Source: Candidatus Nanohaloarchaea archaeon (GTDB lineage Archaea; Nanohalarchaeota; Nanosalinia; Nanosalinales; Nanosalinaceae). Taken from it: a DNA stretch of 46,137 bases. Made by a program: the position numbers and the translations under genes. Of this stretch, positions 1 through 46,137 are shown piece after piece. Where the stretch lies: positions 94,043 through 140,179 of the forward strand of contig JACOQA010000004.1 of assembly GCA_014297435.1 (NCBI GenBank), read 5' to 3'. The notes under the pieces were generated by a model, which did not search any database, was not told where the DNA came from, and saw nothing but the letters and a program-made list of their open reading frames with translations. Each line of letters opens with the position of its first letter. Position 1 is the stretch's first letter.

Positions 1-237
1 GCCAATGAACTTCTCAGAAAAGTTCATGGCGAAGCAGAAATACTTACACCGTTTTACGATCTACATAAACTGAGCTCAAGTCTAAGCATTCAGGTTCCCA
101 AAAGAGAGAAAGTTCTTGAATCACTAGAAGACAGGGGATACCCGGTTTCCAGAACCCATTTTTCGCCTACAGGTTTCAGGACTGACGCGCCTCTACAAGA
201 TATTCGAAGGGTTCTAAAAGAAGCTTCGGAAGAATAA
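1..237 (+). CDS. trm1: tRNA (guanine-26-N2)-dimethyltransferase Trm1, C-terminal fragment
   Basis: Only the last 78 residues are inside the window; the gene enters from the left edge in frame 1 and stops with TAA at 235-237. The tail contains SRTHFSPTGFRTDAP, the characteristic C-terminal signature of archaeal/eukaryal Trm1, which methylates G26 in the elbow of tRNAs using S-adenosylmethionine. The catalytic Rossmann domain lies outside the window, so integrity cannot be judged. It is followed by a 68-bp gap containing the promoter of the next gene on the same strand. The family call rests on this one conserved motif, which is quite specific. Confidence 0.85.
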   Translation, partial: ANELLRKVHGEAEILTPFYDLHKLSSSLSIQVPKREKVLESLEDRGYPVSRTHFSPTGFRTDAPLQDIRRVLKEASEE

Positions 238-305
238 AGCAATCTAAACCCTTTCCCTGCCCCCGCCAAAGATTTTTAAATCCATCGATTACAGCTTTCA
301 TTGTA

Positions 306-761
306 ATGGCTTGGAGAAGGGCGACCGCCGGAGGAGAATTCTCTAAAGAAGCAGAAATTAGTAATAGGGCTGATTTGAACCGTTTTCTTGAGGAATCAGA
401 AGCAGATATACCTTATGAGGTAGATTTGCTTGTTAAGGATGAGGAAAGGCTTGAAGAAGAACCTTACAAAGAAGATCTTCCTGAAGTTGAAAACTTAGAC
501 TATGTGTTTGAAGGAGAAGTATTCGTTCTAGACATGTCAGTTGAAGAGTTTACTTGCGCAGCAACAGCAGGGGACGAAGTAAGCGCATACGTCTATGGAA
601 CGCTTTCTATAGAAGGCGATGGATACGAAAGAGAAGTTACGGTAGATGAATTCTATGAGACTCCCGCCACCGATGTCTTCCACTGGGACTCTGCTGGAGA
701 GAATGAAAAGGGGGCAGAAATTAATGCTAACGTCGAAATGGCAGAAGCAGGCTCAGACTAA
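306..761 (+). CDS. Acidic hypothetical protein, 151 aa
   Basis: I do not recognise the family. The protein is very acidic, with no predicted membrane segment or signal peptide. The first 20 residues are basic/neutral (MAWRRATAGG) and the rest is rich in Glu/Asp, with beta-rich stretches such as YVFEGEVFVLDMSVEEF and VSAYVYGTLSIEG that suggest a compact beta fold. A TATA-like run (TTTTTAAA, about 273-280) lies roughly 28 bp before the ATG and no Shine-Dalgarno sequence is visible, so the mRNA is probably leaderless. It stands alone between Trm1 and the convergent TFB gene. Confidence 0.7.
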   Translation: MAWRRATAGGEFSKEAEISNRADLNRFLEESEADIPYEVDLLVKDEERLEEEPYKEDLPEVENLDYVFEGEVFVLDMSVEEFTCAATAGDEVSAYVYGTLSIEGDGYEREVTVDEFYETPATDVFHWDSAGENEKGAEINANVEMAEAGSD

Positions 762-816
762 TAATTAGGTAAAGATTAGAAAAATAGAATTGGGAGAGAA
801 TGCGGCTGCGTCTTCT

Positions 817-1932
817 CTAGTTGCTCTTTTCTTCGAGTTCTTCTTCGAGTCCGAGCTTCTCAGCTAGTTCTTTGTAGCGGTTTCTGATTGTTACTTCTGT
901 AACTCCGACTACGTCGGCAACTTCTCTCTGTGTTCTTTTCTCGCCTTCTAGGACTGCGGCGATGTAGAGTGATGCTGCTGCAAGACCTGTAGGTCCTTTG
1001 CCGGAGAGTAGGTCTCTTTCTCTTGCTTCTTTGAGGATGTTTCTTGCTCTTGCCTGCACTTCTCCTGAGAGCTGTAGCTTTCCTGCAAATCTTGGGACGT
1101 AGTCCTGTGGTTTTGCTGGAAGGATTCTTAGTCCGAGTTCTCTTGCGACGTAACGGTAAGCTCTTCCGATCTCTCGTTTTTCGATTCCTGATGCTTCGGA
1201 GATTTCGTCCAGGGTTCTTGGCGTTCCCTGTTTTCTTGCGACGATGTAGAGCAGTGCTGAGATGATGGATTCCATCGATCTTCCTCTTACTAGTCCTTGG
1301 TCTACAGCTTTTTCGTATAGGCGTGCGACTTCTTCATGGACTGATTCAGGAAGGTTTAGGTTGGACACCATCGAGTTGAGTTCAGAGAGTGCGAATCCAA
1401 GGTTGCGATCCTTGGACTTTGTGAGTCTCTTGTGCCATTTTCTGAGTCTGTAGTACTGGGCACGTTTGTTTCCTGAGACCTTGTAGAGTTCCCCTGAGCC
1501 TTTTCCGATCTCGGTGGATACTCCCATGTCGTGTTTTGTGTAGGTCAGAGGCTGTCCGGCTCTTGCCTTCTTTTCTCTTTCCTGTTCGTTGAATGCTCTC
1601 CATTCTGCGGATTCGTCGATTCTGTCTTCGTCAATGATTAGCCCACAGTCGACACAGGCGAGTTCTCCCTGTGCAGAGTCTTCTTTGAAGCGCTGGCTTC
1701 CACATTCAGGACATGTTAGAACTGTGTCGCCTTCTTCGGCTTCTTCACGTTTGATCTCGTAGCCTTCTCCCTGACCGACTTTTTCTTCCTCTTGTTCTGG
1801 TTCTTGGTCTGGTGTTTCAGCTTCTTCCTGTTCTGCTTCTTCTGCTTTTCCATCCTCGTCTTCTTCCCATTCCTCGGGGATCTGGTAGTCGTCGAACTGT
1901 CTCCTTGGTACGTTGTGCGAGTGTTCTGTCAT
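817..1932 (-). CDS. tfb: Transcription initiation factor B (TFB)
   Basis: Archaeal TFIIB homologue that binds the TBP-TATA complex and recruits RNA polymerase. From the ATG at 1932 it is 371 aa: an acidic Glu/Gln/Pro-rich N-terminal extension (about residues 10-70), a zinc ribbon (CPECGSQRF ... ACVDCGLII), the B-reader region (EWRAFNEQERE) and two cyclin-fold repeats ending in a helix-turn-helix (REVADVVGVTEVTIRNRY). Upstream in-frame codons allow a longer reading frame, but a strong Shine-Dalgarno (AGGAGGT on the minus strand, about 1941-1947) is 8-9 nt before the ATG at 1930-1932 and fixes this start. The extension is longer than in most archaeal TFBs and fits a halophile. TBP is encoded about 16 kb away. 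Confidence 0.97.
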   Translation of the reverse strand: MTEHSHNVPRRQFDDYQIPEEWEEDEDGKAEEAEQEEAETPDQEPEQEEEKVGQGEGYEIKREEAEEGDTVLTCPECGSQRFKEDSAQGELACVDCGLIIDEDRIDESAEWRAFNEQEREKKARAGQPLTYTKHDMGVSTEIGKGSGELYKVSGNKRAQYYRLRKWHKRLTKSKDRNLGFALSELNSMVSNLNLPESVHEEVARLYEKAVDQGLVRGRSMESIISALLYIVARKQGTPRTLDEISEASGIEKREIGRAYRYVARELGLRILPAKPQDYVPRFAGKLQLSGEVQARARNILKEARERDLLSGKGPTGLAAASLYIAAVLEGEKRTQREVADVVGVTEVTIRNRYKELAEKLGLEEELEEKSN

Positions 1933-2036
1933 AATATTGTTACCTCCTGGACGCGATGGAGCTTGTTCAGATACATTTCGAATTATATGTTCAGCTTGAA
2001 CGAACTCCGATACTTTTAACCAATACATCCCTTAAC

Positions 2037-2046
2037 TTTATATACC
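2037..2046 (-). promoter_or_regulatory. TATA box of the TFB gene
   Basis: The minus strand reads GGTATATAAA here, a near-consensus archaeal TATA box. With transcription starting about 25 bp downstream, the mRNA would carry a leader of roughly 80 nt before the ATG at 1932. This is long compared with the mostly leaderless genes around it and fits the strong Shine-Dalgarno in front of TFB. No reporter or transcript data are available. Confidence 0.6.
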
Positions 2047-2125
2047 TTTCCACCGGTTTGTTCATTCCCTACTCACAACACCTCTTAGCATGAATAATAA
2101 ATGATTGTTTCCCACAATCGAAAAT

Positions 2126-3196
2126 ATGCTGGAAGAGGAGATGCGATTCAAGCGAGAAATAATAGGAGTATCCGCGCTCCTCATCCTAGGCAGCCTATTT
2201 ATACTCTATCCTTTTCTCGACGCCATAATATTCGCAATCGCAACCTCATATCTTTTGAGATCAATGCACAGGAGGCTGAACTCGAAACTTCACAACAACT
2301 TCCTGTCTTCGTTAATTGTGGTCAGTACCATAGTCGGCGTAATATTCCTGGGAACATTTCTGTTCATCAATAACTTCACAGAGGTCTCAAACGCCACCAC
2401 AGGCGTGGCAGAAAACATGCAGAACAAAACCCAAGAGGTCATACAGAACCTAGAGACCTCAGAAGACGTAAAAATGCAGCTCCAAAACCAGCTGGACAAA
2501 CTTCTCGAGCCTGAGAATGTCAGAAGCCAGCTTGAAGGTATAATAGCGTCTCTACCCGGTTTATTCATAGACCTCGGCATATTCCTCGTGACCGCTATCT
2601 ATCTATTCCGAGACGGAACAGACCTGAAACGAAAATTCTTCTCACTGGTAGAGGATCTACCTGACAACGAGGAGAAAATTGTCCGAACACTGACAACATC
2701 AATAGACTCCATATTCAGAGGTGTATTCCTTACCCAGTTTACAGTAGCCGCGATACTTGGTCTAATAACAGGAATAGGATTCTACCTCATAGGCTCAATA
2801 ACAACACCAATACCATTCACAATTCTATGGGCGATACTAATTGGAATAGCAGCCCTAATGCCTCTATTTGCGGCATTCATGATCTACGGACCAATAGGAT
2901 TCTACTACCTGTTTGTCGGCATGCCAGTTAAGGGAACACTGATCCTGGCATTCGGAACAATCGTGCTTAACGTCCTGCCAGAAGTATTCCTAAGACCTTA
3001 TGTCGGTTCAAAACAAATGAATGAGCATCCGCTGATCATCTTTATAGGGTTTATAGCCGGTCCACTTACTCTTGGTCTGAAAGGTCTAGTACTCGGACCC
3101 GTACTACTGATACTTGCAAAGGACTTCATCATGAATTACAGCGAACTCGTCTCCGATCAGGATTCGACCCGCAACGAGAACAGCGAGAACCAGTAA
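2126..3196 (+). CDS. AI-2E family (UPF0118/PerM-like) membrane protein
   Basis: Integral membrane protein of about 350 residues with the AI-2E layout: two N-terminal membrane helices (VSALLILGSLFILYPFLDAI and the following stretch), a long soluble helical loop (about residues 85-155, NNFTEVSNATTGVAENM onward), then five or six C-terminal helices including GFIAGPLTLGLKGLVLGP, the usual GPL...G...GP signature. Members export small molecules or act as Na+/H+ exchangers in some halophiles; the substrate here is unknown. Start is uncertain: TTG 2105, ATG 2126 and ATG 2141 are in frame, and the last has GGAAGAGGAG directly in front. The 3' end overlaps the convergent nob1 gene by 68 bp. Confidence 0.85.
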   Translation: MLEEEMRFKREIIGVSALLILGSLFILYPFLDAIIFAIATSYLLRSMHRRLNSKLHNNFLSSLIVVSTIVGVIFLGTFLFINNFTEVSNATTGVAENMQNKTQEVIQNLETSEDVKMQLQNQLDKLLEPENVRSQLEGIIASLPGLFIDLGIFLVTAIYLFRDGTDLKRKFFSLVEDLPDNEEKIVRTLTTSIDSIFRGVFLTQFTVAAILGLITGIGFYLIGSITTPIPFTILWAILIGIAALMPLFAAFMIYGPIGFYYLFVGMPVKGTLILAFGTIVLNVLPEVFLRPYVGSKQMNEHPLIIFIGFIAGPLTLGLKGLVLGPVLLILAKDFIMNYSELVSDQDSTRNENSENQ

Positions 3197-3587
3197 CTTT
3201 TCTACCGCAGTTAGAACAGTTTAACTCCCACCTATACTTCTCATCAGTTCCGAGATCCAAAAATCCTTCAAAATCTGCTTCAAGGTGGAGCGCAAGATTC
3301 TGAAGCGGTTTATCATCCGTAACCAGTGTATGCCCTGTTTGAACTGCAAGTGCAAGAAGTTTCTCATCTTCGTCCGAGGTAGGTGAATTAATCTCATCTG
3401 ACTTCGATCTTACTTTTCCCAGAATCTTTTCAGAAGGCGTTCTTACTTCATATTTGAGGTTACGAAGGTTGTTACGACCTTTAGAGCTCTTAATCTCTTC
3501 AAGAACTTCAGGAACCATCAAAGCAGTGTCAAAAGCATAACTACCTCTCCCATGCACGATTACGTTAGTGTCGACAACGGCTTTCAT
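3129..3587 (-). CDS. nob1: rRNA maturation endonuclease Nob1 (PIN domain plus zinc ribbon)
   Basis: 152-aa protein with an N-terminal PIN nuclease domain (VVDTNVIV at residues 4-11; acidic residues around EVLEEI and VTDDKPL complete the metal site) and a C-terminal zinc ribbon (CSNCGRKV ... CSRCGSN). This is the archaeal Nob1 layout; Nob1 cleaves the 3' end of pre-16S rRNA late in small-subunit assembly. A TTTTAAG box at 3611-3617 on the minus strand is about 25 bp before the ATG, so the transcript is probably leaderless. The last 68 bp, which encode the end of the zinc ribbon, overlap antiparallel with the tail of the AI-2E gene. Confidence 0.9.
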   Translation of the reverse strand: MKAVVDTNVIVHGRGSYAFDTALMVPEVLEEIKSSKGRNNLRNLKYEVRTPSEKILGKVRSKSDEINSPTSDEDEKLLALAVQTGHTLVTDDKPLQNLALHLEADFEGFLDLGTDEKYRWELNCSNCGRKVTGSRCSRCGSNPDRRRVRCNS

Positions 3588-3613
3588 ACACCCTTAGTTT
3601 AAGACCTATGCTT

Positions 3614-3649
3614 AAAACCGGTTGGATTCGGTTCGAGAACCGGTTTTTT
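3614..3649. repeat. Nested AACCGGTT inverted repeat in the nob1/histone intergenic region
   Basis: The stretch contains AAAACCGGTT (3614-3623) and its mirror AACCGGTTTT (3638-3647), 14 bp apart, with an internal perfect hairpin CGGTTC-GA-GAACCG (3629-3642) and a T-run to 3649. It lies between the divergent nob1 and histone genes; its left half overlaps the nob1 TATA box. It could be an operator, or the hairpin plus T-run could stop transcription entering from the left. Nothing here decides between the two. Confidence 0.5.
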
Positions 3650-3710
3650 CGGGGGATCGGAACCGTTTCATATTAAAAGCTGTTTCGTGAATTCTTCGAC
3701 GTGATCTATA

Positions 3711-3911
3711 ATGAGTCTACCTAACGCACCTATCGAAAGAATTATCAGGAAGGCAGGAGCAGAAAGAGTTTCAGAAGGAGCTGTAGAAGAGCTTAAAGAT
3801 GCTGTCGAAGAAGTTGGCGAAGAAATTGCACGTGACGCAATCGAAATGGCTGACCACGCAGGAAGAAAAACAGTCAAAGCGTCTGACGTGGAAATGTCGG
3901 CAGAGCGATAG
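3711..3911 (+). CDS. Archaeal histone
   Basis: 66-aa single histone-fold protein of the HMf type. The N-terminus LPNAPIERIIRKAGAERVS and the ending GRKTVKASDVEMS are classic archaeal histone motifs. It forms dimers that wrap DNA and polymerise into hypernucleosome-like rods. The protein is more acidic than thermophile histones, in keeping with a high-salt cytoplasm. A TATA-like TATTAAAA is at about 3670-3677, leaving a short leader. The gene stops 9 bp before aIF5A on the same strand, so the two probably form an operon. Confidence 0.95.
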   Translation: MSLPNAPIERIIRKAGAERVSEGAVEELKDAVEEVGEEIARDAIEMADHAGRKTVKASDVEMSAER

Positions 3912-3920
3912 TGATAGAGA

Positions 3921-4304
3921 ATGCCGACACAGATTGAAGCAGGAAAAGTCAGAAACGGCACCTACGTCATGATTGACGAGGAGCCATGCGAAGTAAGAAG
4001 CGTTTCGAAGTCAAGCCCAGGAAAGCACGGAAGTGCGAAGGCGAAGATCAAGGCCAAAGAGATCTTCGGCGGCAAGAACAAGCACATCACCAAGCCTGTC
4101 GATTCGATGATGATGTCCCCGGACGTAGAGAACAAAGTGGGACAGGTTGTTTCGAAGGAAGGAACAATCGCTCAAGTAATGGACATGGACACGTACGAGA
4201 CAGAGGAAATGGAACTTCCAGAAGACCTCACGATCTCAGAAGGAGAAGAGATCGAGTACAAGCAGATTGAAGACAGGAAGCTTTTCGAAGGCAAGAGGGA
4301 ATAA
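3921..4304 (+). CDS. eif5A: Translation initiation factor aIF5A
   Basis: 127-aa factor that relieves ribosome stalling and stimulates peptide-bond formation. It has the N-terminal SH3-like domain with the modification loop SSPGKHGSAKAK and a C-terminal OB-fold. Lys35 (PGKHG) is the residue expected to become deoxyhypusine or hypusine. It starts 9 bp after the histone stop codon, and a T-rich tract (about 4310-4340) follows its stop, consistent with transcript termination before the next gene. Confidence 0.96.
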   Translation: MPTQIEAGKVRNGTYVMIDEEPCEVRSVSKSSPGKHGSAKAKIKAKEIFGGKNKHITKPVDSMMMSPDVENKVGQVVSKEGTIAQVMDMDTYETEEMELPEDLTISEGEEIEYKQIEDRKLFEGKRE

Positions 4305-4376
4305 AACCCCCTCATTTATTTCTACACATCTTTTCTTTTTCGAAGGATTAAAGTGGTTCTCCTCAAATTTTAGTAC

Positions 4377-5723
4377 ATGAACTATCAACGCCTAAGAGAA
4401 AAAGTTCTCGAAAAACACTATCCCTCAGACGAAGAGATTCAGGAACTAGAAAAACAGTATCAGGAGATATCGGAACTGATCGAGTCAGAGTTCGGTCTTG
4501 AAACCCACTTTGCAGGATCAGCATCCAGAGGAACCTGCATGAAGGGCGACCGAGATATCGATGTCTTCGTTCTATTCCCTGAAGGCACTGACACAAACAC
4601 GTTAGAGGAGAAAGGACTAGAAATTGGAAGAAAGGTTTTCGAGGAAATCGGAAGAGATTATGAAGTGGACTACGCAGAACATCCCTACACGAAGGGAGAG
4701 ATAAAAGAACATGAAGTCGAGATAGTGCCCTGTATCGATACAGAAGCCGAGAATATTACTTCTAGTGTTGATAGAACCCCTCACCACTCTCGCTGGGTGA
4801 AGAATAACCTGGATTCAAAGCAGAGAGAAGATGTTGTAATGTTGAAAAGGTTCCTGAGATCTGAAGGCATCTACGGATCCTCTTTGAAGACCGAGGGTTT
4901 TTCCGGCTATCTCTGTGAAGTTTTGATAAACAAGTACGGCAGCTTCCAAAATTTGACCGAAGAAGCGGTGAATTGGCGCGAGAAACCTGTTTTAGATCCT
5001 GAAGAACATCACGAAGAGCTTCCTGAAAAGTTGGAGAAAAAGTTCAGCGATGAAGCACTGATAGTGATCGATCCTGTGGACCCGGAGAGGAATGTTGCCT
5101 CAGTCTTAAGCAAGGAGAATCTTTCACGTTTCGTATTCGCTTGCTGGAAGTTCAAACAGAGTCCTGGAATAGATTTCTTCGAAATAGAAGAGAAAACTTA
5201 CACCGAGTTTGAGGTAAAGCAGGAGGTGCAGGGTAGAGGAGACTTCCTTGTTCTCGAGTTCGAAAATGTCGATGAGGTAGAAGATATTGTCTATCCTCAG
5301 TTGAGGAAGACTCTTGGTCGGATCGAAGACGAACTAAAGAATAGAGATTTCCGTATATTCGATTCAGGTTTCCATGTAGGCGACAAAACCAGAATTTTCC
5401 TGGAATTAGAGAGAGAACTGCCTGAGATAGAGGAGATGAAAGGTCCAAAGCTTTTCCATGGAGAGAAACACGTGGAAGAGTTCTGCTCCAAGTACGATAA
5501 TGTCTTTGTCCAGGACGATAGGCTGGTCGCCAAAGTCGACCGTGAGTACGTGGATGGGAAACAGTTCCTACAGGAATTCCTAAGTTCTAATCTGGAAGAG
5601 AAAGGAATACCAGAAAATATTGAGGAGGAGCTAAGCGATTATGGATTTGTTGATCCGCTGGATGGCGGGGAAAAATGGTTAAATTACTTGGGCGAGAAGC
5701 TGAGAGTAGAGGCTAAACAATAA
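4377..5723 (+). CDS. cca: CCA-adding enzyme (class I tRNA nucleotidyltransferase)
   Basis: 448-aa archaeal class I enzyme that adds or repairs the 3' CCA of tRNAs without a nucleic acid template. The nucleotidyltransferase motif GSASRGT (about residues 47-53) is followed by the metal-binding GDRDIDVFVLF, and the tRNA-binding RTPHHSRWV and the PAP/25A-associated fold follow. Length fits the family. Neither tRNA gene in the window encodes CCA, so this enzyme is needed for their maturation. Its TAA stop overlaps the ATG of adkA (TAATG), indicating translational coupling. Confidence 0.96.
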   Translation: MNYQRLREKVLEKHYPSDEEIQELEKQYQEISELIESEFGLETHFAGSASRGTCMKGDRDIDVFVLFPEGTDTNTLEEKGLEIGRKVFEEIGRDYEVDYAEHPYTKGEIKEHEVEIVPCIDTEAENITSSVDRTPHHSRWVKNNLDSKQREDVVMLKRFLRSEGIYGSSLKTEGFSGYLCEVLINKYGSFQNLTEEAVNWREKPVLDPEEHHEELPEKLEKKFSDEALIVIDPVDPERNVASVLSKENLSRFVFACWKFKQSPGIDFFEIEEKTYTEFEVKQEVQGRGDFLVLEFENVDEVEDIVYPQLRKTLGRIEDELKNRDFRIFDSGFHVGDKTRIFLELERELPEIEEMKGPKLFHGEKHVEEFCSKYDNVFVQDDRLVAKVDREYVDGKQFLQEFLSSNLEEKGIPENIEEELSDYGFVDPLDGGEKWLNYLGEKLRVEAKQ

Positions 5724-6292
5724 TGGGAGAAGTCAACATAATCATAGGTCTTTCAGGAGTTGGAAAAGGAACAGTTCTAGAACAGGCGATGCTAATCACT
5801 GACGAGGACTACAAGGTCATTAACTACGGCGACAGGATGGTTGAAATCGCCAAGGACCAGAGACTCGTCGATTCAAGAGACGATCTGAAGAAATTGGATA
5901 CTGAAACCAACAAACAGCTGCAGAAGGATGCTGCAGAGTCAATTTTCGACGATGCTGAGGATAACGATGTTATTGTCGAGACTCATGCCGCAATCCAGAC
6001 ACCTTTTGGCTATCTTCCCGGTCTTCCGAAATGGACGCTTGAAAATCTCGAGCCTTCTAAGATTATAATGCTTAGAGCTGAGCCCAAGGCGATTTATGAG
6101 AGAACCTTGGAGGACGATTCACGGGATCGCGAACATGAAGAGGTAGAACAGATCGAGGAGTACCAGGAAGTTGCGCGTGAAATGGCTTCGACAGGCGCAG
6201 TATTGACAGGAGCATATCTTTCTGTCATCGAGAACCCTGATGGTCATGCAGAGCAGGCTGCTGAAGATCTAATTGAGGTTCTTAGAGGTTAA
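5723..6292 (+). CDS. adkA: Adenylate kinase, archaeal type
   Basis: 189-aa archaeal-type adenylate kinase (AMP + ATP <-> 2 ADP). Walker A is GLSGVGKGT (residues 9-17). Conserved family segments follow: INYGDRMVEIAK, VETHAAIQTPFGYLPGLPKW and the C-terminal TGAVLTGAYLSVIENPDG. The P-loop has Lys in the canonical position, unlike the methanogen enzymes I recall, which read GVGGTT. The gene shares TAATG with cca and its end overlaps the convergent membrane-protein gene by 4 bp. Confidence 0.93.
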   Translation: MGEVNIIIGLSGVGKGTVLEQAMLITDEDYKVINYGDRMVEIAKDQRLVDSRDDLKKLDTETNKQLQKDAAESIFDDAEDNDVIVETHAAIQTPFGYLPGLPKWTLENLEPSKIIMLRAEPKAIYERTLEDDSRDREHEEVEQIEEYQEVAREMASTGAVLTGAYLSVIENPDGHAEQAAEDLIEVLRG

Positions 6293-6996
6293 TCAAGGTA
6301 GAGTTCTGGTGAGAGCACCATCAAGTAAGTGGTGACCACCGAACTCAATATTCTTCCTATAATGAAGCCTGCCTGACCGAACGATTTTACTACAGTCGAT
6401 GAGCTGAACCAGAGACTTACTCCAAGCAGGATGAATGAGAGTACTGTCAACGATATCACAGCTGTTCTCTTTTCTTTGCTTCCCGCATATGATTTTTTCC
6501 AGCTTTTCAGCACGCCTTCCGTATCAAGAAGGGTGACCGGCACGAAGTAAGAAGTATATGAGAGGAAGAACATCAGTACTAGAGTTATTGCTGGACCTAC
6601 TATTCCAGCCCAAATTATTCCCTGTGAGTAGAAAACTATTCCTATGGATGAGGGAAGTGCGATAAGGACCCCTATTAAGAGTAATGCTGTAGCAGCCTTC
6701 AGTAATTTGCCAATGTTGTGTGCTGCTTCGGAGAATCCTTTTTTCAGTCCCGAATTGTTTTTCACCATCGAGACCAGCATCAGCCATACGAAGAGACTTA
6801 TTATGGATAGCAGGTACATACCTCCAAAACTTGCTGTTACCGCTGATGTAGAGAGTTGGTTCCCCGATGTGTAGTCGTTGAGAACTAGAATTAGGAAGGC
6901 TGAGCTGATCAGGCTTGAGACTATTCTTGGAAGGAATAGTTTTGGTTGACCTGCCAGATTTTTGAGGCTTTTCTTCAGCACCTCGAGATTGTTCAT
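6289..6996 (-). CDS. Multi-pass membrane protein, 235 aa, unknown function
   Basis: About six hydrophobic segments: IVSSLISSAFLILVLNDY, a pair around residues 55-75, TALLLIGVLIALPSSIGIVF, GIVGPAITLVLMFFLSYTSY, TAVISLTVLSFILLGVSLWF and the C-terminal stretch. The pattern resembles DUF-type proteins with alternating helices seen beside transporters in halophilic archaea, but I cannot name a family. A TATA-like ATTTAAT (about 7019-7026, minus strand) lies about 26 bp before the ATG, so the transcript is probably leaderless. It overlaps adkA by 4 bp at its 3' end. Confidence 0.8.
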   Translation of the reverse strand: MNNLEVLKKSLKNLAGQPKLFLPRIVSSLISSAFLILVLNDYTSGNQLSTSAVTASFGGMYLLSIISLFVWLMLVSMVKNNSGLKKGFSEAAHNIGKLLKAATALLLIGVLIALPSSIGIVFYSQGIIWAGIVGPAITLVLMFFLSYTSYFVPVTLLDTEGVLKSWKKSYAGSKEKRTAVISLTVLSFILLGVSLWFSSSTVVKSFGQAGFIIGRILSSVVTTYLMVLSPELYLD

Positions 6997-7191
6997 GTTC
7001 GTTTCTTGGGGAAGTGAAGATTAAATATTCAGGTCTGAGTTCGCAGGTTTTTGTTTCGAGTCCATGTAGATCGGTCGAAACCTTGAGAGGTTGTCACTAA
7101 GAATGGAACACAGTTTAACGCATCTTAAATCGTTTTCTTAGTTGTTATCAATCAAAATGATTAAAAGAGTTGTATTAAATCGTTTAGATAT

Positions 7192-7473
7192 ATGGCGAGC
7201 CTTTGGGACATCGGTAAAAGTACTGAGGAAAAGCTCGCCGATGACTTGAAGAGTAACGGCGAATTTCAAGAAATGGTCGAGCAGCATCGGCACAAGTTCG
7301 AAGACAGGTTCGAGCAAAATATGGAGGATGACGTTCCAACGCATCCATACAAGATCTACAGGAACATCGTTGAATCAAACGAACTCAGCGATGAAGAAAA
7401 GGTAGCACTTGAACAGATGAAAGACGAATTTTCTGAAAGATGGCAGAACCTGAAGAATCAACGAACTAACTAA
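7192..7473 (+). CDS. Small acidic helical hypothetical protein, 93 aa
   Basis: Unrecognised. Predicted all-helical and charged (LWDIGKSTEEKLADDLKSNG ... EKVALEQMKDEFSERW), soluble, with no cysteines. An ATTAAAAG box at about 7159-7166 lies about 30 bp before the ATG, consistent with a very short or absent leader. A clear hairpin-plus-T-tract terminator follows the stop (7490-7525), so this is probably a single-gene transcript, which supports it being real. Confidence 0.65.
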   Translation: MASLWDIGKSTEEKLADDLKSNGEFQEMVEQHRHKFEDRFEQNMEDDVPTHPYKIYRNIVESNELSDEEKVALEQMKDEFSERWQNLKNQRTN

Positions 7474-7489
7474 AGATTCATCGGCGAGC

Positions 7490-7525
7490 AAAGGTCGGGG
7501 AGGGGAAATCCGACCTTTTTATTTT
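7490..7525 (+). terminator. Hairpin with T-tract after the 93-aa gene
   Basis: AAAGGTCGG (7490-7498) pairs perfectly with CCGACCTTT (7510-7518) around an 11-nt loop, followed by TTATTTT. This has the form of an intrinsic terminator and separates the plus-strand gene from the convergent gene ending at 7537. Confidence 0.7.
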
Positions 7526-7536
7526 GTCCCGATTGA

Positions 7537-7827
7537 TTAGACTATCTCAACATAATTTCCATCAGATTCTTTCCTACCATCTTCAAGGATAAATTTGAGA
7601 TCTGTCGTTAGGTCATCATCATGAACACTGAGCTTGTATTCCTCGTGTTCAGATTCCAGGTTTTCTCTTAGTCTGGGGCTTTTTTCCATGTGCATTTCAG
7701 GTCCATAGGCGAAACCTTTCTTGTGTAGAACCTCTTTAGACTTGGAGTAGGCCTCCTCTGGCTCGTATGAATCAAATAAGTCCTCGAAACTTATCACCAA
7801 GTCATAGATGTCCGGATCCGACGACAT
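7537..7827 (-). CDS. Acidic hypothetical protein, 96 aa
   Basis: Unrecognised soluble protein, no motifs. The N-terminus MSSDPDIYDLVISFEDLFDS is acidic and probably helical; the C-terminal half (LKFILEDGRKESDGNYVEIV) looks like a beta hairpin. A TTATTTAA box (7851-7858, minus strand) is 25-28 bp before the ATG and overlaps the first few codon positions after the elp3 stop, so it probably has its own leaderless transcript starting at the very end of elp3. Confidence 0.65.
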   Translation of the reverse strand: MSSDPDIYDLVISFEDLFDSYEPEEAYSKSKEVLHKKGFAYGPEMHMEKSPRLRENLESEHEEYKLSVHDDDLTTDLKFILEDGRKESDGNYVEIV

Positions 7828-7858
7828 GTATTGTTATTTAGAAGTAACAATTAAATAA

Positions 7859-9439
7859 TTAGTTGAGGTCCTTCACCATGTAAGGTCCTTCCTTCTCGTA
7901 GTCGAACTTTCTGTAATACTCCCTAGTTCCGACAGCTGAGATAACGACAATCTTGTCTTTTCCAAGTTCCCGGGCTTTTTCCTCGGCCGTTTCCATAAGT
8001 TTTGTTCCGTACCCCGTGTGTTGTGTGTCGCCTTCTTCTCCTATTTCTGTGGCGCTTCCCATAACCTTGAGCTGACGGATAATCAAGGTGTTCTCATCTA
8101 TCTCAGACCTGAAAGATTCAGGTGGCGCCCTCAAGCGTGTAAAACCAAGTATGATATCCTGATCGGTATCCTCATAGCTTAGGAAGTACTCTTTTCCGCT
8201 GGATGCATCGTAACTTCTCTCAACAAGCTCGACTTCTTCAGGTTCCCGACCATGTTTAGCTTTCTGGTGTCCTACCTCTCTACATCTTATACATCTACAT
8301 CTTTCTCCTTCTTTCTCCATCTCCTGCAAAGCCATCTGTCTCATGTTTGTTAATTGAGGGCCTGCATCAACCTCTGTGGAGGGAATATCACGCATCACAC
8401 GTTTGACTCGTACGTGAGGAGGCATGTGGTTCTTCAGTACTTCTTTAAGTCGTTCCTTGGCTTCTTCACTTGAGATAGGTTCGAAGTCTCCTTCCTCATA
8501 CTGTCTATAAAGCTCTGTTCCCTGAATGACCTCACAAGGATAGATTTTGACCTCGTCAGGCTGATAATCTTCGTTTGAGAAAGCTTCCTTGAACTTCTCG
8601 ATATCTTCCTCATAGCCCTCACCAGGAAGACCAAGCATCAAATGGTATGCAACTTTAAAACCGGCATTTTTGAGGCGTTTTGTGGCTTCAATTACTTTAT
8701 CCATTCCGTGACCTCTGTTCGTTACTTCATGAGTCTCATCGAAGACGGTCTGTACACCCATCTCGGTTCTAGTACCGCCCATTTCTAGTATGCGGTCAAT
8801 ATGTTTTGTTTCACAGATATCAGGTCTTGTCTCGAAGGTTACGCCTACGTTTCTGACCTGTGCAGTCTCGTTCATTTTCTGTGCTTCTTCAAGAGTTTCG
8901 GCATCATCCAGCCCGGATTCTTCTGGATACGTGTTGAACGCGTCAAAAGCTCTTTTTACGAATTTTTTCTGGTAATCAGGATCCTGGAACGGGAAGGTTC
9001 CTCCCATAACGATAAGCTTTGATTTATCGATCGAGTGTCCGTTTTTCTCATACTGCTCCAGTCTATCTGTGGCCTGATCGTAGGGGTCGTACTGGTTTCT
9101 GATTGCACGTCTTGTCGCAGGTTCCTTCCCAGTGTAGCTCTGTGGTGCGTCCTTTCCTTTCGGACAGTAGATGCAGCCTCCGCCACACGGTGCTGGACGT
9201 GCCATAATCGCTATATTGGCTATACCGGAGATTGTACGCATCGGCTTTGTCTTAAGAAGTTTTTCTGCCTCTTCCTCATCATCTTCAACAAATTTTAGGA
9301 TATCCGAGTTCTTGGGCATTCCGTCGAAAGAGTGCTTTGAACAGAGGTCCTTTTTCCTCTGTTCGATCTCGTCCTTTGACTCAATTTCTCCGTTTTCGAT
9401 CTCATCTATTATACCACGGGAGATTTTCTTCAGCGCCAT
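7859..9439 (-). CDS. elp3: Elp3-type tRNA U34 carboxymethyltransferase (radical SAM plus GNAT)
   Basis: 526-aa homologue of Elongator subunit 3, which starts the cm5U-type modification at wobble uridine 34 of tRNA. The radical-SAM cluster cysteines are C85, C89 and C92 (APCGGGCIYCPKG), followed by PQSYTGKEPATRRA, the usual Elp3 acceptor region. A zinc-like RCRCIRCREVGH motif precedes the C-terminal GNAT acetyl-CoA-binding domain with QHTGYGTKLMETAEEKA. Both domains and full length are present. Its start codon is exactly 53 bp from that of the divergent S49 peptidase gene, with one TATA-like element at the midpoint. Confidence 0.96.
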   Translation of the reverse strand: MALKKISRGIIDEIENGEIESKDEIEQRKKDLCSKHSFDGMPKNSDILKFVEDDEEEAEKLLKTKPMRTISGIANIAIMARPAPCGGGCIYCPKGKDAPQSYTGKEPATRRAIRNQYDPYDQATDRLEQYEKNGHSIDKSKLIVMGGTFPFQDPDYQKKFVKRAFDAFNTYPEESGLDDAETLEEAQKMNETAQVRNVGVTFETRPDICETKHIDRILEMGGTRTEMGVQTVFDETHEVTNRGHGMDKVIEATKRLKNAGFKVAYHLMLGLPGEGYEEDIEKFKEAFSNEDYQPDEVKIYPCEVIQGTELYRQYEEGDFEPISSEEAKERLKEVLKNHMPPHVRVKRVMRDIPSTEVDAGPQLTNMRQMALQEMEKEGERCRCIRCREVGHQKAKHGREPEEVELVERSYDASSGKEYFLSYEDTDQDIILGFTRLRAPPESFRSEIDENTLIIRQLKVMGSATEIGEEGDTQHTGYGTKLMETAEEKARELGKDKIVVISAVGTREYYRKFDYEKEGPYMVKDLN

Positions 9440-9460
9440 AGTACACAGCTCCGGATGAAA

Positions 9461-9470
9461 TGTTAAAAAG
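9461..9470. promoter_or_regulatory. Candidate shared TATA element between elp3 (-) and sppA-like gene (+)
   Basis: TGTTAAAAAG is centred at 9465.5, while the midpoint between the two start codons (9439 and 9493) is 9466. It is the only TATA-like sequence in the 53-bp gap and is about 27 bp from each start, the distance expected for leaderless transcription. Read on the minus strand it is CTTTTTAACA. One element could therefore serve both genes. Confidence 0.5.
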
Positions 9471-9492
9471 AAAGCCCGAGTGCTGAAAACCT

Positions 9493-10350
9493 ATGAGAAA
9501 ATACCTGATTTTACCGATTTTCCTAGTTTTAGTTGTATCTCAAGCCTCTGCAGGATGGTTCGATAGTGGAGGACAGGCAGCAGTGATTAAGCTTAGTGGA
9601 TCTATAACCCCTTCATCTCAAACCGGTTTAGGCGCAACTAGTTCGATAACTCCTGAGAAGATCAGAAATCTTAATGCTCAAGCAATCCGTAACAACGCCC
9701 AGGCGATAATCTACGAATGGAATTCAGGTGGGGGAGCCGTAGTTGCCTCGAAGGAGATTAGACGCGAGATCGAGTCAGTGAAAATACCAACTGTCTGCCG
9801 CTTCCGTGATTTGGCGGCATCGGGCGCATATCTTGCCTCACTAAGCTGTGACCGTATTGTTGCCGATTCGGCTTCTATAACGGGAAGTATCGGCGTGAGA
9901 AGCTCTTACCTTGAGTTTTCCGGTCTACTCGATAAATACGGTGTCGAATATGTCAACATCTCTTCGGGCTCTCTGAAAGAAGCAGGCTCCCAGTTCACTA
10001 ACCTTTCGGAACAGGAAAGACAGCTGCTTCAGGAAAAGGTGGATAAGCTTGGAAACCAGTTTATTTCGGAAGTTGCACAGGAGAGAGATCTTAACTCTTC
10101 GGAGGTCAAAAAGGTAGAGAAAGGACAGATTTTCCTTGGTTCTGAGGCTAAAAGACTCGGTCTTGTCGATACTTTGGGCGGTAGAAAGACCGCGGTTGAT
10201 GTAGCAGGGAACATGACTGGAAGACAGCTCACAACTTTTGAAGTTGAGACTGGTTCCAGCTTCAGCTTTCTCTCGTTGCTTGGCTCTGATTCACTGTTGA
10301 AAAAGTTTCTATCTAACGGGGAAAGTCCTGTAAAGGCAGAATGGAGATAG
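9493..10350 (+). CDS. sppA: S49 family peptidase (signal peptide peptidase SppA-like)
   Basis: 285-aa membrane-anchored or exported serine protease expected to clear signal peptides. An N-terminal hydrophobic signal (residues 4-18, ending ASA-G at 18-21) is followed by the S49 core. The catalytic serine is Ser110 in DLAASGAYLAS, and Lys162 in SSGSLKEAG is the general base of the Ser-Lys dyad. The SGGG oxyanion region (78-81) and SITGSIGV are also conserved. It is the short single-domain form. A hairpin at 10364-10386 follows before the convergent regulator gene. Confidence 0.92.
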   Translation: MRKYLILPIFLVLVVSQASAGWFDSGGQAAVIKLSGSITPSSQTGLGATSSITPEKIRNLNAQAIRNNAQAIIYEWNSGGGAVVASKEIRREIESVKIPTVCRFRDLAASGAYLASLSCDRIVADSASITGSIGVRSSYLEFSGLLDKYGVEYVNISSGSLKEAGSQFTNLSEQERQLLQEKVDKLGNQFISEVAQERDLNSSEVKKVEKGQIFLGSEAKRLGLVDTLGGRKTAVDVAGNMTGRQLTTFEVETGSSFSFLSLLGSDSLLKKFLSNGESPVKAEWR

Positions 10351-10363
10351 AAAGTAGGGACCG

Positions 10364-10386
10364 GAAACTGTGTGAAAAACAGTTTC
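10364..10386. terminator. Hairpin between convergent sppA-like and trmB-like genes
   Basis: GAAACTG (10364-10370) and CAGTTTC (10380-10386) form a 7-bp perfect stem with a 9-nt A-rich loop. It lies midway in the 50-bp convergent gap and could end transcripts from either side; there is only a weak T-tract on the plus strand, so the call is tentative. Confidence 0.45.
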
Positions 10387-10400
10387 AACGGGTAAAAAGA

Positions 10401-11243
10401 CTATTCTGGTTTCTCCGGTCCTTCAGGCGGTTCTTCTGAGTGATGCCAGAGCATGTCGAATACAGGCTCCATCGTATCCTGAGCCATGTGGTCTGACTTG
10501 GTCCAGAAAGCTGTGTCCTGTGTCTCGTGTACTTCGTCGTGTGTCATCGACATGGTTAATGCATCGTTGTCGATGATCGCAAATCTTCCCTCGGGTACGT
10601 CGAACTCGTCTTTACCTTCCATGTGTTTGACTTCTGCGTGTTCGGAAACTGCTTCGTATGCGTCCCTGTTCTTGTCAGTTACAGGCGCGAGAATCTTCAG
10701 GTTAACTCCTGCATCTTTGGCTTCTTCGATTACATCTGCATGGTTCTCGTAAAGGTTGTTCAGACCTTCTTCCGAGGTCGCGATCTTGATCGATTCCTCT
10801 GCTTCTTTGAACATGGTTCCCATGTGCTGGTTGATCTGGTGGTGTCCTTTGAGGGAGCCAGACATTTCCTCTGGTTCAACTAGTTCAAGACCCTGGTCGT
10901 AGAGGTCTTCTAGTTCGTTGACGGCTTCTGAGTCTTTGAAACTGTCAAGTTTTTCTAGTTTATCCTCCAGATCGCGCTCGTGGCTTTTCTTTATGTTTTC
11001 TATGGCTTGCTGAGGAGGGATTGCCACGTATTCCATAGGTTGGGAGGATTTGATTACTGCGAAGCCTTTCTCCGCTAGTGATTCGAGAACGTCGTAAGCT
11101 CTGGATCGAGGGACGTTTGTCATCTCCGACAGCTCTCCGGCTGTCGACACACTCCGCCCTAGGAGCGCTGAGTATATTTTTCTTTCATACATGTTCAATC
11201 CGATGTCTTCTAGCTTGTCCAGAGTTTCTTGGCTTGCGACCAT
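10401..11243 (-). CDS. TrmB-family transcriptional regulator
   Basis: 280 aa. An N-terminal winged helix (LEDIGLNMYERKIYSALLGR, recognition helix NVPRSRAYDVLESLAEKGF) is followed by a helical linker and a C-terminal phospholipase-D-like/effector domain (ESIKIATSEEGLNNL onward). TrmB proteins usually sense sugars, but the ligand here cannot be read from sequence. A TTG lies further upstream in frame, but the ATG at 11243 has AAGGTG about 8 nt before it and a TATA box (TTTATAA, 11287-11293) about 47 bp upstream, which fits a short leader and decides the start. A 15-bp palindrome lies further upstream. Confidence 0.9.
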   Translation of the reverse strand: MVASQETLDKLEDIGLNMYERKIYSALLGRSVSTAGELSEMTNVPRSRAYDVLESLAEKGFAVIKSSQPMEYVAIPPQQAIENIKKSHERDLEDKLEKLDSFKDSEAVNELEDLYDQGLELVEPEEMSGSLKGHHQINQHMGTMFKEAEESIKIATSEEGLNNLYENHADVIEEAKDAGVNLKILAPVTDKNRDAYEAVSEHAEVKHMEGKDEFDVPEGRFAIIDNDALTMSMTHDEVHETQDTAFWTKSDHMAQDTMEPVFDMLWHHSEEPPEGPEKPE

Positions 11244-11338
11244 GTTTTTTACACCTTCTATTAACAAAACTTTTCAGTACGGCAGTTATAAACCTTATCC
11301 GGCTGTTTACCGCCTGACCAGATAAGTTTATTATCGCC

Positions 11339-11353
11339 TAGTAATAATTACTA
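11339..11353. promoter_or_regulatory. 15-bp palindrome TAGTAATAATTACTA upstream of the TrmB-type gene
   Basis: TAGTAAT and ATTACTA are perfect mirror halves around a central A. The site is about 46 bp upstream of the regulator's TATA box and just 9 bp past the stop codon of the nitroreductase gene. Its symmetry is what a dimeric winged-helix protein would bind, so autoregulation is possible, but no second copy is visible nearby. Confidence 0.4.
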
Positions 11354-11361
11354 CTGAAGAT

Positions 11362-12006
11362 TTATAAATACTTGTTCGCCCTCTTCCTGAGTTTAGTCAG
11401 AAAGCCTCCTGCCTTCTTTCCATAAATTTCTCTCTCCTCATGAAGACCTTTCCACTCAAGACCGTCAAAAGCCGAACCAACCTGATTTCCATAACCATCA
11501 TAGAAACAGACCTCGTTCAAACCAAACTTGGAAGGTCTCTCGACTTCATCCAAAGAAAAGCCAAAACCCAGGATATCAAGAGGCTCTTTTCCTGTAGGCA
11601 CACCAAACTGTTCAGAAACCCTTTCGGGATCAAAACCCCCGATCCAGCAAGAACCTATACCTTCTTCCTCAGCAACCAGCCTCATGTTCTGAACCGCACA
11701 AGCAGCCTCGGCATTACACGCCTCTCTTGCCATATGATCGCTGAACCTGCGGGACATCCTGTCAATATCTCCCAGAATAATTACTGCAGTTGGAACCTCC
11801 TCCAACCTGTGGTCGCCCGCAGATTCTGAAAGAAACTCCTTCTTGTGCTCGTCCTCAACTACGATAAATTCAAGGCTTTGAACGTTTCCTGGCGAAGGCG
11901 CGTTCCTTCCCGCCTCCAGAACCTTCCCCATGGACTTCCGGGGGATAGTATCATCTTTACAGCTCCTGAAAGATTTGAGACCAAGCACTGAATCGAAGAC
12001 GCTCAT
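11362..12006 (-). CDS. Nitroreductase family protein
   Basis: 214-aa FMN-dependent oxidoreductase of the nitroreductase fold. KSFRSCKDDTIP matches the R-S/R-x-y-x...ipke start, followed by AGRNAPSPGNVQSLEFIVV (FMN binding) and EEEGIGSCWIGGFDPE with the C-terminal GFGF segment. The substrate is unknown; relatives reduce quinones, flavins or iodotyrosine-like compounds. A GTG codon lies 21 bp further out, but the ATG at 12006 is 26-27 bp from the TATA palindrome GGTTTAAACC, so leaderless translation from this ATG is likely. It is divergent from the DNA ligase gene with a 53-bp gap. Confidence 0.9.
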   Translation of the reverse strand: MSVFDSVLGLKSFRSCKDDTIPRKSMGKVLEAGRNAPSPGNVQSLEFIVVEDEHKKEFLSESAGDHRLEEVPTAVIILGDIDRMSRRFSDHMAREACNAEAACAVQNMRLVAEEEGIGSCWIGGFDPERVSEQFGVPTGKEPLDILGFGFSLDEVERPSKFGLNEVCFYDGYGNQVGSAFDGLEWKGLHEEREIYGKKAGGFLTKLRKRANKYL

Positions 12007-12027
12007 AATAAATTGGTTGGTGCCCAC

Positions 12028-12037
12028 GGTTTAAACC
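12028..12037. promoter_or_regulatory. Symmetric TATA palindrome shared by nitroreductase (-) and DNA ligase (+)
   Basis: GGTTTAAACC is a perfect 10-bp palindrome centred at 12032.5; the midpoint between the two start codons (12006 and 12060) is 12033. No other TATA-like element is present on either side. It is the clearest member of a set of divergent pairs with this geometry in the window. Confidence 0.6.
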
Positions 12038-12059
12038 TTTCAGCCCGAAAAATTCTCTC

Positions 12060-14771
12060 ATGAAGTATTCAAAACTAGTTGAAAAATACAAGCAGCTTGA
12101 GGAAACACAGTCCACACTCGACAAAACAGATATTCTAGCAGAACTCTATTCCGAGAACCCGGAAAACCTGGAATCTTTGGTGCTTCTATCTATGGGAAGA
12201 CCTTTTCCTGACTGGAAGGACCTAGATCTCGGTATCTCAAGCAAGACCATGGTAGATATAATTAAAGAGGCGACAGGAAGATCGGAGGATGAGATAGAAA
12301 GTGTCTGGAAAGAAAAAGGCGATCTTGGAGTTGCCGCTGAAAAAATGGTGGAGAAAAAAACCCAGCGGCGTCTGATGACCAAAGAATTAACGGTTGAACG
12401 CGTGATGGATAAACTGGAGAAAGTGGCAACAATGGGCGAAGGTGGAGGCGAAACGGGCAGCGTTTCGATGGCTACGAAGAAGAAAGAAGTAGCAGATCTA
12501 GTTTCATCCGCAGAACCTGAAGAGGCTAAATGGGTGACCAGAATATTCCTTCAGAACCTCCGGCTTGGAGTAGCAGAAGGACTTGTTCGAGACGCATTAG
12601 CTGAAGCATTTTTCGATGGCAAAAACACCGATATAATCCAGCACGCATACGACCTGACCAACGACTTCACCGAGGTAGCGAAAGCCTGCACTGAAGGGGT
12701 CGAAGCGCTCGAAGAACTGGAGATAGAGGTCTTCAGACCTATCAACTCGATGCTGGCGAAGAAAGTTGATACTATCGAAGAAGGTTTCGAATCTGTAGGC
12801 GAACCTGCCGCAATCGACTACAAATACGATGGCATGAGATGTATCTCAGGTTATACTCCGATATACGTAAAGGATAAAGGGATCGTGTCTGTACGCGATG
12901 TCAAGAAAGGCGATAAGGTTTTAACACATAAAGGGCGGTTTAAGAAGGTTGAAGCAAAAAGCAAACGTCAAATAGACAGTGACGAAGATGTTTTCCGATT
13001 CTCAAGTTATCTCGGCAACGACTTCAAAATCACGGAAGGTCACGAAATTCTAACAGATGAAGGCTGGATAAACGTTGAAGACCTGGAAAATGAGAGACTT
13101 GTTTTTCCCATACCCGACATAGAAGTTGATACCGACAAGCCTTCAGATCTCAACTTGAAAAGAAATGGCGGCTACAAAAAGAAGATAGAATTGACGCCCG
13201 AAGTATGGAAAATAATAGGTTTCTGGGTCGGAGATGGATATTCAAACAAAGCAAACGGAAACCAAAGAATAGGCCTAGTATTCAACGAAGAGGAAAAGGA
13301 ACGATTCCAAGAATATCGGGAATTAGTGAAAAATAATCTTAAAATTCCCGAGAACGAACTCAGAACACATTCTCACAACGACGGCAAGACCCTCTACTGG
13401 ACTGACCCGCCTTTCCTAAGGTGGATGTCAAAGAACTTTAGAAAACAAGATCAGAGCGGCTGGAAAGATAAACGGGCGCCCGAATGGTTCTGGAAGCTCA
13501 CAGAAGAAGAATTCAGAAGTTTCTTAGACGGTTGGATTGAAGCAGACGGCCAAAAAGACGAGAAAGGAAAATGGAAGAACGTTACAACTAAAGAAAGATC
13601 TCTAGCAACAAAAGCCCAACTTATCGCTTCAAAACACGGCATAAAATCCGGTATTCGAAAACTAAGAATAGATGGAAGTACCTATTATCGCCTAGTTTTC
13701 ACCGTATCAAACAAGCATGTGGAAATCGACGGAAATAAAATGAAATTGAGAATTCTAAAGAAAGAGAGACTTTCGCGTAACTCCCCTAAAGAAGTAGATC
13801 CTCGACAGAAAGTATATAATCTTCAGGTAACCGACGATGAAAGTTACTGCACCACCACTGTTGCACTACATAACTGTCAGATACATAAGAAAAAGGATGA
13901 AGTGAAGCTATTCACTAGAAGGCTTGAGGATGTCACTAAACAGTTCCCGGATGTTGTAGAGGCGGTTAAGAACAATATTGATGCCGAAAAATGTATTATA
14001 GATACCGAGATCTTGGCCTACGATCCTGATACAGGTTCTACGATCCCGTTCCAGAAGCTTTCGAAACGTATCAAGAGAAAATACGATATCCAGAAACTGA
14101 AAAAGGAGATACCTGTAGAGGTAAGACCTTTCGATGTTATCTACCTAGAAGGTTCGATGCTTGAGGAGAACTATAGTGAGAGATGGTCGAAGCTCGGAGA
14201 AATTGTGGAAGAGGAGAAACAGGAGTTGAGACTGGTAGACCACTTTGAAACCTCTGAGGAAGAAAGAGTCCAGGAACTTCAACAGAAAGCTCTGTCTGAA
14301 GGTCATGAGGGTATAATGATGAAAGCTTTAGATGCCAGATACAAACCCGGTAACCGTGTCGGATACATGGTTAAGTTGAAGCCTGTCATGGAGACACTGG
14401 ATCTTGCGATTATCGGTGCGAAGTGGGGCGAAGGTCGACGTAGCGGCTGGCTTTCCCGATTGAAACTTGGTTGCTGGGACGATAAGTCAGGCGAATATAA
14501 GATGGTTGGACGTATGGCCACAGGTCTAACTGATGAGCAATTGGAAGAGATAACTGAGAAACTTGAACCTTTGATTGTAAGCGAGGATGGACGAGATGTT
14601 GACGTAAGACCTGAAGTTATCGTGGAGGCGGAGTACGAGGAGATACAGAAAAGTCCTAACTATTCTTCAGGTTACGCCTTGAGATTTCCACGTATGAAGC
14701 AGTTCCGGGATGATAAGGAAAACGCCGACTCACGTGAAAAAGTGGTTAATCTGTACGAGGATCAAAATTAA
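12060..14771 (+). CDS. lig: ATP-dependent DNA ligase containing an intein
   Basis: 903-aa precursor; removing a 345-residue intein leaves a 558-aa archaeal replicative ligase (LigI type). It joins Okazaki fragments and nicks using ATP. The N-terminal DNA-binding domain is intact (RIFLQNLRLGVAEGLVRDA). The nucleotidyl-transfer motif KYDGMR at residues 255-260 carries the adenylated Lys255, and the intein starts at the next residue, Cys261. Downstream motifs are intact: DTEILAYD (III), GIMMKALDARYKPG (IV) and YMVKLKP (V), then the OB domain. Without splicing the active site would be disrupted, so splicing should be essential. Transcription probably starts from the symmetric TATA shared with the nitroreductase. 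Confidence 0.97.
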   Translation: MKYSKLVEKYKQLEETQSTLDKTDILAELYSENPENLESLVLLSMGRPFPDWKDLDLGISSKTMVDIIKEATGRSEDEIESVWKEKGDLGVAAEKMVEKKTQRRLMTKELTVERVMDKLEKVATMGEGGGETGSVSMATKKKEVADLVSSAEPEEAKWVTRIFLQNLRLGVAEGLVRDALAEAFFDGKNTDIIQHAYDLTNDFTEVAKACTEGVEALEELEIEVFRPINSMLAKKVDTIEEGFESVGEPAAIDYKYDGMRCISGYTPIYVKDKGIVSVRDVKKGDKVLTHKGRFKKVEAKSKRQIDSDEDVFRFSSYLGNDFKITEGHEILTDEGWINVEDLENERLVFPIPDIEVDTDKPSDLNLKRNGGYKKKIELTPEVWKIIGFWVGDGYSNKANGNQRIGLVFNEEEKERFQEYRELVKNNLKIPENELRTHSHNDGKTLYWTDPPFLRWMSKNFRKQDQSGWKDKRAPEWFWKLTEEEFRSFLDGWIEADGQKDEKGKWKNVTTKERSLATKAQLIASKHGIKSGIRKLRIDGSTYYRLVFTVSNKHVEIDGNKMKLRILKKERLSRNSPKEVDPRQKVYNLQVTDDESYCTTTVALHNCQIHKKKDEVKLFTRRLEDVTKQFPDVVEAVKNNIDAEKCIIDTEILAYDPDTGSTIPFQKLSKRIKRKYDIQKLKKEIPVEVRPFDVIYLEGSMLEENYSERWSKLGEIVEEEKQELRLVDHFETSEEERVQELQQKALSEGHEGIMMKALDARYKPGNRVGYMVKLKPVMETLDLAIIGAKWGEGRRSGWLSRLKLGCWDDKSGEYKMVGRMATGLTDEQLEEITEKLEPLIVSEDGRDVDVRPEVIVEAEYEEIQKSPNYSSGYALRFPRMKQFRDDKENADSREKVVNLYEDQN
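12840..13874 (+). mobile_element. Intein with LAGLIDADG homing endonuclease in DNA ligase
   Basis: Residues 261-605 of the ligase precursor. Splicing motifs are complete: Cys1 with CISGYTPIYV (block A), ITEGHEIL with the TxxH pair (block B), VYNLQVTDDESYCT (block F), and His-Asn followed by Cys606 as the +1 residue (block G). The endonuclease has both LAGLIDADG-type helices, IIGFWVGDG (precursor residues 385-393) and FLDGWIEADG (488-497), each with its catalytic Asp, so it may still be active and mobile. It is inserted immediately after the catalytic KYDGMR motif, a highly conserved site that homing elements favour. Confidence 0.96.
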
Positions 14772-14794
14772 AGAAAAAAGGTAGAAATGGGTTT

Positions 14795-15160
14795 TTAGTC
14801 GTGTTTCTGTGCTTTGTGAATGCTTAGTCCTCTCGAAGTGTCGAAAGTTCTTCCACATTCTTCACAGGTATGTCCTTCCTGTTCTACAGCTTCCTTGACC
14901 TGTTCCTGCGTCTGTTCAACTGAGGAACTTGTGTCTTCTTCGGTCTGGAACTGCTGCTGGAGACCTTCTCTGCTGTCCTTCTCTTTCCTCATCTTCCACT
15001 CATCGCTTTCAAGCCAGACTACAAACGCTCCTACAAGTACTAGAAGCGGTCCAATTCCTGCCTGGACTAGATTTACGAGTTGTTCGAAGTAGGTTACTGA
15101 GGAGAAGACTCCTACGATAACCATTACGGCTCCAATCAGAATCTTTAATGCCGGATTCAT
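14795..15160 (-). CDS. Membrane protein with C-terminal C2H2 zinc finger
   Basis: 121 aa. Two N-terminal transmembrane helices (ILIGAVMVIVGVFSSVTYF and the segment around GIGPLLVLVGAFVVWL) are followed by a charged Gln/Glu-rich linker (about residues 55-95) and a C-terminal classical C2H2 finger: CEECGRTFDTSRGLSIHKAQKH. Eukaryotic-type single fingers occur in haloarchaea but a membrane-tethered one is uncommon. Partner or nucleic acid target is unknown. The start is set at the ATG 15160, since an upstream TTG lies almost at the TATA-like TTTTAT (15192-15197). It is divergent from the ITPase gene. Confidence 0.75.
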   Translation of the reverse strand: MNPALKILIGAVMVIVGVFSSVTYFEQLVNLVQAGIGPLLVLVGAFVVWLESDEWKMRKEKDSREGLQQQFQTEEDTSSSVEQTQEQVKEAVEQEGHTCEECGRTFDTSRGLSIHKAQKHD

Positions 15161-15222
15161 AGTATCACAGAGGAATAATAACACATCGATGTTTTATGTG
15201 TTTCGGCTCCCCAGTACTCAAT

Positions 15223-15771
15223 ATGCTCCGGAAAACAATCACTCTTGTCACAAGTAACGAGGACAAGCTTGAATCCTTCAGGAATGCCTCTAAAAATACC
15301 GAGATAAATTTTGAGAGAAAAAATATCGACTACCCGGAAGACCATGACTCGAATTCAACGTCAGAGATAGCAGAGAAAGGCGCAAACCACTGCTTCGAAA
15401 AACTTGGGGAACCCGTAATAGTGACGGATATAGGCTTATTTATCGACTCGCTGAACGGTTTCCCGGGCGTCAACACAAGTTTTGTCCTTGATACAATCGG
15501 AAATCAGGGGCTCCTCAAACTTCTTGAAAACGAGGAAAACAGGAACGCAGAGGTCAAACTATCCATAGGATACTGCGACAAAGAGAGGAACTTTTCAGTA
15601 ACAGCCTCAACCAAAGGAACGATCACGGAGAAACAGAGAGGTGAAGGATTTGGTTTCGATCCAGTATTCAGACCAAAAGGTTTCGATAAGACGTTCGGAG
15701 AGGATCCTAAGATGCGGGACAGAGAGTCTCCGAGAAAGGATGCGATAGAAAAGTTTCTGAAAAAACTTTAG
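15223..15771 (+). CDS. XTP/dITP diphosphatase (Ham1/RdgB family)
   Basis: 182-aa house-cleaning enzyme that hydrolyses deaminated purine nucleotides (XTP, dITP, ITP) to monophosphates. Family motifs: TLVTSNEDKLESF (start), EKGANHCFEKLGEPVIVTDIGLFID with the catalytic Asp, and GEGFGFDPVFRPKG followed by RESPRKDAIEKF. The ATG at 15223 is chosen because TTTTAT at 15192-15197 lies about 28 bp upstream; a longer in-frame start at 15196 would sit on that element. A long inverted repeat begins 6 bp after the stop codon. Confidence 0.93.
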   Translation: MLRKTITLVTSNEDKLESFRNASKNTEINFERKNIDYPEDHDSNSTSEIAEKGANHCFEKLGEPVIVTDIGLFIDSLNGFPGVNTSFVLDTIGNQGLLKLLENEENRNAEVKLSIGYCDKERNFSVTASTKGTITEKQRGEGFGFDPVFRPKGFDKTFGEDPKMRDRESPRKDAIEKFLKKL

Positions 15772-15777
15772 ATTGCT

Positions 15778-15826
15778 TGTATGGAACCATTTTCGGAAGG
15801 TTTCTGAAGGGAGGTAGTTCCATACA
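15778..15826. repeat. 10-bp inverted repeat with 29-bp loop between ITPase and L15e
   Basis: TGTATGGAAC (15778-15787) pairs perfectly with GTTCCATACA (15817-15826). It begins just after the ITPase stop and ends about 30 bp before the TATA box of the L15e gene. A small structured RNA, a terminator without the usual T-run, or a protein-binding site are all possible. Confidence 0.5.
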
Positions 15827-15902
15827 TAGGCTTCACTAGCAGGTGCAAGCGCCACCGTTTATAATATTTTGCTTCTTCATAAAGACTACGAGGTTATCAA
15901 AA

Positions 15903-16478
15903 GTGGGATACTACGAGTACGCTAAGGACCAGTACGAGCAGCCTAAGGAGAATCTTGATGAACTCTGGCAGCAGCGTCTGGTCGAATGGAGGCAGCAAGA
16001 CTCAATCATAAGTGTCGAAAACCCGACGAGACTTCCAAAAGCAAGAGAACTCGGCTACAAAGCAAAGAAAGGTTTCAACACCGCCCGAGTAAAAGTAAAG
16101 AAGGGGGCTACAAAGAGGAAAAGACCTGCAGGCGGAAGAAGCCCAAGAAGATCCGGTCAGAGCCGTTACAGCTCCAAAAAATCGAAGCAGGTAATTGCAG
16201 AGCAGAGGGCTGCTAAGAAGTTCTCCAACCTTGAAGTACTCAACTCCTATTGGGTATGTGAGGACGGAAACTACAAATGGTATGAGATCATCATGGTCGA
16301 CCCTGAAAGACCTGAGATCCAGAACGATGACGACATCAACTGGATCTGCGATCAGGAAAACAGAGCTGAGAGAGGCGTAACACCAGCAGCCAAGAAGTCC
16401 AGAGGACTTCAGAACAAAGGGACCGGCGCAGAGAAGGTAAGACCTTCGATCTCCAGCAACAAGGACAAAGGGAAATAA
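15903..16478 (+). CDS. rpl15e: 50S ribosomal protein L15e
   Basis: 191 aa, large-subunit protein shared with eukaryotes. The N-terminus GYYEYAKDQYEQPKENLDELW and the basic region with RLPKARELGYKAKKGF are typical. Starts at GTG 15903: GAGGT is about 8 nt before it, a TATA box (TTTATAAT, 15860-15867) leaves a short leader, and the upstream extension is hydrophobic and not family-like. It heads a cluster with the two RNase P proteins, a pairing common in archaea. Confidence 0.95.
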   Translation: MGYYEYAKDQYEQPKENLDELWQQRLVEWRQQDSIISVENPTRLPKARELGYKAKKGFNTARVKVKKGATKRKRPAGGRSPRRSGQSRYSSKKSKQVIAEQRAAKKFSNLEVLNSYWVCEDGNYKWYEIIMVDPERPEIQNDDDINWICDQENRAERGVTPAAKKSRGLQNKGTGAEKVRPSISSNKDKGK

Positions 16479-16532
16479 ATTCTCCTCCTTCTTTCTTAAA
16501 ACGTTAAATTCTTCCTTCAAGATCTTTCTTAT

Positions 16533-17150
16533 ATGACAAACTACTACGAAACCTGTTTGAGAGAAACTTCAGACGAGATTAAGCAGAAGACCTCAGATTT
16601 AGGCTGGGAGTCAACTAACTGCGACTACGAAACAGTTTTTCTTGAAGCCGAGAATTGGGGAGAACTGAAACGAAAAATTGACCGGAACCGTGGAGACGCC
16701 GACATACTAGTGTTCAAGGGCGGCGACGAACAGCTTAACCGTAAAGCCGCTGAGTCCTCGAGAATTGACGTTCTACTTCATCCCGAAAAAGGCAGAAAGG
16801 ATTCAGGTATCGATCATGTAGTGGCTGAGAAAGCTGCAGATAATCATGTAGCTATAGGATTTGATCTAAAGCAGTTACTGGAGAAGGAAGGAAAGCACCG
16901 TTCTTTTGTTTTGAAGCACTGGCGCAGGAACCTGAAGCTGTGCGAAAAATACGGAACACCTTATGTAATTACATCTGGAGCCAGCGAAAAACTGGATTTG
17001 AGAGCTCCAAGAGATCTTAAAGCTATAATAGACTCTCTGGGTTTCGAAGGACGTAAGTCAGTATCTGATTATCCTAAGAGAATACTTGAAAGATCCGAGA
17101 ATGTTGAAAGTCAGGTTCGGTCTGGAGTAGAGGAGGTCGATAGAGAATGA
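16533..17150 (+). CDS. rnp3: Ribonuclease P protein component 3 (Rpp30)
   Basis: 205-aa TIM-barrel-like protein that works with Pop5 to activate the catalytic RNA of RNase P in tRNA 5' processing. Recognisable segments are DADILVFKGGDEQLNRKA, RIDVLLHPEKGRKDSGIDHV, HVAIGFDLKQLLE and TPYVITSGAS. A GTTAAAT box about 27 bp before the ATG suggests its own leaderless transcript besides possible read-through from L15e. Its TGA stop overlaps the ATG of the Pop5 gene (ATGA). Confidence 0.92.
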   Translation: MTNYYETCLRETSDEIKQKTSDLGWESTNCDYETVFLEAENWGELKRKIDRNRGDADILVFKGGDEQLNRKAAESSRIDVLLHPEKGRKDSGIDHVVAEKAADNHVAIGFDLKQLLEKEGKHRSFVLKHWRRNLKLCEKYGTPYVITSGASEKLDLRAPRDLKAIIDSLGFEGRKSVSDYPKRILERSENVESQVRSGVEEVDRE

Positions 17151-17479
17151 AAAGGCTTCCTCCTTCGATTAGACAAAAAAAGAGGTATGTAAGATTCAAT
17201 ATTCACTCAGAATCAAATTTTGATCTTGGAGAGGTTGTAGATTGTTTCTGGGACGCTGTTATTGATTTTTCTGGAGTTCAGGGAAGTTCAAAGATCGATC
17301 CATGGATTATAGGAAATACTTTTGACGAGACAAAGCAGGAGGGAGTAGTTAAAGTTCGAAGATCTGAGGTAGAGAGTTTTAGAGCCGCAATTACACTTGT
17401 TGAAAATATAGGCGGAGAAGATGCTTTTGTAGAGGTGATTCAGGTTTCAGGCTCGCTTGATAAGGTTAAACGTAGTTGA
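17147..17479 (+). CDS. rnp2: Ribonuclease P protein component 2 (Pop5)
   Basis: 110-aa Pop5 homologue, partner of Rpp30 in the RNase P holoenzyme. The N-terminal LPPSIRQKKRYVRFNI matches the family start (lpps.rek.RYi.f.i), and GVVKVRRSEVESFRAAITLV matches the central RNA-binding strand and helix. The 4-bp overlap with rnp3 signals coupled translation and equal amounts of the two subunits. Its 3' end overlaps a convergent small membrane-protein gene by 14 bp. Confidence 0.9.
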   Translation: MKRLPPSIRQKKRYVRFNIHSESNFDLGEVVDCFWDAVIDFSGVQGSSKIDPWIIGNTFDETKQEGVVKVRRSEVESFRAAITLVENIGGEDAFVEVIQVSGSLDKVKRS

Positions 17480-17648
17480 GGATGTTGAATTTCTCTGTTA
17501 TGAAGTCGATTATGCTTCCGATATCAGGAAGTTGAGGTCTGTAGAGTCCAGGAGGGTCCTGTGCGTAGACGAATACGAAGAGTACTACTACGACCAATAG
17601 AATGAAGAAGCTCAACAGAACTAAGTTTTTTCTCTGTGAGGGATTCAT
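17466..17648 (-). CDS. Small single-pass membrane protein, 60 aa
   Basis: MNPSQRKN is followed by one strong membrane helix (LVLLSFFILLVVVVLFVFVY) and an outside tail with DPPGLYRPQLPDIGSIIDF. It may be anchored with the tail exposed. A GTATAAAAATAG box (17673-17684, minus strand) is about 30 bp before the ATG, which supports expression. No family recognised. It overlaps rnp2 by 14 bp at its end. Confidence 0.6.
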   Translation of the reverse strand: MNPSQRKNLVLLSFFILLVVVVLFVFVYAQDPPGLYRPQLPDIGSIIDFITEKFNILNYV

Positions 17649-17824
17649 CCGGACATTTTAAGATGTAATATCTATTTTTATACAAGTTCTGTAGGACTTG
17701 TTTCCAACTGTTTCAACACTACGGCATCCCACCTTTTAAAAGAGTTTATTTTAAATACAGATATACTTCATTTAAAAAGGCGTTATCGGTTTTCTCAGAA
17801 CGCCACCCCGAGGTGAACCAAACA

Positions 17825-18388
17825 ATGAGCGAAGAAGGTTTTGACGAGGACGACGGAATAAAAATCGAGAACGTAGTTGCTTCCACCACACTAGACAGGA
17901 GGATGCCCCTCGACAGGATAGCGATCTACCTAGAAAACACCGAATACGAACCAGAACAGTTCCCAGGACTAGTATACAGACTGGAAGAACCAAAGGCCGC
18001 AGCACTACTGTTCGGATCAGGCAAAGTTGTATGTACAGGAACACAGAGCCCGGACATGGCAAAAGAAGCCGTACACAAGATCATCGACGAACTAAGAGAA
18101 GCAGACGTCGAGATCGGAACAAAGCCAGAGATCACAGTACAGAACATGGTCGCATCATCAGAACTCGACCACACACTCAACCTGAACAGGATTGCATTCG
18201 AACTAGTCGGTACAGAGTACGAACCAGAACAGTTCCCAGGACTAGTATACAGGATCGAAGAACCAAACGTAGTATTCCTACTCTTCTCATCAGGAAGAAT
18301 CGTTTGTACAGGAGGAAGAACCTACGAAGATGTCCGCAACGGCATCAACAAGCTAAAAGAGAACCTCGAGGAGATCGGGGCTCTCTAA
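17825..18388 (+). CDS. tbp: TATA-box-binding protein (TBP)
   Basis: 187-aa archaeal TBP with the two direct repeats of the saddle: ENVVASTTLDRRMPLDRIA ... FPGLVYRLEEPKAAALLFGSGKVVCTG and NMVASSELDHTLNLNRIA ... FPGLVYRIEEPNVVFLLFSSGRIVCTG. The short N-terminal extension is acidic. Start at ATG 17825, since GAGGTGA lies about 9 nt upstream and the alternative GTG at 17813 would overlap it. Two AT-rich boxes (about 17751-17760 and 17769-17778) precede it, giving a leader of about 24 nt, unlike the leaderless neighbours. Confidence 0.97.
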   Translation: MSEEGFDEDDGIKIENVVASTTLDRRMPLDRIAIYLENTEYEPEQFPGLVYRLEEPKAAALLFGSGKVVCTGTQSPDMAKEAVHKIIDELREADVEIGTKPEITVQNMVASSELDHTLNLNRIAFELVGTEYEPEQFPGLVYRIEEPNVVFLLFSSGRIVCTGGRTYEDVRNGINKLKENLEEIGAL

Positions 18389-18406
18389 AAGCAATTCTCT
18401 TTATTC

Positions 18407-18853
18407 TTAATATTTCTCTAAAGCCTTCAAGGCAGCCCTTCTAGCATTCTCCGGAATATCATCAAGCTCTTCAATCTCACTTTTAGAGAACCACTCAATA
18501 TCCTCCTCACTGTACTCGTAGTCATTCACTCTTCCAGTTATCTTCCCCATGTACTGAAACTCGAGATGCCAGTGACCATCTTTAATCCTGTGAAGGTTGA
18601 CGTTGAAAGGTTCCGGAAGATCAGTAGAACCATCTCCGTACTCTTCTACAGAACCGACAATACTAATTTCATGGCCAGTCTCCTCCAAAACTTCTCTTTT
18701 AGCAGTCTCCGTAGGAGTCTCGCCTTCCTCTACATGTCCGCCGGGCTGCAACCACATATCTAGCTTCTTATGATTCAATAACAAGACTCTACCGTCCTTG
18801 ACAATATAGGCGCCCGCCGTGAAATCTCTGTCAGCGTCTTTAGGAACCTTCAT
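18407..18853 (-). CDS. Nudix hydrolase
   Basis: 148-aa protein with a complete Nudix box: GHVEEGETPTETAKREVLEE plus TGH (GX5EX7REUXEEXGU), preceded by MWLQPGG. It hydrolyses a nucleoside diphosphate linked to another moiety; substrate unknown (the QPGGHVE form is common in NUDIX proteins of broad pyrophosphohydrolase type). Start taken at ATG 18853; a TTG two codons upstream directly follows the PCD stop. It probably forms an operon with the PCD gene. Confidence 0.93.
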   Translation of the reverse strand: MKVPKDADRDFTAGAYIVKDGRVLLLNHKKLDMWLQPGGHVEEGETPTETAKREVLEETGHEISIVGSVEEYGDGSTDLPEPFNVNLHRIKDGHWHLEFQYMGKITGRVNDYEYSEEDIEWFSKSEIEELDDIPENARRAALKALEKY

Positions 18854-18859
18854 ATCCAA

Positions 18860-19156
18860 TTACCAGTCAATACTCCGGACTTTTTCAGTAATCTCTTCCG
18901 CTAGCTCAATATCCTTTTCGGTTATTGCTTCCTCTTCATGGCTCCATAGATCGATCTCTACAGCTCCATACTCAACTTTAACTTCGGGATGGTGGAAGTG
19001 GGATTCTGCGAGTGTAAATACTGTGTTTGCGAAGAAAACAGATTTCTTGTAGTCATCGAACTCTATTCGGGTAGATAGTTTTCCGGCTTCGAGACCCCAT
19101 ATTTCTAGGTCTTCAAGCGCTTCTTTAAGTTCTTCATCTTCAAGTCGTTCGGCCAT
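18860..19156 (-). CDS. Pterin-4-alpha-carbinolamine dehydratase
   Basis: 98-aa PCD/DCoH fold with the active-site motif HFHHPEV (HxHHPxV type), preceded by VFTLAESH and followed by the strand VKVEYGAVEIDLWSHEE. It recycles 4a-hydroxy-tetrahydropterin or may act on the molybdopterin cofactor; no pterin-dependent hydroxylase is visible in the window. It overlaps nothing at its start, which is 52 bp from the divergent MCM start. The stop codon is 6 bp before the Nudix ATG. Confidence 0.88.
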   Translation of the reverse strand: MAERLEDEELKEALEDLEIWGLEAGKLSTRIEFDDYKKSVFFANTVFTLAESHFHHPEVKVEYGAVEIDLWSHEEEAITEKDIELAEEITEKVRSIDW

Positions 19157-19208
19157 AGCTTTTCTGGTGTAGTGAATCCTTTTCAGCTTTTCCGCCCCAT
19201 ATTACAAT

Positions 19209-21218
19209 ATGAGTCCGGGGGGATCAGTAGAGTACGGGGAAGCAGTCAACGAGTTCGAGGAGTTTTTCTCGGATAAATACTATGATAAGGTAGCTGACGC
19301 AGTTCAGGACGGCGAGGAATCTATCGTCGTTGACTTTATGGAAATGGACATGTTCGAACCACGTCTAAGCGACTACCTGAGAGAAGATCCGGAATCCGCA
19401 ATTAATGCTGCCGAAGAAGGTGTTCTAGGCGTAGATATTGTTTCAGACGAAGATTTCAAGGTACGTTTTACCAACATGCCGGAAGAAGATTTTGTCCTAC
19501 TCAGGAACCTCCGTTCCAAACACATAGGAAAGTACATTCCTATCGAAGGGATGATCAAGAGAGCTTCCCAAGTCAAACCGGAAGTTGTATCCGCTATATT
19601 CGAGTGCGCGCAATGCGGCGACCGGTACGAGAAAGAACAGGATTCTTCAGAGCTGAAAAGCCCTTACAAATGTGACTGCGGGTCCAGAAAGTTTGAAACA
19701 GTCGAAAAAAGGATGACGGACACACAGACAATAACTGTAGAAGAGAACCCAGAGTCAAGAGAAGGTTCTGAACAGCCTTCCACACTTCAGATAAGATTGG
19801 AAGGAGATCTTGTGGATCCTGACTTCCAGAAAAAAGTTGTACCTGGTAACGTCGCAGAAATAACCGGCGTTGTAAAAGAAAGACCGTTGAAGAAGAACTC
19901 GAAGAAGTTCGATATCTACATGGAAGGAAACTACCTCGAACCAACACAGCAGGAGTTCGAAGAGCTTACTCTTAACGACGAGGAGCGGGAGAAAATCGAG
20001 GAGATGGCGGAAGACCCCGAAATATTTGATAAAATAGCGCGTTCGATCGCTCCCTCAATCTACGGTCACCAACAGATCAAGAAAGCTATTGCATTACAGA
20101 TCTTTGGAGGAGTAAAGAAGACTAGAGAAGACGGAGTCAAATCTAGAGGCGATATACACATGCTCCTAATTGGAGAGCCTGGTACAGGCAAATCTCAGAT
20201 GCTTAAGTTTACAGGAGAGCTTGCGCCGAAAGGACGTTACGTTGTAGGTAAATCAAGCACCGGAGCCGGCTTGACTGCCGCAGTTGTGAGAGATGAGACT
20301 ACGGGAGAGTTCGAGCTTGAGGCAGGAGCCGTTGTCTTAGCGAACAAAGGTACCGCGGTTATTGACGAGATTGATAAGATGTCAGAGGAGGATCGTTCCA
20401 GCCTTCACGAGGCGATGGAGCAGCAGCAGATCTCCGTTTCGAAAGCAAATATCCAGGCGACCTTAAATGCTCAGACCTCTATCTTGGCGGCCGGAAACCC
20501 TAAGTTCGGGCGTTTCGATCCTTACGAACCGATTCCACAGCAGATTGAGATTGGGGACACTCTACTCTCTCGTTTCGACTTCATCTTCCCGGTTAAGGAC
20601 GAACCGGATGAGTCGAAGGACACGAAGCTTTCCTCACAAGTTTTAAAGAATCATATTGATCCTGAGGAGACTGATGCAGAGATACATCAGGAAAGGCTAA
20701 GGAAGTACGTTGCTTACGCAAAGAAGAACTACAAGCCTGACTTGACTCAGGCTGCGGCCGACAAGATACAGGAGTTCTACGTATCGATGAGACAGAAAGG
20801 CGGAAATGAGGCAGGCGACTCCGTCCCGGTTACGGCAAGACAGCTTGAAGCTCTTGTCCGTGTCGCCGAGGCGTCAGCACGAGCCGAGTTGAAGGAAGAA
20901 GTTGAGGTGGAAGATGCCGAGAGAGCTATCGACATACTGACCTACTGTTTAGAACAGGTAGGAGTTGACCCTGAGACAGGCGAGTTTGACGCCGACATTA
21001 TCGAGACCGGCACCTCCTCAAGCCAGAGAAACCGTGCTCAGACAATCAAGCACATTTTGAAGCAGATGGCGGGTGAAAGCTCTGTGGAACTAGAAGAAGT
21101 TCTGGACGAGGCAGAGGAGGAAGGACTTGATAGAGATAAGACTGAGCAGCGGATTAAACAGTTGATGCGGGACGGCGAAGTGTTCGAGCCTGAGCCCGGA
21201 AAGGTCAAGATGATGTAG
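19209..21218 (+). CDS. mcm: Replicative DNA helicase MCM
   Basis: 669-aa archaeal minichromosome maintenance helicase without an intein. The N-terminal domain carries a zinc site (CAQCGDRYEK ... KCDCGSRKF). The AAA+ core has Walker A GEPGTGKSQ (about residue 320), Walker B GTAVIDEIDKM, sensor 1 SILAAGNPKFGRF and an arginine-finger region LSRFDFIF. A C-terminal winged helix ends in DGEVFEPEPGKVKMM. It unwinds parental DNA as a hexamer ahead of the fork. The RPA-like gene follows 55 bp downstream. Confidence 0.98.
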   Translation: MSPGGSVEYGEAVNEFEEFFSDKYYDKVADAVQDGEESIVVDFMEMDMFEPRLSDYLREDPESAINAAEEGVLGVDIVSDEDFKVRFTNMPEEDFVLLRNLRSKHIGKYIPIEGMIKRASQVKPEVVSAIFECAQCGDRYEKEQDSSELKSPYKCDCGSRKFETVEKRMTDTQTITVEENPESREGSEQPSTLQIRLEGDLVDPDFQKKVVPGNVAEITGVVKERPLKKNSKKFDIYMEGNYLEPTQQEFEELTLNDEEREKIEEMAEDPEIFDKIARSIAPSIYGHQQIKKAIALQIFGGVKKTREDGVKSRGDIHMLLIGEPGTGKSQMLKFTGELAPKGRYVVGKSSTGAGLTAAVVRDETTGEFELEAGAVVLANKGTAVIDEIDKMSEEDRSSLHEAMEQQQISVSKANIQATLNAQTSILAAGNPKFGRFDPYEPIPQQIEIGDTLLSRFDFIFPVKDEPDESKDTKLSSQVLKNHIDPEETDAEIHQERLRKYVAYAKKNYKPDLTQAAADKIQEFYVSMRQKGGNEAGDSVPVTARQLEALVRVAEASARAELKEEVEVEDAERAIDILTYCLEQVGVDPETGEFDADIIETGTSSSQRNRAQTIKHILKQMAGESSVELEEVLDEAEEEGLDRDKTEQRIKQLMRDGEVFEPEPGKVKMM

Positions 21219-21273
21219 AAACTTACCGTCGCACGTATAAAAATTCATAAGAATATCTTAGGTACAGGATACC

Positions 21274-22020
21274 ATGCCCCAGCAGAAACGACAGACAGCG
21301 AAGCTCGCGAACGCACAAAAACTGAACTCCGGAAAATACTTCCAGAAAGAAGGATTCACACCTAACTACCTTCTGACACCGGAAGGACAGAGATATTCGA
21401 GAGCTAGGGTTGTGGCTACAGTTGTCGACACGTTTGTAAACGAAGACGAAACTTACGGTTCAATTACTTTAGACGATGGAACAGACACTATCCAGTTGAA
21501 GTTTTTCAACGAACTAGATGATTTAGAAGACTTCGAGGTCGGAGATGTTGTAGAAGCTGTGGGCAAAGTACGAGAGTACCAGGGACAGATCTACATGAAC
21601 GCTGAGATCCTCGAAGAAAGAGACGTAGAGAAAGAGCTTCTTCACGAACTCAAGTTGAAGAAGACAACCGAGGAATGGAACCAGATTCGGGAAACAGTAA
21701 AACAGCTCAAGGAATCAGGTAAAGATCAGGAAGAGATAGAGAAGGAGATGGCTGGAAAGCTTGATGAGGCTGAAGTTGACGCTCTACTTCAATCATTTGG
21801 AGAACAGTTCGACCAAGGAGTTTCCGACGAGGAAAGAGAGAACCTTGAAAGAGAGGTTATCGAAGCTGTAGAGAATCTTGAGGATGATGAAGGAGCCGAC
21901 TACGAGGATATAGCGGATGAAGTCGATGCTCCAGAAGACCAGCTAGAAGACACAATCAATTCGCTTCTGAGCGAGGGAACATTCTACGAACCGGAACCTG
22001 GCAAGATCAAGAAGCTTTAA
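21274..22020 (+). CDS. RPA-like single-stranded DNA-binding protein (OB fold plus winged helix)
   Basis: 248 aa. One OB fold (about residues 40-115: RARVVATVVDTFVNEDETYG, SITLDDGTDTIQLKFFN, GKVREYQGQIYMNAEIL) is followed by a long acidic helical region and a C-terminal winged-helix-like module ending EGTFYEPEPGKIKKL. It resembles archaeal Rpa-associated (RPA32-like) proteins. Its tail is strikingly like that of MCM just upstream. The next gene starts 12 bp after the stop with its Shine-Dalgarno overlapping the stop codon. Confidence 0.85.
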   Translation: MPQQKRQTAKLANAQKLNSGKYFQKEGFTPNYLLTPEGQRYSRARVVATVVDTFVNEDETYGSITLDDGTDTIQLKFFNELDDLEDFEVGDVVEAVGKVREYQGQIYMNAEILEERDVEKELLHELKLKKTTEEWNQIRETVKQLKESGKDQEEIEKEMAGKLDEAEVDALLQSFGEQFDQGVSDEERENLEREVIEAVENLEDDEGADYEDIADEVDAPEDQLEDTINSLLSEGTFYEPEPGKIKKL

Positions 22021-22031
22021 GGTGGAAACCG

Positions 22032-22559
22032 GTGAAACCCGGAACCACAATCTTTCTTATTCTATGTATAACTGCTTCAGGATGCATATCCACGGATAAA
22101 AGCCCTGAAAATAGAGAAAAGAATCTTTCTGTCGAAGTTTCCAGAGTTGTTGACGGAGATACTGTAGAAGTAGTTTTGAATGGTTCTAAGGAAGACATCC
22201 GTTTGATCGGGGTTGATACGCCGGAAGTGCATGTAGAGGTTGATCCCGCAGAGTACGAGGGAATACCAACAAATGAAACAGGAGAAAAGTGTTTGGAGAA
22301 ATGGGGCGAAAAAGCTTCTAACTACGCAAAAGGCAGGATTTCCGGAACAGTAGAGTTGGAGGTCTCAACTAATAGCGGTAAAATTGATAGAGGCAGTTAT
22401 GACAGAATTCTCGGCGAAATATGGGTAAATAATACGTCTTTTAACCGTCAACTGGTTCTAGATGGTTATGCGCGTTCTTACTCTACTGATGGTCCTTACA
22501 TGCGTGAAGAGGTTGAAGCGATCAGGAATAATAGAGGTCTGTGGGGTTGTACGGGTTGA
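22032..22559 (+). CDS. Secreted staphylococcal-nuclease-like lipoprotein
   Basis: 175 aa. An N-terminal lipobox (hydrophobic FLILCITASGC) suggests anchoring to the outside of the membrane via Cys18. The mature part is an SNase/TNase domain: VVDGDTVEVVLNG, RLIGVDTPEV, then DRILGEIWVN and FNRQLVLDGYARSY. The conserved acidic and arginine residues of the DGDT and RLIGxDTPE motifs are present, so nuclease activity is likely. For a host-dependent cell it could supply nucleotides. GTG start: AGGTGG is 6 nt upstream and no ATG is better. Confidence 0.9.
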   Translation: MKPGTTIFLILCITASGCISTDKSPENREKNLSVEVSRVVDGDTVEVVLNGSKEDIRLIGVDTPEVHVEVDPAEYEGIPTNETGEKCLEKWGEKASNYAKGRISGTVELEVSTNSGKIDRGSYDRILGEIWVNNTSFNRQLVLDGYARSYSTDGPYMREEVEAIRNNRGLWGCTG

Positions 22560-22590
22560 AGTTAAGAAGATTTCCAACTAGTAAAGTTTT

Positions 22591-22986
22591 ATGAGCGATT
22601 ACGAAGACCTTCTCGACAAAGGACTGGAAGAAGCCGATGAAACATCACAGGGAGAACGTTTCGAGCTACCTGAGGCAGAGACCAGGAAAGAAGGATCAAA
22701 AACCATTCTTGAGAACTTCAAGGAAATTGCGGAAACCGTTGGAAGAGAGGAGAAACATTTCTCAAAGTTTATCCAAGACGAATTAGGTACCAACGGTCAC
22801 ATCGAAGGCTCCGAACTTGTGTTGAACGGAGAGTTCAGAAGAGGTAATGTTAACGGAAGGATCGAGAACTATGCTAGAGACTGGGTTTACTGTCCAGAGT
22901 GCGAGTCTCCAGACACGAAGATTGTGAAGGAGAAAGGCGTAGAAATGATGAAATGTCAGGCTTGTGGAGCTAGAAATCCCGTCTGA
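22591..22986 (+). CDS. eif2b: Translation initiation factor aIF2 subunit beta
   Basis: 131-aa aIF2-beta, part of the heterotrimer that brings initiator tRNA to the ribosome. An acidic N-terminal helix is followed by the alpha-beta domain (KHFSKFIQDELGTNGHIEGSELVLNG) and a zinc ribbon (CPECESPDTKIVKEKGVEMM and CQACGARN). It lies after the nuclease gene and starts 31 bp downstream. A long leader region of the next gene begins after its stop. Confidence 0.95.
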   Translation: MSDYEDLLDKGLEEADETSQGERFELPEAETRKEGSKTILENFKEIAETVGREEKHFSKFIQDELGTNGHIEGSELVLNGEFRRGNVNGRIENYARDWVYCPECESPDTKIVKEKGVEMMKCQACGARNPV

Positions 22987-23012
22987 GACTTGAAGAGTCT
23001 GAAAGCCCGACC

Positions 23013-23107
23013 TCTTTTATAAAGGTTTCCTGTCATTTAGGTGACAAGGTGTAGGGAGTGGCAGGTTTGAAGCCTCTTCTCCTAATTCAATTTTCAGGTG
23101 TAACACT
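23013..23107 (+). promoter_or_regulatory. TATA box and about 60-nt leader of the 76-aa gene
   Basis: CTTTTATAAAGG at 23013-23024 is a good TATA box; initiation near 23045 leaves about 60 nt of leader. Within it, GGC (23062-23064) and GCC (23074-23076) frame a small hairpin, extended by GGAG/CTCC, and AGGTG lies about 8 nt before the ATG. Among the mostly leaderless genes here a structured leader points to post-transcriptional control. Confidence 0.45.
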
Positions 23108-23338
23108 ATGAACGATCAAGCTAACGCACAGCAAGTTATGCAGGTAATGCAGCAGAAGCTAGGAAACCTAGAACTAACAACACACGCACTTCTTTCCGTA
23201 CTACAGGAAAAAGATATTGTAGACCAGGAAGAAGTTAACGAGGAAGCTCAGAAGATTGTCGAAGAGATGCAGGAACAGCAGGCAGAGATGGGCGACCAGA
23301 TGGGAGACCTAGAAGATCAGCTAGAGGACGACGAGTAA
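23108..23338 (+). CDS. Small coiled-coil protein, 76 aa
   Basis: Unrecognised, Gln/Glu-rich and almost entirely helical with heptad-like spacing (AQQVMQVMQQKLGNLELTTH, then VQEEAQKIVEEMQEQQ-type region). The highly acidic ending (DQMGDLEDQLEDDE) resembles the tails of coiled-coil chaperone-like proteins, but no prefoldin hairpin can be confirmed. Its long leader and strong Shine-Dalgarno distinguish it from its neighbours and suggest high expression. Confidence 0.7.
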   Translation: MNDQANAQQVMQVMQQKLGNLELTTHALLSVLQEKDIVDQEEVNEEAQKIVEEMQEQQAEMGDQMGDLEDQLEDDE

Positions 23339-23446
23339 TATCGTCGTTTTCCCTTTCTACGTTTCTGAATTATTAATTTAGATCAGCGCCAGTTCAGCCA
23401 AATTCTACGAAAGAACTTATATGATTTATTGTTCTATAATGACAAC

Positions 23447-23725
23447 ATGTCCACCATCCGAAGGAAAGTTGAACCTGAAGACTTCATATCAGATGACAAA
23501 GATTCGGACAGAGAGTACAGAACAATCGAATATGAAGGAAAAAAGCTAATTGTTTCCGAGCTCAAACTAAACTATGGCGATGGAGTAGCGGATGTTCCAG
23601 GCTATCTAGAAGAAGAAACAAACAGTGTTAACCCGGTGCCAGAAGAAGATAGGGAAGAGATCCAAGATTTAGTTCAAGCCTCATCCCCCAACAACCTAGA
23701 GAAAGACGATATACTGTTCTGGTAA
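23447..23725 (+). CDS. Small acidic hypothetical protein, 92 aa
   Basis: Unrecognised soluble protein (MSTIRRKVEPEDFISDD ... EKDDILFW), with a likely beta segment around YEGKKLIVSELKL. The start is set at the ATG 23447 because TTATATGA (about 23417-23424) is 27 bp upstream; an in-frame TTG at 23429 would lie too near the TATA. The stop codon is only 3 bp from the end of the convergent endonuclease III gene. Confidence 0.65.
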   Translation: MSTIRRKVEPEDFISDDKDSDREYRTIEYEGKKLIVSELKLNYGDGVADVPGYLEEETNSVNPVPEEDREEIQDLVQASSPNNLEKDDILFW

Positions 23726-23728
23726 AAC

Positions 23729-24382
23729 CTACATTTCTCCATACTTTTCACAAAGCTCACAGCTATCCTCTCTTGCTGTACAGCCATTCCTGCCGTGCGT
23801 AATCAGAAGGATGTGAAACGGATACTTGATATCATCAGGAACTTTTTCCTCCATAATCTCATGTGTTTTACTTCTCGAGCACCCTTCCGGAACTAAACCT
23901 AATCTCTGAGAAAGCCTGTGTACATGTGTGTCCACTGGGAAGGTCGGCATTCCGAAATGGAAACAAAGTATTACTGAAGCTGTCTTCGGTCCGATTCCAG
24001 GTATCTCGGTCAACCAGTTCTTCGCCTCCTCCACATTCATGTCGTTGAGAAACTCGATGGAGTATTCTCCATCGTTCTCTTTCCTGATTATCTTCAAAGC
24101 CTTCTGGATTCGCTCTGCCTTTGTAGGTCCAAGACCTACAATACGTATAGTCTCCGTCAACTCGTCGTGCGGAGCGTTCTCAATCGCTTCATAGTCATCT
24201 CCGTACTCTTCTTTGAGGTTCCGGAAGCCTTTATCGCGGTTGATATCGTTGGTGTTCTGGGAGAGAATTGTTTCAATAACCCAGTCGATACCTGACTTTT
24301 GATCAGGTCTCTCAGGTTCACCGTACCTCCCAAGAAGATCTTGGTAAATTTCCCGTATTTTTTCTTGTTCGTCCATAAACAT
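23729..24382 (-). CDS. nth: Endonuclease III (DNA glycosylase/AP lyase), altered iron-sulfur C-terminus
   Basis: 217-aa (or 215 from the second ATG at 24376) HhH-GPD glycosylase that removes oxidised pyrimidines. The helix-hairpin-helix with the catalytic Lys is EIPGIGPKTASVIL and the catalytic Asp is in FPVDTHVHR. The cluster ligands should follow C-x6-C-x2-C-x5-C. Here Cys201, Cys208 and Cys211 are present, but the fourth position is Met217, immediately before the stop. A TGT codon sits one base out of frame (23731-23733), so deletion of a single base would restore the motif. Either the cluster is lost or incomplete, or the sequence carries a one-base error. Confidence 0.92.
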   Translation of the reverse strand: MFMDEQEKIREIYQDLLGRYGEPERPDQKSGIDWVIETILSQNTNDINRDKGFRNLKEEYGDDYEAIENAPHDELTETIRIVGLGPTKAERIQKALKIIRKENDGEYSIEFLNDMNVEEAKNWLTEIPGIGPKTASVILCFHFGMPTFPVDTHVHRLSQRLGLVPEGCSRSKTHEIMEEKVPDDIKYPFHILLITHGRNGCTAREDSCELCEKYGEM

Positions 24383-24405
24383 CGATTTGGTCGAGAAGTT
24401 TCAAA

Positions 24406-25284
24406 TTAGTTCGACCTACCTAATTGTAAGCCGTAAAACCTCTCAAGTATTGATCTGTTAGGATCGAAACCGCCAACAAACTTGCCCGGAAGTTTTTTGG
24501 AAAGATCTCTCTGACCTCTAAGATAAACTTCACCCTCCAGCCCCTCTAAGACTTGTCTGATCTCATTAAGATGCGATTCAATTTGCTCCTCACGTTTCTT
24601 TTCAAAACGTCCCTGTGAGAAACCGCCTTTACCATGTTCACGGTCAATTCTGGACTTCAGAACCTCAACTTCTTCGAATCCCCCACCTTTCTCGGTATAA
24701 ATATAGGTTTCTCCGGCTGAAACAAGTGTGAAGTATTTCTTTCTCTTGAAGAATTCCATTATTGGCTCGACATCAAATTTTTCTTCGATAGAGAACTTTT
24801 CGGGGTAGAAAGGCGCCACCTTTAGAATAAATGATCCTAGCTCCTCATCGATAAACGCAACAAAACCATTCTCGCCCTGAATCCGCGAATACTGGTTTTT
24901 CGTAATAGAGTTCTTGATCGAACGAAGATCTCTATGATCTTCAAGCTTACCGGGACTGTAAATACTGACTAGTTCGCCGCCTCCTGACTCAATAGTCGAT
25001 AGCTTTTCCAAGAGTCTTCTGGCAGAATTGTAGTCCAAGTTCTCGAATGTCCCATCCCATTCTTCCTCTTCCTCTTCGACCTCATTATCTTTATCCTGTT
25101 TGTCTTTCAGCCGGTTAAGCTCTTCTTCGGCCTCCTGTTTCTTCCTGGAAAGTTCTTTCCGTCTTTCCTCTTCAGCCTTAAAACGGTTCCTCCAGCTTTC
25201 TTTGTCCTGTTTTTCCTCTTCAAGCTTCTGTTCGAGCTCTTCGATTCTTTCCTCAAGTTCTTCTGTGTTCCAGGGAAGCTTCAT
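24406..25284 (-). CDS. Vms1-like (VLRF1 domain) peptidyl-tRNA release factor homologue
   Basis: 292 aa. The N-terminal 75 residues are a charged coiled coil; then a domain with the catalytic signature HGKGGFSQGRFEKKRE (Gln224 in the G-x-x-Q motif), as in Vms1/ANKZF1 and eRF1-like domains. These release nascent chains from stalled ribosomes by cleaving peptidyl-tRNA. A TTTAAA box (25308-25313) is about 26 bp before the ATG on the minus strand, so it is probably leaderless. The identification rests mainly on the GGFSQxRF motif. Confidence 0.8.
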   Translation of the reverse strand: MKLPWNTEELEERIEELEQKLEEEKQDKESWRNRFKAEEERRKELSRKKQEAEEELNRLKDKQDKDNEVEEEEEEWDGTFENLDYNSARRLLEKLSTIESGGGELVSIYSPGKLEDHRDLRSIKNSITKNQYSRIQGENGFVAFIDEELGSFILKVAPFYPEKFSIEEKFDVEPIMEFFKRKKYFTLVSAGETYIYTEKGGGFEEVEVLKSRIDREHGKGGFSQGRFEKKREEQIESHLNEIRQVLEGLEGEVYLRGQRDLSKKLPGKFVGGFDPNRSILERFYGLQLGRSN

Positions 25285-25372
25285 GGTTTCAGGTACTTCT
25301 CCACGGGTTTAAAGCCTTGTACAGCGGAAAAGTTAAAAAGGTAGTCGATAACTTCTGGATGTGGGATAAGAC

Positions 25373-25675
25373 ATGACTGCAAAGACTGTTGAGGAACTTT
25401 CACCCGAGGACGACGATATTGAAATCGAAGGAAAAATTGCCGAACTACCGACTCCACGTGCCGTGACCACCCAGTACGGCCAGAAAAAAATTACTACCGT
25501 AGTTTTCGAGGACGAGACCGGAAAGATCGACCTCACCCTCTGGGAAGAGGAAATTGAGGCAGTTGAAGAGGGCGCAAGCGTCAGGATAGAAGGCGCCTAC
25601 GTCCGTGAATGGGCTGACGATATTCAGCTCAACATCGGCCGCGATGGAAACATCGAACAGGTAGAAGAGGAATAA
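25373..25675 (+). CDS. Single OB-fold ssDNA-binding protein
   Basis: 100 aa, one OB fold: IEIEGKIAELPTPRAVTT, TTVVFEDETGKIDLTLWEEE, ASVRIEGAYVREWADDIQLN. The layout matches the archaeal short RPA/SOSS-B-type proteins. The TATA-like GTTAAAAAGG lies about 35 bp before the ATG. It is divergent from the Vms1-like gene and a GGGAC-GTCCC hairpin follows its stop. Confidence 0.85.
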   Translation: MTAKTVEELSPEDDDIEIEGKIAELPTPRAVTTQYGQKKITTVVFEDETGKIDLTLWEEEIEAVEEGASVRIEGAYVREWADDIQLNIGRDGNIEQVEEE

Positions 25676-25686
25676 ACTAGAAACCC

Positions 25687-25702
25687 GGGACCGGAAAGTC
25701 CC
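25687..25702 (+). terminator. Short hairpin after the OB-fold gene
   Basis: GGGAC (25687-25691) and GTCCC (25698-25702) with a CGGAAA loop, followed by a T/C-rich stretch (TTCTATTTC) at about 25715-25730. Plausible transcript end before the GTPase gene; the stem is short. Confidence 0.4.
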
Positions 25703-25771
25703 TCACAACCTTAACTTCTATTTCTATATACTGGGATTTTTAACTTCTCAGCATCAAACTTGGCATAAAGG

Positions 25772-26860
25772 ATGGGAATCGAGGAACGTATACAGGAGCT
25801 TGAGGACAAACTTGAGGAAACTCCTGTCAACAAAGCAACGGAGACTGAGAGAGGTCGTATCAAGGGCCAGATCGCTGACCTGAAGGAGGAGAAGCAAAAG
25901 AAGCAGAAAAGTACCGAAGACACTTCCGGATACGCTGTTGAGAAGAAAGGCGATGCCACAGTCGCACTTGTAGGATTCCCGAGTGTCGGAAAATCTTCTT
26001 TACTCAATAAACTTACTAACGCTGATTCCGAGACAGGGGAATACGAGTTCACAACCTTAGATGTCGAGCCCGGCATGTTGAAACATAGAGGCGCAAACAT
26101 ACAGATACTTGACGTACCTGGCTTGATTGGAGGTGCCGCAGATGGTAGAGGTGGAGGACAACAGGTTCTCTCTGTTGTCAGAAACGCCGACCTGATTCTA
26201 TACATGCTTGACCCCGAGGAGATGAGAGAAGAGGAGATCAAACAGGAGATATACAACGTCGGAATACGTACAAATATCGAACCCCCGAACATGAAGGTGG
26301 AGAAGAAAGGAAAAGGCGGTATAACAGTCTCCTCAACTGTAGACCTAGATATTGAACACGATACTGTCGAAAGCATTATGCATCAGAAAGGTTTCGTAAA
26401 TGCTAACGTTACTATAAGAGAGGAAATGGATCTTGACCGTTTTATCGACGGTTTAATGAACAACAGGAAGTACATTCCTGCAATTACCACAGTTAACAAG
26501 ATAGATCTGATTGATTCCAGTAAAGTAAATGATTACGAGGAAGAGTACGATTTACTTATATCTGCGAAGGACGGAAAGAATCTCGATGAGCTGAAGGATT
26601 TGATCTTCGAGGGACTAGGGCTTATCAGGATCTACATGAAGGAAAAAGGCGAAGAAGCCGACAAAGACGACCCCCTGATTCTTAGAGAAGGAGATACCGT
26701 TGAAAGTGCGCTTGAAACACTTCCCGGTGATATGAAGGATCGTTTCAAGAAAGCCAAAGTCACAGGTCCTTCATCGAAGTTCCCTAACCAAAAGGTGGGA
26801 GTAGAGCATGAGTTGATGGACGAAGATGTTCTTGAGTTAAACTTGAGGCATCTTAGTTGA
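25772..26860 (+). CDS. DRG/Rbg-type developmentally regulated GTP-binding protein
   Basis: 362-aa OBG-superfamily GTPase, ribosome associated in eukaryotes. N-terminal helical domain (IEERIQELEDKLEETP), then G1 GFPSVGKSS, G3 DVPGLIGGA, G4 NKID and G5 SAKDG, with a C-terminal TGS domain (IRIYMKEKGE ...). Intact and of usual length. The upstream box TTTTTAACTT lies about 32 bp before the ATG, giving a leader of a few nt. Confidence 0.95.
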   Translation: MGIEERIQELEDKLEETPVNKATETERGRIKGQIADLKEEKQKKQKSTEDTSGYAVEKKGDATVALVGFPSVGKSSLLNKLTNADSETGEYEFTTLDVEPGMLKHRGANIQILDVPGLIGGAADGRGGGQQVLSVVRNADLILYMLDPEEMREEEIKQEIYNVGIRTNIEPPNMKVEKKGKGGITVSSTVDLDIEHDTVESIMHQKGFVNANVTIREEMDLDRFIDGLMNNRKYIPAITTVNKIDLIDSSKVNDYEEEYDLLISAKDGKNLDELKDLIFEGLGLIRIYMKEKGEEADKDDPLILREGDTVESALETLPGDMKDRFKKAKVTGPSSKFPNQKVGVEHELMDEDVLELNLRHLS

Positions 26861-26895
26861 ATAAAAATAAAGAGAGAAAATTCCAGAGGATTTCT

Positions 26896-27213
26896 TTACT
26901 CTTCATCACTACGCTTTTCCTGTTCTCTTTCGATTAGGTCTCTGAGCGCGGAGGCTAGGAATCCTAATGTAATAGCGTCGCCTACAATTTTTAGCGAAGG
27001 GAATGCTAGTGGACCCATCTTGAGGAGACCTCCTTGAGTGTCGATAAGCGGTGTAAACATCATAATCGAGAATACCGCTGTGGCTGCCGCAACTTTAATA
27101 CTCAGTCTCTCCTCGAAGTCCTTGTGGTACACATCAAGATACCAGATTGTAAGCATTGCAGCCACAAGTCCTCCTGCGCCTATAAATGCACTTATGAGCG
27201 TATAAGTTTCCAT
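26896..27213 (-). CDS. Small membrane protein, 105 aa
   Basis: Two to three membrane helices: TLISAFIGAGGLVAAMLTIW, then a long helix-like region (VAAATAVFSIMMFTPLI) and LKIVGDAITLGFLASALRDL, with a charged C-terminus. Family unknown; reminiscent of small holin-like or accessory membrane proteins, but without decisive motif. TTTTAAA (27237-27243) is about 27 bp before the ATG. Lies divergently beside the cdc6 gene. Confidence 0.6.
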   Translation of the reverse strand: METYTLISAFIGAGGLVAAMLTIWYLDVYHKDFEERLSIKVAAATAVFSIMMFTPLIDTQGGLLKMGPLAFPSLKIVGDAITLGFLASALRDLIEREQEKRSDEE

Positions 27214-27313
27214 AAAGTCGAATTAGCTAAGCTCAGTTTTAAACCTTCCCTAAAAACGTATTACAAAAACCCTCTATTTTTGGAGCTTAAACCATTTTTG
27301 TATTACATATTTC

Positions 27314-27363
27314 TAGCGGAAGTAACGGAAAGGTACGTCTCCCTGTTTTAAACTACCGGAAGT
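27314..27363. promoter_or_regulatory. cdc6 upstream region with repeated CGGAAGT boxes; candidate origin
   Basis: TAGCGGAAGT (27314-27323) and TACCGGAAGT (27354-27363) lie in the 160-bp AT-rich gap before cdc6; a third, inverted copy (ACTTCCGGTA, 28412-28421) lies right after the gene. A TTTTTGTA/TACAAAAA inverted pair is also in the gap. Archaeal origins often adjoin orc1/cdc6 and carry repeated Orc boxes, but these do not match the standard ORB, and CCGGAAGT also occurs in coding sequence. The TATA box of cdc6 (TTTTAAAC, 27346-27353) lies between the copies. Confidence 0.3.
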
Positions 27364-27374
27364 ATTATAGTTCC

Positions 27375-28394
27375 GTGAGAACTCCGAACACTGTTATAGA
27401 GGACGCGAGGGTGCTAACAGCCGACTTTCTGCCGAACAGAATGGTTCACAGGAACTCACAGCTCAACGAGATAAAACGCTGCCTCGAACCCATACTCGAC
27501 GGAAAGAACCCGAGAAACATGCTGCTCTACGGACCTCCAGGAACCGGAAAATCAACCATGGCAGAGTACGTAGTCGATGAACTACAGAAACACTCCTCCA
27601 CAGTTGTGTGGGGAAGCGTCAACTGCTGGAGATACCCCTCAAGATTCAAAGTATACTACAACCTACTACAGGACATAGGAGTCAACCTGATCCACAGGAC
27701 AGGAACACCTACGGACGAACTGGTTGACAAGTTCAGGGAAAAAGTATCGGGAAGACCGAGCATCGTTATACTCGATGAGGTAGACCAGATCGAAGAGGAA
27801 AGAATACTCTACGACTTTGCCCGAGAAAACAACATAGGGTTGATAATGATCGCCAACAAGGAAACCGCATTATACGATGTCGACCAGAGAATAAGATCCT
27901 CTCTGGAAGGAACCAAAGAAGTACGTTTCCCAGCCTACCCGCAAGAAGAACTAGTCGACATCCTAAAGGATAGGAGGAAGTGGGGTTTGAGAAAAGAGGC
28001 TGTAGACAACCAGCAACTAAACAGAATCGCTTCAAGAGCGGATGGTGACGCCCGGGTTGCGATAAACGGTTTGAGGATTGCTGCGGAAGAAGCAGAGAAC
28101 AGGGACATGGAAGAAATTACTGACGCAATAGTCGAGAACGCCCTGCCGCAAGCCGAAGAAGAGAACAAATCCAAGTCAGTCGATAAGTTAAACGGACACC
28201 AGGAAGTTCTCTACGAGATCATTAAGGAAGAGGGAGAGATTTCTCCAGGCGAACTGTACGAGGAGTACGAGGAAAAGGTGGATGATCCGAAGACCGAAAG
28301 AACCCGAAGGAAGTACTTGAAGAAGATGGATCACTACCGCTTGATCGAGTCAGAAGGAGAAGGTCGTTGGAGGAAGTACCGGTTACAGGAGTAG
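27375..28394 (+). CDS. cdc6: Orc1/Cdc6 replication initiator
   Basis: 339-aa AAA+ initiator that binds origins and loads MCM. Walker A is YGPPGTGKST and Walker B IVILDEVDQIEE; sensor 1 is GLIMIANKETA. The C-terminal winged helix (VDKLNGHQEVLYEIIKEEG to the end) binds DNA. Start is GTG 27375, 27 bp after a TTTTAAAC box, leaderless. This is a compact family member; no second copy is seen in the window. Repeats flank the gene. Confidence 0.95.
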   Translation: MRTPNTVIEDARVLTADFLPNRMVHRNSQLNEIKRCLEPILDGKNPRNMLLYGPPGTGKSTMAEYVVDELQKHSSTVVWGSVNCWRYPSRFKVYYNLLQDIGVNLIHRTGTPTDELVDKFREKVSGRPSIVILDEVDQIEEERILYDFARENNIGLIMIANKETALYDVDQRIRSSLEGTKEVRFPAYPQEELVDILKDRRKWGLRKEAVDNQQLNRIASRADGDARVAINGLRIAAEEAENRDMEEITDAIVENALPQAEEENKSKSVDKLNGHQEVLYEIIKEEGEISPGELYEEYEEKVDDPKTERTRRKYLKKMDHYRLIESEGEGRWRKYRLQE

Positions 28395-28465
28395 AGATTT
28401 TTTCTATCGGAACTTCCGGTAACCTCCTCGTTTGTTTATAAACCGAGTCTTGTCCTTTGAAAGAT

Positions 28466-28660
28466 ATGTCCGCAAACATTCGTGCCTACGAGGACCATTT
28501 CGAGTACCTTCCCGAGAAGGAGAAAAAAGCCGTAAAACAGCTCTTAGATGCCGAAGAAGAGGATAAGGTTCCTATGATGATCGTGAAACAGGTCGACCGC
28601 AACAAGATGTATGAGGAAGAAGAAAACCACACTATATCTAGGATGCGAAGAAAGCCTTAG
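28466..28660 (+). CDS. Small acidic hypothetical protein, 64 aa
   Basis: Unrecognised. Helical, charged (YEDHFEYLPEKEKKAVKQLL ... EEEENHTISRMRRKP), with a basic C-terminus. ATG 28466 chosen over TTG 28457 because the TATA TTTATAAA (about 28436-28443) lies about 27 bp upstream, giving a leaderless message. Sits directly after cdc6. Confidence 0.6.
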   Translation: MSANIRAYEDHFEYLPEKEKKAVKQLLDAEEEDKVPMMIVKQVDRNKMYEEEENHTISRMRRKP

Positions 28661-28739
28661 AAACCTTTATGAACTCCGCAAAACGATTAGAACGGTTTTC
28701 AAGAGCAAGGGTTTATAAGCGTGCAGGGGGATTTTTAGC

Positions 28740-28850
28740 ATGATGCAAACCGATTTCATGGATGAGACTGGTCGACAGATTCCGGTCGAGTTCGAACAGG
28801 GAAACCTCTTTTCCCGCGCGGTAAGCAAACTAATGGGTTTCAGAAACTAG
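28740..28850 (+). CDS. Small ORF, 36 aa
   Basis: A short ATG-to-TAG frame (MMQTDFMDETGRQIPVEFEQ then GNLFSRAVSKLMGFRN). A strong TATA box, TTTATAA at 28712-28718, is 25 bp before the ATG, the exact spacing of its leaderless neighbours, and a pyrimidine-rich tract (28871-28886) follows the stop. It ends in an amphipathic basic helix. Nothing similar recognised; the promoter placement is the main support. Confidence 0.5.
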   Translation: MMQTDFMDETGRQIPVEFEQGNLFSRAVSKLMGFRN

Positions 28851-28966
28851 GGAGGGGAACCCGACCCGAGATTTCTTCTTTTCTATTATCAACCAGTTAA
28901 TTGTAGATCAACCCGCTTAAATCTTTCCGATAAAGCTCTAATACCATTTGAACAGTTATACTACAT

Positions 28967-29212
28967 ATGGGGAAGGCGGATATACTTGAAGACGAAGATA
29001 TTGAAGAAATCTATGTAGAAGTCCGAGGTTCGGGCGAGACTTATGAAACAGTCTTAGAGAAACTTGGGGAGCTAAGTATTGATTACAACGAATCAGAAGA
29101 TCCTTCAACCTATACTACAGGCGTGGTAATGAAAGTGAATCCTGAGAAAGGTCTTGGAGGAAAATTTAAAGGAGAAGAGGCGTTGGACGCCTTAAACGTT
29201 TTACTCGAGTAG
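28967..29212 (+). CDS. Small acidic hypothetical protein, 81 aa
   Basis: Unrecognised alpha-beta protein (IEEIYVEVRGSGETYETVLE, then YTTGVVMKVNPEKGLGG). The pattern of two strands with a helix is compact but no family match comes to mind. The 3' end overlaps the convergent S8e gene by 12 bp. The nearest TATA-like run is about 48 bp upstream, so a short leader is likely; no clear Shine-Dalgarno. Confidence 0.6.
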   Translation: MGKADILEDEDIEEIYVEVRGSGETYETVLEKLGELSIDYNESEDPSTYTTGVVMKVNPEKGLGGKFKGEEALDALNVLLE

Positions 29213-29575
29213 TTCTCCGTTTACAACTCCTTCCTGCCCAGGTCTTGAAGTAATTCTGGCCTTTCCTTCAGAAGTTGTTACGATTGCGCCCTTGGTTAGT
29301 AGCGAACGTCTTACGAAGTTAGGGTTCGCATCGTTCTCTTCAACTGCTTCGATATCTGCGCTTACAACACCATCATCGGTTGCGAGGTTGATTGTCTCAG
29401 CGCCCTTTACTACGTTTTTGTTGTTTCCTCCGCGAGTATCTTTTTTCTCCACCTTCTTTTCATCGAGCTGCGGTTCCGAGAACTCGGATCCCAGGTCGTG
29501 TTTCCGGGACTTTCTGTAGCTTCGTGTTCTTCCGCCCGTCTTCTTTCTTCCGTTCTGTCTGTGCCAGATTGCCAT
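29201..29575 (-). CDS. rps8e: 30S ribosomal protein S8e
   Basis: 124 aa, the short archaeal S8e. N-terminal WHRQNGRKKTGGRTRSYRKS is typical, and the C-terminal half (RRSLLTKGAIVTTSEGKARI then TSRPGQEGVVNGELLE) is the diagnostic strand-loop region. TTTTATAAAA (about 29597-29606) is about 27 bp before the ATG. The gene is divergent from LSm, with an inverted repeat in the intervening 146 bp. Confidence 0.95.
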   Translation of the reverse strand: MAIWHRQNGRKKTGGRTRSYRKSRKHDLGSEFSEPQLDEKKVEKKDTRGGNNKNVVKGAETINLATDDGVVSADIEAVEENDANPNFVRRSLLTKGAIVTTSEGKARITSRPGQEGVVNGELLE

Positions 29576-29629
29576 ACAGTAATGCTCTAGCTGAAATTTT
29601 ATAAAAACCTCTCTAACCCTTCAACTCCA

Positions 29630-29651
29630 CGGATATACGGCGTTATATCCG
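29630..29651. promoter_or_regulatory. Perfect inverted repeat CGGATATA-N6-TATATCCG between S8e and LSm
   Basis: CGGATATA (29630-29637) and TATATCCG (29644-29651) are separated by CGGCGT; an outer pair CCACG/CGTGG (about 29627 and 29659) extends it. It lies between the S8e TATA box and the LSm TATA box (about 29676-29685), where a repressor could control both. Not explained by either promoter. Confidence 0.5.
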
Positions 29652-29721
29652 CCTCAGAACGTGGCACAGGGCAGGGTTTATATAAGTTGTAGGAAGAACT
29701 TCGGTTATAGGTGTTTCTAAG

Positions 29722-29958
29722 ATGGGAGACAACGACGACGGAAAGAGGCCACTCGACGTACTAGATACTGCAAAAGGAGACAGAGTAATCGCAAAACTGA
29801 AAGGCGGCCAGACAGTTTCCGGCAACCTGAAGGCTTTCGACCTCCACCTCAACATGTGGCTCGAAGAAGCTTCAGTCACGGATGAAGACGGAGGACAGAC
29901 AGACTACGGAAAACTCTTGATCAGAGGCGACAACGTAATACTAGTCAGCCCGGAGTGA
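29722..29958 (+). CDS. Sm-like archaeal protein (LSm)
   Basis: 78-aa Sm-fold RNA-binding protein forming a heptameric ring. Sm1 ([20 protein letters not shown]) and Sm2 ([13 protein letters not shown]) are present. TATA TTTATATAAG (29676-29685) and the AGGTG before the ATG give a short leader. LSm-L37e is a conserved archaeal gene pair, and here L37e starts 7 bp later. Confidence 0.95.
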
Positions 29959-29965
29959 TTCAATA

Positions 29966-30121
29966 ATGGGATTAAACAAAGGAAAACGTAACAAGAAGAC
30001 TCACGGTAAGTGCCGCAGATGCGGCAACAAGTCGTTCCACCTCAGGAAGAAAGAATGTGCTTCCTGCGGATTCGGAAAGACAAAGAAGATGAACAAGCCA
30101 GAGAAAAAGAGGAAAGCATAA
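29966..30121 (+). CDS. rpl37e: 50S ribosomal protein L37e
   Basis: 51-aa zinc-ribbon ribosomal protein; too short for many gene finders. [19 protein letters not shown] and ECASCGFG give the four zinc-binding cysteines. Its TAA overlaps the ATG of the next gene (TAATG), so the three genes LSm, L37e and the 76-aa gene are probably co-translated. Highly basic, as expected for a rRNA-binding protein. Confidence 0.95.
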
Positions 30122-30351
30122 TGGAGAAGAACTACTCGGTAATCATTCTCTCCGCAGCGGGAGACTTCCTTGTTGAAGAGGAAGACCAGCTGGAGAAAAA
30201 GGAGAAAGGTGTAGTAGCCAGAAAGCCTTACATCTACACCGAAGAGGATGAAGCTCAGAGGATCGATGCCGAGAAGATCTTCGTTCCGTACAGTTCGATG
30301 GACAACATCCAATACGGCGAGTTCGACATCGAAACTGTCGAGCTAGAATAA
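30121..30351 (+). CDS. Small acidic hypothetical protein, 76 aa
   Basis: Unrecognised. The ATG at 30121 overlaps the L37e stop codon; the frame is open further upstream but that would run through L37e. A short N-terminal strand (NYSVIILSAAGDFLVEEEDQ) and IFVPYSSMDNIQYGEFDIET suggest a small beta fold. Its place in the LSm-L37e operon hints at an RNA-linked role, which is inference only. Confidence 0.65.
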   Translation: MEKNYSVIILSAAGDFLVEEEDQLEKKEKGVVARKPYIYTEEDEAQRIDAEKIFVPYSSMDNIQYGEFDIETVELE

Positions 30352-30359
30352 AGGTATCT

Positions 30360-30402
30360 CCCATCAAAGGGGCATTTGAGCCCTTTCTTATCTTTTGATG
30401 GG
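30360..30402 (+). repeat. Hairpin abutting the tRNA-Lys 5' end
   Basis: CCCATCAAA (30360-30368) is complementary to TTTGATGGG (30394-30402), whose last three Gs are the first bases of tRNA-Lys. Inside, GGGC-ATTTGA-GCCC (30370-30383) is followed by TTTCTT. The inner hairpin looks like a terminator for the LSm-L37e operon; the outer pairing would compete with the tRNA acceptor stem. Confidence 0.45.
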
Positions 30403-30473
30403 CCCGTAGCTCAGTCTGGCAGAGCACCGGCCTTTTAAGCCGGGCGTCGCGGGTTCAAATCCCGTCGGGCCCA
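30400..30473 (+). tRNA. tRNA-Lys (anticodon TTT)
   Basis: Full cloverleaf: acceptor GGGCCCG (30400-30406) pairs with CGGGCCC (30466-30472), discriminator A 30473. Anticodon stem CCGGC/GCCGG with loop CTTTTAA and anticodon TTT at 30434-30436; T-arm CGGGTTCAAATCCCG. No intron and no encoded CCA. The flanking upstream hairpin shares its first three bases. It probably follows or is processed from the LSm operon transcript, since no separate TATA box is evident. Confidence 0.97.
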
Positions 30474-30497
30474 ATTTCAATAAAAAACCCTGTTTCT

Positions 30498-30974
30498 TCA
30501 GAAACCTACACTTCTCTTAACAATTCTACTAATTTTGGTCAGCTTTCCTGCGATACTCAAACGCCCAATATAGGCTCCTAGGAGAGCCTCTTCTTCGAAA
30601 GGCAGGAACTCAGCGATAGCTCTACCTACCCGTGCCTCACGCATGATTGAGAATACAGGGATTATTAACAAGAAGTCGAGCCAGTGCTGTTCGAAGAACT
30701 GTTTTCTTGAGGTTGCAAGTCTTGCCGCCACCACAAGCCGGGCACTGAAGTAGATTATTAGTCCGTAGTTCAGTAAGTTGACCGCTGTTCGAGTTCCTGG
30801 GTTGACAGGCAGCACAAACATGACTGTGATTATTGATCCTATGCCGATTAATGCAAATGGAAGCAGTTGATCTAGGATTTTCTTGGCTCTAGAAGCTCTT
30901 TTCTGGGAAAATCTGGACTCTAGACCTTCCTCGATGTTTTCGACTCCTTCTCTGTAGTCTTCTTCCAGACCCAT
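30498..30974 (-). CDS. Membrane protein with voltage-sensor-like helices, 158 aa
   Basis: About four hydrophobic segments: FALIGIGSIITVMFVLPV, VNLLNYGLIIYFSARLVVAA, HWLDFLLIIPVFS, plus the C-terminal region. HWLDFLLIIP followed by basic residues resembles the S2-S3 region of voltage-sensor domains of potassium channels, but no pore loop is seen. Function uncertain. TTTTAAG (31001-31007) is about 27 bp before the ATG. Confidence 0.6.
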   Translation of the reverse strand: MGLEEDYREGVENIEEGLESRFSQKRASRAKKILDQLLPFALIGIGSIITVMFVLPVNPGTRTAVNLLNYGLIIYFSARLVVAARLATSRKQFFEQHWLDFLLIIPVFSIMREARVGRAIAEFLPFEEEALLGAYIGRLSIAGKLTKISRIVKRSVGF

Positions 30975-31093
30975 TAAAGATGTGTTTAACCCAGGTCCGT
31001 CTTAAAACTTGGCGATCTAGAACCTTTTACACGAGGAAAAGACGGCAAGGAGCAAGACCTTTTAGAATGTTAAGGTTCAAGCCTTGTTTGTAA

Positions 31094-31168
31094 GGACCGG
31101 TAGCTTAGCCAGGTTATAGCGCCACGCTGATAACGTGGAGATCCCCAGTTCAAATCTGGGCCGGTCCA
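31094..31168 (+). tRNA. tRNA-Ile (anticodon GAT)
   Basis: Cloverleaf with acceptor GGACCGG (31094-31100)/CCGGTCC (31161-31167), discriminator A 31168; anticodon stem CCACG/CGTGG with loop CTGATAA, anticodon GAT at 31129-31131; T-arm CCCAGTTCAAATCTGGG. No intron, no CCA. A 7-bp inverted pair (GAGCAAG 31050-31056, CTTGCTC 31184-31190) flanks it. Confidence 0.97.
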
Positions 31169-31287
31169 CTCTGATTAATTGTCCTTGCTCTTCTTGACCT
31201 GAACTTTGACGTAAAGCTTGGGTTTCTGAGGAAACTTTCAAGACGACCAAGTTGTTATTAAAAAGTTAATACAGATCGGTATTTTTT

Positions 31288-32487
31288 ATGGAAGACTTCC
31301 TGAGTCTGAAAGAGATAGAGGAAAAGAAAAACGAACTAAGGCAGGAAAGAGCCGAACTTGGAAACCCTCATGCACGAGAACTGAAAGACCTAGAGGAACC
31401 TATAGATTACATACTTGAAACCGAGGACAAATTCTTTGATCCACTACATGCGGTAGAGCTATTTGGAGAGGCTATCGACGTATGGAACTTTATAGATGAG
31501 TCATACAAGAAAAGTTACGGAACCGATTTTGAACCTTTAGATCAGATCCTGGACGGTACAACATTCACATGGGAGCAGGAGATGGAGGAGACCGAAGGAC
31601 CTTTAACCCCAATCAATGAACCATCCTCAGATATTTTCGACAAGATGGACAAAGCATTCATGTTCTACGAAATCTCGGATCTTAGTGAAACCCCGGTTCT
31701 AAGCGAAGAGTTTGATGACTGGTTCAGCAGATTATTTGAGAAAGGCAGAAACATAGCGTTGATAGATGGCGCGGTCGACTCCTATAACGGCGGAAAGGAC
31801 TATCAGGATCTTGTGATGGATACAGGAAACTATATGGACTTCCTGTTGGATCAGCAGAGAAAGGATTTAGGCACAACTTTGCCGTTGAACAGGATAAACC
31901 ACGATAGGATGAAATCTATGTTCAGCACCGAACAGGTCGAAAACCCTGAGAAGTACAAGGGCGCTAAAGTAGAGATGCCTAAACCTCATCCCCAGCTGAA
32001 GTATACGATGGCAAGAGAGTTCCTGGAAAGATACGAAGAACAAATAGAGAAAGCCAGAAATGAAAAAGGAGATAATACACAAGAACAAGATATCGTAGAG
32101 GAACAGGTTACCCGCACCGATACAAGAACTGTTGTGGACTGGGAAATGTTCGGATCCGATCCCTCTGATGAGATGAAACAACTCTATGAAGCCGGAGCGA
32201 AGTATCAGGACGAATCCGATCTAGACCTCGATGCGGAGCGTCTAGGAAAGATTGTAGCCGATATGAACGGCGAAGATGTAGAGTACGAGCAAGGCGTGAA
32301 GCTTGGACCTCTAGGCGATGTAAAGAAGGCTGTTGATGAAGTTGATGACCTAGACTTCAAGCTGCCCGTAGGCTCTAAACTTCACGAATTAAGGACCCTT
32401 GCCGAGTCAATAGATCATGCAGAGAATTATCGTACGCGGGAGGAGTTCGAATATACGAAAACTGTGAAGGTTAGGCAGAACGATTGA
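31288..32487 (+). CDS. Hypothetical protein, 399 aa, unknown
   Basis: Large, acidic, mostly helical protein with no recognisable motif. N-terminus is a coiled coil (LSLKEIEEKKNELRQERAEL), a central region includes WNFIDESYKKSYGTDFEPLD, and the C-terminus KLGPLGDVKKAVDEVDDLDF. No membrane segments, no cysteine clusters. An ATTAAAAAG box lies 27 bp before the ATG. Perhaps lineage specific. Confidence 0.6.
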   Translation: MEDFLSLKEIEEKKNELRQERAELGNPHARELKDLEEPIDYILETEDKFFDPLHAVELFGEAIDVWNFIDESYKKSYGTDFEPLDQILDGTTFTWEQEMEETEGPLTPINEPSSDIFDKMDKAFMFYEISDLSETPVLSEEFDDWFSRLFEKGRNIALIDGAVDSYNGGKDYQDLVMDTGNYMDFLLDQQRKDLGTTLPLNRINHDRMKSMFSTEQVENPEKYKGAKVEMPKPHPQLKYTMAREFLERYEEQIEKARNEKGDNTQEQDIVEEQVTRTDTRTVVDWEMFGSDPSDEMKQLYEAGAKYQDESDLDLDAERLGKIVADMNGEDVEYEQGVKLGPLGDVKKAVDEVDDLDFKLPVGSKLHELRTLAESIDHAENYRTREEFEYTKTVKVRQND

Positions 32488-32538
32488 TGCCGGAAATCTT
32501 TCAAACCAGGTTTTTCAATTAATTATATTAAAGAAGAA

Positions 32539-33414
32539 TTATAATTCGAACTCTCCTTTACAAGCGGCTTTCAGCCCGTGAACTACTGCTTCTTCGCCCA
32601 ATGAGTTTTCTTCAACTATAGGCTCCTGATTCATTAAGCCGTCCTCCACCTTTTCGAACGGTTCTTCGACAACTTTCTCAAAATGGTTTTGTGCTACGGC
32701 TCCACCTACCCAGATTACTTCAGGATTGAACAGGTTGATCAGGTTCTCAAAACCTCTGGCGTTGCATTCCTGCATCTTGTCTATAACTTTCTCGGCAGTT
32801 CTATCACCTATCTCCTGTTTTTCGAATATTTCTCTTGAGTCCTTGTAGTTCCTGTTGAATAGTTGTTCAGCCATTAAAGGCATTCTGTCGCCTGCACTAT
32901 AGGCTTCCCAGTGGTCGCAGCCCCCGCAACCGCACTTCACTCCGTCTTTACCTATCTCCATATGTCCAACCTCTCCAAGGTTTCCGCCCCAGCCCTCAAG
33001 GATCTCTCCATCCACTATAACACCTGCGCCTATACCGGAGCTTATGGTGAGGTAGATCATGTCTTCAGCCGAGTTTCTTCCGTAGTAATATTCTCCTGCG
33101 ACTGCTGCTGTCGCATCGTTCATCATTTTTACATCTCCGTAGCCTGAAAGCATTTCTCTGAGGTTGAAGCTTTCTTTCGAAAGGTTTGGTGGGTAGAACT
33201 CCCCTTTCGCTCTGTCGATAGGTCCTGCAGCCGCCACCGCGACGTGTTCGAGATCTTCTAATTCATGGGATGATTCACGAACAACCGCTTCTACTAGTTC
33301 GTCTGTGTTTTCGAAGAAGTAGCGTGTGCTGTATTTTTCGACTGTTTCGAAGTCCTGTTTTCCTGTACCGATTACGGTGTTGGTGGCTCCTATGTCAACG
33401 CAGAGAAACGCCAT
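32539..33414 (-). CDS. ROK family sugar kinase (glucokinase-like)
   Basis: 291-aa ATP-binding kinase of the ASKHA fold. Phosphate-1 motif CVDIGATNTVIG, conserved GPID (AAAGPIDRAKG), and the ROK zinc region KCGCGGCDHWEAYSAG (a shorter form than the usual CxCGx2GC). The MEIG with ISSGIGAG matches sugar-binding. Likely phosphorylates glucose or a related hexose. Leaderless: GAATTTAAG (about 33436-33443) is 26 bp before the ATG. Confidence 0.92.
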   Translation of the reverse strand: MAFLCVDIGATNTVIGTGKQDFETVEKYSTRYFFENTDELVEAVVRESSHELEDLEHVAVAAAGPIDRAKGEFYPPNLSKESFNLREMLSGYGDVKMMNDATAAVAGEYYYGRNSAEDMIYLTISSGIGAGVIVDGEILEGWGGNLGEVGHMEIGKDGVKCGCGGCDHWEAYSAGDRMPLMAEQLFNRNYKDSREIFEKQEIGDRTAEKVIDKMQECNARGFENLINLFNPEVIWVGGAVAQNHFEKVVEEPFEKVEDGLMNQEPIVEENSLGEEAVVHGLKAACKGEFEL

Positions 33415-33500
33415 AGAGGAAGCTTGATTTAACCAGAATTTAAGCTTTCGGAAGAATCACTCTCAACAAACATAAATTAATTTAGTCTTTATTGGCTTTT

Positions 33501-34064
33501 ATGTCCTCTGAGAAATTCTTAGAGTTTCTAGAAGTGTTGAAGAAGGACTATGAGGACAAAAGTTACAGTTGCCAAGTTTTCAATGAGACCTATCCCGGCG
33601 CACTGGAAAGTGTGGACGAAACTGTCGAACCGGAAGGCAAAATAGATCTGCTTTTCGAGGATCGCTATTCTGCTGCCGACAAAATGGTTGGGGCAACAAG
33701 AACGTCTATGATAAGTAGACCTCTCCTGGAAAAACGCCTTGATAGAAAAAGGAAGAAAAACGCTGGAGCCGCCCTCCACGTAGAATCAGTAAAAAATACG
33801 AAAGTAAACACCGAATTGGCTCTAAAACCTGAGGGTGAGCTAAAAACAGTTTATGAACTTTACGAAGGAACACAGGGGAGCTTTGAATGGGGAGATGCAG
33901 AGACAGTTGTTTCCAACCCCTCAAATCTCTACCGGATGAGGGACGAGTATCTGATCCAAGTGAACCAGGAAGTACTTAGAGAAAGAGATGAAGAGAGATG
34001 GGAGCTGTGTAACGACCTAGAGGATACCGTTGATCTATTGAGAGATGTCGAAGTCTATTTATAG
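33501..34064 (+). CDS. Hypothetical protein, 187 aa
   Basis: Unrecognised. The N-terminal part (FLEFLEVLKKDYEDKSYSCQ) and the basic central stretch (LLEKRLDRKRKKNAGAALHV) followed by an acidic C-terminal end. Start at ATG 33501: AAATTAATT about 27 bp upstream; a TTG at 33492 is less well placed. Its end overlaps the convergent glutaredoxin-like gene by 10 bp. Confidence 0.6.
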   Translation: MSSEKFLEFLEVLKKDYEDKSYSCQVFNETYPGALESVDETVEPEGKIDLLFEDRYSAADKMVGATRTSMISRPLLEKRLDRKRKKNAGAALHVESVKNTKVNTELALKPEGELKTVYELYEGTQGSFEWGDAETVVSNPSNLYRMRDEYLIQVNQEVLRERDEERWELCNDLEDTVDLLRDVEVYL

Positions 34065-34303
34065 TGCTCTTCTAGATATTCGACGATGTCGTCGCTTTCC
34101 GGCATTACAACATCTTCGTTAGGATCTACAAGTACAGGGACGTTAGTCTGTCCTGAAACCTCTTCGACCCTAGAACGGTCATCAGGATCGACTGCGCGTG
34201 CGATGAAATCTATCCCAAGATCAGTCATCTTCTGTCTTACTTTTGAGCAAAAAGGACATCCTTCGAACTGGTATACCTCCAGCATTTGATCTGGTTGCGT
34301 CAT
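34055..34303 (-). CDS. Glutaredoxin-like / GST N-terminal domain protein
   Basis: 82 aa, thioredoxin fold with CPFC active site (EGCPFCSKVRQKMTDLG), cis-Pro segment TNVPVLVDPNE and DDIVEYLEEHYK. It could act as a small redox protein using glutathione-like or other thiols; DPANN partners are unknown. GATTTAAGC box is about 27 bp before the ATG. Overlaps the convergent 187-aa gene by 10 bp. Confidence 0.88.
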   Translation of the reverse strand: MTQPDQMLEVYQFEGCPFCSKVRQKMTDLGIDFIARAVDPDDRSRVEEVSGQTNVPVLVDPNEDVVMPESDDIVEYLEEHYK

Positions 34304-34335
34304 AATCCTATTAGTGGTATAGCTGGATTTAAGCC

Positions 34336-34767
34336 TTAATCTAACTGTTCGGTAACCTTCTCCAAGAGTTCAACCTGGTTATCATGAGTTAAAAGTCCTT
34401 CAGTATCTTCTCTGTTCAAGAAGAAACCTGAGTCGTGTTCATCGTGAGGATTACCTTCTACATCAATTATAGCTTTGTCGGCTACTTTTACTAGGAAGCA
34501 CTTATACTCACGTTTGATTTCTTCGCCTTCTCTTTCAAAGCTCCACTCAAGAACTTCATCAGTCCCCTCTATTTCCTTTAGATGTTCTTCTCCAATACCG
34601 GCTTCTTCCTCCATTTCAAGCCTGACTGTTTCCTCGTAATCATCGTTTTCTAGGTGGCCTTTTGGTAGTTCCCAGCCTTCCCAGTTCTTCTTCCTGTTTA
34701 AAACTGCGAAACGCGGGCTTCTGCCGGGTTTGTAAGCTATTATCACTACGCCTTTTTCCGTTTTCAC
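34336..34767 (-). CDS. Nudix hydrolase (diadenosine-tetraphosphatase-like)
   Basis: 143 aa. The Nudix box is LPKGHLENDDYEETVRLEME plus EEAGI, the LPKGHLE form typical of Ap4A hydrolases. Compared with the consensus GX5EX7REUXEEXGU it is one residue short and has Asp for the first Glu and Leu for Arg, so catalytic ability is uncertain. Begins 3 bp after the stop of the upstream small membrane-protein gene, operon. Confidence 0.85.
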   Translation of the reverse strand: MKTEKGVVIIAYKPGRSPRFAVLNRKKNWEGWELPKGHLENDDYEETVRLEMEEEAGIGEEHLKEIEGTDEVLEWSFEREGEEIKREYKCFLVKVADKAIIDVEGNPHDEHDSGFFLNREDTEGLLTHDNQVELLEKVTEQLD

Positions 34768-34770
34768 TTT

Positions 34771-35013
34771 TTACCTGCCTCCATGAAGTTGTTTTCTGTT
34801 CCTGAGGTAGAGTTCTGCTCCCAGTACGAAGAAGATGAATCCGCCTATTATAGCTCCAGCTTGAAGTCTCAACGTATCAACACTCTGGCTGGATGAACCT
34901 GTAATTATTGTGATAAATCCTGTTATAACTCCTAGGAAGCTTAGGAGCATCAGTATTTCGCCGGTTCTTCTTTTCGTGGATCGATCCACTGTAGGTGCTA
35001 ATCCTTCAATCAT
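34771..35013 (-). CDS. Small two-helix membrane protein, 80 aa
   Basis: Two membrane helices (ILMLLSFLGVITGFITIITG and LQAGAIIGGFIFFVLGAEL), basic ends (STKRRTG, RNRKQLHGGR). Function unknown. Lies just upstream of the Nudix gene in the same direction and divergent from the GTPase operon. The promoter is not obvious. Confidence 0.6.
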   Translation of the reverse strand: MIEGLAPTVDRSTKRRTGEILMLLSFLGVITGFITIITGSSSQSVDTLRLQAGAIIGGFIFFVLGAELYLRNRKQLHGGR

Positions 35014-35108
35014 TTTAATGAAGCTTGTGACAGTACGGCAGAAAACCCTGTAAAACAGGAAATAGTTTTTATAGCTGGTGTACGTGTTTAGTATTAATTG
35101 GTGTCAAC

Positions 35109-35735
35109 ATGATAAAGCGTTTGAAGGAGCTGTTCAGCAACCTTTTCAGCGACTCGGAAAAGGACGATATTAGCATAGGGATTTATGGCCCTCCAAACGC
35201 AGGTAAATCAACTTTAGCTAACCAGATCTCTCTCGACTTAACAGGAGAGGACATGACAAGTGTTTCTGAAGTTCCTCACGAAACCAGAGCTGTTGAGAAA
35301 AAGGAAAAAGTTACGATTGAATCGGACGGTCAATCAATCGACATGAACCTGCTTGACATGCCAGGAATCTCAACCAACGTCGACTTCAAAGACTTTACAG
35401 AACACGGTCTTGAAGAGGATGAAGCCAAGGGAAGAGCGAAAGAAGCTACAAAAGGAATTGTGGAAGCAATCAAATACTTGGACGATGTTGACGCATGCCT
35501 CGTAATCTTCGACGCAACAGAAGATCCATATACACAAGTAAACGTTACTATTATCGGAAACCTTGAAGCAAAAGATATTCCGATTCTTGTTCTCGCAAAC
35601 AAAGTTGATCTGGAGGGCGCAGAACCTGAAAGAGTTAGAGATGCTTTCCCACAGCATCCAGTTCTCGAAATTTCTGCCAAAGAAGGCACAAACATCGACA
35701 AACTTTATCAGGAAATAATTGAAAGGTTAGGCTAA
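35109..35735 (+). CDS. Era-like/Ras-superfamily GTPase (ArvA-like)
   Basis: 208-aa small GTPase with G1 GPPNAGKSTL, G3 DMPGI, G4 NKVDL and G5 SAKEG. It heads a compact operon with a DUF2073 protein, a zinc-ribbon protein and a two-helix membrane protein. In haloarchaea the equivalent trio (ArvA, ArvB, ArvC) has been linked to extracellular vesicle formation; I recall this from the literature and cannot check it. GGTGT lies before the ATG and TTTTTATA at 35067-35074 gives a short leader. Confidence 0.85.
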   Translation: MIKRLKELFSNLFSDSEKDDISIGIYGPPNAGKSTLANQISLDLTGEDMTSVSEVPHETRAVEKKEKVTIESDGQSIDMNLLDMPGISTNVDFKDFTEHGLEEDEAKGRAKEATKGIVEAIKYLDDVDACLVIFDATEDPYTQVNVTIIGNLEAKDIPILVLANKVDLEGAEPERVRDAFPQHPVLEISAKEGTNIDKLYQEIIERLG

Positions 35736-36124
35736 TGGGCGATGAAGGAGTCACAATAGAGTTTCTCTCGAAGGACAAGCTGGATAAGAGCTTTGATGAG
35801 AAGCTGGAATTCGTTCTCAACAAAGTGAAGGACGACGCAGTACTTGTCCTCGGAGAATCATGGACTCCTGAAGAGAAACGAGAACTTATACAGGCATCGA
35901 TGGAAGAAGTAGACGAGGACTTTCCCGGAGTAGAGTTCATGGGTCTTGAATCAAGCGACTCACCTTTTGAAAAAGCCAAGAGCATGTTCTACTCCAAATT
36001 TATGAAAGAAGAATATAGGAAAGGAATGACAATTGTTGGAAACGCCCGCGTAATGGAAAAAGTCCAGGAAGAACGCGACTCGGTTTCGTTCCTAGCAAAG
36101 ATCGGCGAAGAGGAGGAAAAATAG
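35735..36124 (+). CDS. DUF2073 protein (ArvB/OapB-like)
   Basis: 129 aa. Pattern AVLVLGESWTPEEKRELIQA, GVEFMGLES, and KGMTIVGNARVMEKVQEE matches the small archaeal DUF2073 family that follows the Era-like GTPase; relatives (OapB) bind RNA in a different context. The ATG overlaps the GTPase stop (TAATG), so the proteins are probably made together. Confidence 0.8.
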   Translation: MGDEGVTIEFLSKDKLDKSFDEKLEFVLNKVKDDAVLVLGESWTPEEKRELIQASMEEVDEDFPGVEFMGLESSDSPFEKAKSMFYSKFMKEEYRKGMTIVGNARVMEKVQEERDSVSFLAKIGEEEEK

Positions 36125-36125
36125 A

Positions 36126-36500
36126 ATGCCTCACCGCTGCATGAACTGCGGAAGAACCTACGAAGAAGATTCTGAAGAACTTATCTCCGGCTGCGAATGT
36201 GGATCCTCTTTGTTTATCTTTGAGAAAGAATCCGAGATAGATGAAGAGGAACGTGAAGAAGTCAAAGAAGACTTAGAGGATTTGAAACAGCAAGGATTCG
36301 AGGACGGGGAAAACATTAAATTCAAGTTCGATCTAGACTCGATTATAGTTGAAGAGGAAGGAGTATACAATATAAATGTTTCGAGATTGCTGGAGGAAGT
36401 CCCTCTAGTAATCCGGAAGACAGAAGGAGTTTACCACGTACACCTGCCTTCTGCATTCAAGCCTGAAACTGCGGACATAAGTCCGGAGGATCTTTCATGA
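36126..36500 (+). CDS. Zinc-ribbon protein (OapC/ArvC-like)
   Basis: 124 aa. The N-terminal zinc ribbon is CMNCGRTYEEDSEELISGCE followed by CGSS (four cysteines), then an acidic linker and a C-terminal beta domain (GVYNINVSRLLEEVPLVIRK and GVYHVHLPSAF). ATG begins 1 bp after the DUF2073 stop. Third gene of the GTPase operon. Confidence 0.82.
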   Translation: MPHRCMNCGRTYEEDSEELISGCECGSSLFIFEKESEIDEEEREEVKEDLEDLKQQGFEDGENIKFKFDLDSIIVEEEGVYNINVSRLLEEVPLVIRKTEGVYHVHLPSAFKPETADISPEDLS

Positions 36501-36754
36501 CAGAAGAACGACCTAAAGATAGATTTGGACTGCCGAAGATGACCACAAACCAGGAAGTAGCAATATCATTCGCCCTGTTCTCACTAGGAACACTACTAAT
36601 TCTCTCGGTACTTTATCCGCTTTCGAACATGATGGAGATAGGTCCTGCATATATGGGCGTTATAATGACTGCAACAGGATACTTCTTCGCGATCGAATCG
36701 ATCAGAGAACTTGAGGAGAAGGATCACTTCCTCTCAAAAAGACTGATGAAGTAG
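36497..36754 (+). CDS. Two-helix membrane protein, 85 aa, in the GTPase operon
   Basis: Hydrophobic segments AISFALFSLGTLLILSVLYP and MEIGPAYMGVIMTATGYFFA with charged ends. Overlaps the ArvC-like stop by 4 bp (ATGA). If the operon works on membranes, this could be the membrane-side partner of the GTPase; this is inference from position only. Confidence 0.65.
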   Translation: MTEERPKDRFGLPKMTTNQEVAISFALFSLGTLLILSVLYPLSNMMEIGPAYMGVIMTATGYFFAIESIRELEEKDHFLSKRLMK

Positions 36755-36797
36755 GAGTAAACCAAAAAATAAAACCTTTCCTTTCTACTATTAACTC

Positions 36798-37073
36798 ATG
36801 GCAACAGAAGAAGTGGATCTTGACTTCGAATTCTCAAATGAAGAACTTGCTAACTTTCTGGACAACTTTGCTGATAAGGTAAGAACCGGAGAAGTCGGTC
36901 TCTCATTCAAGGGAAGAAAGGAAGTACATATCTCGCCTAACCAGGATAACAAACTCGAGATGGAGTTCAAAGAAGGATCAACATACAGAAAACTTGAGCT
37001 AGAAGTCCAGCTCCACGAGAAGATGGAAGCAACAGAGGAAGGAAGAAGAAAGATCGACGTGGAAGTCGTTTAA
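36798..37073 (+). CDS. Amphi-Trp-like domain protein, 91 aa
   Basis: Acidic all-beta/alpha small protein with the order of an amphi-Trp domain: FSNEELANFLDNFADKVRTG, LSFKGRKEVHISP, RKLELEVQLHEK. Function of the family is unknown. The signature tryptophan is not visible, so the assignment is tentative. Independent transcript (43-bp gap from the GTPase operon). Confidence 0.55.
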   Translation: MATEEVDLDFEFSNEELANFLDNFADKVRTGEVGLSFKGRKEVHISPNQDNKLEMEFKEGSTYRKLELEVQLHEKMEATEEGRRKIDVEVV

Positions 37074-37092
37074 TCCAATACCTCTTTTTCTT

Positions 37093-37458
37093 TTACTGTC
37101 CAAAGCTCTCCAGTATCTCAATCATTCTCTGATTCTGCTCAATAATTCTATCAAGCTTATTCTCAACCGAAGACATATCAGCGTTACCGGAAGAACTAGC
37201 AGAATCACTAGATGACGAAGTCAGAGGATTCTCATCCTTACTACGGCTATTCGGACTAGTCTTTGAGCTATTTGAAGGCTGTTTCTGAAGACCATCCTCT
37301 TCAAGAACCTCGATCGGTGTATCGTCACCGTCCTCTTCCTCTTCTTCCGAGGATTCTTCTGCAGCTTCCTTCAAAGTATCGAAAGATGCCTTGTGGTTGC
37401 TGTTTCCTTCACCTCCTTTGTCCTTTACGGAGTCCTTCACGTTATCATAGTAGCTCAT
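37093..37458 (-). CDS. Disordered acidic protein with C-terminal EQNQ helix, 121 aa
   Basis: Low-complexity Ser/Glu/Asp/Asn-rich central region (about residues 25-95) and a C-terminal helix LDRIIEQNQRMIEILESFGQ. The upstream overlapping gene ends in the same kind of helix (IYEQNQKIIRLLEKL). The shared EQNQ-h-I-x-x-L-E motif suggests that both dock on the same partner or form a hetero-coil. Starts inside the 3' end of the upstream gene (14-bp overlap). Confidence 0.6.
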   Translation of the reverse strand: MSYYDNVKDSVKDKGGEGNSNHKASFDTLKEAAEESSEEEEEDGDDTPIEVLEEDGLQKQPSNSSKTSPNSRSKDENPLTSSSSDSASSSGNADMSSVENKLDRIIEQNQRMIEILESFGQ

Positions 37459-37729
37459 TCATACCCTCTCCTACATTAGAAGTATTTGTTTCTTCTTTTT
37501 CCTCTTCGTCGACAAGCTTTTCGAGAAGGCGGATAATCTTCTGGTTCTGCTCATAGATATCTCTATTTGAGACTGAATCCGATCCTTTGGAGCTCTCCAG
37601 TCTTTTCTCGGATTTCTGACTTGATCCAAACTTGGATTCTACCTCGGAGTGTAGCTCGGAGCCCGAGGATTCATCAGGCACATCTATCCTGACCTCTCCT
37701 TTCGCTTCATCTCTATCAAAAAGACCCAT
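37445..37729 (-). CDS. Acidic disordered protein with internal EQNQ helix, 94 aa
   Basis: N-terminal GLFDRDEAKGEVRIDVPDES, Ser-rich linker and the helix NRDIYEQNQKIIRLLEKLVD followed by a short acidic tail. Overlaps the following gene by 14 bp. Divergent with the 160-aa gene; the start codons are 53 bp apart with one AT-rich box at the midpoint. Family unknown. Confidence 0.6.
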   Translation of the reverse strand: MGLFDRDEAKGEVRIDVPDESSGSELHSEVESKFGSSQKSEKRLESSKGSDSVSNRDIYEQNQKIIRLLEKLVDEEEKEETNTSNVGEGMNELL

Positions 37730-37750
37730 ACCTCAAACTTTGTGCGGTCT

Positions 37751-37760
37751 CAAATAAAAG
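37751..37760. promoter_or_regulatory. Candidate shared TATA-like element (37729 -, 37783 +)
   Basis: CAAATAAAAG centred at 37755.5, the midpoint between start codons being 37756. On the minus strand it reads CTTTTATTTG. Same 53-bp geometry as elp3/sppA and nitroreductase/ligase. Confidence 0.5.
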
Positions 37761-37782
37761 GTTTGCCGGTCTTTCCAAACCT

Positions 37783-38265
37783 GTGAAGGCGGAGATCAAA
37801 CCGACGGAGAAGTTAGACATTCTAGAGGACAACCTCCAGAAACGGGTTAAGTCTGTTGAAAGACAGGAAAACAGGCTTCTAGTAGAGGTAGAGAATAAGG
37901 AGAAGCTTGAAAGAATTCCCGGCATTGAAAGATTCGAGGTAGATAACGAGGAGTTTGAAGGCATCGGCGGCAGACCTGTCGATGAAGAAGCATACATTCG
38001 TATCGAGTCAAAAGGGGATGCTGTAAGAGCTTTTCTTGCCACAGTAGATGGATATGATCTAAGGGTTCTCGAAACAGATAGAGAATGGGACCTAAGAAAC
38101 CTGAAAAAATACAACCCCGATATCAAACATCTAAAGTTCAATAAGCCTAAAGAGGTTCTGGGTATCGAGAAGACTGTTACCGATCTTGATTCGAATCTTG
38201 AGAAGGTTGAAATTGATACTGATGAATCAGATATAGAGCCTATTTATAGGCGTTTCTTGACGTAA
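37783..38265 (+). CDS. Hypothetical protein, 160 aa
   Basis: Unrecognised. Begins with a KOW-less helical/strand region (KLDILEDNLQKRVKSVERQE), then IPGIERFEVDNEEFEGIGGR and DGYDLRVLETDREWDLRNLK, suggesting a mixed alpha-beta fold with two similar halves. GTG start 27 bp from the shared AT-rich element. Soluble, acidic. Confidence 0.6.
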   Translation: MKAEIKPTEKLDILEDNLQKRVKSVERQENRLLVEVENKEKLERIPGIERFEVDNEEFEGIGGRPVDEEAYIRIESKGDAVRAFLATVDGYDLRVLETDREWDLRNLKKYNPDIKHLKFNKPKEVLGIEKTVTDLDSNLEKVEIDTDESDIEPIYRRFLT

Positions 38266-38311
38266 TGGAAAGGTTTTAAACCATCTACGGTTTAAGTTTG
38301 GATTGGTAGGC

Positions 38312-38614
38312 ATGAAGGACATCGACTTTGAACGAACGGAATACGTAACAAACAGAGAACTTGAGAACGATGAAGGAGAAGAAACAGGACAGCTACAGAT
38401 GTTTTCTTATGATAACGAGCTTTTCCACTTCAAGATGACGTGTCCTTACTGCCAGCACGAATTCGAGGGCAAACAGGAACTTGGTTCACGACCATGGTGG
38501 ATCGAATGTCCTGAATGCACCAGAAGCACTAACGTTTACAGGATTAAGGACAAGAAGAAGCGGGAGATCAAGGACAGAGGACCTGACGCACCTGACGACG
38601 TAGACGTGACCTAG
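38312..38614 (+). CDS. Small zinc-ribbon protein, 100 aa
   Basis: CPYCQHEFEGKQELG ... ECPECTRST gives a CxxC/CxxC zinc ribbon (Cys about 44/47 and 66/69), with an acidic N-terminus and a DDVD tail. Target unknown; similar ribbons bind RNA or RNA polymerase. ATG 38312 with GGTAGG just upstream; TTTTAAACC (38271-38280) gives a short leader. Next gene starts 2 bp after the stop. Confidence 0.7.
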   Translation: MKDIDFERTEYVTNRELENDEGEETGQLQMFSYDNELFHFKMTCPYCQHEFEGKQELGSRPWWIECPECTRSTNVYRIKDKKKREIKDRGPDAPDDVDVT

Positions 38615-38616
38615 AG

Positions 38617-38922
38617 ATGATAGAACAAGAGGAGAAAGGCGACAAAGTCTTCTGCACTCTTGAATCCGAAGATAAAGAACTTGAAATTGAGATAAGTTCA
38701 GGAATTCAATCTCTTGCTTTTATAGAGTCTGAGGACTTTGACTTTGCCAGAATTTTATCCGGCGAGGATAAGAGGATCCGTTTGAACCAGCTAGGTTTAA
38801 GACTGAAAGGTGAGGCAAATCTCACCAACATAACGGAGGAAGACTTCTCAATAGTTCTCTTTGAAGACGCAGAGATATACGCAGTTGAGCCTTGGACAGA
38901 AGAGCCAGAGCAGATTTTCTAA
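38617..38922 (+). CDS. Acidic hypothetical protein, 101 aa
   Basis: Unrecognised beta-rich acidic protein (KVFCTLESEDKELEIEISSG, DFSIVLFEDAEIYAVEPW). Starts 2 bp after the zinc-ribbon gene and so is probably in its operon. Confidence 0.6.
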   Translation: MIEQEEKGDKVFCTLESEDKELEIEISSGIQSLAFIESEDFDFARILSGEDKRIRLNQLGLRLKGEANLTNITEEDFSIVLFEDAEIYAVEPWTEEPEQIF

Positions 38923-39056
38923 TCCGTTTTCCTACCACTGTCTCTCATCTTAAATAATACTTAGTCTGTTGTCTGTCTAAAAACTCTCGCGTATTCTCAA
39001 AAACGTCTACTGGACACAGGCATGCAGCATATGAATTTGAACTGTCAAAAAACCGG

Positions 39057-40004
39057 TTAAACGTCTAAAAGTTCCTGCTGGGAGAGAAATCTTTCCTCCT
39101 CTGTTATCCACTCCTCAATTTTTTCGGCTAAACGTTCCCCGTAAACCTCTAGGTCGTCTATATGTTCAATCGTCTTTCCTGTTCCTCTTGACTTTGACAA
39201 GGGTTTTCCCTCCTTGTCGGCAATCATAGGTGCGAGGAAGTAGTCAGGTGTTTGTCCGCAAGCAATTTCTGTTATCTTCTCAACCTTCTCTATTTTAGAG
39301 GTCTTCATCTCTTTCTCTGCTTTCCGGTAGTCTCCTCCGAAGACATGTACTGCTACATCTCTACCAGGATCCCTGACAGGATCTACAAGATAGTAGACTC
39401 CTTTTTTACCTGAAATATTGTCAGCTGCAAAGCCTTCACTACAGTCTTTATTTCTGCATGCGAAGACAAGTTCATCTGTGTTCTCTGAATAAGCTGCGCC
39501 TTTTGAATGTGAGAAACCGCAGCCGCAGACATTCGTGACAGGCGATCTGTACCTTCTGCGGAAACCACCTCCGAACACCTCGTCAAAACGTTCCATTGAC
39601 GAAAGTAGGTTGCTAAGAGCATCGGCGTAATGCTTCTCGGCTTCAATGTTCGAAAGATAACCAACTTCTACTTCAAGGTCTACCTCTTGTTCCAGACCTT
39701 TCAGAAAAGGCTTTATCTCGTCAACTCTGTGCTCTGCGATATTCGAATGTTTTCCACAGCCACAGCTTCTTTCGAAAAACAGCTTCATCACATCCGAGTT
39801 CTCGGGTTTGTGGTTCTCATGGATATGGGCGCTCCAGTCTGTATCACAACACATCAAGTCAAGCTCAAGACCCAATTTATCAGCTATAACCGCAGCATAA
39901 CCTATGGAGAGAAGATTTCCGACGTGAAGCTTTCCGGAAGGTCGAAAACCTACCGCAACCCTATCTCCCTCAGGATCTAAGTTTTCAAGGTTTGAAGTCC
40001 TCAT
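39057..40004 (-). CDS. Class I aminoacyl-tRNA synthetase-like protein, short (LysRS-I-like core)
   Basis: 315 aa. The HIGH-like motif HVGN (GFRPSGKLHVGNLLSIGYAA), a DTDW segment, two zinc-type clusters (CGCG, and CGCGF ... CRNKDC), and a KMSKS-like LSKSRG (GKPLSKSRGTG) make a complete catalytic core. The layout is closest to class I lysyl-tRNA synthetase, but that enzyme is about 500+ aa; after the LSKS loop only about 45 residues remain, too few for an anticodon-binding domain. It may be a paralogue with another role. Start codons with the 36-aa ORF on the plus strand are 53 bp apart. Confidence 0.7.
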   Translation of the reverse strand: MRTSNLENLDPEGDRVAVGFRPSGKLHVGNLLSIGYAAVIADKLGLELDLMCCDTDWSAHIHENHKPENSDVMKLFFERSCGCGKHSNIAEHRVDEIKPFLKGLEQEVDLEVEVGYLSNIEAEKHYADALSNLLSSMERFDEVFGGGFRRRYRSPVTNVCGCGFSHSKGAAYSENTDELVFACRNKDCSEGFAADNISGKKGVYYLVDPVRDPGRDVAVHVFGGDYRKAEKEMKTSKIEKVEKITEIACGQTPDYFLAPMIADKEGKPLSKSRGTGKTIEHIDDLEVYGERLAEKIEEWITEEERFLSQQELLDV

Positions 40005-40025
40005 AACCCACTCTTTAGATTGAAA

Positions 40026-40036
40026 GCTTCAAAACC
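40026..40036. promoter_or_regulatory. Candidate shared promoter centre (40004 -, 40058 +)
   Basis: The midpoint 40031 falls in GCTTCAAAACC, the most A/T-like run in the 53-bp gap; TATA character is weak. The gap length is the same as in three other divergent pairs. Confidence 0.3.
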
Positions 40037-40057
40037 ATTGTCCGACCATAACGTGTC

Positions 40058-40168
40058 ATGAAGCCGCTGAAGAAAATCCGTTCTATAATCAGAACAGTTA
40101 GAAGTGCATTAATCTTCCTTGGACTACTGAGTGTGTTGAGGAGAGCCGGCGATATAAGAAAGAGGTAG
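40058..40168 (+). CDS. Cationic mini-protein 1, 36 aa
   Basis: M-KPLKKIRSIIRTVRSALIF-LGLLSVLRRAGDIRKR: net charge about +10, with a hydrophobic core ALIFLGLLSVL flanked by basic ends, in a genome with acidic proteins. The ATG is 53 bp from the divergent aaRS-like start. It resembles small membrane-active peptides (toxin-like, or accessory peptides), but nothing is known. Followed within about 20 bp by two more mini-ORFs. Confidence 0.5.
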   Translation: MKPLKKIRSIIRTVRSALIFLGLLSVLRRAGDIRKR

Positions 40169-40189
40169 AGAAACTCAAGCCTGTCGAAG

Positions 40190-40267
40190 ATGATAAGCAA
40201 AAGGATCAAGTTCCGTAAACTTCACAACAAACACCTTAAGAAACGGAACGAACTTTTTGAAGTATGA
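40190..40267 (+). CDS. Basic mini-ORF 2, 25 aa
   Basis: MISKRIKFRKLHNKHLKKRN-ELFEV, almost entirely basic with no membrane helix. Its stop overlaps the ATG of the third mini-ORF (ATGA, 40264-40267), suggesting coupling. Supported only by position and by the run of three frames; it may be chance. Confidence 0.3.
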   Translation: MISKRIKFRKLHNKHLKKRNELFEV

Positions 40268-40371
40268 ATAATCTCAGGAAGAAGCTGTACAAGATTGCTC
40301 AGATAATCGGAATAATCTATCTTGTGAGGGAAATAATGAAGAGAAGGAAAAAAATGAAGAAAGCCGATTGA
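40264..40371 (+). CDS. Cationic mini-protein 3, 35 aa
   Basis: MNNLRKKLYKIAQIIGIIYL then VREIMKRRKKMKKAD. Like mini-protein 1, a short hydrophobic core (IAQIIGIIYLV) is flanked by Lys/Arg-rich ends. ATG overlaps the mini-ORF 2 stop. Together with mini-protein 1 it suggests a pair of membrane-active peptides. Confidence 0.45.
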   Translation: MNNLRKKLYKIAQIIGIIYLVREIMKRRKKMKKAD

Positions 40372-40378
40372 AAATATT

Positions 40379-40960
40379 CTATGGCTCCTGCTGCCTTGCT
40401 TCAAGTCGTTCAGCTGTTGAACCTTGAATCTCTCTTGTCAGACCCATATCGTTCTCCCTGTAAACCTGCTTAAGTGTTTCTGTCGCTTGACCGCCCGGCA
40501 TCTCCGCTATGATCTCAGCTCTCCTATCGAGCTGGTAAACGTATCCTGACTGAGTTCCAAACCTTGCTATCACCATGAAGCCCTGTGTTGCATTAAACTC
40601 GTTTGATGAGAGTAGTAGTGCAAGCATTCCTTTCGCTTCGGAAGGATTCTCAGAGTCAAGAGCCGACTTTATCTTTTCTCTTGAGATCGAACCGGTTACA
40701 GCCGATATAATATCTGAATCAACCTCAAGTACGGAAATGTTAGCTTCTTCTCCGACAGTAGACTCCTCCAGTGTGTTGAAGCTCGATGTGCTTCTAACTT
40801 TGGTCAACGCATCAGAAACGGTCGCAACCTCGACGTTACCCATCTGTCCGGTAGTCGTTCCAGAGTTTGTAATGTAAGTATAACCCAGAAATCCGGCTAC
40901 GGCTATAGCTGAGACTCCAATAACTGTCATCGAGATCCACATGATTTTTTCAGTTTCCAT
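40379..40960 (-). CDS. Membrane-anchored hypothetical protein, 193 aa
   Basis: One N-terminal helix (IMWISMTVIGVSAIAVAGFL) with the rest outside; outer part is helical and acidic, with repeats of loose structure (SDALTKVRSTSSFNTLEEST, SGYVYQLDRRAEIIAEM). No family recognised. Ends 7 bp from the mini-ORF on the opposite strand. Confidence 0.6.
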   Translation of the reverse strand: METEKIMWISMTVIGVSAIAVAGFLGYTYITNSGTTTGQMGNVEVATVSDALTKVRSTSSFNTLEESTVGEEANISVLEVDSDIISAVTGSISREKIKSALDSENPSEAKGMLALLLSSNEFNATQGFMVIARFGTQSGYVYQLDRRAEIIAEMPGGQATETLKQVYRENDMGLTREIQGSTAERLEARQQEP

Positions 40961-41054
40961 AGTAGTTCTAAGTCCAAATCAAGGCAGACAGCAATAAAAG
41001 TGGTGGGGATCTGACCAACGAATTCAAATAGGTTCTACGCCAGAATTTAGTTTT

Positions 41055-41309
41055 ATGGTACGTTTTGAGACTATCGAGAAAGAACGCAGAGATTATGGAA
41101 ACTTTCCAGGAGAAAAATTCATCGAAGTATCTAGAAATAAAGCAATACAGGACGACGGTGAGGAAAACAGCTTTATCCAAATCGCTACCGGCTACTACAG
41201 CGATGAAGAAGCTCAGTACAAAAAACGATTTACAGTTCCTACAGATGAGAAAGCTGTAGAACACGTGGTCGAAAAGCTTCCTGAGATGTTTGAGAAGGAG
41301 CAGGAGTAA
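41055..41309 (+). CDS. Hypothetical protein, 84 aa
   Basis: Unrecognised soluble alpha-beta protein (IEVSRNKAIQDDGEENSFIQ, YKKRFTVPTDEKAVEHVVEK). The stop overlaps the ATG of the next, interrupted gene (TAATG), so they are an operon. Confidence 0.6.
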   Translation: MVRFETIEKERRDYGNFPGEKFIEVSRNKAIQDDGEENSFIQIATGYYSDEEAQYKKRFTVPTDEKAVEHVVEKLPEMFEKEQE

Positions 41310-41674
41310 TGGAGGATTATCTAGTTGCCGTCGATCCCGAGAAAGAGGAACAGCTTAGATCATCCTATCTAGTTGAGGCGTAAGCTGTCAGCCAGGCATG
41401 GAACGTTTTTGCTGACGACCTGACGGACACCGCTTTTTTGCTAGAAAGAGGTGAGCGAACCAGCATCAAGGATGTAAGATTCAACCAGAAGAAAGATTCA
41501 AGGATCGACTTCGAGGTGCTCGCGGAAGACGAGGACTGTTACGAATTCAGTGTTTACGCGGAAGAAACTGAAACCGGTTACGGTCTTAGAAATATTCAGA
41601 AATGGGCTAGTCCTCTCGGTCCTGAAGAGAAAAGACGGGTCTTAGATTTGATGGAGCAGTTAACTGAGATATAG
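41309..41674 (+). pseudogene. Gene split by an in-frame TAA at 41381-41383
   Basis: ATG 41309 begins MEDYLVAVDPEKEEQLRSSY then LVEA before TAA 41381-41383. In the same frame the coding pattern continues for 96 codons (AVSQAWNVFADDLTDTAFLL ... EKRRVLDLMEQLTEI) with no further stop until 41672. The acidic, haloarchaeal-like composition on both sides and the TAATG overlap with the upstream gene indicate one gene of about 121 codons interrupted by a nonsense codon. Alternatives: sequencing error or read-through. Confidence 0.6.
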
Positions 41675-41875
41675 AAAAACGTCGCCCTCCACGGTTTATT
41701 CCCTTAATTTTTGGTCTATCCTGTTATACCCTCTGGAATTTTTGATATGACTTCATTTCTTACTTCAGTAATACATCCTGAATCTCTAACTCGATAAATC
41801 CTTTCCGTGGAATATCCATGACGGATCTGATATCCTAAAATAATACTTAAAGATTGGCACCATCGTTACACCATT

Positions 41876-42718
41876 GTGCTAAAAATAGGGATTTTGGAGC
41901 AAAAAACAGCTCTAAACAGCTTTATATCTCGATTCAGTCGTTCAGAAACTGCTTCGGATACTGCCAACGATGCTTCAATCCCAGAAAAACCTTTCTCTGA
42001 GTATACAGAGAAATATAATCTAAACGAATACGAATCCAACAGGTTGGAAATCGCTTCTCAAGCAGGGGTTGGTGCAGAGGAAGCACTCAAGTTTGCACTA
42101 CCTCAAGAGACTGCTGAAGACATTCTTCAGACCGAGGAAGGTTTAGAGGAATCCGGAAACCCATACCACCGAGGCTTTTCCGATGAAGAGATGAGAATTG
42201 CTCTCGAAGGCTTTTACGATGAATGGATGACTCCTGAAGAAATAGCGGACAAAGTTGCGGACAGAAGCCCCTACAACAGGACCTCCCCGACTATAAGAGG
42301 CAACCTGGAAAAGATTGAAGATATCGACACGCCTTCCCCCGCAGCAGTCTCCCAACAGGAGGAACGTGTTGAAGAGGCAGAAGGTCAAGAAGCACGTTTC
42401 AGATACGAGCGCGTAGACTTTTTCCGGGACGGAAGAGATTACGTGATGAGACAGAGTATTCCAACAGGGGATGGGCTAAGAAATGATACCAAGGGCTATG
42501 AAGTACTTGATGAAATCGATGACGAGGAACTTGTTGCATGGCTCTACGGCGAGGGTCTTGACGAGCAGGAGATAGTTACCGCGGTCATCGCTAACACCGA
42601 GAACTCGGAGATAACAGAATCAGAGGTCAGAAAGTACAGAGCGGATGCAGATATTTCCGATGTGGCCGAGGAAGTGCTTGAATCCAAAAAAGATAGAGAT
42701 GAGTTAAGCTTTGTATAG
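41876..42718 (+). CDS. Acidic hypothetical protein, 280 aa
   Basis: Unrecognised. Contains an HTH-like segment (EGFYDEWMTPEEIADKVADR) and a second one (YGEGLDEQEIVTAVIANTEN), with linkers rich in Glu, which may point to a DNA-binding or resolvase-type regulator. GTG start at 41876, 27 bp after ACTTAAAG (41845-41852). The 200-bp gap upstream shows no other gene. Confidence 0.6.
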   Translation: MLKIGILEQKTALNSFISRFSRSETASDTANDASIPEKPFSEYTEKYNLNEYESNRLEIASQAGVGAEEALKFALPQETAEDILQTEEGLEESGNPYHRGFSDEEMRIALEGFYDEWMTPEEIADKVADRSPYNRTSPTIRGNLEKIEDIDTPSPAAVSQQEERVEEAEGQEARFRYERVDFFRDGRDYVMRQSIPTGDGLRNDTKGYEVLDEIDDEELVAWLYGEGLDEQEIVTAVIANTENSEITESEVRKYRADADISDVAEEVLESKKDRDELSFV

Positions 42719-42924
42719 AATTTTTCTAGTTAAAATGAAGCTCATTAGGAGCCGGGAATTCAACCGTTCCCAAGCCCTTAGAAAGTTCAAAAGAACTTTC
42801 ATGAGCAGGCAGTTTCCAGCATCTCTCACAAAGACACGGAACGCCTATGACAATCAATTGGCTCAGTAACGTTAAATACACAGAACTTTGATCAGAAAAG
42901 GTAAAGAAGAAAAAGGAGAAGAAT
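42719..42924. other. 206-bp gap with a perfect 8-bp hairpin
   Basis: GAAAGTTC-AAAA-GAACTTTC (42781-42800) is a perfect 8-bp stem with a 4-nt loop. Both strands have short open frames here (plus 42735-42869, 44 aa; minus, an about 43-aa frame with CLCERC), but neither has a well-placed promoter. I see no clear gene. Confidence 0.4.
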
Positions 42925-43599
42925 TTACTGGAGTTCTCCTTCTGATGCCCATACAAAGTCGTTGCCATAGGTTACGTCGTGTCTTACCGCGCTGTCATCG
43001 TAACCCAGTATTCCAAGCATTCCGTCGACCCTGTCTGCATACTCTGTTGGTTCCTCTGCGTTAAGGTCTCTTGTGTGATCGTTTCTCTCAACCTCCACAA
43101 CGACGTTGGGGATGTCGTAAGTTCTCGAATCCTCCAGGAATCCATTATCATCCGGCCAGGAGTCTCCGTTATTGCTCCACTCCGCAGATGCCCCTCTACC
43201 ATCATAGATAGCTAGGAGGTCTGCATCTTCTGCCACATCGTCAACGTCTTCTATATCTGCGTCGTTGGCAAACCCGATGCTGTATCCATCCTGAGAGTTA
43301 AGTCGGTGTACCGTTAGACCGTCGTCTCCTGTGGTCATTTCTGTGCTTCCTTTCAGCGCTTGTTTGTCGAGATCTGCGCCTGAGCCGCCTAGTGATTTTG
43401 TGACAACGGTTTTCTCATCGCCTCTCTCCATGTCGGCCATTATGTCGTTGATTGTTCTTGCGGCGCCTACATGTCCACGTCCAGTGTGTGCGCTAGATCT
43501 TTTGCCTAGTCTGTCCTGTCTATGTGCTGCAAAGTCATAATCGACAGATTCTTTCAGATTAGTAGCCATGTTGTCGGGATGATTCATTAGGTTCATCAT
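42925..43599 (-). CDS. Acidic hypothetical protein, 224 aa
   Basis: Unrecognised; Asp/Gly/Asn-rich, with no membrane segment. RTYDIPNVVVEVERNDHTRD and DSAVRHDVTYGNDFVWASEG are the most structured parts; the N-terminal AAHRQDRLGKRSSAHTGRGH is less acidic. TTAAAT (about 43622-43628) is about 26 bp before the ATG and a perfect inverted repeat lies between them. Confidence 0.65.
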   Translation of the reverse strand: MMNLMNHPDNMATNLKESVDYDFAAHRQDRLGKRSSAHTGRGHVGAARTINDIMADMERGDEKTVVTKSLGGSGADLDKQALKGSTEMTTGDDGLTVHRLNSQDGYSIGFANDADIEDVDDVAEDADLLAIYDGRGASAEWSNNGDSWPDDNGFLEDSRTYDIPNVVVEVERNDHTRDLNAEEPTEYADRVDGMLGILGYDDSAVRHDVTYGNDFVWASEGELQ

Positions 43600-43603
43600 A
43601 TTT

Positions 43604-43621
43604 TGTTACTCTACGGTAACA
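43604..43621 (-). promoter_or_regulatory. Operator-like inverted repeat TGTTAC-N6-GTAACA
   Basis: TGTTAC (43604-43609) and GTAACA (43616-43621), spacer TCTACG. It lies exactly between the TATA box and the start codon of the 224-aa gene, where a bound protein would block transcription. No other copy was seen nearby. Confidence 0.55.
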
Positions 43622-43689
43622 CTTAAATACTTTTTGTCTGTACTCACGACAACTAACCAATAAGTCAATTACCCGCCTTAATCTTTTCC

Positions 43690-44259
43690 ATGATACCTTT
43701 CGAAAAAGAGGCTAGCTTGACCGCAAGCGAAGAATACGCCCAGGAAATACTCGAATCAAACTGGAAACATGTAGTAAGGACCACCCCAGGAATGCTGGAG
43801 GATCTTGAGCAAAAGTATCCGAAGCTTTGCGACCTGATAAGCCAGAATATCTTGGAGGATGCAGGAAAGCGTATAGACAACATTTTCAGGACAGGCGTAC
43901 CCGACTTCCTCGTGTTCAGCGACAAAGGCGATTACAAGTTCGTAGAAGTGAAGAGTGGAGAAGACGGCTTAAGGCATACACAGCTCGACTGGCTCCGTGA
44001 ATTCGAAGGGATAAAAGCCGAGATCTGGTTTACCGAAAAACGAGAAGTTGAGAAACAACTGGATACAGATAATATTTCGGCTTACACCTTCCAGGATCGC
44101 AAAGGCGAAAGCTCTTCCAGCCATATTACAAGCGAGAAAGATTCTAACCTCTTTATTGAGCTGCCAAAGACTTTGGCATCTATAATCGGTCTTTCCAAGG
44201 AAGATAGTTTCGATTGGCGTTTGAAGAGCAAGGATGAACTTATTCTTGACTCTAAATAA
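43690..44259 (+). CDS. VRR-NUC-like nuclease with C-terminal AbrB-like domain
   Basis: 189 aa. The PD-(D/E)xK motifs are GVPDFLVF (Asp) and FVEVKSGEDGLRHTQLDWL (ExK followed by the VRR-NUC Q), typical of the VRR-NUC group. The C-terminal 35 residues (NLFIELPKTLASIIGLSKED then SFDWRLKSKDELILD) resemble a swapped-hairpin AbrB/MazE DNA-binding unit. The combination suggests a structure- or site-directed nuclease. Its end overlaps the convergent phosphate transporter gene by 8 bp. Confidence 0.7.
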   Translation: MIPFEKEASLTASEEYAQEILESNWKHVVRTTPGMLEDLEQKYPKLCDLISQNILEDAGKRIDNIFRTGVPDFLVFSDKGDYKFVEVKSGEDGLRHTQLDWLREFEGIKAEIWFTEKREVEKQLDTDNISAYTFQDRKGESSSSHITSEKDSNLFIELPKTLASIIGLSKEDSFDWRLKSKDELILDSK

Positions 44260-45397
44260 TTGAGAACACTATGTAGGAGAGACCTGCTGAAATTAGAGGA
44301 GTAAGTATCCAGAAAGTGACTACATGACCGATTATCTCAGGTTTAAAGAGTCTGTCGTCCGGTAAGTCATTCTGGTCTTCTTCACCGATCTTCTTTTTCT
44401 CGACCTCGTTTAATGCTGAGGTCTTTAGAGGAGGTTTCTCTCCCCCCATAACGACTTCTTTGGCTTTGAGGGTTCTTGATGCTCTTCCCCAGCCTAATCC
44501 CGTTATGCACATTGTGGCGTTAATCGCAAGACTTGCCGGAATACCCATAAACGATAGGAAGGAGATTATCGAGGCGGAAACCACCGAAACAACTAGTGCA
44601 GCCAATAGAGGCAGATCTGTTATGCCGTCGCCTACAGTATCCAAGGTTTTTCTCGCTATTGTGAAGCCTCCTAGACTCATAGCTGCGACAGCTAGAATAA
44701 TACCTGCGTTCATCTGGATTACCTTGCTGCCGACAAGTGGGGCTACAGCGTTCGCAACGTTAGAGGCGCCGGCCGAGAAAGCCATGTAACAAGCAATAGA
44801 TAGAACGAGTAGACTACTGAAAACCTCCTTCTTCGTTGTTCCAGGACCCAAACCAATTTTTCCTTCAGATAAATTGAGCTCTATCAGACTGCCGTGGCTC
44901 TGCTTGATCTTAAAGAAATCATCGAGGTGAACATAGATATAACGTCCTATTATCCCTCCAGCCAGAAATGCAAAGGCAGGAGCTACAAGCCACCACGAAA
45001 GTATTCTTCCCATTACCTCCCAGTTAAGAGAGCCGGTTGCTATTCCGAGTCCTGCGATAGCGCCGACAGCCGTCATCGACGTAGATGCCGGGACACCGGA
45101 AAGATTTGAAATCAGTAAACTCAGACCTATAAAGAAAAGTATAATTACCGATGCAGTAAGCGAGAATTGGGACGCAGGAACAATTTTGCCGCCCATGGTT
45201 TCTATAACGTTTCTTCCAACAGTCCAACCGCCTATTAAAGCAAAGAATGTCATTAGCGCTGCCGCGCCAGGTTTCGAAACAAGTTTGCTGCCGACAGAAG
45301 GACCAAAAGCAACTCCTGTCGAGGAACCTCCTATGTTTACTCCGACGAATGCAGCAGCGATAACTCCTAGAAGCAGTATAATTTCCAAGTTATTCAC
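44252..45397 (-). CDS. PiT-family inorganic phosphate transporter
   Basis: 381-aa transporter, about ten membrane helices in two halves. Repeat 1: VNIGGSSTGVAFGPSVGSKL (a variant of GANDxANxxG); repeat 2: FSAGASNVANAVAPLVGSKV. Haloarchaeal PiT proteins have the same GGSSTG version. Start is GTG 45397, directly after the stop of the small upstream membrane gene (TAGGTG). Uptake of phosphate (or sulfate), coupled to cations. Confidence 0.9.
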   Translation of the reverse strand: MNNLEIILLLGVIAAAFVGVNIGGSSTGVAFGPSVGSKLVSKPGAAALMTFFALIGGWTVGRNVIETMGGKIVPASQFSLTASVIILFFIGLSLLISNLSGVPASTSMTAVGAIAGLGIATGSLNWEVMGRILSWWLVAPAFAFLAGGIIGRYIYVHLDDFFKIKQSHGSLIELNLSEGKIGLGPGTTKKEVFSSLLVLSIACYMAFSAGASNVANAVAPLVGSKVIQMNAGIILAVAAMSLGGFTIARKTLDTVGDGITDLPLLAALVVSVVSASIISFLSFMGIPASLAINATMCITGLGWGRASRTLKAKEVVMGGEKPPLKTSALNEVEKKKIGEEDQNDLPDDRLFKPEIIGHVVTFWILTPLISAGLSYIVFSII

Positions 45398-45595
45398 CTA
45401 TCCGAGAGGACCATTCCTGAACATACCATCATACATCAATATTAAGGCGACTATTCCTCCGGCACCGACTCCATAAGCCAGAGGTATACCCGTTGAGTAA
45501 CCAGCGACAGTTCCTCCAGTGAGGCTGAGAAATATACCGCCTAGAATCTTATCGTAATAGTCTAGATCAAGCTCTGTGTCAGGTATCAAGCCCAT
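45398..45595 (-). CDS. Small membrane protein upstream of the phosphate transporter
   Basis: 65 aa from the ATG 45595, with two hydrophobic segments (ILGGIFLSLTGGTVAGYSTG and YGVGAGGIVALILMYDGMF). A TTG at 45613 is upstream of the likely transcription start (TTTTAATAC, 45624-45633), so the ATG is preferred. Stop directly abuts the transporter start; possible accessory subunit. Confidence 0.65.
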   Translation of the reverse strand: MGLIPDTELDLDYYDKILGGIFLSLTGGTVAGYSTGIPLAYGVGAGGIVALILMYDGMFRNGPLG

Positions 45596-45691
45596 CTTTT
45601 GTTTAGATTTCAAAACTAGAGGTATTAAAAGGGCGTTGTTCCCATTTTCAGTAAATTCCCGAAAAAGTAACTTAATTCGTAGGATTCTATC

Positions 45692-46087
45692 TTAATTTTT
45701 TCCGGAAGCGCAGTGTTCACAACAATATATTTTGCCGTCTTCTTCGTAGCCGTTATCGTAAATTTGGCAGTCGCAGTGGCTGCATTCTTCGATCTCGTCC
45801 TTTATTGCTGCGTGAAGTATTTCTCCAAACGAGTTTAGTTGTTCTGATATGAAGTTTTCGCCTTCGTCTGTTAGAGAGTATGTTTTCTTGCCTCTGCTGC
45901 CTTTCTCTGATTTGATGTATCCGTTTTCTTCGAGTTGTGATAGGAATGGGTAGATATGTGATGTGCTTGGTTCTTCGCCCGTCATTTCCTCGATTTTATC
46001 GATTACCTCGTAGCCGTGCCGCGAATCTGTTTTCAGTAGTAGAAGTGTGTAGACACGGTAGATATGGTTTAAGTTTAGTTCTGGCAT
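45692..46087 (-). CDS. PadR-type regulator with TRASH-like metal-binding tail
   Basis: 131 aa. Winged helix of PadR type (YRVYTLLLLKTDSRHGYEVI, then SQLEENGYIKSEKGSRGKKT YSLTDEG) followed by a cysteine-rich tail: CSHCDCQIYDNG ... IYCCEHCASG, similar to the TRASH metal-binding domain. It could sense a metal ion. TTTTATAG (46111-46118) is about 28 bp before ATG 46087, making it leaderless; an upstream extension to 46129 is not needed. Confidence 0.88.
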   Translation of the reverse strand: MPELNLNHIYRVYTLLLLKTDSRHGYEVIDKIEEMTGEEPSTSHIYPFLSQLEENGYIKSEKGSRGKKTYSLTDEGENFISEQLNSFGEILHAAIKDEIEECSHCDCQIYDNGYEEDGKIYCCEHCASGKN

Positions 46088-46137
46088 AGTGGTGGTTGGG
46101 TTGTAGAAAGCTATAAAATTAACCGACACTTCAATAT

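What the first reader, a model, noticed from the sequence alone, without database searches (positions are those of the whole stretch)
12007..12059. Divergent gene pairs with a fixed 53-bp start-to-start gap and one central TATA-like element
Seen: elp3/sppA-like (9440-9492), nitroreductase/ligase (12007-12059), 94-aa/160-aa genes (37730-37782) and aaRS-like/mini-protein (40005-40057) are each separated by exactly 53 bp; PCD/MCM (19157-19208) by 52 bp. In the first three the only AT-rich box is within half a base of the midpoint, 26-27 bp from both start codons (GGTTTAAACC, a perfect palindrome, at the ligase). That is the distance for leaderless initiation in both directions. Known: TBP binds a pseudo-symmetric box, and orientation normally needs BRE. 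Inference: a single TBP/TFB site may be used in both directions, a strict space-saving design that makes the two genes compete or co-vary.
Basis: partly seen in the sequence, partly recalled or inferred. Interest (0 to 1): 0.85.

Follow-up and report, generated by a model that had tools for sequence, protein, structure and literature searches.

The report
Two genes sharing one TATA box
In these tiny salt-loving archaea about one in ten back-to-back gene pairs have their start codons 51-56 letters apart around a single central promoter box, as expected if one protein-binding site starts both genes, although no RNA data yet prove it.

Summary
Four of the five gaps are real gene pairs (53, 53, 52, 53 bp); the fifth partner, a 36-aa ORF, is unsupported. 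The window lies in a ~1 Mb Nanohaloarchaeota genome.

I sampled 2.67 Mb from eight related genomes, called genes and measured 402 divergent gaps. There is a sharp peak at 51-56 bp (41 pairs, 32 independent families, mode 53), with sparse flanks and no such peak in convergent or codirectional gaps. It survives leaving out the window, start calling without promoter information, and an annotation-free count.

First genes here look leaderless: box at -30 to -24, A-rich BRE at -36 to -33, no Shine-Dalgarno. A promoter matrix trained only on codirectional genes is self-complementary about -27.0 (r=0.89), which predicts a shared-box gap of exactly 53.

Best explanation: one BRE-TATA-BRE site, bound by TBP/TFB in either orientation, starts both leaderless mRNAs. 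The mechanism is known from Pyrococcus (start sites ~50 bp apart). Its use as a recurrent spacing rule for protein-coding pairs is unreported in the papers I could search. The gap is not strictly fixed; competition or co-variation is untested; there is no transcript evidence.

The parts
12007..12059 (.). 53-bp divergent intergenic region nitroreductase / DNA ligase; proposed bidirectional promoter
12028..12037 (.). GGTTTAAACC, central TATA element; TTTAA invariant in 19 relatives
12038..12043 (-). TTTCAG, A-rich BRE of the nitroreductase direction (reads CTGAAA on the minus strand), at about -32 to -37 of its start; largely conserved
11362..12006 (-). nitroreductase-family gene (PF00881)
12060..14771 (+). 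ATP-dependent DNA ligase with an intein-like insert
9440..9492 (.). 53-bp divergent region Elp3 / S49 peptidase; central TTAAAAA 9463-9469
37730..37782 (.). 53-bp divergent region of the 94-aa and 160-aa genes; central AAATAAAA 37752-37759
19157..19208 (.). 52-bp divergent region Pterin_4a / MCM; weak central TTTTCA
40005..40057 (.). 53-bp gap to a 36-aa ORF; doubtful pair
17825..18388 (+). the genome's single TBP gene, the factor proposed to bind the box
817..1932 (-). one of two TFB genes found in the genome

Best explanation
These are bidirectional core promoters. One TATA element with an A-rich BRE on each side is bound by TBP/TFB in either orientation, and RNA polymerase starts about 27 bp away on either side, at or next to the two start codons, making two leaderless mRNAs. 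The 51-56 bp start-to-start distance is simply twice the box-to-start distance of a leaderless promoter. Shown by sequence: the spike, the single central box, the symmetric promoter model, the lack of Shine-Dalgarno signal at these starts. Inferred: TBP/TFB occupancy, transcription in both directions, and mutual exclusion of the two initiation complexes.
For: Peak at 51-56 with mode 53 in 402 divergent pairs, 32 independent families, robust to start rule, to leaving out the window and to annotation. Whole-genome pattern count in 19 same-family genomes: 68 hits at gap 53 against 32 at 43 and 36 at 63 (sums mine). Promoter matrix from codirectional genes only is symmetric about -27.0, r=0.89, predicting 53. 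In spike pairs the strongest box lies 25-29 bp from both starts in 19 of 32, against 2 of 45 neighbouring gaps and 6% of shuffles. An A/T run of 6 or more lies within 2 bp of the midpoint in 33 of 41. Box conserved in the ligase pair across relatives, gap 51-57 in 12 of 15. Precedent in Pyrococcus, in vitro (PMC6640164).
Against: No RNA data for any member. The gap varies over 51-56 and drifts in orthologues. Some spike pairs, PCD/MCM among them, lack a clear central TATA. One relative, G003, has 0 of 51 pairs in the peak. My gene and start calls are uncurated, and relatives were sampled at 20-40%.
Confidence: 0.78

Rival explanations
1. Two overlapping but distinct directional promoters, with two TATA elements offset by a few bases, packed as closely as possible; no site is truly shared.
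For: Peak width of 51-56 allows small offsets. G000 PCD/MCM shows CTTTTCAGCTTTTCC, possibly two adjacent weak boxes, and orthologues have gaps of 60-62.
Against: 25 of 41 spike regions have only one A/T run of 6 or more, and most of these runs are central. Packing alone gives a lower limit, not a peak with nothing at 57-58.
Confidence: 0.13
2. Only one gene of each pair is transcribed from the central box in a functional way; the other transcript is a by-product and that gene is expressed otherwise, or hardly.
For: Ordinary codirectional promoters here also have a reverse score peaking at virtual gap 53, so reverse firing may be a by-product as proposed for Pyrococcus. In the ligase pair the BRE of one direction is better conserved than that of the other.
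Against: Both sides of spike pairs score well as promoters (mean 2.25 and 1.78, against 1.04 for widely spaced pairs), and real genes start at the predicted place on both sides.
Confidence: 0.07
3. Chance or gene-calling artefact.
Against: The peak survives with the window left out, coding-only starts, one count per gene family, and no annotation; convergent and codirectional gaps show no such peak.
Confidence: 0.02

Closest known systems
Bidirectional BRE-TATA-BRE promoters of Pyrococcus furiosus (Gruenberger et al. 2019, PMC6640164)
   Same: One near-symmetric TTTAAA-type box with BRE on both sides, start sites about 50 bp apart (49 bp in vitro).
   Different: There the reverse product is mostly antisense RNA of head-to-tail genes, and head-to-head genes were set aside; here both products would be leaderless mRNAs, so the rule shows in start-codon spacing.
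Symmetry-driven divergent transcription in bacteria and archaea (Warman et al. 2021, Nat Microbiol; known to me by title and citations only, not held)
   Same: Divergent transcription ascribed to promoter symmetry.
   Different: Could not be read; whether it reports gene-pair spacing in leaderless archaea was not checked.
Divergent gvpA/gvpD promoters of haloarchaea (PMC4390858)
   Same: Oppositely oriented archaeal promoters in one short intergenic region.
   Different: Two separate TATA-BRE elements 35 bp apart, starts 108 bp apart, with overlapping activator sites: separate-box type, not shared-box.

Membership tests
Archaeal bidirectional BRE-TATA-BRE promoter | One TATA element midway between two divergent starts | tested here: met
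   Start codons stand in for TSSs; A/T run within 2 bp of midpoint in 33 of 41 spike pairs, weak in PCD/MCM
Archaeal bidirectional BRE-TATA-BRE promoter | BRE on both sides of the box | tested here: met
   Statistically, over the class: A-rich at -36 to -33 and T-rich mirror at -21 to -19; at single loci it varies
Archaeal bidirectional BRE-TATA-BRE promoter | Transcripts in both directions, about 50 bp apart | not testable with these tools
   No RNA data for this lineage were available
Archaeal bidirectional BRE-TATA-BRE promoter | TBP and TFB present | tested here: met
   One TBP and two TFB genes in G000
Leaderless archaeal genes | Box about 27 bp before the start codon and no Shine-Dalgarno | tested here: met
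   Spike genes: A/T peak at -30 to -24, G only 11-13% at -12 to -9; operon genes have 39-49% G there
Separate-box divergent promoters (gvpA/gvpD type) | Two separate TATA-BRE elements | tested here: not met
   A single A/T run of 6 or more in 25 of 41 spike regions; not met for the class, possible for some members

The most novel reading that the evidence does not exclude
Nanohaloarchaeota have a quantised promoter architecture for divergent genes: one shared box (51-56 bp), interlocked boxes (about 38 bp) or separate boxes (81 bp or more), with intermediate gaps avoided because TBP/TFB complexes collide. The shared-box form would enforce mutually exclusive firing of two protein genes.
Probability: 0.3. 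Interest if true: 0.75.

Novelty: new variant of a known kind. Interest (0 to 1): 0.6.

Why it matters
It turns bidirectional archaeal transcription, discussed in Pyrococcus mainly as a source of antisense RNA, into a visible spacing rule for protein-coding gene pairs in a reduced genome. The rule can be read from sequence alone: it helps to fix start codons, predicts which genes share a promoter, and gives natural pairs for testing whether two polymerases exclude each other at one TBP/TFB site.

Tried and rejected
Perfect palindromy as the hallmark: rejected (2 of 41 against 18 of 575 ordinary promoters). The 36-aa partner at 40058: not supported. Haloarchaeal plasmids as a test of generality: 1 of 78 gaps at 51-56, read by me from the annotation tables, but their divergent gaps are long (median 299), so this says little about haloarchaeal chromosomes. 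Other archaea by pattern count: 126 hits at 53 against 102 at 43 and 87 at 63 in 12 genomes (sums mine), so at most weak; G035 is the exception with 21 against 10 and 12. Haloferax and Halobacterium TSS papers: the words bidirectional, divergent and symmetry do not occur in them. Functional relatedness of partners was not tested systematically.

Full report
Setting. The window is G000:C10:94043-140179 in a genome of 998,768 bases, 99% complete. Named relatives of its DNA ligase are Nanohaloarchaeota. TBP is a single gene inside the window (17825-18388) and there are two TFB genes, one in the window.

Observation. The gaps are as stated. Three have an A/T box on or within half a base of the midpoint; PCD/MCM and 40005 have weak boxes. 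The partner at 40058 is a 36-aa ORF that was not called and has no relative in the sample.

Genome-wide test. Stretches totalling 527 kb of G000 (window included) and 2.14 Mb of seven relatives of the same family were taken, and genes were called with a codon-pair model. 402 divergent pairs were found. With start choice by coding potential plus a promoter matrix trained only on codirectional genes, the counts at 50 to 58 bp are 1, 6, 7, 10, 6, 5, 7, 0, 0; the mode is 53. With coding potential alone they are 1, 5, 6, 7, 5, 3, 6, 0, 0. Leaving out the window that suggested the idea, the coding-only count at 51-56 is 29 against 7.0 expected from flanks (p=4e-10). An annotation-free count of first-ATG ORFs gives 33 against 9.3 (p=1e-9); that count includes the window. 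Counting each orthologous pair family once gives 29.1 against 4.1, from 32 families. Convergent and codirectional gaps have no such peak. The range 51-56 was chosen after seeing the histogram, and expected values rest on neighbouring gap lengths, not on a mechanistic null; the p-values should be read with that in mind.

Whole genomes. A pattern count needing no annotation (CAT, 7 central A/T, ATG) gives 68 hits at gap 53 in 19 same-family genomes against 32 at 43 and 36 at 63; the sums are mine from the tables.

Why 53. Genes with their own upstream region have a box at -30 to -24, an A-rich BRE at -36 to -33 and no Shine-Dalgarno; genes inside operons have a Shine-Dalgarno instead. The codirectional-only promoter matrix is self-complementary about -27.0 with r=0.89, which places a shared box at a gap of 53. 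So the promoters of this lineage are intrinsically symmetric, and 53 is where both directions can use one site. In spike pairs, scored with coding-only starts, the strongest box is 25-29 bp from both starts in 19 of 32, against 2 of 45 neighbours and 6% of shuffles. For neighbours with gaps far from 53 a single box cannot meet this geometrically, so the shuffle is the fairer control.

Evolution. At the ligase pair the TTTAA of the box is invariant in 19 relatives, and the gap is 51-57 in 12 of 15 same-family genomes. In one exception (L012, gap 66) the box stays about 27 bp from the ligase, and the nitroreductase has GGAGG just upstream of its start, which looks like a short leader with a Shine-Dalgarno (my reading of the sequence). 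In G015 the Elp3/peptidase pair has gap 67 and two similar boxes about 14 bp apart, where G000 has one box and gap 53. These read as natural examples of a box being shared or split, but each is a single case.

Other gap classes. There is a small group at 33-40 bp, where each gene's box would lie nearer the other gene's start, and a rise from 81 bp on. I offer the three-class reading only as the novel case; counts outside the main peak are small.

Known ground. P. furiosus has antisense start sites about 50 bp upstream of sense ones, a BRE-TATA-BRE motif between them, and in vitro transcription both ways 49 bp apart (PMC6640164). Its authors set head-to-head genes aside for the motif analysis. 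Warman et al. 2021 could not be read. The open-access library gave no paper on nanohaloarchaeal promoters of this kind, judged from titles and abstracts.

Verdict. The finding is real and its main inference is well supported by sequence. The mechanism is known; its recurrent use for protein-coding leaderless pairs is a new variant as far as I could search. Transcription from both sides, and any competition, remain to be shown.

Noticed in passing
window 12843-13874 (ligase residues about 262-605): About 344 residues absent from most relatives' ligases; LAGLIDADG_3 hit above its cut-off and a Hint-type hit below its cut-off: probable intein. G035, outside the order, has a match over the full length.
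   Followed up: partly
MCM of G001, G004, G005: MCM open frames of 1184, 1184 and 1377 aa against 669 aa here: possible inteins in MCM of relatives.
   Followed up: no
Gaps of 33-40 bp, e.g. L042, L041, L081: Small group of divergent pairs whose two boxes appear interlocked about 15 bp apart.
   Followed up: partly
L133, Elp3/peptidase gap of 67 bp (G015): Two similar box copies about 14 bp apart where G000 has one box and a 53-bp gap.
   Followed up: partly
L059:11056-11110: A spike pair whose partners look like UDP-glucose dehydrogenase and a sugar nucleotidyltransferase, possibly one pathway; named from sequence by eye, no family search run.
   Followed up: no
L188:17799-17853 (Natrinema plasmid): A 53-bp divergent gap between a DUF2080 gene and tnpA of an IS200/IS605 element in a haloarchaeon.
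   Followed up: no
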